From contig VGYC01000048.1 of the NCBI GenBank assembly GCA_016873095.1, forward strand, positions 1 through 42,209: a stretch of 42,209 bases of DNA, read 5' to 3'. This document shows positions 1 through 42,209 of this stretch, piece by piece. The notes beneath the pieces were generated by a model. The model did no database searches and was not told the DNA's origin. It was given only the letters and a program-made list of their open reading frames with translations. Source of the stretch: Planctomycetota bacterium (GTDB lineage: Bacteria > Planctomycetota > Planctomycetia > Gemmatales > Gemmataceae). Within the stretch, counting starts at the first letter, position 1. The number at the start of each line of letters is the position of its first letter. The position numbers were made by a program, and so were the translations under genes.

Positions 1-52
1 AAGCCCCGTGAACGGGGCTAAGAGGGGCTAAGAGGGGCTAAGAGGGCTAAGA
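1..52. repeat. 10-bp tandem repeat behind a small hairpin
   Basis: A perfect 6-bp inverted repeat AGCCCC / GGGGCT (2-7 and 14-19) is followed by about 3.9 head-to-tail copies of GGGGCTAAGA (14-52), the last copy missing one G. The tandem unit overlaps the right arm of the hairpin, so the array may have grown by slippage from the hairpin arm. No gene is seen in 1-273. Confidence 0.75.
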
Positions 53-120
53 GCGCAACAAGCCCACGACGAAGTCGATTGCGCCTTTCGCTTCAATCTT
101 CCATGCTTTTCATCAGCCCA

Positions 121-200
121 GGGCGAGGCTCCTGCCGAGCCGCCGCCCTGGACCTTGGCTGCAACTCCTGCCCACAACTCTGCAGGAGGCCTTGCCGCTC
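121..200. repeat. Interspersed repeat family 2, decayed copy
   Basis: The left arm GGGCGAGGCTCCTGCCGAGC (121-140) is identical to the arm of the better-preserved copy at 23746-23847. The middle (GCCGCC.CTGG.CCTTGGCTG) is also alignable between the two copies. The right arm (about 182-200) is recognisable only as a degraded inverted copy. It is an intergenic element with no coding capacity. Confidence 0.7.
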
Positions 201-205
201 CAAAT

Positions 206-278
206 GTAGCGGAACTCGCGAGAGTTACGACAGCCGGCAGGCAAACGCGTGATCGGAATTCTTGCGAATTCCGCTACG
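206..278. repeat. Interspersed repeat family 1, copy A (paired hairpins)
   Basis: Two inverted arms about 25 bp long face each other. 206-229 reads GTAG + CGGAACTC-GCGA-GAGTTACG and 254-278 reads CGGAATTC-TTGC-GAATTCCG + CTACG. Each arm is itself an 8-bp hairpin with a 4-nt loop. The right arm contains the stop codon (274-276) of the neighbouring acetyltransferase gene on the minus strand. Related copies lie at 751-829 and 16966-17031. Confidence 0.85.
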
Positions 279-741
279 CTAATTCAACCAGCACTTTTTC
301 CATGAACACGCTCAGTGGATCCGCGGCGTAGTCGCCGAAGGGCCCACGGCGGCGGTATCCGGCTCGTTCGTAGAGGCCGAGAGCCTCGGGCTGGTGGATG
401 CCGGTTTCGAGTCGCGCCAGCATGAGTCCGGCTGCCAGCGCGCGGCGTTCCAGTTCCTCCAGCAAGCGCCGGCCCAGCTTCAGCCCGCGAAACTCCGGAA
501 GCACGAACATGCGCTTGATCTCGGCGTAGTCGCCCATGTTGACGAAGGCGCCGCACCCCGCCAGGGCGCCGTCCACGCGCACCACCAGAAAAAGCACGTT
601 TGGCTGCCGCAGCACATCAATCGGCAAGAGATGATTGCTCTCGCTGGGATAGAGAGATTCTTGATAGCGGTCAAGCAACTCGATGAGCGTGTGCACCTCT
701 GGTGCAGCGGGATCGGCAAGGGAAAAGCAAACGGTTGGCAT
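274..741 (-). CDS. GNAT family N-acetyltransferase
   Basis: A 155-residue protein of the GCN5-related N-acetyltransferase fold, which would transfer an acetyl group from acetyl-CoA to an unidentified amine. The core is visible: strand beta4 'LFLVVRVDGALAGCGAF', then 'AEIKRMFVLPEFRG' and the acetyl-CoA loop RGLKLGRRLLEELE (R/Q-x-x-G-x-G/A type), and near the C-terminus 'ALGLYERAGYRRRGPFG', the usual Y-x-x-x-GY-x-x signature. The reading frame stays open upstream to 846, but that part crosses a family 1 repeat and is low-complexity, so the ATG at 741 (MPTVCF) is preferred. The stop codon TAG lies inside another copy of the same repeat. The gene is thus bracketed by the two repeats and stands alone. 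Substrate is not predictable. Confidence 0.85.
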   Translation of the reverse strand: MPTVCFSLADPAAPEVHTLIELLDRYQESLYPSESNHLLPIDVLRQPNVLFLVVRVDGALAGCGAFVNMGDYAEIKRMFVLPEFRGLKLGRRLLEELERRALAAGLMLARLETGIHQPEALGLYERAGYRRRGPFGDYAADPLSVFMEKVLVELA

Positions 742-750
742 CGTTGAATC

Positions 751-829
751 CGTAGCGGAACTCGCAAGAGTTCCGTGAGCAGACACCGACGTCGGAGCGT
801 TCGCCGGAAGTCTTGCGAATTCCGCTACG
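751..829. repeat. Interspersed repeat family 1, copy B (paired hairpins)
   Basis: The left arm 751-775 is CGTAG followed by CGGAACTCGCAAGAGTTCCG, a perfect 8-bp palindromic stem with loop GCAA. The right arm 805-829 is the inverted version CGGAAGTC-TTGC-GAATTCCG-CTACG with two stem mismatches. The element lies between the acetyltransferase start (741) and the end of the next minus-strand gene (843). Confidence 0.85.
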
Positions 830-842
830 GTGTTTCGCATCT

Positions 843-2021
843 TCATCTGTTGGCCGCGAGGCGCGGCGTCGGCCGGAAGCGGTCCCAGTATTCTTCCGGG
901 CCCGGCAACGACTGCCAGGGGACGATCAGATCGTGCTTGCTGGCGAAGCGCTGAATGGTTTCTGGGAAATCCGGCCAGCGATGGGCAAGTTCCACCTTGC
1001 GCAGTCGTGCGGCTTCATCGTCGTCGAGCACCGGACGCAGTTCTTTCTCAATGAATTGCCGCATGCGCGGCGACAGACCGCGGGCATCGTAGGGCCAAAG
1101 TTCAAATGGGAAGGTCATGCCCTGGCCTTGCTTGCCGCGGCGGCCGGCGGCGTACTGGGTCACGTTGATTGCGAAGTTTGGCCAGCGGCCCTCCTTCATC
1201 CGCAACAGGAACGTGGCCACGGGATCCTTCTTGTTCTTGCCGAGTCGGCGTCGAACCTCTGCCGGCAACTCCATGTAATGCGTCGGCCCGCGTGTGCCGG
1301 GCAGCGCCAGCGGATGCGCGTCGGCAAGCTGCACCAGCGTTTTCGGATAGAGCGGCCACTTGCCTTCCGCATTCTTGAGCCTGGCTTTCTCCTCGTTCGA
1401 AAGAGTCATGTGCAGGTAATCCTTGACGTAGGTTGCAAGATCATCGAAGTCCCGACCGGTGAAGTCCTGCAGTCGCGCCGGCAAGGGCTTCTGGTCGCTG
1501 ATCTCGCTCCAGAAACGCCGGGCGATAACCCAGTCGAAGCGGCGGTTGCGTTCCTCATCACGCAACTGTCGGATTCGACCGAAGCGCTGCTCGGCGGACA
1601 GCCTGGCCAGATCGTTGCGGACCGCGACCGGTTGCTGCTTCAACCATTGCTCGGCCCGCAGATGCCTGATGATTTCGATCCTGTTCTTGGCGTCGCTGGC
1701 GCCCTGGACCTTCTCGCGGTCCTCGGCTGGAAGTTGCTCGAGCCACTCCGCGTAGCGGGACAGGACCTTTTCAAGCTTCTCGCGGCGCGGCTGGGAGAGG
1801 TCTTGCAACTCATGGTCAAGCTTGACGATGCGCTCGCGGCGCTCCGATGACAGCGTGAGGAAATAACGTGCGTTCTGGCGGAGCTGCGCCTGATCCTCGG
1901 CCGTCATCGTTTGCAGCCTGAGCTGATTGTCGCCGACCTCCGACACCGGGTCCGCCGCTGAGATGTCGGCGGCAAGGAAGGCCGCGCCCGCCATGATCAA
2001 CAGTGCCGATACAGTTCGCAT
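843..2021 (-). CDS. Secreted hypothetical protein, third gene of the ECF sigma operon
   Basis: A 392-residue protein with an N-terminal signal peptide (hydrophobic LLIMAGAAFLA, cleavage likely after ADISA or AADP around residue 20-25). The rest is highly charged and mostly helical, rich in Arg, Glu and Leu, with several similar stretches such as 'LRQNARYFLTLSSERRERI' and 'LSAEQRFGRIRQLRDEERNRR'. This resembles DUF3106-like periplasmic helical proteins of planctomycetes that follow ECF sigma genes. No catalytic motif was recognised. The ATG at 2021 has a good ribosome binding site (GGGAG, 9 nt upstream) and lies 12 bp after the anti-sigma-like gene, so it is most likely cotranscribed. A role in extracytoplasmic sensing or as the regulated target is inference from position only. 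Confidence 0.75.
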   Translation of the reverse strand: MRTVSALLIMAGAAFLAADISAADPVSEVGDNQLRLQTMTAEDQAQLRQNARYFLTLSSERRERIVKLDHELQDLSQPRREKLEKVLSRYAEWLEQLPAEDREKVQGASDAKNRIEIIRHLRAEQWLKQQPVAVRNDLARLSAEQRFGRIRQLRDEERNRRFDWVIARRFWSEISDQKPLPARLQDFTGRDFDDLATYVKDYLHMTLSNEEKARLKNAEGKWPLYPKTLVQLADAHPLALPGTRGPTHYMELPAEVRRRLGKNKKDPVATFLLRMKEGRWPNFAINVTQYAAGRRGKQGQGMTFPFELWPYDARGLSPRMRQFIEKELRPVLDDDEAARLRKVELAHRWPDFPETIQRFASKHDLIVPWQSLPGPEEYWDRFRPTPRLAANR

Positions 2022-2033
2022 GTCTGATGCTCC

Positions 2034-2531
2034 CTATGACCCCGGTTCGTCGCCAAACAGGTCGGGATCGTCCAGGTCGCGCACAAAACGCAGGTCGTCG
2101 GCCTGCTCCAGCAGACGGACCTTTTCCAGGGCGCGCAAATGGCGCACGAGATGCTGCTCCACCTCGGGAGAATCCACGGGTGCTGGACTGAATAGCCGCG
2201 TGGCCGCGAAACCGCCCGCCAGCGCCAGGACAATGCCTGCCGCCCAGGTGATCCGGAACCAGCGGCCCAGCAGCGGACCAGTGCGTGCTTGCGGCACCAC
2301 CGAGGTTTTCAGGGCCAGGCGTTCCAGCGTCCGGTGCGTGAAGGTCGCCGATGGCTCGGCCCTGGGAAGGTAGTCGAGCATTTCCCAGGCCTGTTTCAGG
2401 GCATCGACCTCGGCCCGGGCTGCCGGGTCCAGGTTGAGCTTGGTTTCGAGGTCGAGAGACGTCTTCGCGTCCAGTTCGCCGTCGAGATAGGCCACCAGGT
2501 TCTTGCGTTCCTCGTCGTTCAGGCGCGCCAT
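2034..2531 (-). CDS. Membrane anti-sigma-like protein (zinc-less)
   Basis: A 165-residue protein. The N-terminal 50 residues ('LVAYLDGELDAKTSLDLETKL..DPAARAEVDALKQAWEML') have the YLDGELD helix and layout of an anti-sigma (zf-HC2/ASD-type) domain, but no His-x3-Cys-x2-Cys zinc motif is present. A single transmembrane helix follows (about residues 95-115, ITWAAGIVLALAGGF), then a short acidic C-terminal part outside. This is the expected architecture of a partner that holds an ECF sigma factor at the membrane. It lies 33 bp downstream of the sigma gene and 12 bp upstream of the secreted protein gene on the same strand. That it binds the neighbouring sigma factor is inferred from gene order. 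Confidence 0.75.
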   Translation of the reverse strand: MARLNDEERKNLVAYLDGELDAKTSLDLETKLNLDPAARAEVDALKQAWEMLDYLPRAEPSATFTHRTLERLALKTSVVPQARTGPLLGRWFRITWAAGIVLALAGGFAATRLFSPAPVDSPEVEQHLVRHLRALEKVRLLEQADDLRFVRDLDDPDLFGDEPGS

Positions 2532-2564
2532 GGCATCAAGTCCCTTGTCGCTGGAGAGTCGAAC

Positions 2565-3227
2565 TCATGCATCGTCGTCCCGCGCTTCCAGTGCGGGAGC
2601 TTCGTTATCCATGTAGATGTAATCCTTCAAGGTCTGCCGCAGGTTCTCGCGAGCGCGGCTCAGCAAGGACTTCACTCCCTTCGTGGTCAGCCGCATCACA
2701 TCAGCAATCTCGGCGTAGTTCATGTCCTCGAACTTGTTCAGGATCACCGCAACTCGCTGGCGCTCGTTCAACTGCTCGAGGGCCAGACGAACGATGCCGG
2801 CCAGCTCTTGCTGCTGCAAGCGTCGGCCTGGCTGATCGTCGCGCTCGCGGACGAGCTGTTCGGCCGGGCGAGGACCCAGCGGCCCCGAATCGCGAGTGTT
2901 CAGCGGCACCGTCGGCCGTCGTTGCCGCGACCGCAGGGCATTCAAGGCCAGGTTGTTGGCAATCGTGAATAACCAGGTCGAGAACTTGGCCCGCGGGCGG
3001 TATTTCTTGCGGGCCCGGTAGACCCGAAGGAACACTTCCTGTGCGAGATCTTCCGCCTCTTCGGGCCTGCCCAGCAGGTGCTGCAAGACCGTGATCAATC
3101 GATGGTTGTATAGTTCCACCATCTCCGCGAACGCGGTCGGGTCGTCGTCCCGCACGCGGAGCATCAAGCGAATATCAGGGTCGCGCAGCGCCAGCTGTGC
3201 GCTGCTCTCGCCAATCAGTGCCACCAC
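2565..3227 (-). CDS. ECF-type RNA polymerase sigma factor
   Basis: A 220-residue group 4 sigma factor. Region 2 is clear (residues about 28-98: 'FAEMVELYNHRLITVLQHLL', 'EEAEDLAQEVFLRVYRARKKY', 'FSTWLFTIANNLALNALRSRQRR'). Region 4 is also clear (about 138-195: 'LNERQRVAVILNKFEDMNYAEIA', then 'TTKGVKSLLSRARENLRQTL', the helix-turn-helix that reads the -35 element). The two are joined by a linker with 'RERDDQPGRRLQQQE'. Translation starts at one of two tandem GTG codons (3227 or 3224), with GAGG just upstream. It is the first gene of a probable three-gene operon with a membrane anti-sigma-like protein and a secreted protein. A possible ECF-type promoter at 3266-3293 would allow autoregulation. 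Confidence 0.93.
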   Translation of the reverse strand: MVALIGESSAQLALRDPDIRLMLRVRDDDPTAFAEMVELYNHRLITVLQHLLGRPEEAEDLAQEVFLRVYRARKKYRPRAKFSTWLFTIANNLALNALRSRQRRPTVPLNTRDSGPLGPRPAEQLVRERDDQPGRRLQQQELAGIVRLALEQLNERQRVAVILNKFEDMNYAEIADVMRLTTKGVKSLLSRARENLRQTLKDYIYMDNEAPALEARDDDA

Positions 3228-3250
3228 TTGCCTCGTGGGGGAGGTAACAC

Positions 3251-3293
3251 AACCCTCCGCCGGGATTTAACCCCAACCGCCGGGGAGGGTTCC
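3251..3293 (-). promoter_or_regulatory. Candidate ECF-type promoter and hairpin upstream of the sigma operon
   Basis: On the minus strand GGAACC (3293-3288) and GTTAAA (3271-3266) are separated by 16 bp. This resembles the GGAAC -35 and GTT/CGT-like -10 typical of ECF promoters. The same stretch contains an 8-bp inverted repeat AACCCTCC / GGAGGGTT (3251-3258 and 3284-3291). The site lies 39-66 nt upstream of the sigma GTG start. It is read by eye and not tested. Confidence 0.35.
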
Positions 3294-3365
3294 GGTCGAT
3301 GGGGCGTTGCCCGCCAGGCTGCCTCGCGCCAGATAGCCAGATAGACGCCAGACCACGGAACGAGG

Positions 3366-4460
3366 CTAGGACTCCTGCCGCCGCAATTGCCCGCAAGCGG
3401 CGTCGATGCCGGCGCCTTTGCGCTTGCGGACCTTGACGCTCACACCGCGCCTGCGAATGATTGCCTGGAACGCCGCTACCGCTTCCGGGCTTGGGCCGCG
3501 ATCGGGCAAGCCGGATACGTCGTTGAATGGGATCAGGTTTACATGGGCGCAACGGCCACGCAACAGTCCGGCCAGCTTCTCGGCGTCCGCTGCCGAGTCG
3601 TTCACGCCACCCAGCATGACGTACTCGAACGTCACTTGCCGCCCGGTCTTCTGAAAATAATAGTCCGCTGCCTCCAGAATGGCCGCTATACCGGTCTTGG
3701 CGTTGGTCGGGACGATGCGCGTCCGTAACGCGTCGGAGGGCGCATGCAGCGAGACGGCCAGATGATACTGCTTGCCCAGGTCGGCGAGGCGGCGCATCTT
3801 CGCCGGCAAGCCAACCGTTGAGATGGTGACATGCCGGGCGCCGATGCCCATGCCGTCCTTGCCCGTGGCCGCCTGCAGCGCTTCCAGCAGCGCGTCCAGG
3901 TTGGCAAGCGGTTCGCCCATGCCCATCACGACGATGTTGGTCAGGCGCTTTTCGGTGACCGCTGCGGCGGCTGGCATGGCGCGCAGTCGCAGCAACTGTT
4001 CGATGATCTCGCCCGCCGTCAGATTGCGCTCGACGCCGTTCAACCCACTGGCGCAGAAGACGCAGCCCATGCCGCAGCCCACCTGCGTGCTGATACAGGC
4101 TGTGCGCCGATCATTTTCCTGGATGAGAACGCACTCGATGAGCTGGCCGTCTTGCAGGCGCACGAGCAGCTTGTGCGTGCCGTCGGCGGCTTGCATGTGC
4201 CGGGCGACCGTCGTCTCGAGCGGCACGAACGCCTCTGCCAGTTCCTCGCGCAGCGCCTTCGGCAGGTCTGTCATGCCAGCGAAGGAATCGGCCCCCTCGA
4301 CAATCAGCCAGCGGCGAAGCTGGCGAGCGCGCATGGCAGGCAGGCCGCGCTCCCGCAGCCAAACGGCCAGCTCGTCGCGCGACAGACCCAGCAAGCCGCG
4401 CCGGGGCACCGTGCGCTTCTCAAGGTCGATCATGGTGGTTGTAGCCGTCATGCTTTTCAT
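3366..4460 (-). CDS. rlmN: 23S rRNA (adenine2503-C2)-methyltransferase RlmN
   Basis: A radical-SAM enzyme that methylates C2 of A2503 in 23S rRNA (and A37 of some tRNAs in other bacteria), acting in the cytoplasm. The [4Fe-4S]/SAM motif is C-GMG-C-VF-C (CX3CX2C) after 'ISTQVG'. The family signatures 'MGMGEPLANLDALLEAL', 'HVTISTVGLPAKM', 'LAVSLHAPSDALRTRIVPTN' and 'VTFEYVMLGGVNDS' are present, as is the C-terminal catalytic cysteine in 'GAGIDAACGQLR'. With the ATG at 4460 it has 364 residues, the usual length. ATGs at 4451 and 4433 are alternatives, since none has a strong ribosome binding site. The open frame reaching 4763 is unlikely to be coding. The gene stands alone, divergent from the aminotransferase at 4806. 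Confidence 0.95.
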   Translation of the reverse strand: MKSMTATTTMIDLEKRTVPRRGLLGLSRDELAVWLRERGLPAMRARQLRRWLIVEGADSFAGMTDLPKALREELAEAFVPLETTVARHMQAADGTHKLLVRLQDGQLIECVLIQENDRRTACISTQVGCGMGCVFCASGLNGVERNLTAGEIIEQLLRLRAMPAAAAVTEKRLTNIVVMGMGEPLANLDALLEALQAATGKDGMGIGARHVTISTVGLPAKMRRLADLGKQYHLAVSLHAPSDALRTRIVPTNAKTGIAAILEAADYYFQKTGRQVTFEYVMLGGVNDSAADAEKLAGLLRGRCAHVNLIPFNDVSGLPDRGPSPEAVAAFQAIIRRRGVSVKVRKRKGAGIDAACGQLRRQES

Positions 4461-4762
4461 TCTAACGCCCGCGGCGCGAAGTGGGAAATGGTTTCGACGC
4501 CGGATTACCTGTTCCGGCACGAATCCACCCGCGGCCCGGAAACCATGGGATCGCGAATCCTTCTGGGTGGTGGTCAGCCAGGAACCGACCCAGATTGACA
4601 CAAGGCCAGTGTGGCGTCTGTCGACATAAGTCATGTTGTTGCGTGCCGTTACGACTGCAGAGCCGCCACGATGGCGAACGGCATGCCCATGGCTAAATTG
4701 CCAGGTCAGCCTGCGAACATTGCGCGAGGCGCTCCCCAACTGGATGAGGATTGCAAGCGCCA

Positions 4763-4791
4763 TTGCACATTTTCTGCACCTTGTCTATTCT
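4763..4791 (+). promoter_or_regulatory. Candidate sigma70 promoter for the aminotransferase
   Basis: TTGCAC (4763-4768), a 17-bp spacer and TATTCT (4786-4791) precede the ATG at 4806 by 14 nt, giving a very short leader. The -10 matches 4 of 6 consensus bases and the -35 matches 3. No other structure was recognised in the 345-bp gap 4461-4805. A lone TTGACA at 4595-4600 has no -10 partner at suitable spacing. Confidence 0.3.
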
Positions 4792-4805
4792 GGGTCGGCA
4801 TCTCA

Positions 4806-6137
4806 ATGGCGCCCAAGAAAAATGCGCCTGTTGATCCGCTCACGGATGAGGGGGTTATCTTGGCAAACATCTGGACGCGATTGCTGATTCGCACAAAACT
4901 GGCGCGGCTCCTGCCAGGAGTCCGCCGACGCCTGGACGGCGGTCAAGAGTTCCTCCATTACTACAGCGATCGCCTGCTGGACGGACCACACGCGGCGTTG
5001 CGTGACGCTGGCGAATTGCTCGAACAGCCGGACGAGCCGGACCGCATCGATCTGGCCCAGTGCAATCCGCCCATCGACCTGGCCCCGTCGATGAGCACGA
5101 AGTTGCCGGCCGAGCGTCGCGGCTATCCGCCTTCCTGGGGACTGCTCGACTTGCGCTTGCTGCTGGCTCAGAGATTCGAGGCCGAACAGCAGTTGCACGT
5201 CCGGCCGGAAGACGAGGTGCTGATCACGCACGGAGTGGCCGGCGCTCTCTCGGTTGTCCTGGACACCTTCCTAAATGCCGGCGATCGCGCGGCGCTGTTC
5301 GACCCCTCGTCCCCCCTGTACTCGTGGATGCTGCGCCATCGTCGCATCAGGCCGGCCTGGCTGCAGACCTGGATCGAGGATGGCAAGCTCCGCTTCAAGC
5401 ACGATGACCTGGCCCGGACGCTGAAGGGCGCTCGCCTCCTGCTACTTGATGTGCCGCACAATCCCACGGGCGCCTGGCTGGCCCCGGAGGACGTCGAGGA
5501 GATTGTCTGGTGGGCCGACCGGCATGACGTGCTGATTTTTTGCGATCAGGCGTTTGACCGTTTCCAGTTCGACGGCGTGAATCTGCGCATCGGTTCGCTG
5601 GTGAAGACGCATCGCCGCACCCTGACGGCCGGCAGCGTCAGCAAGGGACACGGCCTGGCGGCCGCGCGCGTTGGCTGGCTCGCTGGCAACCGCCATCTGA
5701 TTCGCCCATGCGCGGTCAGCGCCATCGCGGCCACACCGTTCGTGCCGACACTCTGCCAGCAACTTGCCCTGGCGGCACTCAAGCAGACGGACGAGAGCTT
5801 CACCGCCATTCGCGCGGAATTCAATTCGCGGAGGCGCTATGCATTCGACCGCCTCCAGGGCATGGGATTGAAGCCTAGCTTGCCCGCGGGCGGCTTCTTC
5901 TTCTGGCTGCCGGTCAGCGACCTGGGCTGCGATGGCCGCGAATTTGCCATGGAACTACGCAAGGAGCAACGCGTCCTCGTCTGGCCCGGCGAGCACTTCG
6001 GCCCGAGCGGCAAGAAGTTCATCCGTTTGAGCATCGCCACGGATGAAGGCCGCTTCCGCGAGGGCCTGACCCGGCTTGGCGAATTCGTGCGCGCACCGCA
6101 ATCGCCAGCGACTACCGACCAGATTCAGGCGGCCTGA
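4806..6137 (+). CDS. PLP-dependent aminotransferase, class I/II (fold type I)
   Basis: A 443-residue protein of the aspartate aminotransferase superfamily. Motifs in order: substrate/cofactor 'GVAGALSVVLDTF' (GxxxxL helix), 'DVPHNPTGAWLAPED' (PLP-binding NPTG), 'ILIFCDQAFDRF' type Asp, and the Schiff-base lysine in 'TAGSVSKGHGLAAARVGW' (Lys280). The C-terminal small domain has 'LPAGGFFFWLPV' and the arginine of 'FIRLSIATDEGRF', which binds the substrate carboxylate. The ATG at 4806 is chosen because a family-like start follows and a possible promoter lies just upstream. The frame is open back to 4611 without family-like sequence. The substrate is unknown. It converges with the COG0523/IDO gene cluster (11 bp between stops), so a kynurenine aminotransferase role is conceivable but only a guess. 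Confidence 0.88.
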   Translation: MAPKKNAPVDPLTDEGVILANIWTRLLIRTKLARLLPGVRRRLDGGQEFLHYYSDRLLDGPHAALRDAGELLEQPDEPDRIDLAQCNPPIDLAPSMSTKLPAERRGYPPSWGLLDLRLLLAQRFEAEQQLHVRPEDEVLITHGVAGALSVVLDTFLNAGDRAALFDPSSPLYSWMLRHRRIRPAWLQTWIEDGKLRFKHDDLARTLKGARLLLLDVPHNPTGAWLAPEDVEEIVWWADRHDVLIFCDQAFDRFQFDGVNLRIGSLVKTHRRTLTAGSVSKGHGLAAARVGWLAGNRHLIRPCAVSAIAATPFVPTLCQQLALAALKQTDESFTAIRAEFNSRRRYAFDRLQGMGLKPSLPAGGFFFWLPVSDLGCDGREFAMELRKEQRVLVWPGEHFGPSGKKFIRLSIATDEGRFREGLTRLGEFVRAPQSPATTDQIQAA

Positions 6138-6147
6138 GACTCGAGTT

Positions 6148-7251
6148 CTAGCGCGCGCTCGCCGTCGAATAGCGGTGCGTCGGTTGTGGGCGGCCGGGAC
6201 GAAAGCTCTGCGTCTTGTGGAACTCAATGGCAGCGCTGCGCTGCTTCGCCAGCCGCGACAGCGTGCTTTCCACCTGTTCTTGCAGGATCGCCGGGTCGGT
6301 GGCCACGCGGGCATTGACAATCACATTGGCTTCCTTCACCTGGCAATTCGACGGCAGCGACAGCACCGGCTGCGTGCCGCTGCTGACCAGGTTGGCCACA
6401 CCAAAGAAGCCTTCCCAGAGCCCGATGGCCTTCAGGTGTGCGACCTCGGCATCCGCCAGCGTCGCCTGGATCTCCTTGACCACGGCGAGCAGCAGGGCAT
6501 CGAGGTCGAAGCGCTGGTCGGACTTCATGGTGACGCTGCTGTTGAGCCAGCCCAGTTCGGCTTCGCCCTCTGCGTAAATGTCGTAGTCGATGTCCAGGAT
6601 CTTGTGGCCGAAATTTCCCTCCTGGTCAAGAAGCTGTGTGACGGCGTCAAAGCCCTGCCCGGTCCGGGCGGAGATTCGCAACACCGGCACGCCGGGATAT
6701 TGCTTGCTCACAAGGCCGGCAAGTTCGTCTGCTTCGGCCGGTGTCAACTCGTCGATGCGGTTGAGCAGGATGGCGTCGGCTTCCTCCAGTTGCTTGCGAA
6801 AGATGTAGGCCGCCTTGGGCGAGAAGCCGGCGCCCGCCTCGTTGCGAAGGATTTTCAGGCCGTGGCTGGGCTTGAAGATCACGGCATATGGCCCTACCCG
6901 GAATTGGTCTCCATACAGATCTTTGAGTGGCTGCACGACGGTGGCGACCAGGTCCGTGCAGCTGCCGACCGGTTCGGCCAGGACGATGTCCGGACGATCG
7001 GACCGGCGCAGCACGTCCACCTGGTCCATGAGGTCGTTGAATTTGCAGCAGAAGCAGGCGCCGGCGACCTCGGCGACCGGAAAGCCTTGTTCGCGCAGGG
7101 CGTACGTGTCCACCAGGTCCTGGGCCTGGTCGTTGGTGACCAGTCCCACCTTGTGACCTCGAGCCATGTAGAAGCGGGCCAGCCGCGCCAGCGCAGTCGT
7201 CTTGCCGGCCCCCAGGAAGCCACCTACCATCAGGAATCGAATCGGGGTCAT
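6148..7251 (-). CDS. COG0523 (CobW/ZNG1-like) metal-chaperone GTPase
   Basis: A 367-residue G3E-family P-loop GTPase. Seen: Walker A '[12 protein letters not shown]' at residues about 9-20, the diagnostic metal-binding CxCC motif as 'GACFCCKF' (about residue 65), Walker B-like '[15 protein letters not shown]' and the guanine-specificity motif as NRID in '[14 protein letters not shown]'. Members of this family insert or deliver Zn, Co or other metals to client enzymes using GTP. The ATG at 7251 has AAGGA 8 nt upstream. The gene lies 130 bp downstream of the indoleamine 2,3-dioxygenase gene on the same strand, suggesting that the client may be in that pathway (inference). The metal is not predictable from sequence. 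Confidence 0.88.
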
Positions 7252-7381
7252 GTGCGTGTCCTTGAATGTCGTCAACGATGTCGATTGAGTGCCCGCCCGT
7301 GCAGGGTTTTGATAGCGAGCCAAATCGAGCAAAGCAACTCCTTTCAGACATGCAGAGCCTGGAAGTCGCTGTCTCAACCGA

Positions 7382-8539
7382 TCAGGTGATCAGGTGCGCC
7401 CGCGACTCGTCGCGATGCTTTTTCAGGTAGGGCATGAAGGGTGTGCCGCCCGTACCCACGGATGTTGGGTTGGACAGGTCGTGCTGGCTCTGGTCATGGA
7501 TATAGGCGCCGGCATACTCAAGGTGCTTGCCGCGGAAATGGCTCACCCAGTTGACGCAGTCGTTGTACGCATGGACGAGTGCATACTCGTCGCGGCGCTG
7601 TTGCAGCACGAATTCGCGCAGGCCCGGGCCGGCGGCAAGATCGGCGATCAGCCGGCGATGCGGCGCCGGCATGTAGTCTTGCATCTCCAGCAGGTAGGCG
7701 CGCAGCGGATCGGCGGCGTGCTGGATGCCAAAGAGCGCGTCCAGGCATGGAATGATGCTGCTCTGGGCGCCCGTCTCGCCTCGGAAGAACTGCCCGCGGC
7801 CGGCGAACTCCTCGACGCCCTCGTAAACCAGGCCGTCGGGTAATGCTGGATTGTTCTTCCAGCCGTGGATGTACGGGCGCACGCGATGAAAGTAGATGTA
7901 CGGATCACAGTGTTCAGGCATGCGCGTCAAGACGCGAAAGATACTGTGCAGGCCTTGCGCCGCTGCTTCAAGCTGGCGGGTTGCGCCGGCGACGTCGTTC
8001 TGGGCTACGCAGCGCTGAGCTTCAATGGTCGCCGCAAGCATTGCTCCCGCTCGCGCTTCGATGGCCACGTGGATCAGGATGAACCATTCCTCGTCGATGC
8101 CACCCAGGAAATTCTGCAGCAGTGCAATGTTGCCGAGATCGATGGGCCCGGACGGGTCGAGCCGCTTCCAGTTGTGCAGGGCATAGGAAGCATAGGACAG
8201 CACCGGAGGCCGGCCGAGGCGGCGGGCGACGGCACACCAGGGCACGGCGAGTCCCGCGGGCAAGTGTGTCGCTACCGGCGTGCTCCCCCAGATATAAGCG
8301 TGTCCGAGATAGGAAAGCAGCAGCATCACCCGTTCCAGTTCGGGTGGCCTGCTCAGCCGCTCGATCGGCAACGCCGGCATCTGCTCCAGCCTCGGCCGCA
8401 ACTGAGTGCTCACCAGCAGCTTTGGCAGGTCACGGCCCAGGTCATCCAGGGCCTTGAATTCTGGCGGCAGCCGTTCGATGGGATCGGCAGCCGGCAGGAA
8501 GCCGCGCTCGGCATCGAAGCTGTAATCGGAAAGGTTCAT
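7382..8539 (-). CDS. Indoleamine 2,3-dioxygenase-like heme protein
   Basis: A 385-residue all-helical heme dioxygenase of the IDO family, which opens the indole ring of L-tryptophan with O2 to N-formylkynurenine, the first step of the kynurenine pathway. Seen: '[10 protein letters not shown]', '[13 protein letters not shown]', the distal/substrate part '[17 protein letters not shown]', '[11 protein letters not shown]', the proximal heme ligand in '[14 protein letters not shown]' (His339 by alignment with the mammalian SRH motif) and the signature '[17 protein letters not shown]'. The length fits the family. It starts 6 bp after the glycosyltransferase stop, so translation is likely coupled. 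No kynurenine formamidase, kynureninase or TDO gene is seen in this window. Some bacterial IDO-like proteins act on other indoles, so the substrate is uncertain. Confidence 0.9.
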
Positions 8540-8545
8540 CTTGCT

Positions 8546-11500
8546 CTATTCTACGCTTGCCGGCGCCTTCGATGACGCGGGTGCGTCAGGGATGGCTGCC
8601 GGCTTCTCCGGTCGCACACGCTCCCGGTTCGCCGCCCTTTCGGTGAGCAGTCGCACGGCGTGATCGAGTGTCGTGCAACATTCTGCCAGCTCTTGCACGG
8701 CTGCCAGCAGTTCGCGGTTGACCTGCGATTGCTGGCGCGACAGGACGTCGACATAGGCGATCTTGAAGTTGTTGAGCACTTTCCGCTTCAGCCAGCGCTT
8801 GAGTGAAGCGAACCGGCCTTCCGTCACGTCCAGGTAATCGTCCGGCAGGCGCTGCGACCGCTCGACGCGGGCCAGCAGAGCTTGCACGCGCTCAAGCACC
8901 GGACCACACAGCGATTGCTCGGGACCGGAAACGCCTACGCGCAATTCCGTCTGTACGACGAAGACAGGTTCCGTGTCCTCTCCAGCCCGCGCGGTCCAGA
9001 AAGCGATTTGATAAGGACCAGGCACCACGGGGACGGCCACGGCGATCACGGCCGTGTCGTCGCGGCCCGGAAGCAGAAGTCCCGGCAAGGGACTCTCCGC
9101 AACAGGGCCGATCGCGCGGCCATCTTGCCTGACTTGTCCGCGCAGCATCGTTCGGCCCGGTCCCTCGGCCCAGGCGGGTTGAGCGCCGTGATTCGTCAGC
9201 CGTACCGAACAAAGCATTTCGCGTCCCGGCGCAGAATCATGGTGCGTTCTCGTCGGCTGCAGTTCCAGCGAAGCTTCCTGCCGGCACGGTTCGGCGTGCA
9301 GCGCCTGATCGACGGCGTCGGCGAGCAGCATTTGCCAGCCCGGCCGAGTGAACTGAGCCGCGCGCTCCAGGCCGCGCTGCCCTAAACACTGTGCCAGCGG
9401 CTGTTCCGTGCCGATCAAGGAGCGCTCGAGCTTCGCGCGAAACGCTGCTGCGGAGCCGTGGTGCTCGCTGACATACTGTCGTCCGCGCTGACCGCGTTTC
9501 TGCCAGGCAGCCGGCCGCTCCCACAGATCGTCAAGAGCCGCGGCGAATGCCGGGTAATCGTCGATCGAAACGCCGGCCTCGCTACGTTTCAAGTGACCGG
9601 CCAGAACCGCGCACGCCGACGACACGATCACCGGCGTCTCCTGAGCCCACGCTTCCAGGGCAACCAGCGACAGCGATTCATTGGGCGACAGCATGACCAG
9701 GGCATCGGCGCCGCGAAGCACCTTCGCCTTGCGTGCCTCGGACACGAAGCCAAGATCTAGCGCCCACGGCTCGCGTGGGATGGGCACGGCGCCGCCGCCC
9801 ATGAAGACGAACGTGAACCGGCCGGGGTTATCGCCATGGTAACGCTGCGCGAACTCGAGCAGGCGTGGCACATCCTTCTGCGGCGAGTAACGGCCGCAAT
9901 ACACGACGTAGCGGCCAGGCGGCGCGGCAGGATCGTCCCGCGCCTCCTGCAATTCGGGAATCGCGATCCAGGTGCCGATGACGTTTGCGTTCGGGTGATT
10001 GATGCCCAGATCCGCCTGCGCCAGGTCCTGTTCCTCCGGGCTGTGGTAGAGGACGCCGGCCACCTTGGCGTACAGTCTTTTCCACACGGCGAGCCGGGCC
10101 AGCGGCTCGTCGTGGAAGCAGGGCAGCAGCAGCGTCTTGTCTGGAAAACGATCGGCGACATCCGCGGTGAGGCCAAAGAGATAGGGACCCACGATGATCG
10201 CGGCGAACTCATCGCGACGCCGGTGCAGCTCGTCGATGAGCGCTGTCGAATGAAGCGAATGACTCAGGTAGCTCTGCTCGGCGTGGCTGTCGCCGTCGCC
10301 ATGGCAACGCATCATGGCCTCGACCGACGCCAGATGGCGAGGCCGGTCATGATCTTCAATCGGAAAGCGCCGCACGGCGATGCCCGCATCATCACAGACG
10401 CCGGCCGGCAGCTCATTGTGCCAGTGACTTTCATCGCGATTGCAGGTAGTAAAGACTTCGACGGCGTGCCCGGCCGCCTGCAGCGTCTGCGCAATGCGGC
10501 GAAGCGACCATTCCGCGCCGCCGACGATGTCGGCGCCATAACGGCAGGCGACGATGGCGATCCTGCGCGACGAAACTTGCGCGAGGCTAGGGCTTGCCGA
10601 TCCGGCTGGACGGCTCCCGATGCCCTTGCGATGTTCGTCACGCGGCAGGATCGACGCGATCTTCTCTGCCAGCTCGTCGGCGTCGTCGGGAGTGAACGTC
10701 AGGCCGGCAGCGCCGATGGTTTCCGGCAAGGCGGCGGCCCGGGCTGCGATCACCGGCAGGCCGACCGCCATCGCCTCGATGACGGGGACGCAGAATCCCT
10801 CCCAGCGCGACGCCGTCACGAACGCGTCGGCTGTCCGATACAGGTCCACCAGCTCGTCATCGCCAAGATGGCCCAGGAAGTGCACACGCGTGGACACACC
10901 CAGTTCCGCGGCGCGCTGCCAGCAAGCATCTGCCTCGGCACGGTACAGATCGCCCGTGTCGCCGACGATCAGGAGATGCACTGCCGGCCGCCGCTCGCGC
11001 AGCTTCGCCAGCGCGTCAACCAGCATCGGCACGCGCTTGTTGGGTGCCAGCCGGCCCACGTAAAGCAGCAAGTGCTCATCCATGAGGCCCAGGTTGCGGC
11101 GGACTCGGTCCCGCCGACGTGCCAGGTTGGCCGGAACTTCCAGGCGGGCCGGGTCCACCGGCAAGCCGATGCGGCAGATGCGGTCGCGCGGAATGCCGGT
11201 GGCTTCGAGCAATTCGCGCTCGATGTAGCGACTATGCACCAGCACCCGGTCCGCATGATGCACCAGTCCGCGATGTTGCAACCCTCTGAGGACCGCCTCG
11301 CGGTTATGGCCGGACCACATCTCCAGCGGCGTGATGCCGTGATAATCGACGATGATGCGCGGTTTCTCCAGCAAGGGCAGCAATGTCAGCAGCGAGTAGA
11401 ACTGGCCAAATTCGAAACTGACCAGGTCCGCGGTCGCCAGAAACACCCAGGCCGCGCCCGTCGCCGCGGCCTGCACCACCTCATGATGGCGTGACACGTC

Positions 11501-11638
11501 CGGGTGCAGTCGCTCCGCGGACTCGATCAGGACGCGGACTTCGGCGCCGCGCTCGAGAAAGAAGGCGAGTTTCTCGGCCACCTGATTGCCGATGGCATCG
11601 CCTGACTTGGCGTTGTGGCTGACAAGCGCGACTCGCAT
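8546..11638 (-). CDS. Double-domain GT4 glycosyltransferase with Ig-like and helical tail
   Basis: A 1030-residue cytoplasmic protein with two complete GT-B domains in tandem. Domain 1 (about 1-335) ends with 'YVGRLAPNKRV' and the E-x7-E motif in 'WEGFCVPVIEAMAVGLPVI'. Domain 2 (about 358-735) begins 'RRIAIVACRYG' and 'GGAEWSLRRIAQTL' and has 'YCGRYSPQKDV' and 'NESLSLVALEAWAQETPVI'. A beta-sandwich-like module follows (about 790-905), then a helical tail with 'SRQQSQVNRELLAAVQELAE', a segment I associate with planctomycete glycosyltransferases and methyltransferases. Both domains keep their catalytic glutamates, so two sequential sugar transfers in polysaccharide assembly are plausible. The Ser/Pro/Ala-rich linker (about 340-358) suggests a fusion of two genes. 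The ATG at 11638 has an ideal GGAGG. It is followed after 6 bp by the IDO gene. Confidence 0.9.
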   Translation of the reverse strand: MRVALVSHNAKSGDAIGNQVAEKLAFFLERGAEVRVLIESAERLHPDVSRHHEVVQAAATGAAWVFLATADLVSFEFGQFYSLLTLLPLLEKPRIIVDYHGITPLEMWSGHNREAVLRGLQHRGLVHHADRVLVHSRYIERELLEATGIPRDRICRIGLPVDPARLEVPANLARRRDRVRRNLGLMDEHLLLYVGRLAPNKRVPMLVDALAKLRERRPAVHLLIVGDTGDLYRAEADACWQRAAELGVSTRVHFLGHLGDDELVDLYRTADAFVTASRWEGFCVPVIEAMAVGLPVIAARAAALPETIGAAGLTFTPDDADELAEKIASILPRDEHRKGIGSRPAGSASPSLAQVSSRRIAIVACRYGADIVGGAEWSLRRIAQTLQAAGHAVEVFTTCNRDESHWHNELPAGVCDDAGIAVRRFPIEDHDRPRHLASVEAMMRCHGDGDSHAEQSYLSHSLHSTALIDELHRRRDEFAAIIVGPYLFGLTADVADRFPDKTLLLPCFHDEPLARLAVWKRLYAKVAGVLYHSPEEQDLAQADLGINHPNANVIGTWIAIPELQEARDDPAAPPGRYVVYCGRYSPQKDVPRLLEFAQRYHGDNPGRFTFVFMGGGAVPIPREPWALDLGFVSEARKAKVLRGADALVMLSPNESLSLVALEAWAQETPVIVSSACAVLAGHLKRSEAGVSIDDYPAFAAALDDLWERPAAWQKRGQRGRQYVSEHHGSAAAFRAKLERSLIGTEQPLAQCLGQRGLERAAQFTRPGWQMLLADAVDQALHAEPCRQEASLELQPTRTHHDSAPGREMLCSVRLTNHGAQPAWAEGPGRTMLRGQVRQDGRAIGPVAESPLPGLLLPGRDDTAVIAVAVPVVPGPYQIAFWTARAGEDTEPVFVVQTELRVGVSGPEQSLCGPVLERVQALLARVERSQRLPDDYLDVTEGRFASLKRWLKRKVLNNFKIAYVDVLSRQQSQVNRELLAAVQELAECCTTLDHAVRLLTERAANRERVRPEKPAAIPDAPASSKAPASVE

Positions 11639-11731
11639 GACGTTCCTCCGTGAACGGGTGGTGAGCAGGACAAGCAGGATGACCTTCGCGAGCGGTCGTG
11701 TAGCATGGCCGGACGCCTCGAATGAGCCGTC

Positions 11732-12241
11732 CTACGGTGTCTTCTCCGCTTCAGAATCTCGAGCGATCGGCGGCCGATCCAGTGCCCGGGCGCATCTCAC
11801 CAGATCGAAACGGCGGGCGAACTCGGGAAGGTTGGAGTGAAAGAACTTCTCGGTCTTCGATTCGAGGCGCAGGATGCGGTCCTTGGCGACAATGACGACG
11901 AGTTTGCCCTTCCACAGCCAGCCGGAATGATTGCCGATCTTGATGGCATCGGGCGGCGGTTTCTGCTGCTTTAGACGATCGGCAGAGAAAGCCAGCGCAA
12001 AGGCGGCATCGCGGGCCAGCGTGACTTCGATAGCTTCCAGTCGGCCGCCGGTCCAGTCGTAGAGGACACTTTGCGAATAGACGCCCTGCTTGTCGTTGAC
12101 GAGAACGGGCGCGCGGAAGGTTGGCGCGTAGCCGGCGATCTCGGGAAAGACGCCTGGCCAGGCTGGGGCGGCTCTTTTCTTCTCGCCGGCAGCAACATCT
12201 GCGCTCACCGCCGCGAGACAGATGACAATGGCGCGATACAT
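11732..12241 (-). CDS. Secreted hypothetical protein
   Basis: A 169-residue protein with a short signal peptide (MYRAIVICLAAVSADVAAG, cleavage near residue 18-19). The mature part has a 'PEIAGYAPTFRAPVL' segment and alternating beta-like stretches ('GRLEAIEVTLARDAAFALAF', 'LWKGKLVVIVAKDRILRLES'). It resembles small planctomycete secreted proteins of unknown function, and no enzyme motif is seen. It lies 29 bp downstream of the transaldolase gene and 93 bp upstream of the glycosyltransferase, all on the minus strand. AGGG about 9 nt before the ATG supports the start. Confidence 0.7.
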   Translation of the reverse strand: MYRAIVICLAAVSADVAAGEKKRAAPAWPGVFPEIAGYAPTFRAPVLVNDKQGVYSQSVLYDWTGGRLEAIEVTLARDAAFALAFSADRLKQQKPPPDAIKIGNHSGWLWKGKLVVIVAKDRILRLESKTEKFFHSNLPEFARRFDLVRCARALDRPPIARDSEAEKTP

Positions 12242-12270
12242 CGGCGCATCCCTGTGCGAGACCCTGGGTA

Positions 12271-13335
12271 CTACCGTGCTGCCACGGCTTGCAGTGCCGC
12301 GCGCTTCTTGGCGATCATCGCCAGCAGGGCGTGCTGCGGTTCGGTGAACTTGCGGACGCCTTCTTCCATCAGGTCGTCTTCCAGCGACTTGTAGTTGACG
12401 GCGGCGTCGATCTCGGCGAGCACCTTGGCGGACGGCATTTCGTCCACCTTGCGCGTGAACGTCCGACCGCTCTCCTGCACGGCATGATTGGTCTCAGGCG
12501 GGTTGGTCTCGATGTCGGAGCCGGCGAACGCTTCGACATACTTCCATGGCGGATCGGAGGCCTTTTTCGTCCCGGTGCTGGCGAAGATGATCTCCTGCTG
12601 CAGGGGCAGATTCTTGTCCGCCCAGAATTCCTGGTTCATCTTCCAGATGCGCTTGGCGTTGACGATGCCGACTTCGCCCTGTGCCTGCGCGGAAAGATGC
12701 GGTAAGTACTTCTCCGTGTAAACATCCACGCGGCTGACGAAGATGCTGTAAACGGACTTGAAAGCATCAAGCGTGCGGCGATGCTGGGCTCCGCGCCAGA
12801 CCGCGTCGCGGGCGGCTATGTACTGCTCGGTGGTGAAGGTGAGCGTCACGTTGAGCGACACGCCGGCCGCCGCCAGCCGTTCCAGCGCCGCCCGCCCCGC
12901 CGGCGTGTTCGGTACCTTGATCATGCGGTTGTTGTGATCGGCGCTCCACTTCATGCCCAGGTCAATGTAACGCTTGGTCCGCTCGCCGAGCGGCAAGTTG
13001 ACGTCTGGATCCTCGATGAGCGGATCCAGCTCGAAGCTCACGTAGCCGTCGTTCCCCTTGGTCTGCTTCCAGACGGCTTGAAACGCCTCCTGGGCCTGGC
13101 GCACGAGCTGATCCGTCATCTTCCAGGCGATGGCCTCGTTATCGAGCCCCTCGCGGATGAACTCGCTGAGCTGCTCATCGAAGTGCCCGGTGGCGATCAG
13201 GTTCTTGATGATGATCGGGTTGGAGGTGGCGCCGCTGGCCCCCCAGCCACGATTGCGGGCAATCTCGTCGGGATCGACCGAGTCGAGCCACAGCTTCGTG
13301 CCACACGCCACCAGGCTTTCGAGCGGAGAACTCAT
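12271..13335 (-). CDS. tal: Transaldolase
   Basis: A 354-residue TIM-barrel aldolase of the non-oxidative pentose phosphate pathway. It moves a dihydroxyacetone unit from sedoheptulose 7-phosphate to glyceraldehyde 3-phosphate through a Schiff base. Seen: '[16 protein letters not shown]', '[13 protein letters not shown]' (T-S-NP-I), '[13 protein letters not shown]', the Schiff-base lysine in '[12 protein letters not shown]', '[14 protein letters not shown]', '[12 protein letters not shown]' and '[14 protein letters not shown]'. The length places it with the 350-380 residue class of actinobacterial and planctomycete transaldolases. The ATG at 13335 is preferred over an in-frame TTG at 13353 because AGGA lies 10 nt upstream. 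It is first in a run of five minus-strand genes. Confidence 0.93.
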
Positions 13336-13774
13336 AATGGATTCGTCCTGCAAAGGGACATCGCTTCGGGCGAACCGTCCTGTGACAGACCTCAGCGAAT
13401 ATTGTAGTCCGCCAGCGGGGCGACACGCCAGTCGAAATGAGGCAACAACTGCAAAAGAAGGGATGTTGGTCGCGCCCTGCTGTCTTCTTCAACATTCTGT
13501 TGAAGACGGCCAGGGCCCACTTAGCGCGCACCGGTTACGGGCCAGCGACCAGCCCATTGGCGACGTGCCCCGGTCGGGCACAAGATGGCGCGGTATCTCC
13601 GACGCTTGCGCAGGTTTCGGCCATGCCGCAACTTACCTGCCCTCCCCGGCTCTGCGGGCGCAGAAATTCCAGGACTCGCCGGCTTTGCCTGGCCAATCTG
13701 GGATGGAAACTCCCTTCGCGTCCGGGTATGTCTCGCGCCCTCAGGGGTAATCAGATAATCTGCGACGGACCAGG
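13336..13774. other. Divergent intergenic region with a short palindrome
   Basis: A 439-bp gap between the divergent transaldolase and peptidase-barrel genes. It contains a perfect 9-bp inverted repeat TCTTCAACA-TTC-TGTTGAAGA (13486-13506), a possible operator or hairpin. No convincing promoter hexamers, RNA gene or coding region was recognised. Open frames here lack family-like sequence. Confidence 0.5.
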
Positions 13775-16700
13775 ATGAGGCCAAGCCAAGTTTCGACGTG
13801 GCTGCTGCTCGGGTTGCCGATGCTGCTCTTTGCGGCTGGGTCGGCGATCGCGGGAGAACTGCCGCCCGGCCTGCCGCGCTACGACCTCGACATCAAGCTT
13901 GATCCGGCAAGACGGCTCGTCGAGGTACGCCAGCATGTTGTCTGGACGAACAAGGCGCGACGGCCGACCGGGCAAGCAGTTCTCAATGTGCATTCGCACT
14001 ACTCCATCCCGGACAAGGACGTCGGCTTTCTCGCCAAGACAGTCGAAATCCTCAGGCTGGCGCCGAGCGAGTCGTTGAGCTTCGATGGGCCGGCTTGCTC
14101 GATCCAGGACGTGGAGCTGGTGGCGATCAAATCCGCGGCCTGGGCGCCGCTTCGCCAGGCCGCCTTCCAGGAAGCAATCCCGTTGTTGAAGCCGAAGCCG
14201 CCGCCCAAAAGTCCCGGCAACAAGGAGGCGCCGTCCGTGGACGAGCCGGCGCTGCCTCCGCGCACCAAGTTGCCGCATCGCTTCCGCGATGACCGGCCGA
14301 CGACGCTGGTCATCGACCTGCCGCGCCAGGTCGGCCCCGGCGAGTCGGTGGCGTTCGAGTTGACGTTCAAGCTGGACATCCCGCAGAAGATGGGTCGCTG
14401 GGGAACCTGGGGTGGCGTGACGGTGCTGGCGCAATGGCTGCCCGTGATGTCCTTTTACGACGATCAGGGCTGGCAGGACGTGCCGTTCATCCCCTGGCAT
14501 CAGCCGTATTTCAACGAGGCCGGCATCTTTACCGCGAAGATCGTTCTCCCCACCAAACAGAAGCTGGCCTGCACCGGAACCATCGAGTCGGACAGGGATC
14601 TCGGCGACGGCTGGCGTGAGCTGCGCGTCGGCCAGGTTGCTGCGCGCGATTTCTCCATGGTCTGCTCGGAACGCTTCCAGGAGCACACGGACATGGCAGG
14701 TCGCGTCAAGGTTCGCTGTCTCGCCCTGCCGGAGCACGAGTTTTACGCCAAAGAGATGGTCAAGGTCGCCTGCGAGGCCATCCCGGCATACGAGCAGTGG
14801 TTCGGCCCGTATCCGTATCCGGAGTTCGACCTCGTGGAGGCATACTTCGGCTGGAACGGCAACGAGTGCGGCGGCATGGTCATGATCGACCAGCGCATCT
14901 TCTCCATGCCCCACGCCGGCCGCAACTACATCGACTACCTCGTCTCCCACGAGATCTGTCATCAGTGGTGGTACAACGTCGTCGGCACCAACGGCTACGC
15001 CGAGACATGGATGGACGAAGGACTGGCGACCTACTTCAGCCATCGCCTTACCAATCAAAAGCTGGGCCAGAACAATCAGCTGCTGACTTTTCCGAAAGGG
15101 CTGAGCTGGCTGCCGAACATCAACCGCGAGGACTTCCGCAGCTACGGCATGATGGGCGTCGTCGCCCGCGGGCAGGCCAAGCCGGTCGTGCAGCCCATGG
15201 AGAAGTTCGACAACCTCGTCAACCTCATGGGCATGACCTACGACCGCGGCAGCCGCATCGTCGGCATGATCGAGGAACGCATGGGCGAGGCCAACTTCAT
15301 GGACTTCATGAAGCAGACCTACAAGAAGCATCAGTTCGGCATCCTGCGCGTGGCCGACTTCCAGAAGGAGCTGGAGGAATACACCGGCCGGTCGTGGGAC
15401 GACTTCTTCCGGGGCTGGCTCTACAGCACCGGCATGTCCGAATGGTCCGTGGACAAGGTGGACCTGTCGTGTCCGACCGGGCCGCGCCGCTACCTGCCCG
15501 GCCATTGCAATCAGCCGACCAGGGCAACCATCCACCTTACCCAGAACGGCGAGTGCAACGAGCCGACGGTCCTCGGCTTCCGACTGGTCGGCGACGAGGG
15601 CTACCAGGTCCGCGTGCCCATCTTCCCCGAACTGCCGACGATGGAGGATGCCGAGAATGGCGCGCACGTTGAATCCATCCAGGAGCACGATGCCCGGGGC
15701 AAGATCATCACGAAAGTGAAGGTGGACATCACCTTGCCCAAGCCGCCGTCGCAGATCAGCGTCGACCCGGATCACGTGCTGATCGACAGCAACCTGCACA
15801 ACAATCACTGGCAGCCGGAATGCCGCTGGCGGTTCACGCCGCTGTACACGCAGCTCGAAGAGACGGACGTGACGGCCGCTTACGATCGCTGGAACTTCAT
15901 CTTCGGCCCGTGGTTTTACGGCTCGTCTTACAACAACCCGTGGTTCACGCGCTCGGCGATGGTGGGCGCGAGGGCTGGCGCCTATCGCACGCAGGAGTTC
16001 GACGGCGGCGCCTATGTCGCCCTGCGTTCCAACGACCGCAACATCATCGCCGGCGTCGATGCCCAGTGGGAGCACTTGCCCTGGGCCAACACGCAGCTCG
16101 GTCTGATCGTCGAGCAGAACCTTGCGACCCTGGGACCGGAGAACATCCCCAGCAGCCGGGCCGTGGCTTACGGCCGCTACATCTTCCTGCCGGGGACGAG
16201 CCTGTACCTGCCGCCGTTCGAGCACCTGGAGGTGTTCGCCGCCGTGCAGAATCGCAACCTGCCGTTGCCCAACGTGATCCCACCGGGGGCGCGGCTCTTC
16301 AACGAGCAGGCGCCGCTCGGCATCCACTACCACAAGTATCTGCTCACGCCGTACTGGGACCCCGAGGGTGGCTACGCACTCGACCTGACCTACGAGGGCG
16401 GTCTGCCGGTGTTCACCAACACGCCCGGCTTCAACATGGCCTTCGGGCAGTTTTCGTTCGTGAAGACGCCGCCGCGCTGGGCCCGCGATGCCTGGGACAA
16501 TCCCGCCTGGAACTGGCTGACCGGCGCGCGCTGGGCGTTTCGGGTCAACGGCGCCATGGCCGTGCCGTCCGACGGCCTGTTCTTCTCGCTGGGCGGCGGC
16601 GACAACTTCCGCGGCTTCGGCCTCAATCAACGCCAGGGTTCGGCGACCTGGGTCGCCTCCGCCGAATGGCGGCTGCCCGTGTTCCAGAACGTGAACCTGG

Positions 16701-16942
16701 ACATGTGCGACCATTTTGCCCGGCTGCGCACCGTCTACATGGTCCCGTTCTACGACGTCGGCAACGCCTACTTCCGCTGGAACGCGCTCGGCCCGCTGGC
16801 CCAGGCCGTCGGCGTCGGCCTGCGACTGGACGTGACGTGGGTCGGCCTCATCGAACGCACGATGCTGCGGCTAGACGTGGCCCAAAGCGTCAGCGAGAAC
16901 GCACCCACGCAGTTCTGGTTCGGCGTCCAGCACCCGTTCTAG
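13775..16942 (+). CDS. Secreted M1-type zinc peptidase fused to an Omp85-like outer-membrane barrel
   Basis: A 1055-residue protein with a signal peptide (LLLGLPMLLFAAGSAIA, cleavage near residue 26). Residues about 30-600 form an M1 peptidase: zinc motif HEICH (392-396), then exactly 18 residues, then the third ligand Glu415 in 'WMDEGLATYF', and Tyr489 in 'MTYDRGSRIVGMIEERMG' as the expected transition-state tyrosine. The usual GxMEN substrate motif reads CGGMVM, so the amine-binding Glu is absent. Residues about 650-1055 look like a 16-strand bacterial surface antigen barrel: 'GGGDNFRGFG' (940-949) matches the RGF/RGY loop-6 motif of Omp85 proteins, followed by 'ASAEWRLPVF', 'YMVPFYDVGNAYF', 'QAVGVGLRLDV' and a final beta-strand ending in Phe. 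This suggests surface- or periplasm-tethered proteolysis. The gene is monocistronic. Confidence 0.85.
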   Translation: MRPSQVSTWLLLGLPMLLFAAGSAIAGELPPGLPRYDLDIKLDPARRLVEVRQHVVWTNKARRPTGQAVLNVHSHYSIPDKDVGFLAKTVEILRLAPSESLSFDGPACSIQDVELVAIKSAAWAPLRQAAFQEAIPLLKPKPPPKSPGNKEAPSVDEPALPPRTKLPHRFRDDRPTTLVIDLPRQVGPGESVAFELTFKLDIPQKMGRWGTWGGVTVLAQWLPVMSFYDDQGWQDVPFIPWHQPYFNEAGIFTAKIVLPTKQKLACTGTIESDRDLGDGWRELRVGQVAARDFSMVCSERFQEHTDMAGRVKVRCLALPEHEFYAKEMVKVACEAIPAYEQWFGPYPYPEFDLVEAYFGWNGNECGGMVMIDQRIFSMPHAGRNYIDYLVSHEICHQWWYNVVGTNGYAETWMDEGLATYFSHRLTNQKLGQNNQLLTFPKGLSWLPNINREDFRSYGMMGVVARGQAKPVVQPMEKFDNLVNLMGMTYDRGSRIVGMIEERMGEANFMDFMKQTYKKHQFGILRVADFQKELEEYTGRSWDDFFRGWLYSTGMSEWSVDKVDLSCPTGPRRYLPGHCNQPTRATIHLTQNGECNEPTVLGFRLVGDEGYQVRVPIFPELPTMEDAENGAHVESIQEHDARGKIITKVKVDITLPKPPSQISVDPDHVLIDSNLHNNHWQPECRWRFTPLYTQLEETDVTAAYDRWNFIFGPWFYGSSYNNPWFTRSAMVGARAGAYRTQEFDGGAYVALRSNDRNIIAGVDAQWEHLPWANTQLGLIVEQNLATLGPENIPSSRAVAYGRYIFLPGTSLYLPPFEHLEVFAAVQNRNLPLPNVIPPGARLFNEQAPLGIHYHKYLLTPYWDPEGGYALDLTYEGGLPVFTNTPGFNMAFGQFSFVKTPPRWARDAWDNPAWNWLTGARWAFRVNGAMAVPSDGLFFSLGGGDNFRGFGLNQRQGSATWVASAEWRLPVFQNVNLDMCDHFARLRTVYMVPFYDVGNAYFRWNALGPLAQAVGVGLRLDVTWVGLIERTMLRLDVAQSVSENAPTQFWFGVQHPF

Positions 16943-16965
16943 AAAAAGTGTTAACGCTTGAGTCG

Positions 16966-17031
16966 CGTAGCGGAACTCGCAAGAGTTCCGACAGCCTGCT
17001 CGCAGGTCGCCGACGCTTTAACGGAATTCCG
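16966..17031. repeat. Interspersed repeat family 1, copy C (right arm partly deleted)
   Basis: The left arm 16966-16990 is identical to copy B (CGTAG plus CGGAACTCGCAAGAGTTCCG). The right arm is only CGGAATTCCG (17022-17031). This is exactly what remains if the 10 bp TTGCGAATTC are lost from CGGAATTCTTGCGAATTCCG by slippage between its two GAATTC copies. The element fills the gap between the convergent genes ending at 16942 and 17033. Confidence 0.8.
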
Positions 17032-17032
17032 A

Positions 17033-17509
17033 TCACGCCCACGGGAAGTGGTCCTTGAATTTGTCGGACAGCTGGCTGAACAGCGCATCGACCTGGCTGT
17101 GCAGATGTTCCAGCGACATCCTGGCCGATTGCAAGGCGGCGGACACCTGCGACTCGAACTGCTGCGGAAACTGCGGAAACTGCGGCAACGATGGAAACTG
17201 CGGCGCGGACACCTGGGGCGGCTTGGGCAACGACACGGAGCCGAACGATGGCAGGCTCGGGAACGACGGCAGATTCGTCGGCAGCGTCGGCAGGCCGGGA
17301 TGCGAGGGCAGGCTTGGAAATCTCGGCAGGCTTGGCAAGCTCGGGAACGTCACGTTCGGAAACGCCGCCGAGAACTTCGCTTCAAGCTGCGAGAACAGCG
17401 AGCTGAACGGGCTCGTGCTCGGCGTGCAGCGATCCTCCAGGCACTCCACCTGGAGCTGACTTCGCGATCGTTGGCTCACGGCTGACGCCTTGCAAACAGA
17501 TGCATCCAC
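17033..17509 (-). CDS. Proline-rich protein with planctomycete LEDR-TPS N-terminal motif
   Basis: A 158-residue protein. Residues about 18-32 read 'QLQVECLEDRCTPS', matching the L-x-E-x-LEDR-x-TPS/A stretch found near the N-terminus of many large secreted planctomycete proteins. Here it is followed by a short polypeptide rather than a giant one. The middle (about 50-115) is a Pro/Leu/Phe/Ser-rich array of FPSLP-like units with a period of about 3-6 residues. The C-terminal third is helical ('SAALQSARMSLEHLHSQVDAL'). It may be a cell-wall or matrix protein (inference). It converges with the peptidase-barrel gene. The ATG at 17509 is not strongly supported by a ribosome binding site. Confidence 0.65.
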   Translation of the reverse strand: MDASVCKASAVSQRSRSQLQVECLEDRCTPSTSPFSSLFSQLEAKFSAAFPNVTFPSLPSLPRFPSLPSHPGLPTLPTNLPSFPSLPSFGSVSLPKPPQVSAPQFPSLPQFPQFPQQFESQVSAALQSARMSLEHLHSQVDALFSQLSDKFKDHFPWA

Positions 17510-17549
17510 TCTTGCCCGGTTCCGACGGGCTGATTTCCATTAAACACTG

Positions 17550-17580
17550 CCAATCGAAAAAGTTTCGATTGGTGTATTAT
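17550..17580 (+). promoter_or_regulatory. Perfect palindrome next to a -10-like TATTAT
   Basis: CCAATCGAAA-AAG-TTTCGATTGG (17550-17572) is a 10-bp perfect inverted repeat with a 3-nt centre. It is followed two bases later by TATTAT (17575-17580). It lies in an AT-rich gap between the divergent LEDR protein and the DUF1559 gene, about 80 bp upstream of the latter. It could be an operator covering the promoter. No good -35 hexamer was identified. Confidence 0.45.
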
Positions 17581-17656
17581 ATCCGGGTGGTGGATCGCGG
17601 CGGAACTGGCTGACGGCAAGTAACGTGTCTGTAGTGCATCTTGCAGAGGTCATGTG

Positions 17657-18526
17657 ATGACCGGCCGACAAAGGACCGCGCAGCGCGGCGCTACATTGAT
17701 CGAAGTCATTCTCGTGATCGCTATCGTCGCAATCCTGTCGGCGATGTTAATGGTGGCGGTGCAAGTTGTGCGCGAGGCTGCATATCGCACCGAGAGTATG
17801 AACAATCTCCGGCAGATTGCGATTGCCACCCAGAGTTTCGCCGCGGAGCGGCGCGGGTTGCTGCCGACCGTGTACGGTGATGATACAGGTCCCAATCCCC
17901 ACATGTCTGTCTTCACTGCGTTGCTTCCTTACCTTGAACGCTGGGAGGGTGAACTGTTACCCGCTCATGTGCGTACGTTCCTGAACCCCGCCGACCCGAC
18001 CATTGTCCCCCATCGCGAGCATTTGACCAGTTACGCGGCCAACGCCCAGGTCTTTCGGACTGGTGGCTCGTTGGCCTCAACCTTCCGTGATGGAATTTCT
18101 CATACGATTGCGTTCGCGGAGCACTACGCCATCTGCAAGCGCTGCGACACGCTCGGGGGCAATGCACTGATAACCGAGTTCAGTTATTGGCCGTGGGAAT
18201 GGTCGTCACCGCTGCGCCGTCCGACGTTTGCAGATGGTGGACCAGCATGGGGCGGTGATGTTTACCCGGTGACCAGCGGATTCCCACCCAAGAGCATTGG
18301 CAGCGGCTTGCTGCCCTCTCGGACATTTCAGGCTCGTCCGCCGGCGGATGGTTGCAACCCGATGACTGATTGCGATCCTCATCTGGCGCAGACGCCGCAC
18401 AGGGAAGGTATGCTAGCGGCCTTGGGCGACGCCAGCGTTCGTATCCTGGCGCCAACGATGTCACCAAACACCTACTGGGGAGCTGTGACGCCAAATCGAG
18501 GTGAGTTGCTCGGAAGCGACTGGTGA
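17657..18526 (+). CDS. DUF1559 pseudopilin-like protein (first copy)
   Basis: A 289-residue type II pseudopilin-like protein of the planctomycete-expanded DUF1559 family. The type IV prepilin signal is present: a short basic leader, RGATLIEV (cleavage after G, Glu at +5), and a hydrophobic helix 'VILVIAIVAILSAMLMVAV'. The family features 'REAAYRTESMNNLRQIAIATQSFA' and 'TFRDGISHTIAFAEHYA' follow, with the C-terminal 'HREGMLAALGDASVRIL..TYWGAVTPNRGELLGSDW'. Such proteins are thought to assemble into or with pilus-like secretion machinery, but their function is unknown. The ATG at 17657 is preferred over the adjacent GTG (17654) because GAGG lies 7 nt upstream. A terminator-like hairpin follows at 18621. 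Confidence 0.9.
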   Translation: MTGRQRTAQRGATLIEVILVIAIVAILSAMLMVAVQVVREAAYRTESMNNLRQIAIATQSFAAERRGLLPTVYGDDTGPNPHMSVFTALLPYLERWEGELLPAHVRTFLNPADPTIVPHREHLTSYAANAQVFRTGGSLASTFRDGISHTIAFAEHYAICKRCDTLGGNALITEFSYWPWEWSSPLRRPTFADGGPAWGGDVYPVTSGFPPKSIGSGLLPSRTFQARPPADGCNPMTDCDPHLAQTPHREGMLAALGDASVRILAPTMSPNTYWGAVTPNRGELLGSDW

Positions 18527-18620
18527 TTTCCGACTGCGTTTTTGAGCTCCGCGCGAATCGAGAATTCGGAACGACTTGGTCGCAGCAGCGACGGCCATCC
18601 GTTCATGCTTCAGTTCTTGG

Positions 18621-18639
18621 AGACGTGCCACGTCTTTTT
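18621..18639 (+). terminator. Rho-independent terminator candidate
   Basis: AGACGT-GCC-ACGTCT followed by TTTT. This is a 6-bp stem with a triloop, extendable by a G-T pair, and a short T-run, 95 nt downstream of the DUF1559 stop and 88 nt upstream of the next gene. The rest of 18527-18726 shows nothing recognisable. Confidence 0.45.
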
Positions 18640-18726
18640 CGCGTGCAAGCGCGAGCCGGCAACTTGCGGCACCGGCATGCCCTCGTAAGATCACCAGCGT
18701 CCTCTTTTCACTAACATGAGGCAGCC

Positions 18727-20904
18727 ATGCCGCTTTACCTGTTGCTCGCGGTGTTTCCGGGCGGAGCAAACGATCTGCGCATCGACGCCGACCGGACCGG
18801 GCAAAAGGTGACGGTCAGCGCACGACTGCCCGCTGCCGCCACGTTGCCTGAGGGCCAGGTCAAGGCCGCGGATGGCGAGCGCTGGCTGCGGTTCTGTCTG
18901 GTGGATGGCAAGCGTGAGGGCCCGCCCATCCTGGGAACCTACCAGCGGCGCCAGCGCGAGTTGACCTTCGTCCCTCGCTTTGCCTTGCAGCCCGGCAAGA
19001 AGTATCGCGCTTACCTCGGCCTGGAGGACAAGGAGACGAAGTCGCTGGAGTATCGCGTCCCGGAGCGAGCCGCCACCGCGCCGGCTGCCGTGGCCAGGAT
19101 CTATCCCAGTGCCGATGTCCTGCCGGCCAACCATCTGCGCTTCTTCATCCACTTCTCCGCTCCCATGCGCGGCGGCAAGGACATCTTCGACCAGATTCGC
19201 ATCCTGGATGCCCAGGGCAACGCCGTTGACGATCCCTGGCTGCGCGACGAACTCTGGGACGAATCCGGCAAGCTGCTCATCCTCTACATCCATCCCGGCC
19301 GCATCAAGTGGGACGTGCTGCTGCGCCTCATCTACGGGCCCGTGCTCGAACCCGACCAGGAATACACGCTGGTGCTGTCCGCCGACATGCTCGACGCCAA
19401 TGGCCAGCGGCTCGGCAAGGAGTATCGCAAGAAGTTCCGCACCACCGCCGAGCACCGCGCCCGGGTGGCCGTGGACGACTGGCGCATCAAGCCGCCCCAC
19501 GCCGGCGGCAACGGGCCCGTCATCGTGTCGTTCCCGAAGATCATGGACCACAGCTCGCTCGATCGCTACCTGTCCGTGCGCGACGACAAGGGGCAAGCGC
19601 TGGCGGGGAAGATCGACATCGGCCGCGATGAGAAGACATGGTTCTTCACGCCGGCGCAGCCGTGGACCGCGGGGACTTACACGCTCGTCATCGACGAACG
19701 CCTCGAAGACACGGCCGGCAACACGCCCCTGCGGCCATTCGACCTGGATCCGAAGACGCCGAAATTGCCACCGCAGAGATTGCAGCGCGAGTTCCGGGCG
19801 ACGTCCAATCCTCGCGGCTTTCGCTTCTCCGAGATCATGGTGATCGTGTACGCCGATTTTCCGAAGGAGCCGGAGCATCAGCTGGCGCTGGCGAAATACA
19901 CCGCCAGCAAGGGATTCAATTGCGTCGAGGCCGAACTGGACAAGCTTGAAGTCTGCCGTCAGGCCGGTCTCAAGGTGCGGCTGGGGAGCAACGACGTCGG
20001 CAAGCTGCTCCGGGCCGCGCCGAAGCTGAAGGACGACCCGGCCGTGCTGGGCTACTTCATCTCGGACCGGCGCACGCGCTCGGCCTTTCCCGGCTTCGCG
20101 CGGACTGCCCGCGCCTTCGAGGCTGCCGATCCCAATCATCCGACGCTGTTCATCAACCGCGCCGAATACAACCAGTTTCCCGAATTCGTCGAGGTCGTCA
20201 AGCCGATGGTGCTCGACTACTACCACTATCACTGGTGGCACAAGAACCATCCGGAGCGCTACTACCTCTACCTGAGCATGTTTCGCGACCTGAGCGTCAA
20301 GCACGGCATTCCGCAGATGCGCTGCCTGGGGTCAAACAATCCGCCCGAGAAGATCCGCCAGTCGATGTACGTGGCCCTGGCCTATGGCGTGCAGGCATTG
20401 CACTTCTGGCCGCCATGGTTCGTCACCTGCAAGCTGAACAAGGACCGTGGCGCCGTGCTGGAAGACGGCAAGCCGGTCTTCGGTCTCAGCGACGCCGGCA
20501 AGGCCGTCTCCGAGATCGCCCGCGAGCTGAAGGCTCTCGGGCCGGTCCTCGTCAAGCTGCAAAACCTGGCCGTCTATCATACCGACAAGACGCTCCCGCT
20601 CGGAGCCCGGCGCGCGCCGGACGACCTCTGGTTCCAGCCGGAAGGCGAGTCGTTCCTCGTCGGCATCTTCCATGATGCCGACAACAACCGCTACCTGATG
20701 CCGGTGAACCATGGCGTGGACAGGACGCGTGAACTGAAACTGCGCTTCCGGGAAAAACTCACCCTGGAAATGTGCGATCGCACGACGGCGGCATGGCGGA
20801 CGCTTGCGCTGACCGAGACCAACGGCCAGCACGCATGCCGGCTGAAGCTGGCGCCCGGCGACGGCGCGTTGCTGCGCGTCAAGGGAGATCCATCGGCTCG
20901 ATGA
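18727..20904 (+). CDS. Ig-like (Big_5/SbsA-type) plus TIM-barrel-like protein
   Basis: A 725-residue protein, possibly exported through a short N-terminal hydrophobic stretch (LYLLLAVFPGG). Residues about 120-240 and 245-360 read as two SbsA-like Ig domains ('ARIYPSADVLPANHLRFFIHFSAPM', 'YTLVLSADMLDANGQRL', 'WTAGTYTLVIDERLEDTAGN'). Residues about 370-610 have beta/alpha-barrel-like alternation ('KGFNCVEAELDKLEVCRQAGLKV', 'GYFISDRR', 'VVKPMVLDYYHYHWW', 'IRQSMYVALAYGVQALHFWPPW'), resembling glycoside-hydrolase-like domains. The end (about 630-725) is a small beta-domain with 'LAPGDGALLRV', common at the C-terminus of glycosidases. A carbohydrate-active role is likely but no catalytic acid pair could be assigned. 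GAGG 5 nt before the ATG supports the start. Confidence 0.65.
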   Translation: MPLYLLLAVFPGGANDLRIDADRTGQKVTVSARLPAAATLPEGQVKAADGERWLRFCLVDGKREGPPILGTYQRRQRELTFVPRFALQPGKKYRAYLGLEDKETKSLEYRVPERAATAPAAVARIYPSADVLPANHLRFFIHFSAPMRGGKDIFDQIRILDAQGNAVDDPWLRDELWDESGKLLILYIHPGRIKWDVLLRLIYGPVLEPDQEYTLVLSADMLDANGQRLGKEYRKKFRTTAEHRARVAVDDWRIKPPHAGGNGPVIVSFPKIMDHSSLDRYLSVRDDKGQALAGKIDIGRDEKTWFFTPAQPWTAGTYTLVIDERLEDTAGNTPLRPFDLDPKTPKLPPQRLQREFRATSNPRGFRFSEIMVIVYADFPKEPEHQLALAKYTASKGFNCVEAELDKLEVCRQAGLKVRLGSNDVGKLLRAAPKLKDDPAVLGYFISDRRTRSAFPGFARTARAFEAADPNHPTLFINRAEYNQFPEFVEVVKPMVLDYYHYHWWHKNHPERYYLYLSMFRDLSVKHGIPQMRCLGSNNPPEKIRQSMYVALAYGVQALHFWPPWFVTCKLNKDRGAVLEDGKPVFGLSDAGKAVSEIARELKALGPVLVKLQNLAVYHTDKTLPLGARRAPDDLWFQPEGESFLVGIFHDADNNRYLMPVNHGVDRTRELKLRFREKLTLEMCDRTTAAWRTLALTETNGQHACRLKLAPGDGALLRVKGDPSAR

Positions 20905-21065
20905 CGTCGGGCCGGAGTTTGTTGCCGAAGGCGCCGAAGCTGCCGACGCCGCGATTGCAACGGGGATTCGGATTGCGCCGGCCCCTTGAGCCGCTCGCGG
21001 CTATCCATCAAGCAGTCCAGGCCTCCCCTTCAATTGTAGCAGATGCAAACGACAAGGGCTGCCGG

Positions 21066-21085
21066 TTCCCGGAGCGATTGTCGGC
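21066..21085. repeat. 20-bp direct repeat, left copy
   Basis: TTCCCGGAGCGATTGTCGGC occurs here and again at 22155-22174 in the same orientation, with a similar GGCTGC(TG)CCG stretch just before each. The two copies flank the second DUF1559 gene. The gap 20905-21191 otherwise shows nothing recognisable. Confidence 0.75.
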
Positions 21086-21191
21086 CGGTCAAGGCGTTGC
21101 AACGCCCGCCGCGCCGCAATGTACGCTGGGCTTCGCATGTGGTAGCGATCAAGGACGTCACAGCGCCAACCTTGGTCTTTGCGGTTGACGC

Positions 21192-22004
21192 CTACCAGTC
21201 GATTCCCAACAGGTCCCCGCTTGATGGCGTGACTGCCGACCAGTACGTGGACGGTGAAATTGACGGCGACAGGATGCGCACACTCGCGTCGGCAAGGGCG
21301 ACCAGCATGCCGGCCGAGTGGGGCGTCTGTGCCAGTGCAAAACTACACTTGGATTTAGGCGGGGCTACTTGAAATGTCTGTGTGCCATAGCTTGGTCCCG
21401 TTTGTACTGGATTCCCGGAGCTGACTGGAACAACATCGCCAGCGTCGGCAAACGTCGCGCGGCGCATTCCTCCTAACCCTGCTGATTGGCCGAGGAAAGG
21501 CAAGTACATTGTGCCATTGCAGTCGTAGGCATAGTGCTCTGCGAAGCCTATCGTGTTGGAAGTTCCATCTTGAAAAGTGACCGGTAAGCGCGCATTGCCC
21601 TGGTACGCTTGCGCGTTGGCAGCATAGCTCGCTACAGCGAGGTCTTTGGCGAGTGCTTCGGCCGCCGTCGGGTCAGCGGGGCTCAGGTCCAGTTGAATTG
21701 CAAAGGTTCCTAGCTTCTTGGTCATCTGTTTGACAGCGTTTTCTTGGTCCAGATACGGCAATATTGAAAAAAATAGAGGTTTCCGAAAAGTGTTTGACCC
21801 GTCGATAGTAGGCAACGCCTGGTGATGATTGGCGGCAAACGATTGGACGCCCAAGCTGATCTGGCGGAGGTTGTTCTTACTGTGCGTCATCAGCCCAGCT
21901 TCGCGGACCTTCTGCACTGCGGGGATCAACAGTGCGAGAAGGACCGCGATGATCGCCAGGACTACGAGCAACTCAATCAGCGTCATGCCGGTGCGCTTGC
22001 TCAT
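21192..22004 (-). CDS. DUF1559 pseudopilin-like protein (second copy)
   Basis: A 270-residue DUF1559 protein with a canonical prepilin N-terminus: [14 protein letters not shown] (cleavage after G, Glu at +5) and the helix '[17 protein letters not shown]', then '[26 protein letters not shown]'. The family's middle '[17 protein letters not shown]' and C-terminal '[35 protein letters not shown]' are present. It clearly pairs with the copy at 17657 but is diverged and encoded on the other strand. The ATG at 22004 has AAGGA 8 nt upstream. Its codon use looks more AT-rich than that of its neighbours, and a 20-bp direct repeat flanks it, so separate acquisition is possible. Confidence 0.9.
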
Positions 22005-22154
22005 GTGCCGATCCTTGACTGAAAACAATGAAGAGTAGAAAACAATCAATAACGTATCGCTGTCATCCAATGCTTGCAAGGGCACTTGGCCTTGGCCGAT
22101 TGACGCTCGGAACGTCCCGATTTCTCAGGCGTGGTCCAGCGCGGCTGCTGCCGC

Positions 22155-22183
22155 TTCCCGGAGCGATTGTCGGCGTCTATAAT
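22155..22183 (+). promoter_or_regulatory. 20-bp direct repeat (right copy) ending in a consensus TATAAT
   Basis: The second copy of the 20-mer TTCCCGGAGCGATTGTCGGC (22155-22174) is followed by GTC and a perfect TATAAT (22178-22183). The repeat's first six bases sit 17 bp upstream of the -10, at the -35 position, although they match TTGACA poorly. The site is 41 bp upstream of the class III aminotransferase start, so it is a plausible promoter. Confidence 0.45.
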
Positions 22184-22223
22184 CGTCACCTGACACTCGC
22201 CTGCGGCCCCAAAGGACCATCCC

Positions 22224-23606
22224 ATGTCCCTAGCGACTCTCCCTGATCTGATCTCCACCGCCCAGACCACCGAGGAGGAGTTCCTCCGGCACATCTTCGT
22301 GCGTGACCAGATGGCCGAGTGGTCCAAGCAGCCGCTCATCATGGAGCGGGCCGAGGGCGTTTACTACTGGGATGTCAACGGCAAGAAGTATCTCGACGCC
22401 CTGTCCGGCATCTACGTCGTCGGCATCGGGCATCGGCATCCGCGCGTGCTCGAGGCCATTCGCAAGCAGTTCGAGACGCTGCACTTCTCGCCGCCCATGC
22501 ACGGGACCAACCCGCTGGCGATCCAGCTTGCCAACCTGCTGTCCGAGGTCGCGCCCGAGTATCCTGGCGGCGAGGGCTGGACGGTCAAGTTCCAGTGCGG
22601 CGGATCGGAGGTCACGGAGGCGGCCATCAAGCTTGCTCGCCAGTATCACCGCCTCACCGGCAATCACGGCAAGTACAAGATCATCAGCCGCTACCAGTCC
22701 TGGCACGGCTCGACGATGGGCTCGCTCGGCGCCTCCGGACTCAAGTCGCGCAAGACCGTCAACGAACCGCTGGCGCCCGGCTTCATCCACGTCTTCCCGC
22801 CCACGTGTTATCGCTGCCCGTTCGGCAAGCAGCATCCCGATTGCGGCATCACCTGCGCCACGCTGATAAGCGACGTCATCGACATGGAAGACCCGGCCAC
22901 GGTGGCGGCGGTCATCGTCGAGCCCATCGGCCACACTGGCGGCATCATCGATCCGCCCGAGGAATACCTGCCCATCCTTCGCGAGTTCTGCGACAAGCAC
23001 AATGTCCTCTTGATGTTCGACGAGATCATCACCGGTTTCGGCCGCACGGGGCAGATGTTCGCCGCCCAGACCTTCGGCGTCACGCCCGACGTCATCTGCT
23101 GCGGCAAGGGGCTGGGGGGCGGCTACGTGCCGCTGTCGGCCATGCTGTGCCGCCGCACCATCGCCGACCAGTTCTGGGGACCCATCGCCAAGAACCCGGG
23201 CTTCGTCGAGGGCCACACGAACGAGGGCAACCCGATCTCCTGCGCCGCCGGCCTCGCCGTCCTGCAAGAGATTCTCGAGCACGACCTGTGCGCCAACGCC
23301 CGCACGCAGGGAGCGCGGCTCCGCGCCGGCCTGGAAAAGCTTGCGAAGAAATATGGCATCATCGGCGACATTCGCGGCAAGGGCCTGTTCATGGGCATCG
23401 AGTTCACCCGCAACCCTGCCACCAAGGAGCGCTTCACCAACGACTTCGGCTTGCAAGTCGGCCGCCGCGCCTTGCACAACGGACTGCTCACCCGCTTCGA
23501 CCCCCACTGGATCGCCATCGGCCCGCCGCTGGTCTCGACACCGCAGCAGATCGACGACATCCTCGGACTGCTGGACAGGAGCATCGGTGAGGTGCTGAAG
23601 CCGTAG
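22224..23606 (+). CDS. Class III pyridoxal-phosphate aminotransferase
   Basis: A 460-residue fold type I aminotransferase of class III (omega-amino acid / ornithine / BioA-like). Seen: 'YYWDVNGKKYLDALSGIYVVGIGH', 'FQCGGSEVTEAAIKLARQY' (PLP phosphate site), 'SRYQSWHGSTMGSLGASG' (stacking aromatic), 'DEIITGFGRTGQMFA' with the pyridine-binding Asp, and the Schiff-base Lys295 in 'PDVICCGKGLGGGYVPLSA'. The segment 'CYRCPFGKQHPDCGITCA' has four cysteines, an unusual cluster also found in some class III enzymes that use taurine or other amines. AAAGGA 7 nt before the ATG supports the start. The neighbours do not define a pathway and the substrate is not predicted. Confidence 0.92.
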   Translation: MSLATLPDLISTAQTTEEEFLRHIFVRDQMAEWSKQPLIMERAEGVYYWDVNGKKYLDALSGIYVVGIGHRHPRVLEAIRKQFETLHFSPPMHGTNPLAIQLANLLSEVAPEYPGGEGWTVKFQCGGSEVTEAAIKLARQYHRLTGNHGKYKIISRYQSWHGSTMGSLGASGLKSRKTVNEPLAPGFIHVFPPTCYRCPFGKQHPDCGITCATLISDVIDMEDPATVAAVIVEPIGHTGGIIDPPEEYLPILREFCDKHNVLLMFDEIITGFGRTGQMFAAQTFGVTPDVICCGKGLGGGYVPLSAMLCRRTIADQFWGPIAKNPGFVEGHTNEGNPISCAAGLAVLQEILEHDLCANARTQGARLRAGLEKLAKKYGIIGDIRGKGLFMGIEFTRNPATKERFTNDFGLQVGRRALHNGLLTRFDPHWIAIGPPLVSTPQQIDDILGLLDRSIGEVLKP

Positions 23607-23745
23607 CCGCATCGTCTCGTTGGCGGCCGGCTGGCTTTTTCGTCGCTTGTCGTCGCCGATCACTCATCGGTTGACGGTACTGGAAGAAGAGCAAACGTCG
23701 GCGACGGCTCTGCGCAAGCTCCTGCATTGTCGTGGTTTGATAGAT

Positions 23746-23847
23746 GGGAGGGCGAGGCTCCTGCCGAGCCGCCGCCTGGTCCCTGGCTGTGAATGCAACT
23801 TCGGTCCACATACGCCGTTCACGGCTCGGCAGGAGCCTCGCCCTCCC
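23746..23847. repeat. Interspersed repeat family 2, intact copy
   Basis: A perfect 25-bp inverted repeat: the left arm 23746-23770 starts GGGAGGGCGAGGCTCCTGCC and the right arm 23823-23847 is its exact reverse complement, around a 52-bp centre. Each arm contains a small GGCTC-CTGCC-GAGCC hairpin. It lies in the 518-bp gap 23607-24124, which shows no other feature. A decayed relative is at 121-200. Confidence 0.85.
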
Positions 23848-24124
23848 GAATGCACCCGTCAAATCAAGCGTAGGAAAGCTGGAGGGGTTCTTCACCTCCT
23901 GGCGCATGTGCAAATCGATCTGCGCCGCTTCAGCCGGCGACTGGCGCGTGCCTCATTGTAGCTCCTGGTTTCGTAGCGAGCATGTCGGCACGAATCTCTC
24001 TGCGCCGCGTGGAGCAGGACAGCTTCGATATCTACTGTCAGAAACTGGCTGATGATTTCTTCCCATCTCGGGATAGCATTTGAGTATTGTTCCAACGCTG
24101 CGACAGCCTTGCTGGGAGTTTGCC

Positions 24125-26602
24125 ATGAATCAGAGCATTCATTGCGTGCGCTGCCTGGTGGGTCTGGCCTTTGCCCTGGCCGTCTCGGGATGGACGGGCG
24201 CGTCGGCCGTGAAAGAGCCTGAGGCCGACAAGCAGAAGGCACGCGTGGATCGCTTCGGCGATGCCCTGCCCCCCGGGGCGATTGCACGCCTTGGCAGCGT
24301 GCGACTGCGGAATGGCTATCGCTTGTTTTCTGTTGCCGCATCGGCGGATGGCAAGATCGTGACTTGCGGCACGCAAGAATTGTTTAGTCAAGAACCGGCC
24401 ATTCGTGTTTGGGATGTCGCGACCACCAAGGAAGTTAAGAGCATCGAGCTGGGTCGTAAGGGGGCCATGGTCACTGCCTCGGCTTTTTCCCCAGATGGCA
24501 GTACGCTCGCCGTGGGGAACTCAGGGCATCAGGTAACATCAGTCAGCCTATTTGAGCTACGCACCGGAAAGTTGCTCAAGAATTGCCGTGGCCATGTCCA
24601 GGCCGTGACGGCGGTCGCATTCTCACCGGACGGCAAGTCGCTGGCTTCGGCAAGCTACGACAAGAGCGTGCGCGTCTGGGACGCGTCGTCCGGCAAGGAG
24701 ACCTTGCGTTGCTCGGGACATGCGGCGCCCGTTCACGCCGTTGCCTTCAGTCCGGACGGAAAGACGTTGGCTTCGGGAAGCGAGGACAAGACCATCCGGC
24801 TTTGGGACGGCGCCACGGGCAAGGTCCAGCGGCAATGGACTGCCCATGACAAGACCGTCGCCGGGCTGGCTTTCTCTGGCGACGGCAAAACCCTGGCATC
24901 GGCAAGCGGCGACATGACTGTCCGCTTCTGGGACCCGGCCACGGCCACGGAAGTGCGCAAGATGCTGAAGCATCAAGATCGCGTCGAGTCGCTTGCCTTG
25001 TCCGCCGACGGCAAGACGCTGGCTTCGGCAAGCCGAGACGGCGGGGTGATCTTGTCGGACATCAACACCGGCAAGGAAGTGCGGCGCTTGCAAGGCAACG
25101 ACATCAGTAGCGTGTCCTTTGCCGCCGCGGACAAGATCGTCGTTGCCCGAGGACTTCAAAGCGCCGTCTGGATTTGGGAGACAGCAACGGGCAAGGAGTT
25201 GCACGCCAACCTGGGCATGAAAGGCTGGGTTTCCGCAGTCGCTTATGCACCGGACGGCGCGACGCTTGCAACCGCTTCGACGGATGGCATCCGCGCCTGG
25301 GATGCTTGGACCGGCAAGGAGCGCGCCATCCTAGCCAGGGCGCAGGGCTGGATCAGACACTTGCATTTCTCCGCTGACGGCAAGTCGATTGCCGCCGGCG
25401 CCATTTCCGAGAGGAGCTACTGGATTCGCCGCATCGAAGACGGCCGGGTCGTGCGCGCATTCGATGTGAAAGAGAAAATGAAAGCACTGGCCCACTCGCG
25501 CGACGGCAAGACGTTCGCCTTCGCCGGTCCGGACAAGTCTATCTCGATCTGTGACGCGGCCTCCGGCAAGGAGATCCGCCGGTTCGCGACCGGGCATAAG
25601 GACAACGTCTTTTCCCTCGCCTATTCGCCGGACAGCAACTTTGTCGCGTCGTGCGGCGATTCTCGCGATGGCGTCATCATGTTGTGGGACGTCCGCGGCG
25701 GCAAGCAAGTCCATCGACTGGAGGGACATCGCCATGCCGTCATGGCCATTGCCTTTACGCCTGATGGAAGGTCTCTAGTCTCGGCCAGCGTGGACCACTT
25801 TATTCGCCATTGGGACACGTCCACCGGCAAGCAGCTTTGGCATTGGGAAGAATTTGGCGGCGGCATCGCTTCCCTCGCGATCTCACCCGACGGGCGGTTT
25901 CTGCTTGCCGGCAGCCAGAGCAATCAGGTCTATCTGCTGGAAATGGCGACCGGCAGGCAAATCAAGCAGTTCCTGGGGCATCGGGGACCGGTGTACGCCA
26001 TGACATTTGCGCCACACGGAAGAACCGCAGTTTCCGGGAGCTTTGACGGCACGGCCCTGGAATGGGACATGACCGGGCGCTTGCTAGACCGCCGTATCCC
26101 GCCCGCTCGGCTCGGGCACAATGAACTCGAGGGGGCCTGGAACCTGCTTGGCGACCCCAATCCCACGCCTGCTCATGAACCGCTCTGGACCTTGGTCGCC
26201 GCCGGCGAGCAGACGGTCGCTTTCGCAAGCAAACAGTTGCGCCCGGTGCCCAGGCTCGACAAGGATCGCGTGCGGCAACTCCTGGCGAAGCTGCATGGCG
26301 ATCAGTTCCTGGTTCGCGACAAGGCAACCGACGAGCTTGAGGCTTTCTGCGATGCGGCGGCGCCGTACCTGCGCGAGGCCTTGTCGAAGGAAGCCAAGCT
26401 GGAAGTACGCCGCCGCCTGGATCGGCTTCTGGCCAGGATCGAGCCGCATTCTTCCCACAGCCTGCGCCGCGCGCGGGCCATCGCCGTCCTGGAGCACATC
26501 GGCAGTTCCGAGGCCCACAAGGTACTTCAGGGCCTTGCCGATGGCGCCCCGGAAGCGCGCCTCACCAGGGATGCCCGGGCCGCGCTGCGGCGCGGCAAGT
26601 GA
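24125..26602 (+). CDS. Secreted WD40-repeat protein (two predicted seven-bladed propellers)
   Basis: An 825-residue protein with a signal peptide (CLVGLAFALAVSGWTGASA, cleavage near residue 28). About 14 WD-type blades can be counted between residues 55 and 660, each with a core such as FSPDGKxLASxSxDxxxRxWD, enough for two seven-bladed beta-propellers. Several blades are nearly identical at DNA level. The C-terminal 130 residues are helical ('VRQLLAKLHGDQFLVRDKATDELEAF', 'LREALSKEAKLEVRRRLDRLLARIE', 'RARAIAVLEHIGS'), a HEAT-like domain that follows WD40 propellers in many planctomycete proteins. It is probably a periplasmic scaffold and no enzymatic motif is seen. GGGAG 5 nt before the ATG supports this start over the open frame upstream. 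Confidence 0.9.
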   Translation: MNQSIHCVRCLVGLAFALAVSGWTGASAVKEPEADKQKARVDRFGDALPPGAIARLGSVRLRNGYRLFSVAASADGKIVTCGTQELFSQEPAIRVWDVATTKEVKSIELGRKGAMVTASAFSPDGSTLAVGNSGHQVTSVSLFELRTGKLLKNCRGHVQAVTAVAFSPDGKSLASASYDKSVRVWDASSGKETLRCSGHAAPVHAVAFSPDGKTLASGSEDKTIRLWDGATGKVQRQWTAHDKTVAGLAFSGDGKTLASASGDMTVRFWDPATATEVRKMLKHQDRVESLALSADGKTLASASRDGGVILSDINTGKEVRRLQGNDISSVSFAAADKIVVARGLQSAVWIWETATGKELHANLGMKGWVSAVAYAPDGATLATASTDGIRAWDAWTGKERAILARAQGWIRHLHFSADGKSIAAGAISERSYWIRRIEDGRVVRAFDVKEKMKALAHSRDGKTFAFAGPDKSISICDAASGKEIRRFATGHKDNVFSLAYSPDSNFVASCGDSRDGVIMLWDVRGGKQVHRLEGHRHAVMAIAFTPDGRSLVSASVDHFIRHWDTSTGKQLWHWEEFGGGIASLAISPDGRFLLAGSQSNQVYLLEMATGRQIKQFLGHRGPVYAMTFAPHGRTAVSGSFDGTALEWDMTGRLLDRRIPPARLGHNELEGAWNLLGDPNPTPAHEPLWTLVAAGEQTVAFASKQLRPVPRLDKDRVRQLLAKLHGDQFLVRDKATDELEAFCDAAAPYLREALSKEAKLEVRRRLDRLLARIEPHSSHSLRRARAIAVLEHIGSSEAHKVLQGLADGAPEARLTRDARAALRRGK

Positions 26603-26714
26603 CTCGCGCTCAACGCGAACCTCTGCAACGGCACGCCGTGGTGCCGAGCGGCGGGAAATCTCCGGTTTCGCAGCGAGATTGTCGACACGGTCTCTTCTTG
26701 CCTGCGGGGACGCC

Positions 26715-27005
26715 ATGACGCGTCGAAAATGCCTCGTACGTTTCCTGCTTGTCTCGTTCGTGCTGGCGGCGGGCTGGCTTGGCCCATTGTTTGTCGTCGC
26801 CTATCGGTTCACACATCGGCTGGACGCGCAGCGTGATAAGTCGATTACAGTTCAAGCCAGTTCTCCACGCTCAATTCCCGAACTTTGCGAAAATCGCGAA
26901 GATTCGCTGACAAGAGAACTGCATTCTGGGCCAACGCAATCGATGCTATCTTCAGGTCTTGGGAACCGATTCGGAGTTTCTGCTTGCGCTGATTGGAGAA
27001 AATGA
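26715..27005 (+). CDS. Small membrane protein, probably truncated
   Basis: A 96-residue frame. Residues 1-43 look real: a basic start (MTRRKC), one transmembrane helix ('FLLVSFVLAAGWLGPLFVVAY') and 'RFTHRLDAQRDK', with GGGGA 4 nt upstream. From about residue 44 on the frame runs antisense through the vapC-like gene (26845-27270), and its sequence loses any protein-like character. It may be the 5' remnant of a gene cut by acquisition of the toxin-antitoxin pair, or a short membrane protein whose true end differs. No family was recognised. Confidence 0.35.
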   Translation: MTRRKCLVRFLLVSFVLAAGWLGPLFVVAYRFTHRLDAQRDKSITVQASSPRSIPELCENREDSLTRELHSGPTQSMLSSGLGNRFGVSACADWRK

Positions 27006-27270
27006 GGGCCGCGGCTGAATCAAACGAAGCTATTTCCCACTCACGAAAGAAATAGAACAATTGCTTGAGATGTTCATAAGAGTGGCTCTGCTGCTCGACG
27101 TCTCGCAGGCGATTGATTCGGGCCAACCAGCCTTTGCACTGTTCTTCGACACACACGACTGGGACGGCAATCGGCTCGTTGGCGTCATCGATGCGAGCAA
27201 GCAGGGTCGTGTGCGCTCGGTGATTTCGATTCGTGAGAGCTGATAAATGATCGGTGTCCAACAAGATCAT
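26845..27270 (-). CDS. vapC: VapC-type PIN-domain toxin (ribonuclease)
   Basis: A 141-residue PIN-domain protein, the usual VapC length. The acidic metal site is visible: Asp5 in 'MILLDTDHLS', Glu42/43 in 'VVCVEEQ', an Asp in 'IGSQDLKIASIALAQNA' and an Asp in 'SANLRDFRKVRELSVENW'. Such toxins cleave tRNA or rRNA when not held by the antitoxin. The ATG overlaps the stop codon of the upstream antitoxin gene (27267-27270), the classical arrangement for translational coupling. The frame is open further upstream but that part is read through the antitoxin gene in another frame and is not chosen. Confidence 0.88.
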   Translation of the reverse strand: MILLDTDHLSALTNRNHRAHTTLLARIDDANEPIAVPVVCVEEQCKGWLARINRLRDVEQQSHSYEHLKQLFYFFREWEIASFDSAAALIFSNQRKQKLRIGSQDLKIASIALAQNAVLLSANLRDFRKVRELSVENWLEL

Positions 27271-27488
27271 GGTTTTTTCGAGCGTCGCTTGCGGCGCGCT
27301 TTCTTGCGGTCGGCCTCGCGAATGCGCATCGCCTCGCTGAAGAGCTGCTGCATGGAAGGATCGTCCGTGAAAATACCAATGGTTCGTCGCCAATCCGGGC
27401 GGCGCGAGCCGTTGGCGCGCTCGGACTCGAGTTGCTGAACCTGCTCCTCAAGCTTTGCCAGGCGCTGTTCCACGGTTGGTTGAGGCAT
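27267..27488 (-). CDS. Antitoxin partner of the VapC-like toxin
   Basis: A 73-residue, strongly basic protein. Residues 1-25 form a predicted coiled coil ('VEQRLAKLEEQVQQLESER'), then 'TIGIFTDDPSMQQLFSEAMRIREADRKKARRK', resembling the toxin-binding end of antitoxins paired with PIN toxins in cyanobacteria and planctomycetes. No AbrB- or RHH-type DNA-binding domain was recognised. It ends with an RRKRRSKK tail. The gene lies 25 bp after the M48 protease stop, on the same strand, and overlaps vapC by 4 bp (ATGA). AGAGAG precedes the ATG at 27488. The identification rests mostly on context. Confidence 0.75.
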   Translation of the reverse strand: MPQPTVEQRLAKLEEQVQQLESERANGSRRPDWRRTIGIFTDDPSMQQLFSEAMRIREADRKKARRKRRSKKP

Positions 27489-27513
27489 GTTTCTCTCTAC
27501 TATGGAGTCGCCG

Positions 27514-28971
27514 CTACTCCGCGAACGATGTCCGTTGCAATCTCGTTTCCGGACTTGCCTGTTGCGACTGCACAAAGGCCCACACGTTGTCGGCGCCGGC
27601 CAGCCAGCAGAGACCACCGAGAACGCCGATCAGGACCATGATCGTCGCGAATTGCAGGGTGCGCACGCGCTTCTGGAAGCGGCGTTCGTGCACAGGATCG
27701 ATGTGGACGCGTTGCAGGAACTCGACGCGCTTGGCGATGGTCGAATGCAGCCAGGAGGACAGCCAGCCCGGCTTGTCGCGGTGGATGCCGTTGCTGCGTG
27801 CCACCTTTTCCAGCGCTCCGATGAACACCGGGATCGACATCGTCCGGCAACCATAGACGTCGGCTTGCCGCTCGCAGCGCCGGGACAAGAAGCCGAAGAC
27901 GATGAACACGTACAGGGCGAACAGCAACAGCATCGGCAGATTCGTGACCAGGCCGCTGTCGAGCAGCCACGGTTCCAGGTTGGCCTGGCACATCCGAGCG
28001 AATTCCGTCCGGGCGATGGCCTGCGTGATCTCTTGCCAGGCGATGCCCAGCGCCAGCAAGCTCATCAGCAGGAAGCCGAGGTAGAAGAACATGTGGTGGT
28101 GCTTGACGTGGCCGATTTCATGGCCGAAGACCGCCTCGACCTCGTCGGCGTCCAGGTCCTGGATGAGGCGGTCCGAGAGCACGACGTAGCGAAGGAAGGG
28201 AACGGTGCCGGTGACCATGGCGTTGGCGATGGTGCCGCGCGTGTCCCAGAGCAGGATGTCAGTGAAACGGAGGTTGTGCCGCCGGGCAGTGGCCAGCAGG
28301 CGTTCGCGCAGCGGCGAGTCGGGCAGGCGCTTCAGACCGAGGATCACGCGCAGCAACAACGGAAAGCCAATGAAGGCTGACAGAACGAGCATGCCGGCCA
28401 GGACGCTCATGACCCCCTGCTGGTATTGCAGTTCCGGGAACAGCGTCAACGCCGTCTCCTCGATCAGCACCAGCAAGATCGGCGGCAACACGAGCAGAAA
28501 ATTGTGGCGGGCCTGCAGGGCGACGTAGGCCAGCCGGCCGGGGAAAGGCGGCTCGTCCGCGTTCATGCCGACCTCGTGCAGGGCCTTCTCCAGCGCGTGA
28601 AACTGTGCCCAGGCCAGGAGCAAGACGGCGATCAGCGGCGACAGCAATGCCAGTTCCCGTCCCGGCATGACATCGCCGGCGACCCAGCCCCAGCCGAGCA
28701 GATACACGGCCAGCACATAGAAGCCGATGAGTCCATAGGCAAAGAGGCGACGAAAACTGCCAAAGCGGCGGACGATGGCTGAGCGCCGACTGGCATCCGC
28801 GCGCAGATCTCGAGTCAGGCGGCGCGAGGCATTGCCGGCAAGCATGGCGAAGCCGGCCGCGCCGGCCCATGTCAATGCGCTGCACGCGAGCACGCTCAGC
28901 CCCAGTGGCGGTTCGGGCCAGTGCCCCTGGAAGCATGTCAGCGTCAATACCAGCAATAGCAGAAACGGCAT
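27514..28971 (-). CDS. M48 family membrane zinc metalloprotease
   Basis: A 485-residue integral membrane protease. Four to five transmembrane helices lie in the first 235 residues. The catalytic motif HEIGH (284-288, in 'DEVEAVFGHEIGHVKHHH') is followed by two more helices, and a third zinc ligand Glu in 'SRRCERQADVYGC' (E-x3-D). The order matches HtpX/Ste24-type peptidases, with 'ILLWDTRGTIANAMVTGTVPFLRYVVLSD' before the motif as is typical. These proteins degrade misfolded membrane proteins or cut prenylated/CAAX-like substrates, and the natural substrate here is unknown. The C-terminal residues 440-470 hold a further transmembrane helix ('TIMVLIGVLGGLCWLAG'). A VapBC pair lies directly downstream. 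Confidence 0.92.
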   Translation of the reverse strand: MPFLLLLVLTLTCFQGHWPEPPLGLSVLACSALTWAGAAGFAMLAGNASRRLTRDLRADASRRSAIVRRFGSFRRLFAYGLIGFYVLAVYLLGWGWVAGDVMPGRELALLSPLIAVLLLAWAQFHALEKALHEVGMNADEPPFPGRLAYVALQARHNFLLVLPPILLVLIEETALTLFPELQYQQGVMSVLAGMLVLSAFIGFPLLLRVILGLKRLPDSPLRERLLATARRHNLRFTDILLWDTRGTIANAMVTGTVPFLRYVVLSDRLIQDLDADEVEAVFGHEIGHVKHHHMFFYLGFLLMSLLALGIAWQEITQAIARTEFARMCQANLEPWLLDSGLVTNLPMLLLFALYVFIVFGFLSRRCERQADVYGCRTMSIPVFIGALEKVARSNGIHRDKPGWLSSWLHSTIAKRVEFLQRVHIDPVHERRFQKRVRTLQFATIMVLIGVLGGLCWLAGADNVWAFVQSQQASPETRLQRTSFAE

Positions 28972-29057
28972 GCACCGGCCCTCACGCGCAGATACGACAC
29001 GCTATTCTACTTCGTGCGCCGCGAATGGGAAAGCCGGACTCCAACCTGAAAACCGGT

Positions 29058-29429
29058 TCAAGGCGCTTGCGGTGGGAGCATGGGTCCCTCGTCGGCGGGG
29101 GCATCCGTCCGTGACTTGTCGTGGCGGTGCTTCCTGTCGTCTGTCTTGCGTGTTGCCGGCTGGCTGGTGAGGATGCCGCGCACACTTCCCGGCGCAGTGT
29201 CCCTGGAAGCCACGGCGGTCCTGGCATCGGTCGGCACTGGCGGTTCGACAAAGGCGATGGCCATGGGAGCGGCGGTCACTGCCTTCGATTCCACGGGCTT
29301 GCGCCTGGCGAACAGCGGATCTTCCGGTATCGGCGGATGTCCCAGCATGCCGCGACAGCCAAGCCCACAGCCGGCCGCGAGAATCGCATTCAGCCAGATT
29401 CGCCATCTGCCGCCGCTTGCCCGGGCCAT
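29058..29429 (-). CDS. Small predicted lipoprotein
   Basis: A 123-residue protein with a lipoprotein-type signal: RWRIWLNAILAAG followed by Cys (lipobox LAAGC, Cys about residue 20). The mature part starts 'GHPPIPEDPLFARRKPVESK', a stretch I associate with small planctomycete lipoproteins, and the rest is low-complexity, rich in Pro, Ala, Arg and Asp. The ATG at 29429 has an ideal AAGGAGG 6-7 nt upstream, which decides the start over the longer frame to 29480. No function was recognised. It is divergent from the SET-domain gene. Confidence 0.7.
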   Translation of the reverse strand: MARASGGRWRIWLNAILAAGCGLGCRGMLGHPPIPEDPLFARRKPVESKAVTAAPMAIAFVEPPVPTDARTAVASRDTAPGSVRGILTSQPATRKTDDRKHRHDKSRTDAPADEGPMLPPQAP

Positions 29430-29587
29430 GAAAACCTCCTTGCCCACGCATCCCCCCTGCACGGCCAGTTGCGATGGCAAAGACCGATCGAGAGAGCCGC
29501 ATCGTCTTTATCGGGTCTTTGGCGGCCGAATCCTCGCGAATTCCACCAGCTGGAAAGTCCGGCAGGCTTGCATAACATGCCAGCGTC

Positions 29588-29968
29588 ATGCGCCATTCCG
29601 AACTGATCCAGGTCAAGCGCGTCAAGGGCAAGGGGCGCGGCGTCTTTGCCCGCTGCGACATCGCCAGAGGGTCGGTCATCGAGGTCGCGCCGGTCATGCT
29701 TGTGCCCGTTGCCACCATCGTTGACGGGCTGCACAATCCGGACCTGGCGCGCTTCTATTTCATGTGGAACGACAAGTACGTGGCGATGGTGCTGGGCTAC
29801 GGCTCACTGTACAATCACTCGTACCAGCCCAACGCCAGGTACGAGGATGGCCGCGGCAAGACGCTGCTGTTCCGGTCGATCCGCAAGATCAAGGCCGGCG
29901 ACGAGATCACGATCAACTACAACGGCCGGCCCGGCGACCGCCGTCCCGTCGGCTTCGAGGTGAAGTGA
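29588..29968 (+). CDS. SET-domain protein (predicted protein-lysine methyltransferase)
   Basis: A 126-residue minimal SET domain. The SAM-binding start 'GKGRGVFARCDIARGSVIEVAP', the motif 'GYGSLYNHSYQPNARYE' (N-H-S) and 'KIKAGDEITINYNG' (GDE-x-x-x-NY) are all present, so the pseudoknot that forms the active site seems intact. There is no post-SET Cys cluster. Such bacterial SET proteins can methylate protein lysines and were spread by transfer between domains of life. The gene lies 58 bp upstream of a histone-deacetylase-family gene on the same strand, so they may be cotranscribed. The substrate is not known. Confidence 0.9.
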   Translation: MRHSELIQVKRVKGKGRGVFARCDIARGSVIEVAPVMLVPVATIVDGLHNPDLARFYFMWNDKYVAMVLGYGSLYNHSYQPNARYEDGRGKTLLFRSIRKIKAGDEITINYNGRPGDRRPVGFEVK

Positions 29969-30026
29969 ATCGCCCGGGCAAGCGTCGCCTCACCGCTCGG
30001 CGGCTTCGCGCACAGGTCCCGTTCAC

Positions 30027-30965
30027 ATGACCATTCTCTATCGCGATCCACTGTTTCTCGAACACGACACGGGCCGGCATCCGGAGCAACCCGCGCGGCT
30101 GCGCTCAATCCTGGCCCGGCTCGAGAAGAACGCGCTCGTGCAGCAATGCCGCGCTGGGGCATTCCAGCCGCTGAGCGAGCAGGCCGTCACGGCGCTGCAC
30201 GACCCGCTCGTGCTGGCACGAATCAAGGAGGTTGTCTCCCTGGGCGGCGGTTACCTGGACGCCGACACCGTGGTCAGCCCCGCATCGCTGCGCGTGGCGC
30301 TGGCGGCGGCCGGCGCCTGTGTGGCCGCAGTCGATGCCGTCATGCGCGGCGAGGACAAGAATGCCCTATGCCTGGTCCGGCCGCCGGGACATCACGCCAC
30401 CCCCGACCGCAGCATGGGCTTCTGCCTGTTCAACAACGTCGCCCTCGCGGCCCAGCACGCCCGGGCCGTTCACGGACTCGATCGCATCCTCATCGTGGAC
30501 TGGGACGTGCACCACGGCAACGGCACGCAGGACATTTTCTTCGCCGACGGCGCCGTGCTGTTCCTGAGCATCCACCGCTACGGCCACGGCTTCTATCCGG
30601 GGACCGGCGCCGCCGACGAGACCGGCACGGGGCCTGGACTCGGCAAGACCGTCAACGTTCCCGTCCGTTTCGGCGCCTCGCGGGCCGACTATCACGGCAT
30701 GTTCCGCAATGCGCTGGAGAACGCCGCCGACGCCATGAAGCCGGAACTGGTCCTCGTGAGCGCCGGCTTCGACGCCCACGCCCGCGATCCCATCGGCTCG
30801 CTGGGACTCGATGTCGAGGATTTCGCAACACTGACGCAAACCGTGCTGGAAATTGCCCGGACCCATGCCGGCGGCCGTCTGGTGAGTTGCCTCGAAGGCG
30901 GTTACCACCTCGAAGCGCTCGCCGAATCGGTGCAGGCGCACCTGGAGGAATTGCTGGCGGAGTGA
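30027..30965 (+). CDS. Histone deacetylase / AcuC-AphA family amidohydrolase
   Basis: A 312-residue zinc deacetylase of class II HDAC type. Seen in order: 'HDTGRHPEQPARL', 'LVRPPGHHATPDRSMGFCLFNNVA' (the His pair of the charge relay), 'ILIVDWDVHHGNGTQDIF' (zinc Asp and His), 'LSIHRYGHGFYPGTG', 'VSAGFDAHARDPIG' (third zinc ligand Asp) and 'CLEGGYHLEALA'. All catalytic positions are present. In bacteria such enzymes remove acetyl groups from proteins, acetyl-CoA synthetase or acetylpolyamines. The adjacent SET-domain gene suggests a paired lysine-modification function. The start ATG at 30027 is preceded by CAGGT at about 9 nt. Confidence 0.94.
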   Translation: MTILYRDPLFLEHDTGRHPEQPARLRSILARLEKNALVQQCRAGAFQPLSEQAVTALHDPLVLARIKEVVSLGGGYLDADTVVSPASLRVALAAAGACVAAVDAVMRGEDKNALCLVRPPGHHATPDRSMGFCLFNNVALAAQHARAVHGLDRILIVDWDVHHGNGTQDIFFADGAVLFLSIHRYGHGFYPGTGAADETGTGPGLGKTVNVPVRFGASRADYHGMFRNALENAADAMKPELVLVSAGFDAHARDPIGSLGLDVEDFATLTQTVLEIARTHAGGRLVSCLEGGYHLEALAESVQAHLEELLAE

Positions 30966-31007
30966 ACGAGGCGGTTAACTGGCGGGCTGTTTCGCGGTTG
31001 ACTCCGC

Positions 31008-31955
31008 ATGCGTGTCCATCTTCCATCCGCGCTTGCCGGCGCAGCGGCCTGGCTTGTCCTTGTGGCCATGCACCGACTCAGCCCGTTCGACGTCGGCTGG
31101 GCGCACGCGCTGCTGCTATTCGCGCCGCTCGTCCTGGTTCCGCTGGCGCTGCGCTGTTTTCCGCTGGCTGCTCCCATGAGTTTCGCCTGGCGGACGGCGA
31201 CCATCCTTCAGTTGCCGGCGGTTCTCTTGCTGACCTGGTCGTTCCTGACGCCCCAGGGCAACGTCGCCGCGGCCTTGAGTCTTCCCTGGCTGGCGGTCAC
31301 GGGCTTGCTGGCGATGGTCGGCCTGTCAGGAGCATGGCGAAATCATCGCGGCCCGCTTGCCGGGCTATCCCTTGATGTCGCGCTGGTTTATCTGGCGATC
31401 GGCGCTTTCTGGACGACGCTCGACCGCTGGGGGCAACGCCCGCTCGACTTCGAGCCCGTCATCGTGCTGTTGACGGGCATCCACTTTCACTACGCCGGTT
31501 TCATGTTGCTCGTCTTGACGGCGCTAGCGATGCGGCAACTGCCTGGGAGGCTATCATCAATGACGGGCATCGGCGTGATCGTGGCCGTGCCGTTGACGGC
31601 TGTCGGCATCACGGCAAGCCAACTGGGATACGGATCATTGCTGGAAGCGCTGGCGGCGTGGTTCATGGCGCTGGCCGGCATCAGCGTCGGCGTCCTGTAT
31701 TGTCGGCTTGGTCTGCGACAGACAGCGCCGGCATCATCTCGATCGTTGTTCCTGCTCGCGGGGCTGGCGCTGCTTGCCGGCATGGGACTCGCCGGCCTGT
31801 ACGGCGCTCGCTTCTATTGCTCGATACCGTGGCTCGACATTCCCTGGATGCGCGCCCTGCACGGTTCGCTCAACGCGCTCGGATTCTCCCTTGCCGGAAT
31901 CGTCGGCTGGCAATTTCATCCCTCCATTTCATCCCTCCATATGATGCCCCCATGA
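31008..31955 (+). CDS. Multi-pass membrane protein, YndJ-like
   Basis: A 315-residue protein with about nine hydrophobic helices covering almost its whole length. The segment 'LLTGIHFHYAGFMLLVLTALAMRQ' with an H-x-H-Y-A-G-F core and the overall length suggest the YndJ-like family of unknown function; this rests on recalled family features. The last codons overlap the start of the P-II gene (ATGA, 31952-31955), so the two are very probably translationally coupled. The usual membrane partner of P-II is the ammonium channel AmtB, which this is not. It begins 42 bp downstream of the deacetylase gene, without a strong ribosome binding site. Confidence 0.7.
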   Translation: MRVHLPSALAGAAAWLVLVAMHRLSPFDVGWAHALLLFAPLVLVPLALRCFPLAAPMSFAWRTATILQLPAVLLLTWSFLTPQGNVAAALSLPWLAVTGLLAMVGLSGAWRNHRGPLAGLSLDVALVYLAIGAFWTTLDRWGQRPLDFEPVIVLLTGIHFHYAGFMLLVLTALAMRQLPGRLSSMTGIGVIVAVPLTAVGITASQLGYGSLLEALAAWFMALAGISVGVLYCRLGLRQTAPASSRSLFLLAGLALLAGMGLAGLYGARFYCSIPWLDIPWMRALHGSLNALGFSLAGIVGWQFHPSISSLHMMPP

Positions 31956-32299
31956 AACTCATCATTGCCATCATCCAGCCGTCGAAGGTCGAGGCCGTCA
32001 AGGAGGCGCTCAGCAAGGTGCAGGTGTTTCGCCTCACCATCGTGGATGTGCAGGGCTTCGGCCGGCAGAAGGGACATTCGGAGGTCTATCGCGGCCATGA
32101 GCTGACGGTGAACCTGCTGCACAAGGTCCAGTTGCAGATCGCCGTCAATGAGGACTTCGTGGAGCCGACGGTGAACGCCATCATGGAGGCCGGCCGCACC
32201 GGCCCCGAAGGCCGCATCGGCGACGGCAAGATCTTCATCCTGCCTCTCGAAGACTGCATCCGCATCCGCACCGGCGAACGCGGCCCGGAGGCGATATGA
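31952..32299 (+). CDS. P-II family regulatory protein lacking Tyr51
   Basis: A 115-residue P-II-type trimeric signalling protein, a sensor of 2-oxoglutarate and adenylate state. The first 50 residues align without gaps to GlnB: 'MKLIIAIIQPSKVEAVKEAL', 'GFGRQKGHSEVYRG' with Tyr46 kept. At position 51, where enterobacterial P-II carries the uridylylated tyrosine, there is Leu. After 'AGRTG' there are three extra residues (PEG) before 'RIGDGKIF', close to the nucleotide-binding B loop. The C-terminal signature 'CIRIRTGERGPEAI' is intact. It should therefore bind nucleotides but not be uridylylated at residue 51. It overlaps the YndJ-like membrane gene by 4 bp, and a strong hairpin follows 7 bp after the stop. 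Confidence 0.93.
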   Translation: MKLIIAIIQPSKVEAVKEALSKVQVFRLTIVDVQGFGRQKGHSEVYRGHELTVNLLHKVQLQIAVNEDFVEPTVNAIMEAGRTGPEGRIGDGKIFILPLEDCIRIRTGERGPEAI

Positions 32300-32306
32300 C
32301 ATTTTA

Positions 32307-32360
32307 CTTGTTTACGTTTCGCGCTCGCGTGCCGCCATGCGTGCGCGAAACGTAAACAAG
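32307..32360. terminator. Strong bidirectional hairpin between convergent genes
   Basis: A perfect 18-bp inverted repeat: CTTGTTTACGTTTCGCGC (32307-32324) and its exact complement (32343-32360) around an 18-nt loop that can itself pair further (CGC/GCG). It sits 7 bp after the P-II stop and 15 bp before the end of the minus-strand TPR gene, filling the whole gap. No T-run follows, so its termination role is inferred from place and stability. Confidence 0.7.
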
Positions 32361-32375
32361 CAGGATCGCTGACTC

Positions 32376-34856
32376 TCAGCTGAACGATCCGCTCGCTCCC
32401 TTCAACCGGTCGATGGCGTCGCGGGCATCGTAGGAGAGCGGATTGCCCTCGAAGGCCATGACCTGCTCGTAGAAATGGATGGCGCGGGGGCGGTCGCCGA
32501 GGTTCTCGTAGGCGCGGCCCATGTTGTACATCGTGTTGGCGCCGCTCCTGGGGCTCTTGCGGAACTCCTGGAAGCACAGGATCGCCTGGTCCGGCTTCTC
32601 ATCCACGTAAAGTTCGCCGAGCATGCGGTGCGCCAGGAACCAGGCTTCCTCTTCCTCGTTGGTGACGAACGTCTCCGGCTTGCCGGCACGGACTTCCTCC
32701 AGCAAGGCGATGGCCTGGTCGCTCTCGCCGCGGGCGCGGAGCACGCGGGCGCGGAGCACGCGCGCCGATAACTCCTTTGGATCGTACGTCTGTGCCAGTT
32801 CCACCAGATGGCTGGCCCAGTCCAGCAACTCGAGATCGCCGTTGCCCTTCTCGAGGGCGAAGCGGGCTTTCTGCTTGCAGTACTCGGTGTCGAACCACTT
32901 GTAGACACTGTCGAGCCGCTTCTTCAACTCGGGCGGCGTGATCGAGAAGTAGTAACGATCCTTGCGGCTCAGCAGGTCCTTGTCGCTCGAGTCGTAGGAC
33001 AGGCCGTGCTCGGTGCAGTTGAGCGCCAGCCACAGCGGCTCCTCACCCTGGTCGGGATGCAGCTTGTGCTTGCGCTCGAACAGCTCGGCGAGCGTCCGCC
33101 AGGTCTCGATGCCAGCCTTCTCGTACTGGCTGTAGAACTTGAAGCACTCCAGGGCGTGATCGACATTGTTCATGGTGATGGCGTGGTCGCCGAGGTGCTT
33201 GACGGCGGCGAACAGGGCGTGGCGGTCCTCGTCGGCCAGGTTGGCGGGGCCGACGGCCTTGCCTGCCTGCCGGGCAAGCTCGAGGTTGTCCCACAGCCCG
33301 GCCGGGTCGTTGGCCTTCTCGTGCGCCTTGCCGATCTGGATGAACAGCGTCGGCGCCCGCGCGGGCAAGCCGGCGGCGGCCATGCGCAGAAACGCACAGC
33401 CGCGCTGCCAGCGATCCTTGTCCTCCAGCAAAGCGAGGCCAAGCTGCTGCGCGTACTCGTGATTGAAGTCGTTGGCGGTCAACTCCCTGCCGGCACTGGT
33501 GCGGTATTCATCCTCGGTCAGATCGCTGTACAGCAACCGTTTCAGGTCCCAGGCTGCCGGGTCGTCGGCCTGCTGGGCCAGCCGGCGCTCGACGCCGGCG
33601 ATCGCTTCCATGCGCCGGCCGGGAATCGTCAGCAGCGGCTCGCCGACGCGCTTCCTGAGCTCGGGATGGAGCAGCAACGCCAGCTGCCAGCTCTGAAACA
33701 GCATCGCGCGCCGCTGGCTGGAATCATTCTCCGGCGGCAGCAGCACCTTGCGGAGTTCCTCGCTGGCGCGGTCGAAATCGTGACGATGCGTGTAGGCGAC
33801 CGCCCGCCAGTGGCTGCATCGCGGCCAGACGTGCGGCTTCTGCGTCTCGATGAAGTCCAGCAGCCGTTCGGCCTCGTGCAGCTGCTCGGCGCTTGGCTTG
33901 CCCTGGCAGAGGAGAAAGGCGGCCCGATCGAGGCAGAGCTGGAAATTGACCACGGCCAGCGTTTCCGGATCGTTGGCGAGCTGATCGTAATCCATGTCCT
34001 GGTGGACGCGCCATAATGTGTCCTGGGCCAGTGTATTGTCCGGGTCCAGCTCGATGGCCCGGCCGAGGGCGACGAGCGCTTGCCGGTTGCGGCCCACCTT
34101 CGCAAAACTCAAACCGCGCAGCACGTGCTTGAACACACGCACGCCCGGCATGATCCGCCGCGTGTACACGAAGTAGAGCGTCAGCGGGATGAGCAGCGCC
34201 ATGTTCTTGAACGTCGGCGACACGTCGTCGCCGATGATCCACAGGCCGATGCCGAGAGCCGCGCACGTTGCCGCGATCTCGATCTCCGATTCCTCCACCG
34301 TGCCCGCGAACGTCAGCAGGTAGAAGCCGGGAATGCCGAGCAAGAGCAGGTAGCCGATCATCTCGCGTTGCTGTGCCGTCAGGCGGATCGGCTCGAAGAT
34401 GAGAAAGGCAATGGCTCCGCCCGCGAGTGCGACAGCCAGGGCCAGCCCGACCCATTGCCGGAAACGGCGATCCTGCACGTGCCGCAGCAGCCAGAAGAGG
34501 TAACCCAGCGCGGCGCCCCCCAGCACCGGGGCCATGACCGCGACGCCGTCCTGTCCGACGTCGTTTTGCCGGAGAATCGTGTAAGTGCCAACCGCGAGGC
34601 CGGCGATGAGTCCCGTGTAGACCAGTACCGGGTTCTCGAGGATCAGGAACAGGATGAAACCGGAAAGTCGGCCGCGGACCCGGTAACCGTCGCGGATCAT
34701 CTTCACGGCGATGACGCCCAGCGACACGACCAGCCCGCCAACGGTGCACAGCGCCACCTGCGCCGCCTGCTCCCAGCTTGGCGCCTGCATGGCCACCAGG
34801 ACCAGCAAGCCCAGGTAGGCGCCTTTCAGAATGAACTCGGTCTGTTGCCAGCGCAT
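32376..34856 (-). CDS. Membrane-anchored TPR-repeat protein
   Basis: An 826-residue protein. The first 240 residues contain about seven transmembrane helices ('LGLLVLVAM', 'VALCTVGGLVVSLGVIAV', 'GFILFLIL', 'GLALAVALAGGAIAFLIF', 'LLLLGIPGFYLLTF', 'CAALGIGLWIIG', 'ALLIPLTLYFVY'). The remaining 580 are soluble tetratricopeptide-like helical repeats, clearest at 'GRNRQALVALGRAIELDPDNTLAQ', 'GESDQAIALLEEVRAGKPE' and 'NTMYNMGRAYENLGDRPRAIHFYEQVMAFE'. It is probably a scaffold exposed to the cytoplasm, with no catalytic motif. It converges with the P-II gene across the 18-bp hairpin. A possible -10 lies at 34903-34898. Confidence 0.88.
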   Translation of the reverse strand: MRWQQTEFILKGAYLGLLVLVAMQAPSWEQAAQVALCTVGGLVVSLGVIAVKMIRDGYRVRGRLSGFILFLILENPVLVYTGLIAGLAVGTYTILRQNDVGQDGVAVMAPVLGGAALGYLFWLLRHVQDRRFRQWVGLALAVALAGGAIAFLIFEPIRLTAQQREMIGYLLLLGIPGFYLLTFAGTVEESEIEIAATCAALGIGLWIIGDDVSPTFKNMALLIPLTLYFVYTRRIMPGVRVFKHVLRGLSFAKVGRNRQALVALGRAIELDPDNTLAQDTLWRVHQDMDYDQLANDPETLAVVNFQLCLDRAAFLLCQGKPSAEQLHEAERLLDFIETQKPHVWPRCSHWRAVAYTHRHDFDRASEELRKVLLPPENDSSQRRAMLFQSWQLALLLHPELRKRVGEPLLTIPGRRMEAIAGVERRLAQQADDPAAWDLKRLLYSDLTEDEYRTSAGRELTANDFNHEYAQQLGLALLEDKDRWQRGCAFLRMAAAGLPARAPTLFIQIGKAHEKANDPAGLWDNLELARQAGKAVGPANLADEDRHALFAAVKHLGDHAITMNNVDHALECFKFYSQYEKAGIETWRTLAELFERKHKLHPDQGEEPLWLALNCTEHGLSYDSSDKDLLSRKDRYYFSITPPELKKRLDSVYKWFDTEYCKQKARFALEKGNGDLELLDWASHLVELAQTYDPKELSARVLRARVLRARGESDQAIALLEEVRAGKPETFVTNEEEEAWFLAHRMLGELYVDEKPDQAILCFQEFRKSPRSGANTMYNMGRAYENLGDRPRAIHFYEQVMAFEGNPLSYDARDAIDRLKGASGSFS

Positions 34857-34897
34857 GCGGAAGGTCTCGTCGTGTACTCGGCGGAAGCCTCACCGCA

Positions 34898-34903
34898 ATT
34901 ATA
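34898..34903 (-). promoter_or_regulatory. Candidate -10 element of the TPR gene
   Basis: The minus strand reads CTTATAATTG, with a perfect TATAAT at 34903-34898, 41 nt upstream of the ATG. No convincing -35 hexamer was found at 16-18 bp. Confidence 0.3.
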
Positions 34904-34962
34904 AGCAGACGGCGCGGCGGGGGCACGTCATCATGCCTGGCGCGGTTCGCGTCCTCGCGATG

Positions 34963-35075
34963 CGGGAGGAAACGCCTGAGCCCGAAGCGCTGGCTAGAGC
35001 GACCGTGGCGTCCCGGCAGCGCTGAATGTTCGGCACATGGGGCGATGTCCGCCCTCGCTAGCGCTTCGGGCTCAG
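34963..35075. repeat. Interspersed repeat family 3, copy A
   Basis: A 113-bp element: GGGAGGAAACGCCTGAG, then a left arm CTGAGCCCGAAGCGCTGGC (34976-34994), a centre, and the inverted right arm ending GCGCTTCGGGCTCAG (35061-35075). It aligns along its whole length with copy B at 37680-37798. Its last bases supply the TGA stop (35074-35072, minus strand) of the neighbouring WD40 gene. Confidence 0.85.
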
Positions 35076-36031
35076 TTGCCGTTCGGCTGCTGCAGTCCCG
35101 CAACGTCCCAGATCCGCAGGCTGGCCTGGTGACGAAAACCGGCGGCGAGCGACTTGCCGTCGCCGGAGATCGCCAGCCCACGCACCCACGGCGTGCTGAT
35201 CCACGCCCGCTCAGCGCGGGAGCCCAGGTCATAGAGCCGGACGACGTCCGTGCCGCCGACAGCCAGGGTCTTGCCGTCGGGCAAGAAGCACATCGAATCG
35301 ACATTGGGAAGGCCGCTGCTTTTTCGCCAGAGCAGCCAGTACTTCTGGACCCCGGTCGCGGCGTCGTATATCGTCAGTTCCCGATAAGGCCGCTTGCCCG
35401 CGTCGTACACGGCGAGCAGACGGCCGTCGTGCGACAGGGCCATGGTTGGCAAGCTTAGCTCCGCCCCGATCGTCGCGACCAGGCTTAGCGCGAGGCCGTC
35501 CGGATGGATGAGGACCCGGTGCGTGGTCGCTTTCTTGCCGTCGAAGAGCGCCAGGACACTTCCATCGCCACTGAGCGTGATCGCAAACAGGGCGTGGGTG
35601 CTCGGGAGGAGCTTGCCGAGGTCGAAGACCCTGGACCGGTCGCCGGCCAGGCGGCGGGCGAGGAGCCGTTCGCCGCGAAATTCCAGCAGCCACTCGTCGG
35701 TCAGGAAACGCAGGTCTCGGACATTGCCGGCCGGTGTCGAGAGCGTGGCGATCTTCTTGCCGCTCGCCACGTCCCACAGGATCACGTCCGGCCTCGACAG
35801 GTTGGCGGACGCCACCGTCTTTCCGTCCGGCGCGATCGCAGCCCGCACGCCCCAGGTCCCGCGCGGCCCTCTCTTGCCGACTTCGTGAAGCAGGCTCGCC
35901 TTCACCGCACCGCGATCGCCGTCCCACACGCGAACGAAGCCATCCTCGCTGGCGGCCGCCAGGAGGCGGCCGGTCCGCGTCCAGCTGACACTCAGCGTGT
36001 CGGGGCCTGCGACGGCTGTCCGTGATCCCAT
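35072..36031 (-). CDS. Small WD40-like beta-propeller protein
   Basis: A 319-residue protein made of about seven WD-type blades: 'WTRTGRLLAAASEDGFVRVWD', 'IAPDGKTVASANLSRPDVILWD', 'LSGDGSVLALFDGK', 'LSHDGRLLAVYD', 'FLPDGKTLAVGGTDVVRLYD' and 'ISGDGKSLAAGFRHQASLRIWD'. That is enough for one seven-bladed propeller. No signal peptide is evident. The first 40 bp overlap the end of the upstream gene (35992-36468), so the two should be translated together, and the propeller may act with that membrane protein. The stop codon lies in a family 3 repeat and the protein ends in a weak 'LQQPNGN' tail, so the original C-terminus may have been altered. Confidence 0.8.
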   Translation of the reverse strand: MGSRTAVAGPDTLSVSWTRTGRLLAAASEDGFVRVWDGDRGAVKASLLHEVGKRGPRGTWGVRAAIAPDGKTVASANLSRPDVILWDVASGKKIATLSTPAGNVRDLRFLTDEWLLEFRGERLLARRLAGDRSRVFDLGKLLPSTHALFAITLSGDGSVLALFDGKKATTHRVLIHPDGLALSLVATIGAELSLPTMALSHDGRLLAVYDAGKRPYRELTIYDAATGVQKYWLLWRKSSGLPNVDSMCFLPDGKTLAVGGTDVVRLYDLGSRAERAWISTPWVRGLAISGDGKSLAAGFRHQASLRIWDVAGLQQPNGN

Positions 36032-36468
36032 TTCAGGTAGGTGCCGGTCTGCTCCAGTCGCCAGGGCAGCGGGTGTAGCTGTTGCTGCTCTTCGCCGTTG
36101 ATCAGGAGGGTTCCGTCGCGGTTCCAGCGCACCACGTCGCCCCGGCGGGGACTCGGAAACTCGACCCCCGCGAGCACCAGCCGACCATCCGCATAGTCAA
36201 GCTCTTTGCCCGCGCGGGAATAGCGAATCATCTGATCGTCACCGGGGACTGTCCATGTCCATAACTCATTCACACCCTCCGTCCCCACCAGGTGCTCGAC
36301 TTCGAACTGCACTCCGGCGCGCGTGTCCGTCCGCACCTCGATTCTCGGGGACGCGGGGACGACGCCCGGCTCGGCTTTCTCGCCGAAGGTCTGCCAGGCC
36401 CAGATACCGGCGGCGACCAGGACGAGAACAGGAAGCAGAATCAGCAGCGCACGTCGGGCTTGAGGCAT
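35992..36468 (-). CDS. Single-pass membrane hypothetical protein
   Basis: A 158-residue protein with one N-terminal transmembrane helix (about residues 7-26, 'LLILLPVLVLVAAGIWAW') and a soluble beta-rich domain outside, with 'IEVRTDTRAGVQFEVEHLVGTEG' and 'LVLAGVEFPSPRRGDVVRWNRDGTLLING'. No family was recognised. The ATG at 36468 is supported by AGAGG 6 nt upstream. The frame is open further to 36600 but that part lacks protein character. It overlaps the following WD40 gene by 40 bp. Confidence 0.65.
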   Translation of the reverse strand: MPQARRALLILLPVLVLVAAGIWAWQTFGEKAEPGVVPASPRIEVRTDTRAGVQFEVEHLVGTEGVNELWTWTVPGDDQMIRYSRAGKELDYADGRLVLAGVEFPSPRRGDVVRWNRDGTLLINGEEQQQLHPLPWRLEQTGTYLKWDHGQPSQAPTR

Positions 36469-36521
36469 TGGAACCTCTTGGGTCGTTGCGATGGCTACGA
36501 GTCGCGTCCGCGGCCTTGCCG

Positions 36522-36806
36522 CTACCGACTGGCCAACTCTTCCAGGAGTGACTTCGCCACGCCTGAGTTCGCTGCCAGTTCCGTGAGCACGGCGACACAC
36601 GATTGTTTTTCGGCCGTGATCTTCTGCAAGTCGCGACGGACTTGCTCGATTCGGGGCGTGGCCGCCGAAAAGTCAATCAGGAAAAGCCGCCCCTTGGACA
36701 GGTCATGCTTCTTTCCCTGTAACGAGAAGTTCTCCTTGGCATCTTTCGGCAAGACGGCATAGTAGCGCTGCTGCGTGATCCTGGTCTCCGCAAGGGATCC
36801 AATCTG
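36522..36806 (-). pseudogene. Start-less coding remnant behind the AlkD-like gene
   Basis: A protein-like frame ending at 36522, with 'QRYYAVLPKDAKENFSLQG', 'KKHDLSKGRLFLIDFS' and a helical end 'RIEQVRRDLQKI'. Read backward it stays open with plausible sequence until the TGA of the AlkD-like gene, and it is in the same frame as that gene. No ATG is available. The only near start is a TTG at 36752 without a ribosome binding site. It is most simply the 3' part of a gene whose beginning was lost. A functional TTG-initiated 76-residue protein is the alternative. Confidence 0.45.
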
Positions 36807-36809
36807 TTC

Positions 36810-37577
36810 TCACCCTTGCCGGCTCACCATGAAATTGATCCAGATCGTGGCGAACGGGGACGTGCAGCCCTTGGAGACGGGATAGTCCCGGTAGATGCCC
36901 AGCTTCTCGCCGATGGCGATGGCACGCTTGCGGAGCTTGGGGAAGTGGATGCCGATCTCCGCCAGCGCGCTGTTCATCGTCCACTGCACGACGGGATCGG
37001 CGTCGGCCATCTCCGACTCGAGGCGATCCAGCAGCGCCGCGGCATCGAGTCCGTCCGGACTCTTCACGACCCGCTCGGCCGTCAGGCTCCAGCCGGCGCG
37101 CGCCGCCCAGCGCTGGTCCGTGGCCATCCATTGCTGGCGAAGCGTCTCCTTGTCGGCGTGCTGCTTGACGACATAGTTGGTGAGCCAGTCCGCCACCCAT
37201 GCAAAGGTGACGGACCGTACCAACCGGTCCACGTCCCTTGCGGACAGGTCCGTTGGCTTCATCAGCAGGATGGCCAGGTACTGGGCATCGATGTTGCCGG
37301 TTTGCCAGAGCGACAGGGCGAGCGCGTGGTCGGCCTTGATCTTCTTGGCCAGCACCCGGATATCGCCATGCTTGACGCCGAACTGATTGTTACCGGCGCC
37401 GGGCCCCCACACGCCGCCCTTGGCGTTCTGCGCCCGCATGCCCTCGTTGCCGAGCGCCTCAAGCTGTCGCATGGCTTCTTCCAGCGTGACGGTCGCGCTC
37501 CTGGACTGAGCGGGCGCCGCCTTGGCCTTCGCCGGCTTGGGTTTCTTCAATGTCTTGGATGCGGATTTTGTTGCCAT
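36810..37577 (-). CDS. AlkD-like DNA alkylation repair protein
   Basis: A 255-residue HEAT-like-repeat DNA glycosylase family protein, expected to remove alkylated bases such as 3- or 7-methylpurines. The N-terminal 25 residues are Lys/Ala/Pro-rich and probably disordered ('SKTLKKPKPAKAKAAPAQSR'). Then 'EEAMRQLEALGNEGMRAQN', 'QFGVKHGDIRVLAKKIKADHALALSLWQTG', 'RSVTFAWVADWLTNYVVKQHADKE', 'WMATDQRWAARAGWSLTAERV' and the usual end 'CTSPFATIWINFMVSRQ' follow. The basic tail at the N-terminus could help DNA binding (inference). The ATG at 37577 has AAGGT just upstream. It is divergent from ppdK across a family 3 repeat. Confidence 0.85.
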   Translation of the reverse strand: MATKSASKTLKKPKPAKAKAAPAQSRSATVTLEEAMRQLEALGNEGMRAQNAKGGVWGPGAGNNQFGVKHGDIRVLAKKIKADHALALSLWQTGNIDAQYLAILLMKPTDLSARDVDRLVRSVTFAWVADWLTNYVVKQHADKETLRQQWMATDQRWAARAGWSLTAERVVKSPDGLDAAALLDRLESEMADADPVVQWTMNSALAEIGIHFPKLRKRAIAIGEKLGIYRDYPVSKGCTSPFATIWINFMVSRQG

Positions 37578-37679
37578 GGTACCTTCGGCCGATGCTGGCC
37601 GCCCCAGATGATAAGCCCGTACGAGTTCCCCACGGCATTATCGCTGGCGGCTTGGATGGGTCAACAAAAAAACGCAGCG

Positions 37680-37798
37680 CGGGAGGAAACGCCTGAGCCT
37701 GAGCCCGAAGCGCCAGCAAGGGCGGATGTGACGCCCCGGCAACGCTGGGTATTGTGCACGTGGGGCAATGTCCGCCCTCGCTGGCGCTTCGGGCTCAG
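37680..37798. repeat. Interspersed repeat family 3, copy B
   Basis: The outer arms 37699-37726 (starting CTGAGCCCGAAGCGCCAGCA) and 37771-37798 are inverted copies matching at 27 of 28 positions around a 44-bp centre. The preceding GGGAGGAAACGCCTGAG is shared with copy A at 34963. A duplicated CTGAGC at the left arm (CCTGAGCCTGAGCCC) marks the boundary. It lies between the divergent AlkD-like gene and ppdK, in the 347-bp gap 37578-37924, which shows nothing else. Confidence 0.88.
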
Positions 37799-37924
37799 TC
37801 CGGATCGAACGACGGTGCCTCAGAATTGCCCGCTGCTGGCGAAAACCGTACATTCTCAGCATCGCCCGCCCTTCCACTCTCCACGGAAGGATCGCAAGGT
37901 ATTGCATTCTCACAAGGACAATCC

Positions 37925-40639
37925 ATGGCGAAGTACGTCTATTTCTTCGGCAACGGCAAGGCGGACGGCAAGGCGGACATGAAAAACCTGCTCGGCGGCA
38001 AGGGCGCCAACCTCGCAGAGATGACCAATATCGGCTTGCCCGTCCCGGCCGGCTTCACCATCAGCACCGAGGTCTGCACCTACTTCTATGCGCACGACAG
38101 GAAATACCCGCCTGAGCTGAAGGCCGAGGTCGAGGCCGCCATGCGCAAGGTCGAGGAGGCGATGGGGACGAAGTTCGGCGACCCCAAGAACCCGCTGCTG
38201 GTCGCCTGCCGCTCCGGTGCCCGCGACTCGATGCCGGGCATGATGGACACCGTGCTCAACATCGGCCTCAACGACACCACCGTGGCCGCCCTGGCCAAGC
38301 TGTCAGGCAACGAGCGCTTCGCGCTCGACAGCTTTCGCCGGCTGTTGCTCATGTACGGCGAGGTTGTCATGGGCCTCAAGGGGCACAAGGACCATCCCTT
38401 CGACCACATCCTCGAGACCGCCAAGGAGAAGCAGGGTGTCAAGCTCGACAACGAGCTCAACGTCGAGTCGCTGCGCTGGATCGTCGAGCAGTCGAAGGCG
38501 GCCATCAAGAAGTACACGGGCAAGGAGTTCCCGACCGATCCGCACGAGCAGATGTGGAACGCCATCGGCGCCGTCTTCGGCTCGTGGATGAACGACCGGG
38601 CCTGCGTCTACCGCCGGCAGTATGCGATCCCGGATGAATGGGGCACGGCGTGCAATATCGTGGCCATGGTCTTCGGCAACATGGGCGACGACTGCGCCAC
38701 CGGCGTGGCTCTCACCCGCGACGGCTCGCTGGGCACTCCCGGCATGACCGGCGACTATCTCATCAACGCCCAGGGGGAGGACGTCGTCAACGGCTCCCGG
38801 CCGACCAAGCGCATCGAGGAGACGCTGGGCCAGGACATGCCCAAGGCCTACAAGGAACTGGTCGATGTCGGCCACAAGCTCGAACAGCACTATCGCAACA
38901 TGCAGGACATCGAGTTCACGATCTCGCGCAACAAGCTGTACATGTTGCAGACGCGCAACGCCAAGCGCACCGGCTTCGCGGCCGTGCGCGTGGCCACCGA
39001 CCTGGTCGAGGAGGGATTGATCTCGAAGGAAGATGCGATCTCGTCGCGGTTCATCCCGGCCGGCGACCTGAGCCAGCTTCTCCAGCCCGTGTTCGACCTG
39101 GAAGCCAAGAAGGCCGCGGACAAGGCGGGCAAGATGCTCACCAAGGGCATTCCGGCCGGGCCCGGCGCGGCCACCGGCAAGATCGTCTGCTCGCCGCAAA
39201 AGGCCGAGCAGATGAAGCAGGCCGATCCGAACGCGGCCCTCATCCTGGTCCGCGAGGAGACGACGCCGGAAGACCTGCGCGGCATGAAGGCCGCGCTTGG
39301 CATCCTCACGGCCGTCGGCGGCGTCAGCTCGCATGCCGCCCTCGTCAGCCGGCAGATGGGCAAGGTCTGCATCGTCGGCGCCGGCGAGATGGACATCGAC
39401 CATCACACCGGCATCGTCAAGGTCAAGGGACTGACACTGAAGGAAGGCGACGATCTCGCCATCGACGGCTTCACCGGCGAGGTCTTTGCCGGCCGCATCG
39501 CCACCAAGCCCAGCGAGGTCGTGCAGGTGCTCATCAAGCAGGAGCTGGCCCCGGAGAAGTCCGCCTGGTATCGGCGTTTCAAGCTCATCATGGACTGGGC
39601 CGACCAGCATCGCAAGCTGAACGTCCGCACCAACGCGGACCTGCCGGACCAGGCGGCGGAGGCCATCGCCTTCGGTGCCGAGGGCATCGGCCTGTGCCGG
39701 ACCGAGCACATGTTCTTCGATCACATCGCCGAGATGCGTGAGATGATCATGGCGACGGACACGGCCGAGCGTGAGAAGGCGCTGGCCAAGATGCTGCCGC
39801 ACCAACGCAACGACTTCGCCGGGCTATTCAAGGCGATGGCCGGCCGGCCGGTGACAATCCGGCTGCTCGATCCGCCATTGCACGAGTTCCTGCCGCAGAA
39901 CAAGGCCGGGCAAGAGGAGATGGCCAGGATCCTCGGCAAGTCGGTGGCGGAGATCACCCGCCGCGTCGAGGAGTTGCACGAGTCCAACCCGATGCTGGGC
40001 CATCGCGGCTGCCGGCTGGGCATTGTCTATCCGGAGATCACGGCCATGCAGGCGCGGGCCATCTTCGAGGCGGCCGTGCAGGTGCAGAAATCCGGCGTCA
40101 AGGTTCTGCCCGAGGTCATGATCCCGCTGGCCGGCTTCAAGAAGGAGTTCACCAACCAGGAGAAGATCGTTCGCCAGATGGCCGACAAGGTCTTCGCCGA
40201 GACCGGCACGAAGGTCGAATACCTGGTGGGGACGATGATCGAGGTGCCGCGGGCCTGCGTGACGGCCGACGAGATCGCCGCGGCGGCGGAGTTCTTCAGC
40301 TTCGGCACCAACGACCTGACGCAGACCACGCTGGGCATGAGCCGCGACGATTACGGTCCGTTCATCTCGGCGTACACGGACCCGAAGAAGGCCGACGTGC
40401 TGGCCGCCGACCCGTTCGCGACCATCGACCAGGACGGCGTGGGCGGGCTGATGAAGATGGGCGTTGAGAAGGGCCGGCAAGCGCGGCCGGGCCTCAAGAT
40501 CGGCATCTGCGGCGAGCACGGCGGCGACCCGGACAGCGTCAAGTTCTGCCACAAGATCGGCCTCAACTACGTGAGTTGCAGCCCCTTCCGCGTGCCGATC
40601 GCCAGGCTGGCGGCGGCGCAGGCGGCGCTGGGGAAATGA
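37925..40639 (+). CDS. ppdK: Pyruvate, phosphate dikinase
   Basis: A 904-residue cytoplasmic enzyme converting pyruvate, ATP and Pi to phosphoenolpyruvate, AMP and PPi (reversible), central to gluconeogenesis or PPi-dependent glycolysis. Domains: ATP-grasp nucleotide-binding (1-340, '[23 protein letters not shown]', '[17 protein letters not shown]'), the swivelling phosphohistidine domain with His470 in '[16 protein letters not shown]', and the PEP/pyruvate TIM barrel ('[11 protein letters not shown]', '[14 protein letters not shown]', '[21 protein letters not shown]', '[20 protein letters not shown]', '[10 protein letters not shown]'). The catalytic Cys of the barrel fits 'ICGEHGG'. The threonine two before the histidine, regulatory in plants, is Ser here. 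AAGGA 7 nt before the ATG at 37925 decides the start. Confidence 0.97.
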
Positions 40640-40650
40640 CGCTCATTGGT

Positions 40651-40679
40651 GTTGATTCCGACATCAACCCTGTTATTCT
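40651..40679 (+). promoter_or_regulatory. Candidate promoter with palindromic operator for the second TA-like pair
   Basis: TTGATT (40652-40657), a 16-bp spacer and TATTCT (40674-40679) precede the ATG at 40692 by 12 nt. The -35 lies inside an inverted repeat GTTGAT-TCCGAC-ATCAAC (40651-40668), a suitable operator for the Xre protein encoded just downstream, as in autoregulated toxin-antitoxin operons. The binding is inferred. Confidence 0.4.
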
Positions 40680-40691
40680 TACAATTGGGTG

Positions 40692-40964
40692 ATGGGCATC
40701 GTCAGCGTCATTTGGGATCTGGACGATGAGCCGGACGGCAACGTGCAGCATGTCGGCGAACACGGCCTGACCAAGGAAGAGGTCGAAGGAGTTCTGCTCA
40801 ATCCTCACAACCAAGTGGACGAGAGTCATTCGAGCGGATTGCCGGTCACCTTCGGTTGGACGGAAACCGGCCGGCACATCATTGTGATCTGGGAGAATGT
40901 CCTGGACGATCCAAAGTCGGTTTACCCCGTCACGGCCTATGACGTGCCTCCAAAGAGGAGCTGA
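40692..40964 (+). CDS. BrnT/DUF4258-like small protein, putative toxin
   Basis: A 90-residue protein. The pattern 'IWDLDDEPDGNVQHVGEHGLTKEEVEGVL' followed by 'GRHIIVIWENV' and a C-terminal 'PVTAYDVPP' follows the layout of BrnT-type RNase toxins (W-D-x(n)-N-x2-H-x2-E-HG-x-E-E ... GR-x-x-x-V ... I-x-A). A GTG at 40689 is directly upstream, but the ATG is preferred. It lies 4 bp before an Xre-type regulator gene, toxin first as in BrnTA and HigBA pairs. Activity is unknown, and a non-toxic regulatory partner is possible. Confidence 0.65.
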   Translation: MGIVSVIWDLDDEPDGNVQHVGEHGLTKEEVEGVLLNPHNQVDESHSSGLPVTFGWTETGRHIIVIWENVLDDPKSVYPVTAYDVPPKRS

Positions 40965-40968
40965 GCGC

Positions 40969-41340
40969 ATGAACGGCAAGCGCGTACAGAAAAAAACTGA
41001 GTGGACGACAGCGGATCGTGAGCGTCGTCGCAAGGTTCGCGAGCTGTTCAAGGACAAACCCAGCATCGAGCAACTGGTCGCCAGCGGCGAACTCAGCGGC
41101 CAAACTGTGCCAATGGGTCTGTATCTGGAGCTTCAGCAACTGTTGCACAATCTGAAGAGAGCGAGGGAATCCGCGGGACTGAGCCTCGCTGACGTTGCCG
41201 AGCGCAGTTCCATGGACAAGGCAGTGCTTTCCAAGCTGGAGAATGGCCGGCACGGCATCCCCACGTTGCCCACTCTGGCCCGATATGCCGAAGCGATTGG
41301 CCTGCAGATTGGGTTGTCTTTGCTACCCGACAAAAAATGA
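40969..41340 (+). CDS. Xre-family helix-turn-helix protein, putative antitoxin
   Basis: A 123-residue DNA-binding protein. The C-terminal half is an HTH_3/Xre domain: 'LYLELQQLLHNLKRARESAGLSLADVAERSSMDKAVLSKLENGRHGIPTLPTLARYAEAIG', with the expected second and third helix residues (LSLADVAERSSMDKAVLSKLENG). The N-terminal half is charged and would bind the partner, as in HigA-type antitoxins. GAGGAG 8 nt before the ATG, within the 3' end of the putative toxin gene, supports the start. It probably autoregulates the operon through the palindrome at 40651-40668 (inference). Confidence 0.85.
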   Translation: MNGKRVQKKTEWTTADRERRRKVRELFKDKPSIEQLVASGELSGQTVPMGLYLELQQLLHNLKRARESAGLSLADVAERSSMDKAVLSKLENGRHGIPTLPTLARYAEAIGLQIGLSLLPDKK

Positions 41341-41371
41341 GCGCTGGCCCACGCTGGCGACGACAACATCT

Positions 41372-41406
41372 GCAGCAAGCAAACCGTTAACTTTTGCTTG
41401 TGCTGC
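41372..41406 (+). other. Hairpin between the Xre gene and the HD hydrolase gene
   Basis: GCAGCAAGCAAA (41372-41383) and TTTGCTTGTGCTGC (41393-41406) can form a 12-bp stem with a 2-nt bulge around a 9-nt loop. There is no T-run after it. It could terminate the toxin-antitoxin message or shape the leader of the following gene. Confidence 0.4.
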
Positions 41407-41423
41407 GGGCTCCTGGGGATAGT

Positions 41424-41972
41424 ATGGAACAGTATCGCAACCTCCTCGAGGCCGCGGCGTTTGCCGCGCGGGCCCATCGCGGGCAACTTCGCAAGGATGG
41501 CGAGACGCCGTATGTCAGCCATGTCTTTCGCGTGTGCCTGATTGTCCGCGATCTCTTCGGCATCGTCGATCAGCGCGTGCTGACCGCGGCGCTGCTGCAC
41601 GACACCGTCGAGGACACGACGACCGATTTCGACGACATCGAGGAGCGCTTCGGCAAGGACATCGCCCGCTGGGTGGCCTTGCTGTCCAAGGACAAGCGCT
41701 TGCCGGAAGCGGAGCGCGAGCGTGCCTACATGGAGCAACTTGCCGGGGCGGAGTGGGAAGTCAAGGTGATGAAGCTGGCGGACATGTTCGACAACCTGAT
41801 GGACATGCGGCATCTGTCCGCGGAGAAGCAAGGGCAGGTGCTCACGCGCTTGCGGCTGTATCTGGAGTGTCTGCGTTGCGATCCGCCCGAAGAGACGCGC
41901 CGACCGCTGGAACTGGTCGGCCGGTTGTTCGACGAGGTGCGTACGGCAATTCAGTCCGGTGGCTTGCGATGA
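41424..41972 (+). CDS. HD-domain (p)ppGpp hydrolase-like protein (MESH1/SpoT-hydrolase type)
   Basis: A 182-residue single HD domain resembling the hydrolase half of SpoT/Rel. Seen: 'EAAAFAARAHRGQLRKDGETPYVSHVFRV' (H-x3-R ... H), 'VLTAALLHDTVEDTTTDFDDIEERFG' (metal-binding HD plus the ED pair specific to ppGpp hydrolases) and 'VKVMKLADMFDNLMDM' (the K-L-A-D-x4-N motif, here with MFD instead of R-x-x). It lacks synthetase, TGS and ACT domains. It would hydrolyse guanosine tetra- and pentaphosphate or NADPH-like substrates, as small alarmone hydrolases do. GGGGA 5 nt before the ATG at 41424 supports the start. It follows the toxin-antitoxin pair by 83 bp. Confidence 0.88.
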   Translation: MEQYRNLLEAAAFAARAHRGQLRKDGETPYVSHVFRVCLIVRDLFGIVDQRVLTAALLHDTVEDTTTDFDDIEERFGKDIARWVALLSKDKRLPEAERERAYMEQLAGAEWEVKVMKLADMFDNLMDMRHLSAEKQGQVLTRLRLYLECLRCDPPEETRRPLELVGRLFDEVRTAIQSGGLR

Positions 41973-42058
41973 TTGCGCTTGATTTTCCGATGAAGCGAAT
42001 CGCGGCTGAGGCCGAGCAAGCGTGCCGCCTCGGAAACGTTGTCGTTCGTTTTATCTAG

Positions 42059-42209
42059 TACCTAAGGTTTTGCAAAGCTGCGGCTGGCCTTGTCAAAATG
42101 GGCAATTTCGTTCAAATTCCTGGTAATTTCACATGGCGCACGACGACCACGGAGGGTCCGGTCATGCCAGGGATTGTCGAGTTCCCCCAGGTAGTTGCAG
42201 AAGCCCAGG
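42059..42209 (+). mobile_element. Left end of an insertion sequence, IS701-like (partial)
   Basis: From about 42059 the sequence changes character: an AT-richer leader, then a transposase-like start at 42164. CTAG (42055-42058), just before the proposed end, fits the YTAR target reported for the IS701 family. The exact end and terminal inverted repeat cannot be confirmed because the right end lies outside the window. The 190-bp gap 41973-42163 holds no other gene. Confidence 0.4.
42164..42209 (+). CDS. Transposase N-terminus (partial, cut by the window end)
   Basis: ATG at 42164 with GGAGG 8 nt upstream, followed by 15 codons reading MPGIVEFPQVVAEAQ. I recognise this opening from planctomycete IS701-family DDE transposases ('MPGIVEFPQVV...'), where it precedes 'HFA-YLTGLLVAE-KTV'. 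The recall is not verified and only 15 residues are visible. Confidence 0.45.
   Translation, partial: MPGIVEFPQVVAEAQ

Follow-up and report, generated by a model that had tools for sequence, protein, structure and literature searches.

Can a zinc peptidase of the M1 family and an outer-membrane barrel of the Omp85 type be joined in one polypeptide, and if so, where would the enzyme reside and what would it do? The question arises in a 42,209-nucleotide stretch of planctomycete DNA (hereafter the window), where an open reading frame at 13775-16942 on the forward strand runs uninterrupted for 1055 codons from its ATG. An earlier note on this DNA had read it as a single-frame fusion of the two modules, and this reading held, as full-length homologs with the same domain order occur in dozens of genomes. 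An assembly chimera was rejected on the same ground. The antisense ORF at 13751-16714 (987 aa) was treated as a shadow ORF, because the antisense frames of relatives differ in length and are often broken. The gene is composed of the following parts:

13775..16942, + strand: complete M1-Omp85 fusion gene, 1055 aa (open frame and full-length homologs)
13775..13852, + strand: signal peptide (protein start MRPSQVSTWLLLGLPMLLFAAGSAIA), cleavage likely after AIA (residue 26; from sequence)
13859..14761, + strand: N-terminal domain of the M1 module, approximately residues 29-329 (limits inferred)
14765..15418, + strand: M1 catalytic domain, residues 331-548 (Pfam match, motifs, alignment to structures)
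15437..15814, + strand: probable beta-sandwich resembling M1 domain III, approximately residues 555-680 (position, conservation, low-confidence beta-rich prediction)
15830..16939, + strand: Omp85-type barrel region, residues 686-1055 (profile matches, motifs, strand periodicity)

Judging from its sequence, the protein starts with a Sec-type signal peptide that is likely cleaved, and a lipobox-like motif was found in none of 46 family members. The N-terminal domain of the M1 module contains a Pro/Lys-rich variable stretch (around residues 130-170), and structures of M1 aminopeptidases align with the A1 profile (46 rows) from profile position 191 on. Peptidase_M1 (Pfam PF01433) matches residues 331-548 (E 1.3e-20; 74.4 bits, above the cut-off of 27.7) and was detected in all 46 aligned members at E<=0.01, while no patatin domain of Pfam matched the window protein, which carries M1 in its place. 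The active site is complete, as had been claimed: the zinc site HEICH-x18-E occupies residues 392-415, and H392, E393, H396 and E415 are accompanied by the catalytic Tyr489, the full set being kept in 62 of the 67 sequences. In M1 aminopeptidases the Glu of the GxMEN motif binds the substrate amino terminus. The equivalent in the window protein is NGNEC, of which, in the profile alignment, Glu (E364) is aligned and Met and Asn are not; E364 is retained in 63/67 sequences, as in aminopeptidases. We also considered GGMVM at 366-370 as a broken GAMEN motif and rejected it, since in the profile alignment it is NGNEC that corresponds to GAMEN, with the Glu preserved. Strong constraint on the protein is indicated by dN/dS values of 0.05-0.15 between intact relatives, and the M1 module would, on its conserved residues, be an active peptidase. 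The linker to the barrel had been thought to follow the peptidase domain directly, which needs a small correction: between the catalytic domain and the barrel there is a conserved stretch (about 555-680), with invariant D664 and P665, that probably corresponds to domain III, the beta-sandwich, of M1 enzymes.

By profile homology, residues 686-1055 belong to the Omp85 superfamily, so the C-terminal part had been assigned to the right type, and its extent, given before as about 400 residues, is closer to 370. The NCBIfam profile Omp85_fam (NF047779) matches 863-1055 up to the last profile position (E 4e-8), scoring 33 bits where the cut-off, one set for a subfamily, is 200, and at E<=0.01 it was found in 36/46 aligned members. 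A check against Pfam profiles had been proposed earlier; Peptidase_M1 passed its threshold, whereas Omp85 (PF01103) reached 15 bits in the window protein, below the cut-off of 24, and matched 27 of the 46 aligned members at E<=0.01. A further match came from hhalign, in which 40 barrels of the family were compared with eight Omp85 barrels, BamA-like or related, from the phylum (98.7% probability, E 1.9e-16); it spans the C-terminal half of Omp85, where the RGF loop and the strands with E-x-R-x-P and F-x-D-x-G lie. When solved structures were searched with the barrel profile, the top hit was the POTRA-domain protein 9ccg (E 1.4e-4), followed by TamA at a non-significant E of 0.21.

Individual motifs agree with this assignment. 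FRGF, the loop-6 [VF]RG[FY] motif, is located at 945-948, i.e. 107 residues before the C-terminal end, where the earlier note had estimated about 110; R946 is invariant (67/67), and the flanking residues vary, e.g. LRAL in one family. Further on lie E964-W-R966-x-P (R966 in 67/67, E964 in 66/67) and F992-Y-D994-V-G996 (D994 in 67/67), and the region ends with W1048-x-G1050...F1055, a terminal aromatic. Stretches of alternating hydrophobicity number 18 in the barrel region compared with 13.7 +/- 1.8 in shuffled sequences (18 was reached by 8 of 500 shuffles), and the catalytic domain gave no such excess; this periodicity is in keeping with a closed barrel of 16 strands. Structure prediction was run from two sequences (window and L031) in place of a deep alignment and was discarded at a mean pLDDT of 30; for that reason closure of the barrel at 686-1055, which we expect, is deduced from homology. 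As had been noted, there is no POTRA domain, none being detected by Pfam in the 46 aligned members at E<=0.01.

The same two-domain order had been suggested as something to look for in other genomes, and it was found: 55 of 59 related genomes match the window protein, mostly over the full length, and identity within the order is 41-58%. In the class sample (297 genomes, in which contig ends or the alignment split some full-length copies in two), full-length copies are present in most sampled genomes of the family and order to which the window belongs, in 7/7 genomes of the sister family and in roughly half of those listed for a third family; two further families have them in some members. When the barrel profile was run against 118 genomes of the class, strong matches were confined to frames of the M1-Omp85 family; a few short frames were partial copies of that family, and two other matches were weak (E ~1e-4). 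Within the class Planctomycetia this barrel type was thus seen only behind an M1 domain, and in the M1 tree the fusions of Planctomycetia form one group with support of 99/100. The fusion was not found on viral contigs, and the plasmid matches listed cover the M1 part alone (<=45% of the query). Among 40 loci we found no conserved operon, the biggest neighbour cluster comprising 7 loci at scattered positions, and no neighbour gene linking the fusion to OMP assembly. Other genes of the window include an indoleamine 2,3-dioxygenase homolog, here in a planctomycete (7382-8539, - strand; PF01231, E 4.6e-101), two DUF1559 proteins with an N-terminal methylation motif (17654-18526, + strand; 21192-22085, - strand), and a protein of 725 residues (18727-20904, + strand) that carries a Big_5 bacterial Ig-like domain and weakly matches MG1 of alpha-2-macroglobulin. 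The DUF1559 family is expanded in planctomycetes.

Five of the 67 sequences are paralogs without the active site, four with QATCH (L008, L037, L038, L039) and one with EQVAQ (L071). In both genomes with a dead copy that were checked, G016 and G035, an intact copy is present as well (L069 and L010). Between the four QATCH copies dN/dS is 0.07-0.17, close to the values of intact pairs, so these copies are maintained; since four dead paralogs are under purifying selection, catalysis is not the sole conserved role, and their retention favours an additional, receptor-like function.

Run against the rest of the phylum, the A1 profile brings up numerous M1 proteins that lack a barrel. Outside the window's class it also picks out L131 (3346-6225, - strand), L130 (27-3326, + strand) and L132 (2730-7646, + strand), which combine an M1-like N-terminal region devoid of HExxH with an Omp85-type barrel; long branches make the position of L130 and L131 in the M1 tree unreliable. 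Eight more proteins (L126, L127, L129, L134, L135, L137, L138, L140), partly scanned against Pfam and otherwise judged by sequence, carry, ahead of a PD40 propeller and the Omp85 barrel, a domain that is Peptidase_MA-like or degenerate and in some of them has HExxH. In L127 (2945-5884, - strand), L140 (2160-5027, + strand), L135 (2389-5382, + strand) and L126 (1851-4775, + strand) the peptidase-like motif reads HEFTH, HELAH or HEYAH, or is lost. Together with the dead M1-Omp85 fusions, these proteins make the association of a peptidase fold with Omp85 a recurring theme in the phylum.

How does the fusion compare with known systems? The earlier note named no M1 counterpart, and we found no description of one in the literature searched, which is weak evidence as few subscription journals and preprints were covered. 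Heinz and Lithgow (2014) distinguished ten Omp85/TpsB subfamilies, among them an Omp85-metalloprotease ('Metallo') subfamily defined by PF00149 and not by M1, and their text on the WD40-Omp85 subfamily does not mention a peptidase domain (PMC4104836). The Metallo proteins share with the fusion an N-terminal metal enzyme and a barrel without POTRA, and differ from it in the enzyme domain. We take PF00149 to be the calcineurin-like phosphoesterase family, and the label 'metalloprotease' looks misnamed. The Peptidase_MA-like/PD40/Omp85 proteins fit the WD40-Omp85 subfamily, which likewise has the Omp85 barrel but places a PD40 beta-propeller between it and a peptidase-like domain of a family other than M1. 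PlpD and other patatin-Omp85 proteins (former type Vd) resemble the fusion in having a signal peptide, an N-terminal enzyme and a C-terminal Omp85 barrel in a single chain; their enzyme, however, is a patatin phospholipase and one POTRA separates it from the barrel. With M1 aminopeptidases (PSA, ERAP, LTA4H and short bacterial M1) the fusion shares the catalytic domain and its residues, but it has an outer-membrane barrel in the place that a helical C-terminal domain occupies in many of these enzymes. The nearest working analogy, and only an analogy, is BepA (M48) at BamA, also a periplasmic zinc peptidase paired with an Omp85 barrel, although as two separate proteins and with another peptidase family.

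We favour, at a probability of roughly 0.5, the reading of the fusion as an outer-membrane-anchored zinc peptidase facing the periplasm. Sec would export the protein, BAM would insert its last 370 residues as an Omp85-type barrel, and the M1 module, attached to the first strand of the barrel, would hang on the periplasmic side of the outer membrane, trimming or clearing peptides, probably of unfolded or stalled envelope proteins. The periplasmic orientation is deduced from general Omp85 topology, from the size of the module, as a folded domain of ~640 residues ahead of strand 1 should stay periplasmic, and from PlpD, whose patatin domain was found on re-examination to be exclusively periplasmic (PMC11116518). 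A role in envelope quality control is suggested by analogy with BepA, YcaL and LoiP, metallopeptidases that act in OMP quality control at the BAM step (PMC13067283). Counted against the peptidase reading are the low-confidence structure prediction, which shows no closed barrel, the scores of the window protein under the curated Omp85 cut-offs, the lack of an OMP-assembly neighbour and the conservation of the dead paralogs.

The last of these points speaks for a rival explanation, in which the barrel itself would assemble or translocate a client and the M1 module would replace POTRA as a periplasmic receptor, sometimes also cutting the client. Most of the Omp85 members studied function in assembling or moving proteins (PMC4104836), the four barrel residues R946, R966, D994 and E964 are almost without exception conserved, and not only the constrained dead paralogs but also the dead relatives L130, L131 and L132 of other classes point to a non-catalytic role. 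We nevertheless regard this as a possible but rather doubtful explanation, as POTRA is absent, no conserved client gene adjoins, and the great majority of sequences retain the complete catalytic set. About as doubtful is the reading as an undescribed Omp85 subfamily in which M1 would replace POTRA, client recognition and proteolysis would be united in one chain, and the dead duplicates would serve as pure client receptors.

The earlier note had left open a self-translocating or a barrel-tethered protease, and it is the tethered form that we favour. Transport of the M1 domain to the surface by its own barrel, giving an exposed or released nutritional peptidase, parallels the layout of PlpD in its original description (Salacha et al., as cited in PMC4104836) and might suit a polymer-degrading planctomycete; we consider it improbable, given that the PlpD enzyme was later assigned to the periplasm and that passage through a 16-strand barrel is difficult for a folded enzyme of large size. 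That the C-terminal region is a soluble beta-rich domain, Omp85-like in sequence only and forming no transmembrane barrel, would accord with the sub-threshold scores and the poor structure prediction, yet the profile-profile match across the C-terminal half of Omp85, the family-wide Omp85 matches, the terminal aromatic and the strand periodicity leave it very little credit.

Only few enzyme-Omp85 fusions are known, and what they are for is a matter of dispute. The conserved M1 peptidase fusion offers a second case in which one can test the claim, put forward for PlpD, that Omp85 barrels were reused as anchors for periplasm-facing enzymes, and the intact and dead pairs within one genome (L069 with L008, L010 with L071) allow catalytic and non-catalytic roles to be separated. 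The fusion also bears on the outer membrane of planctomycetes, which has been little studied.
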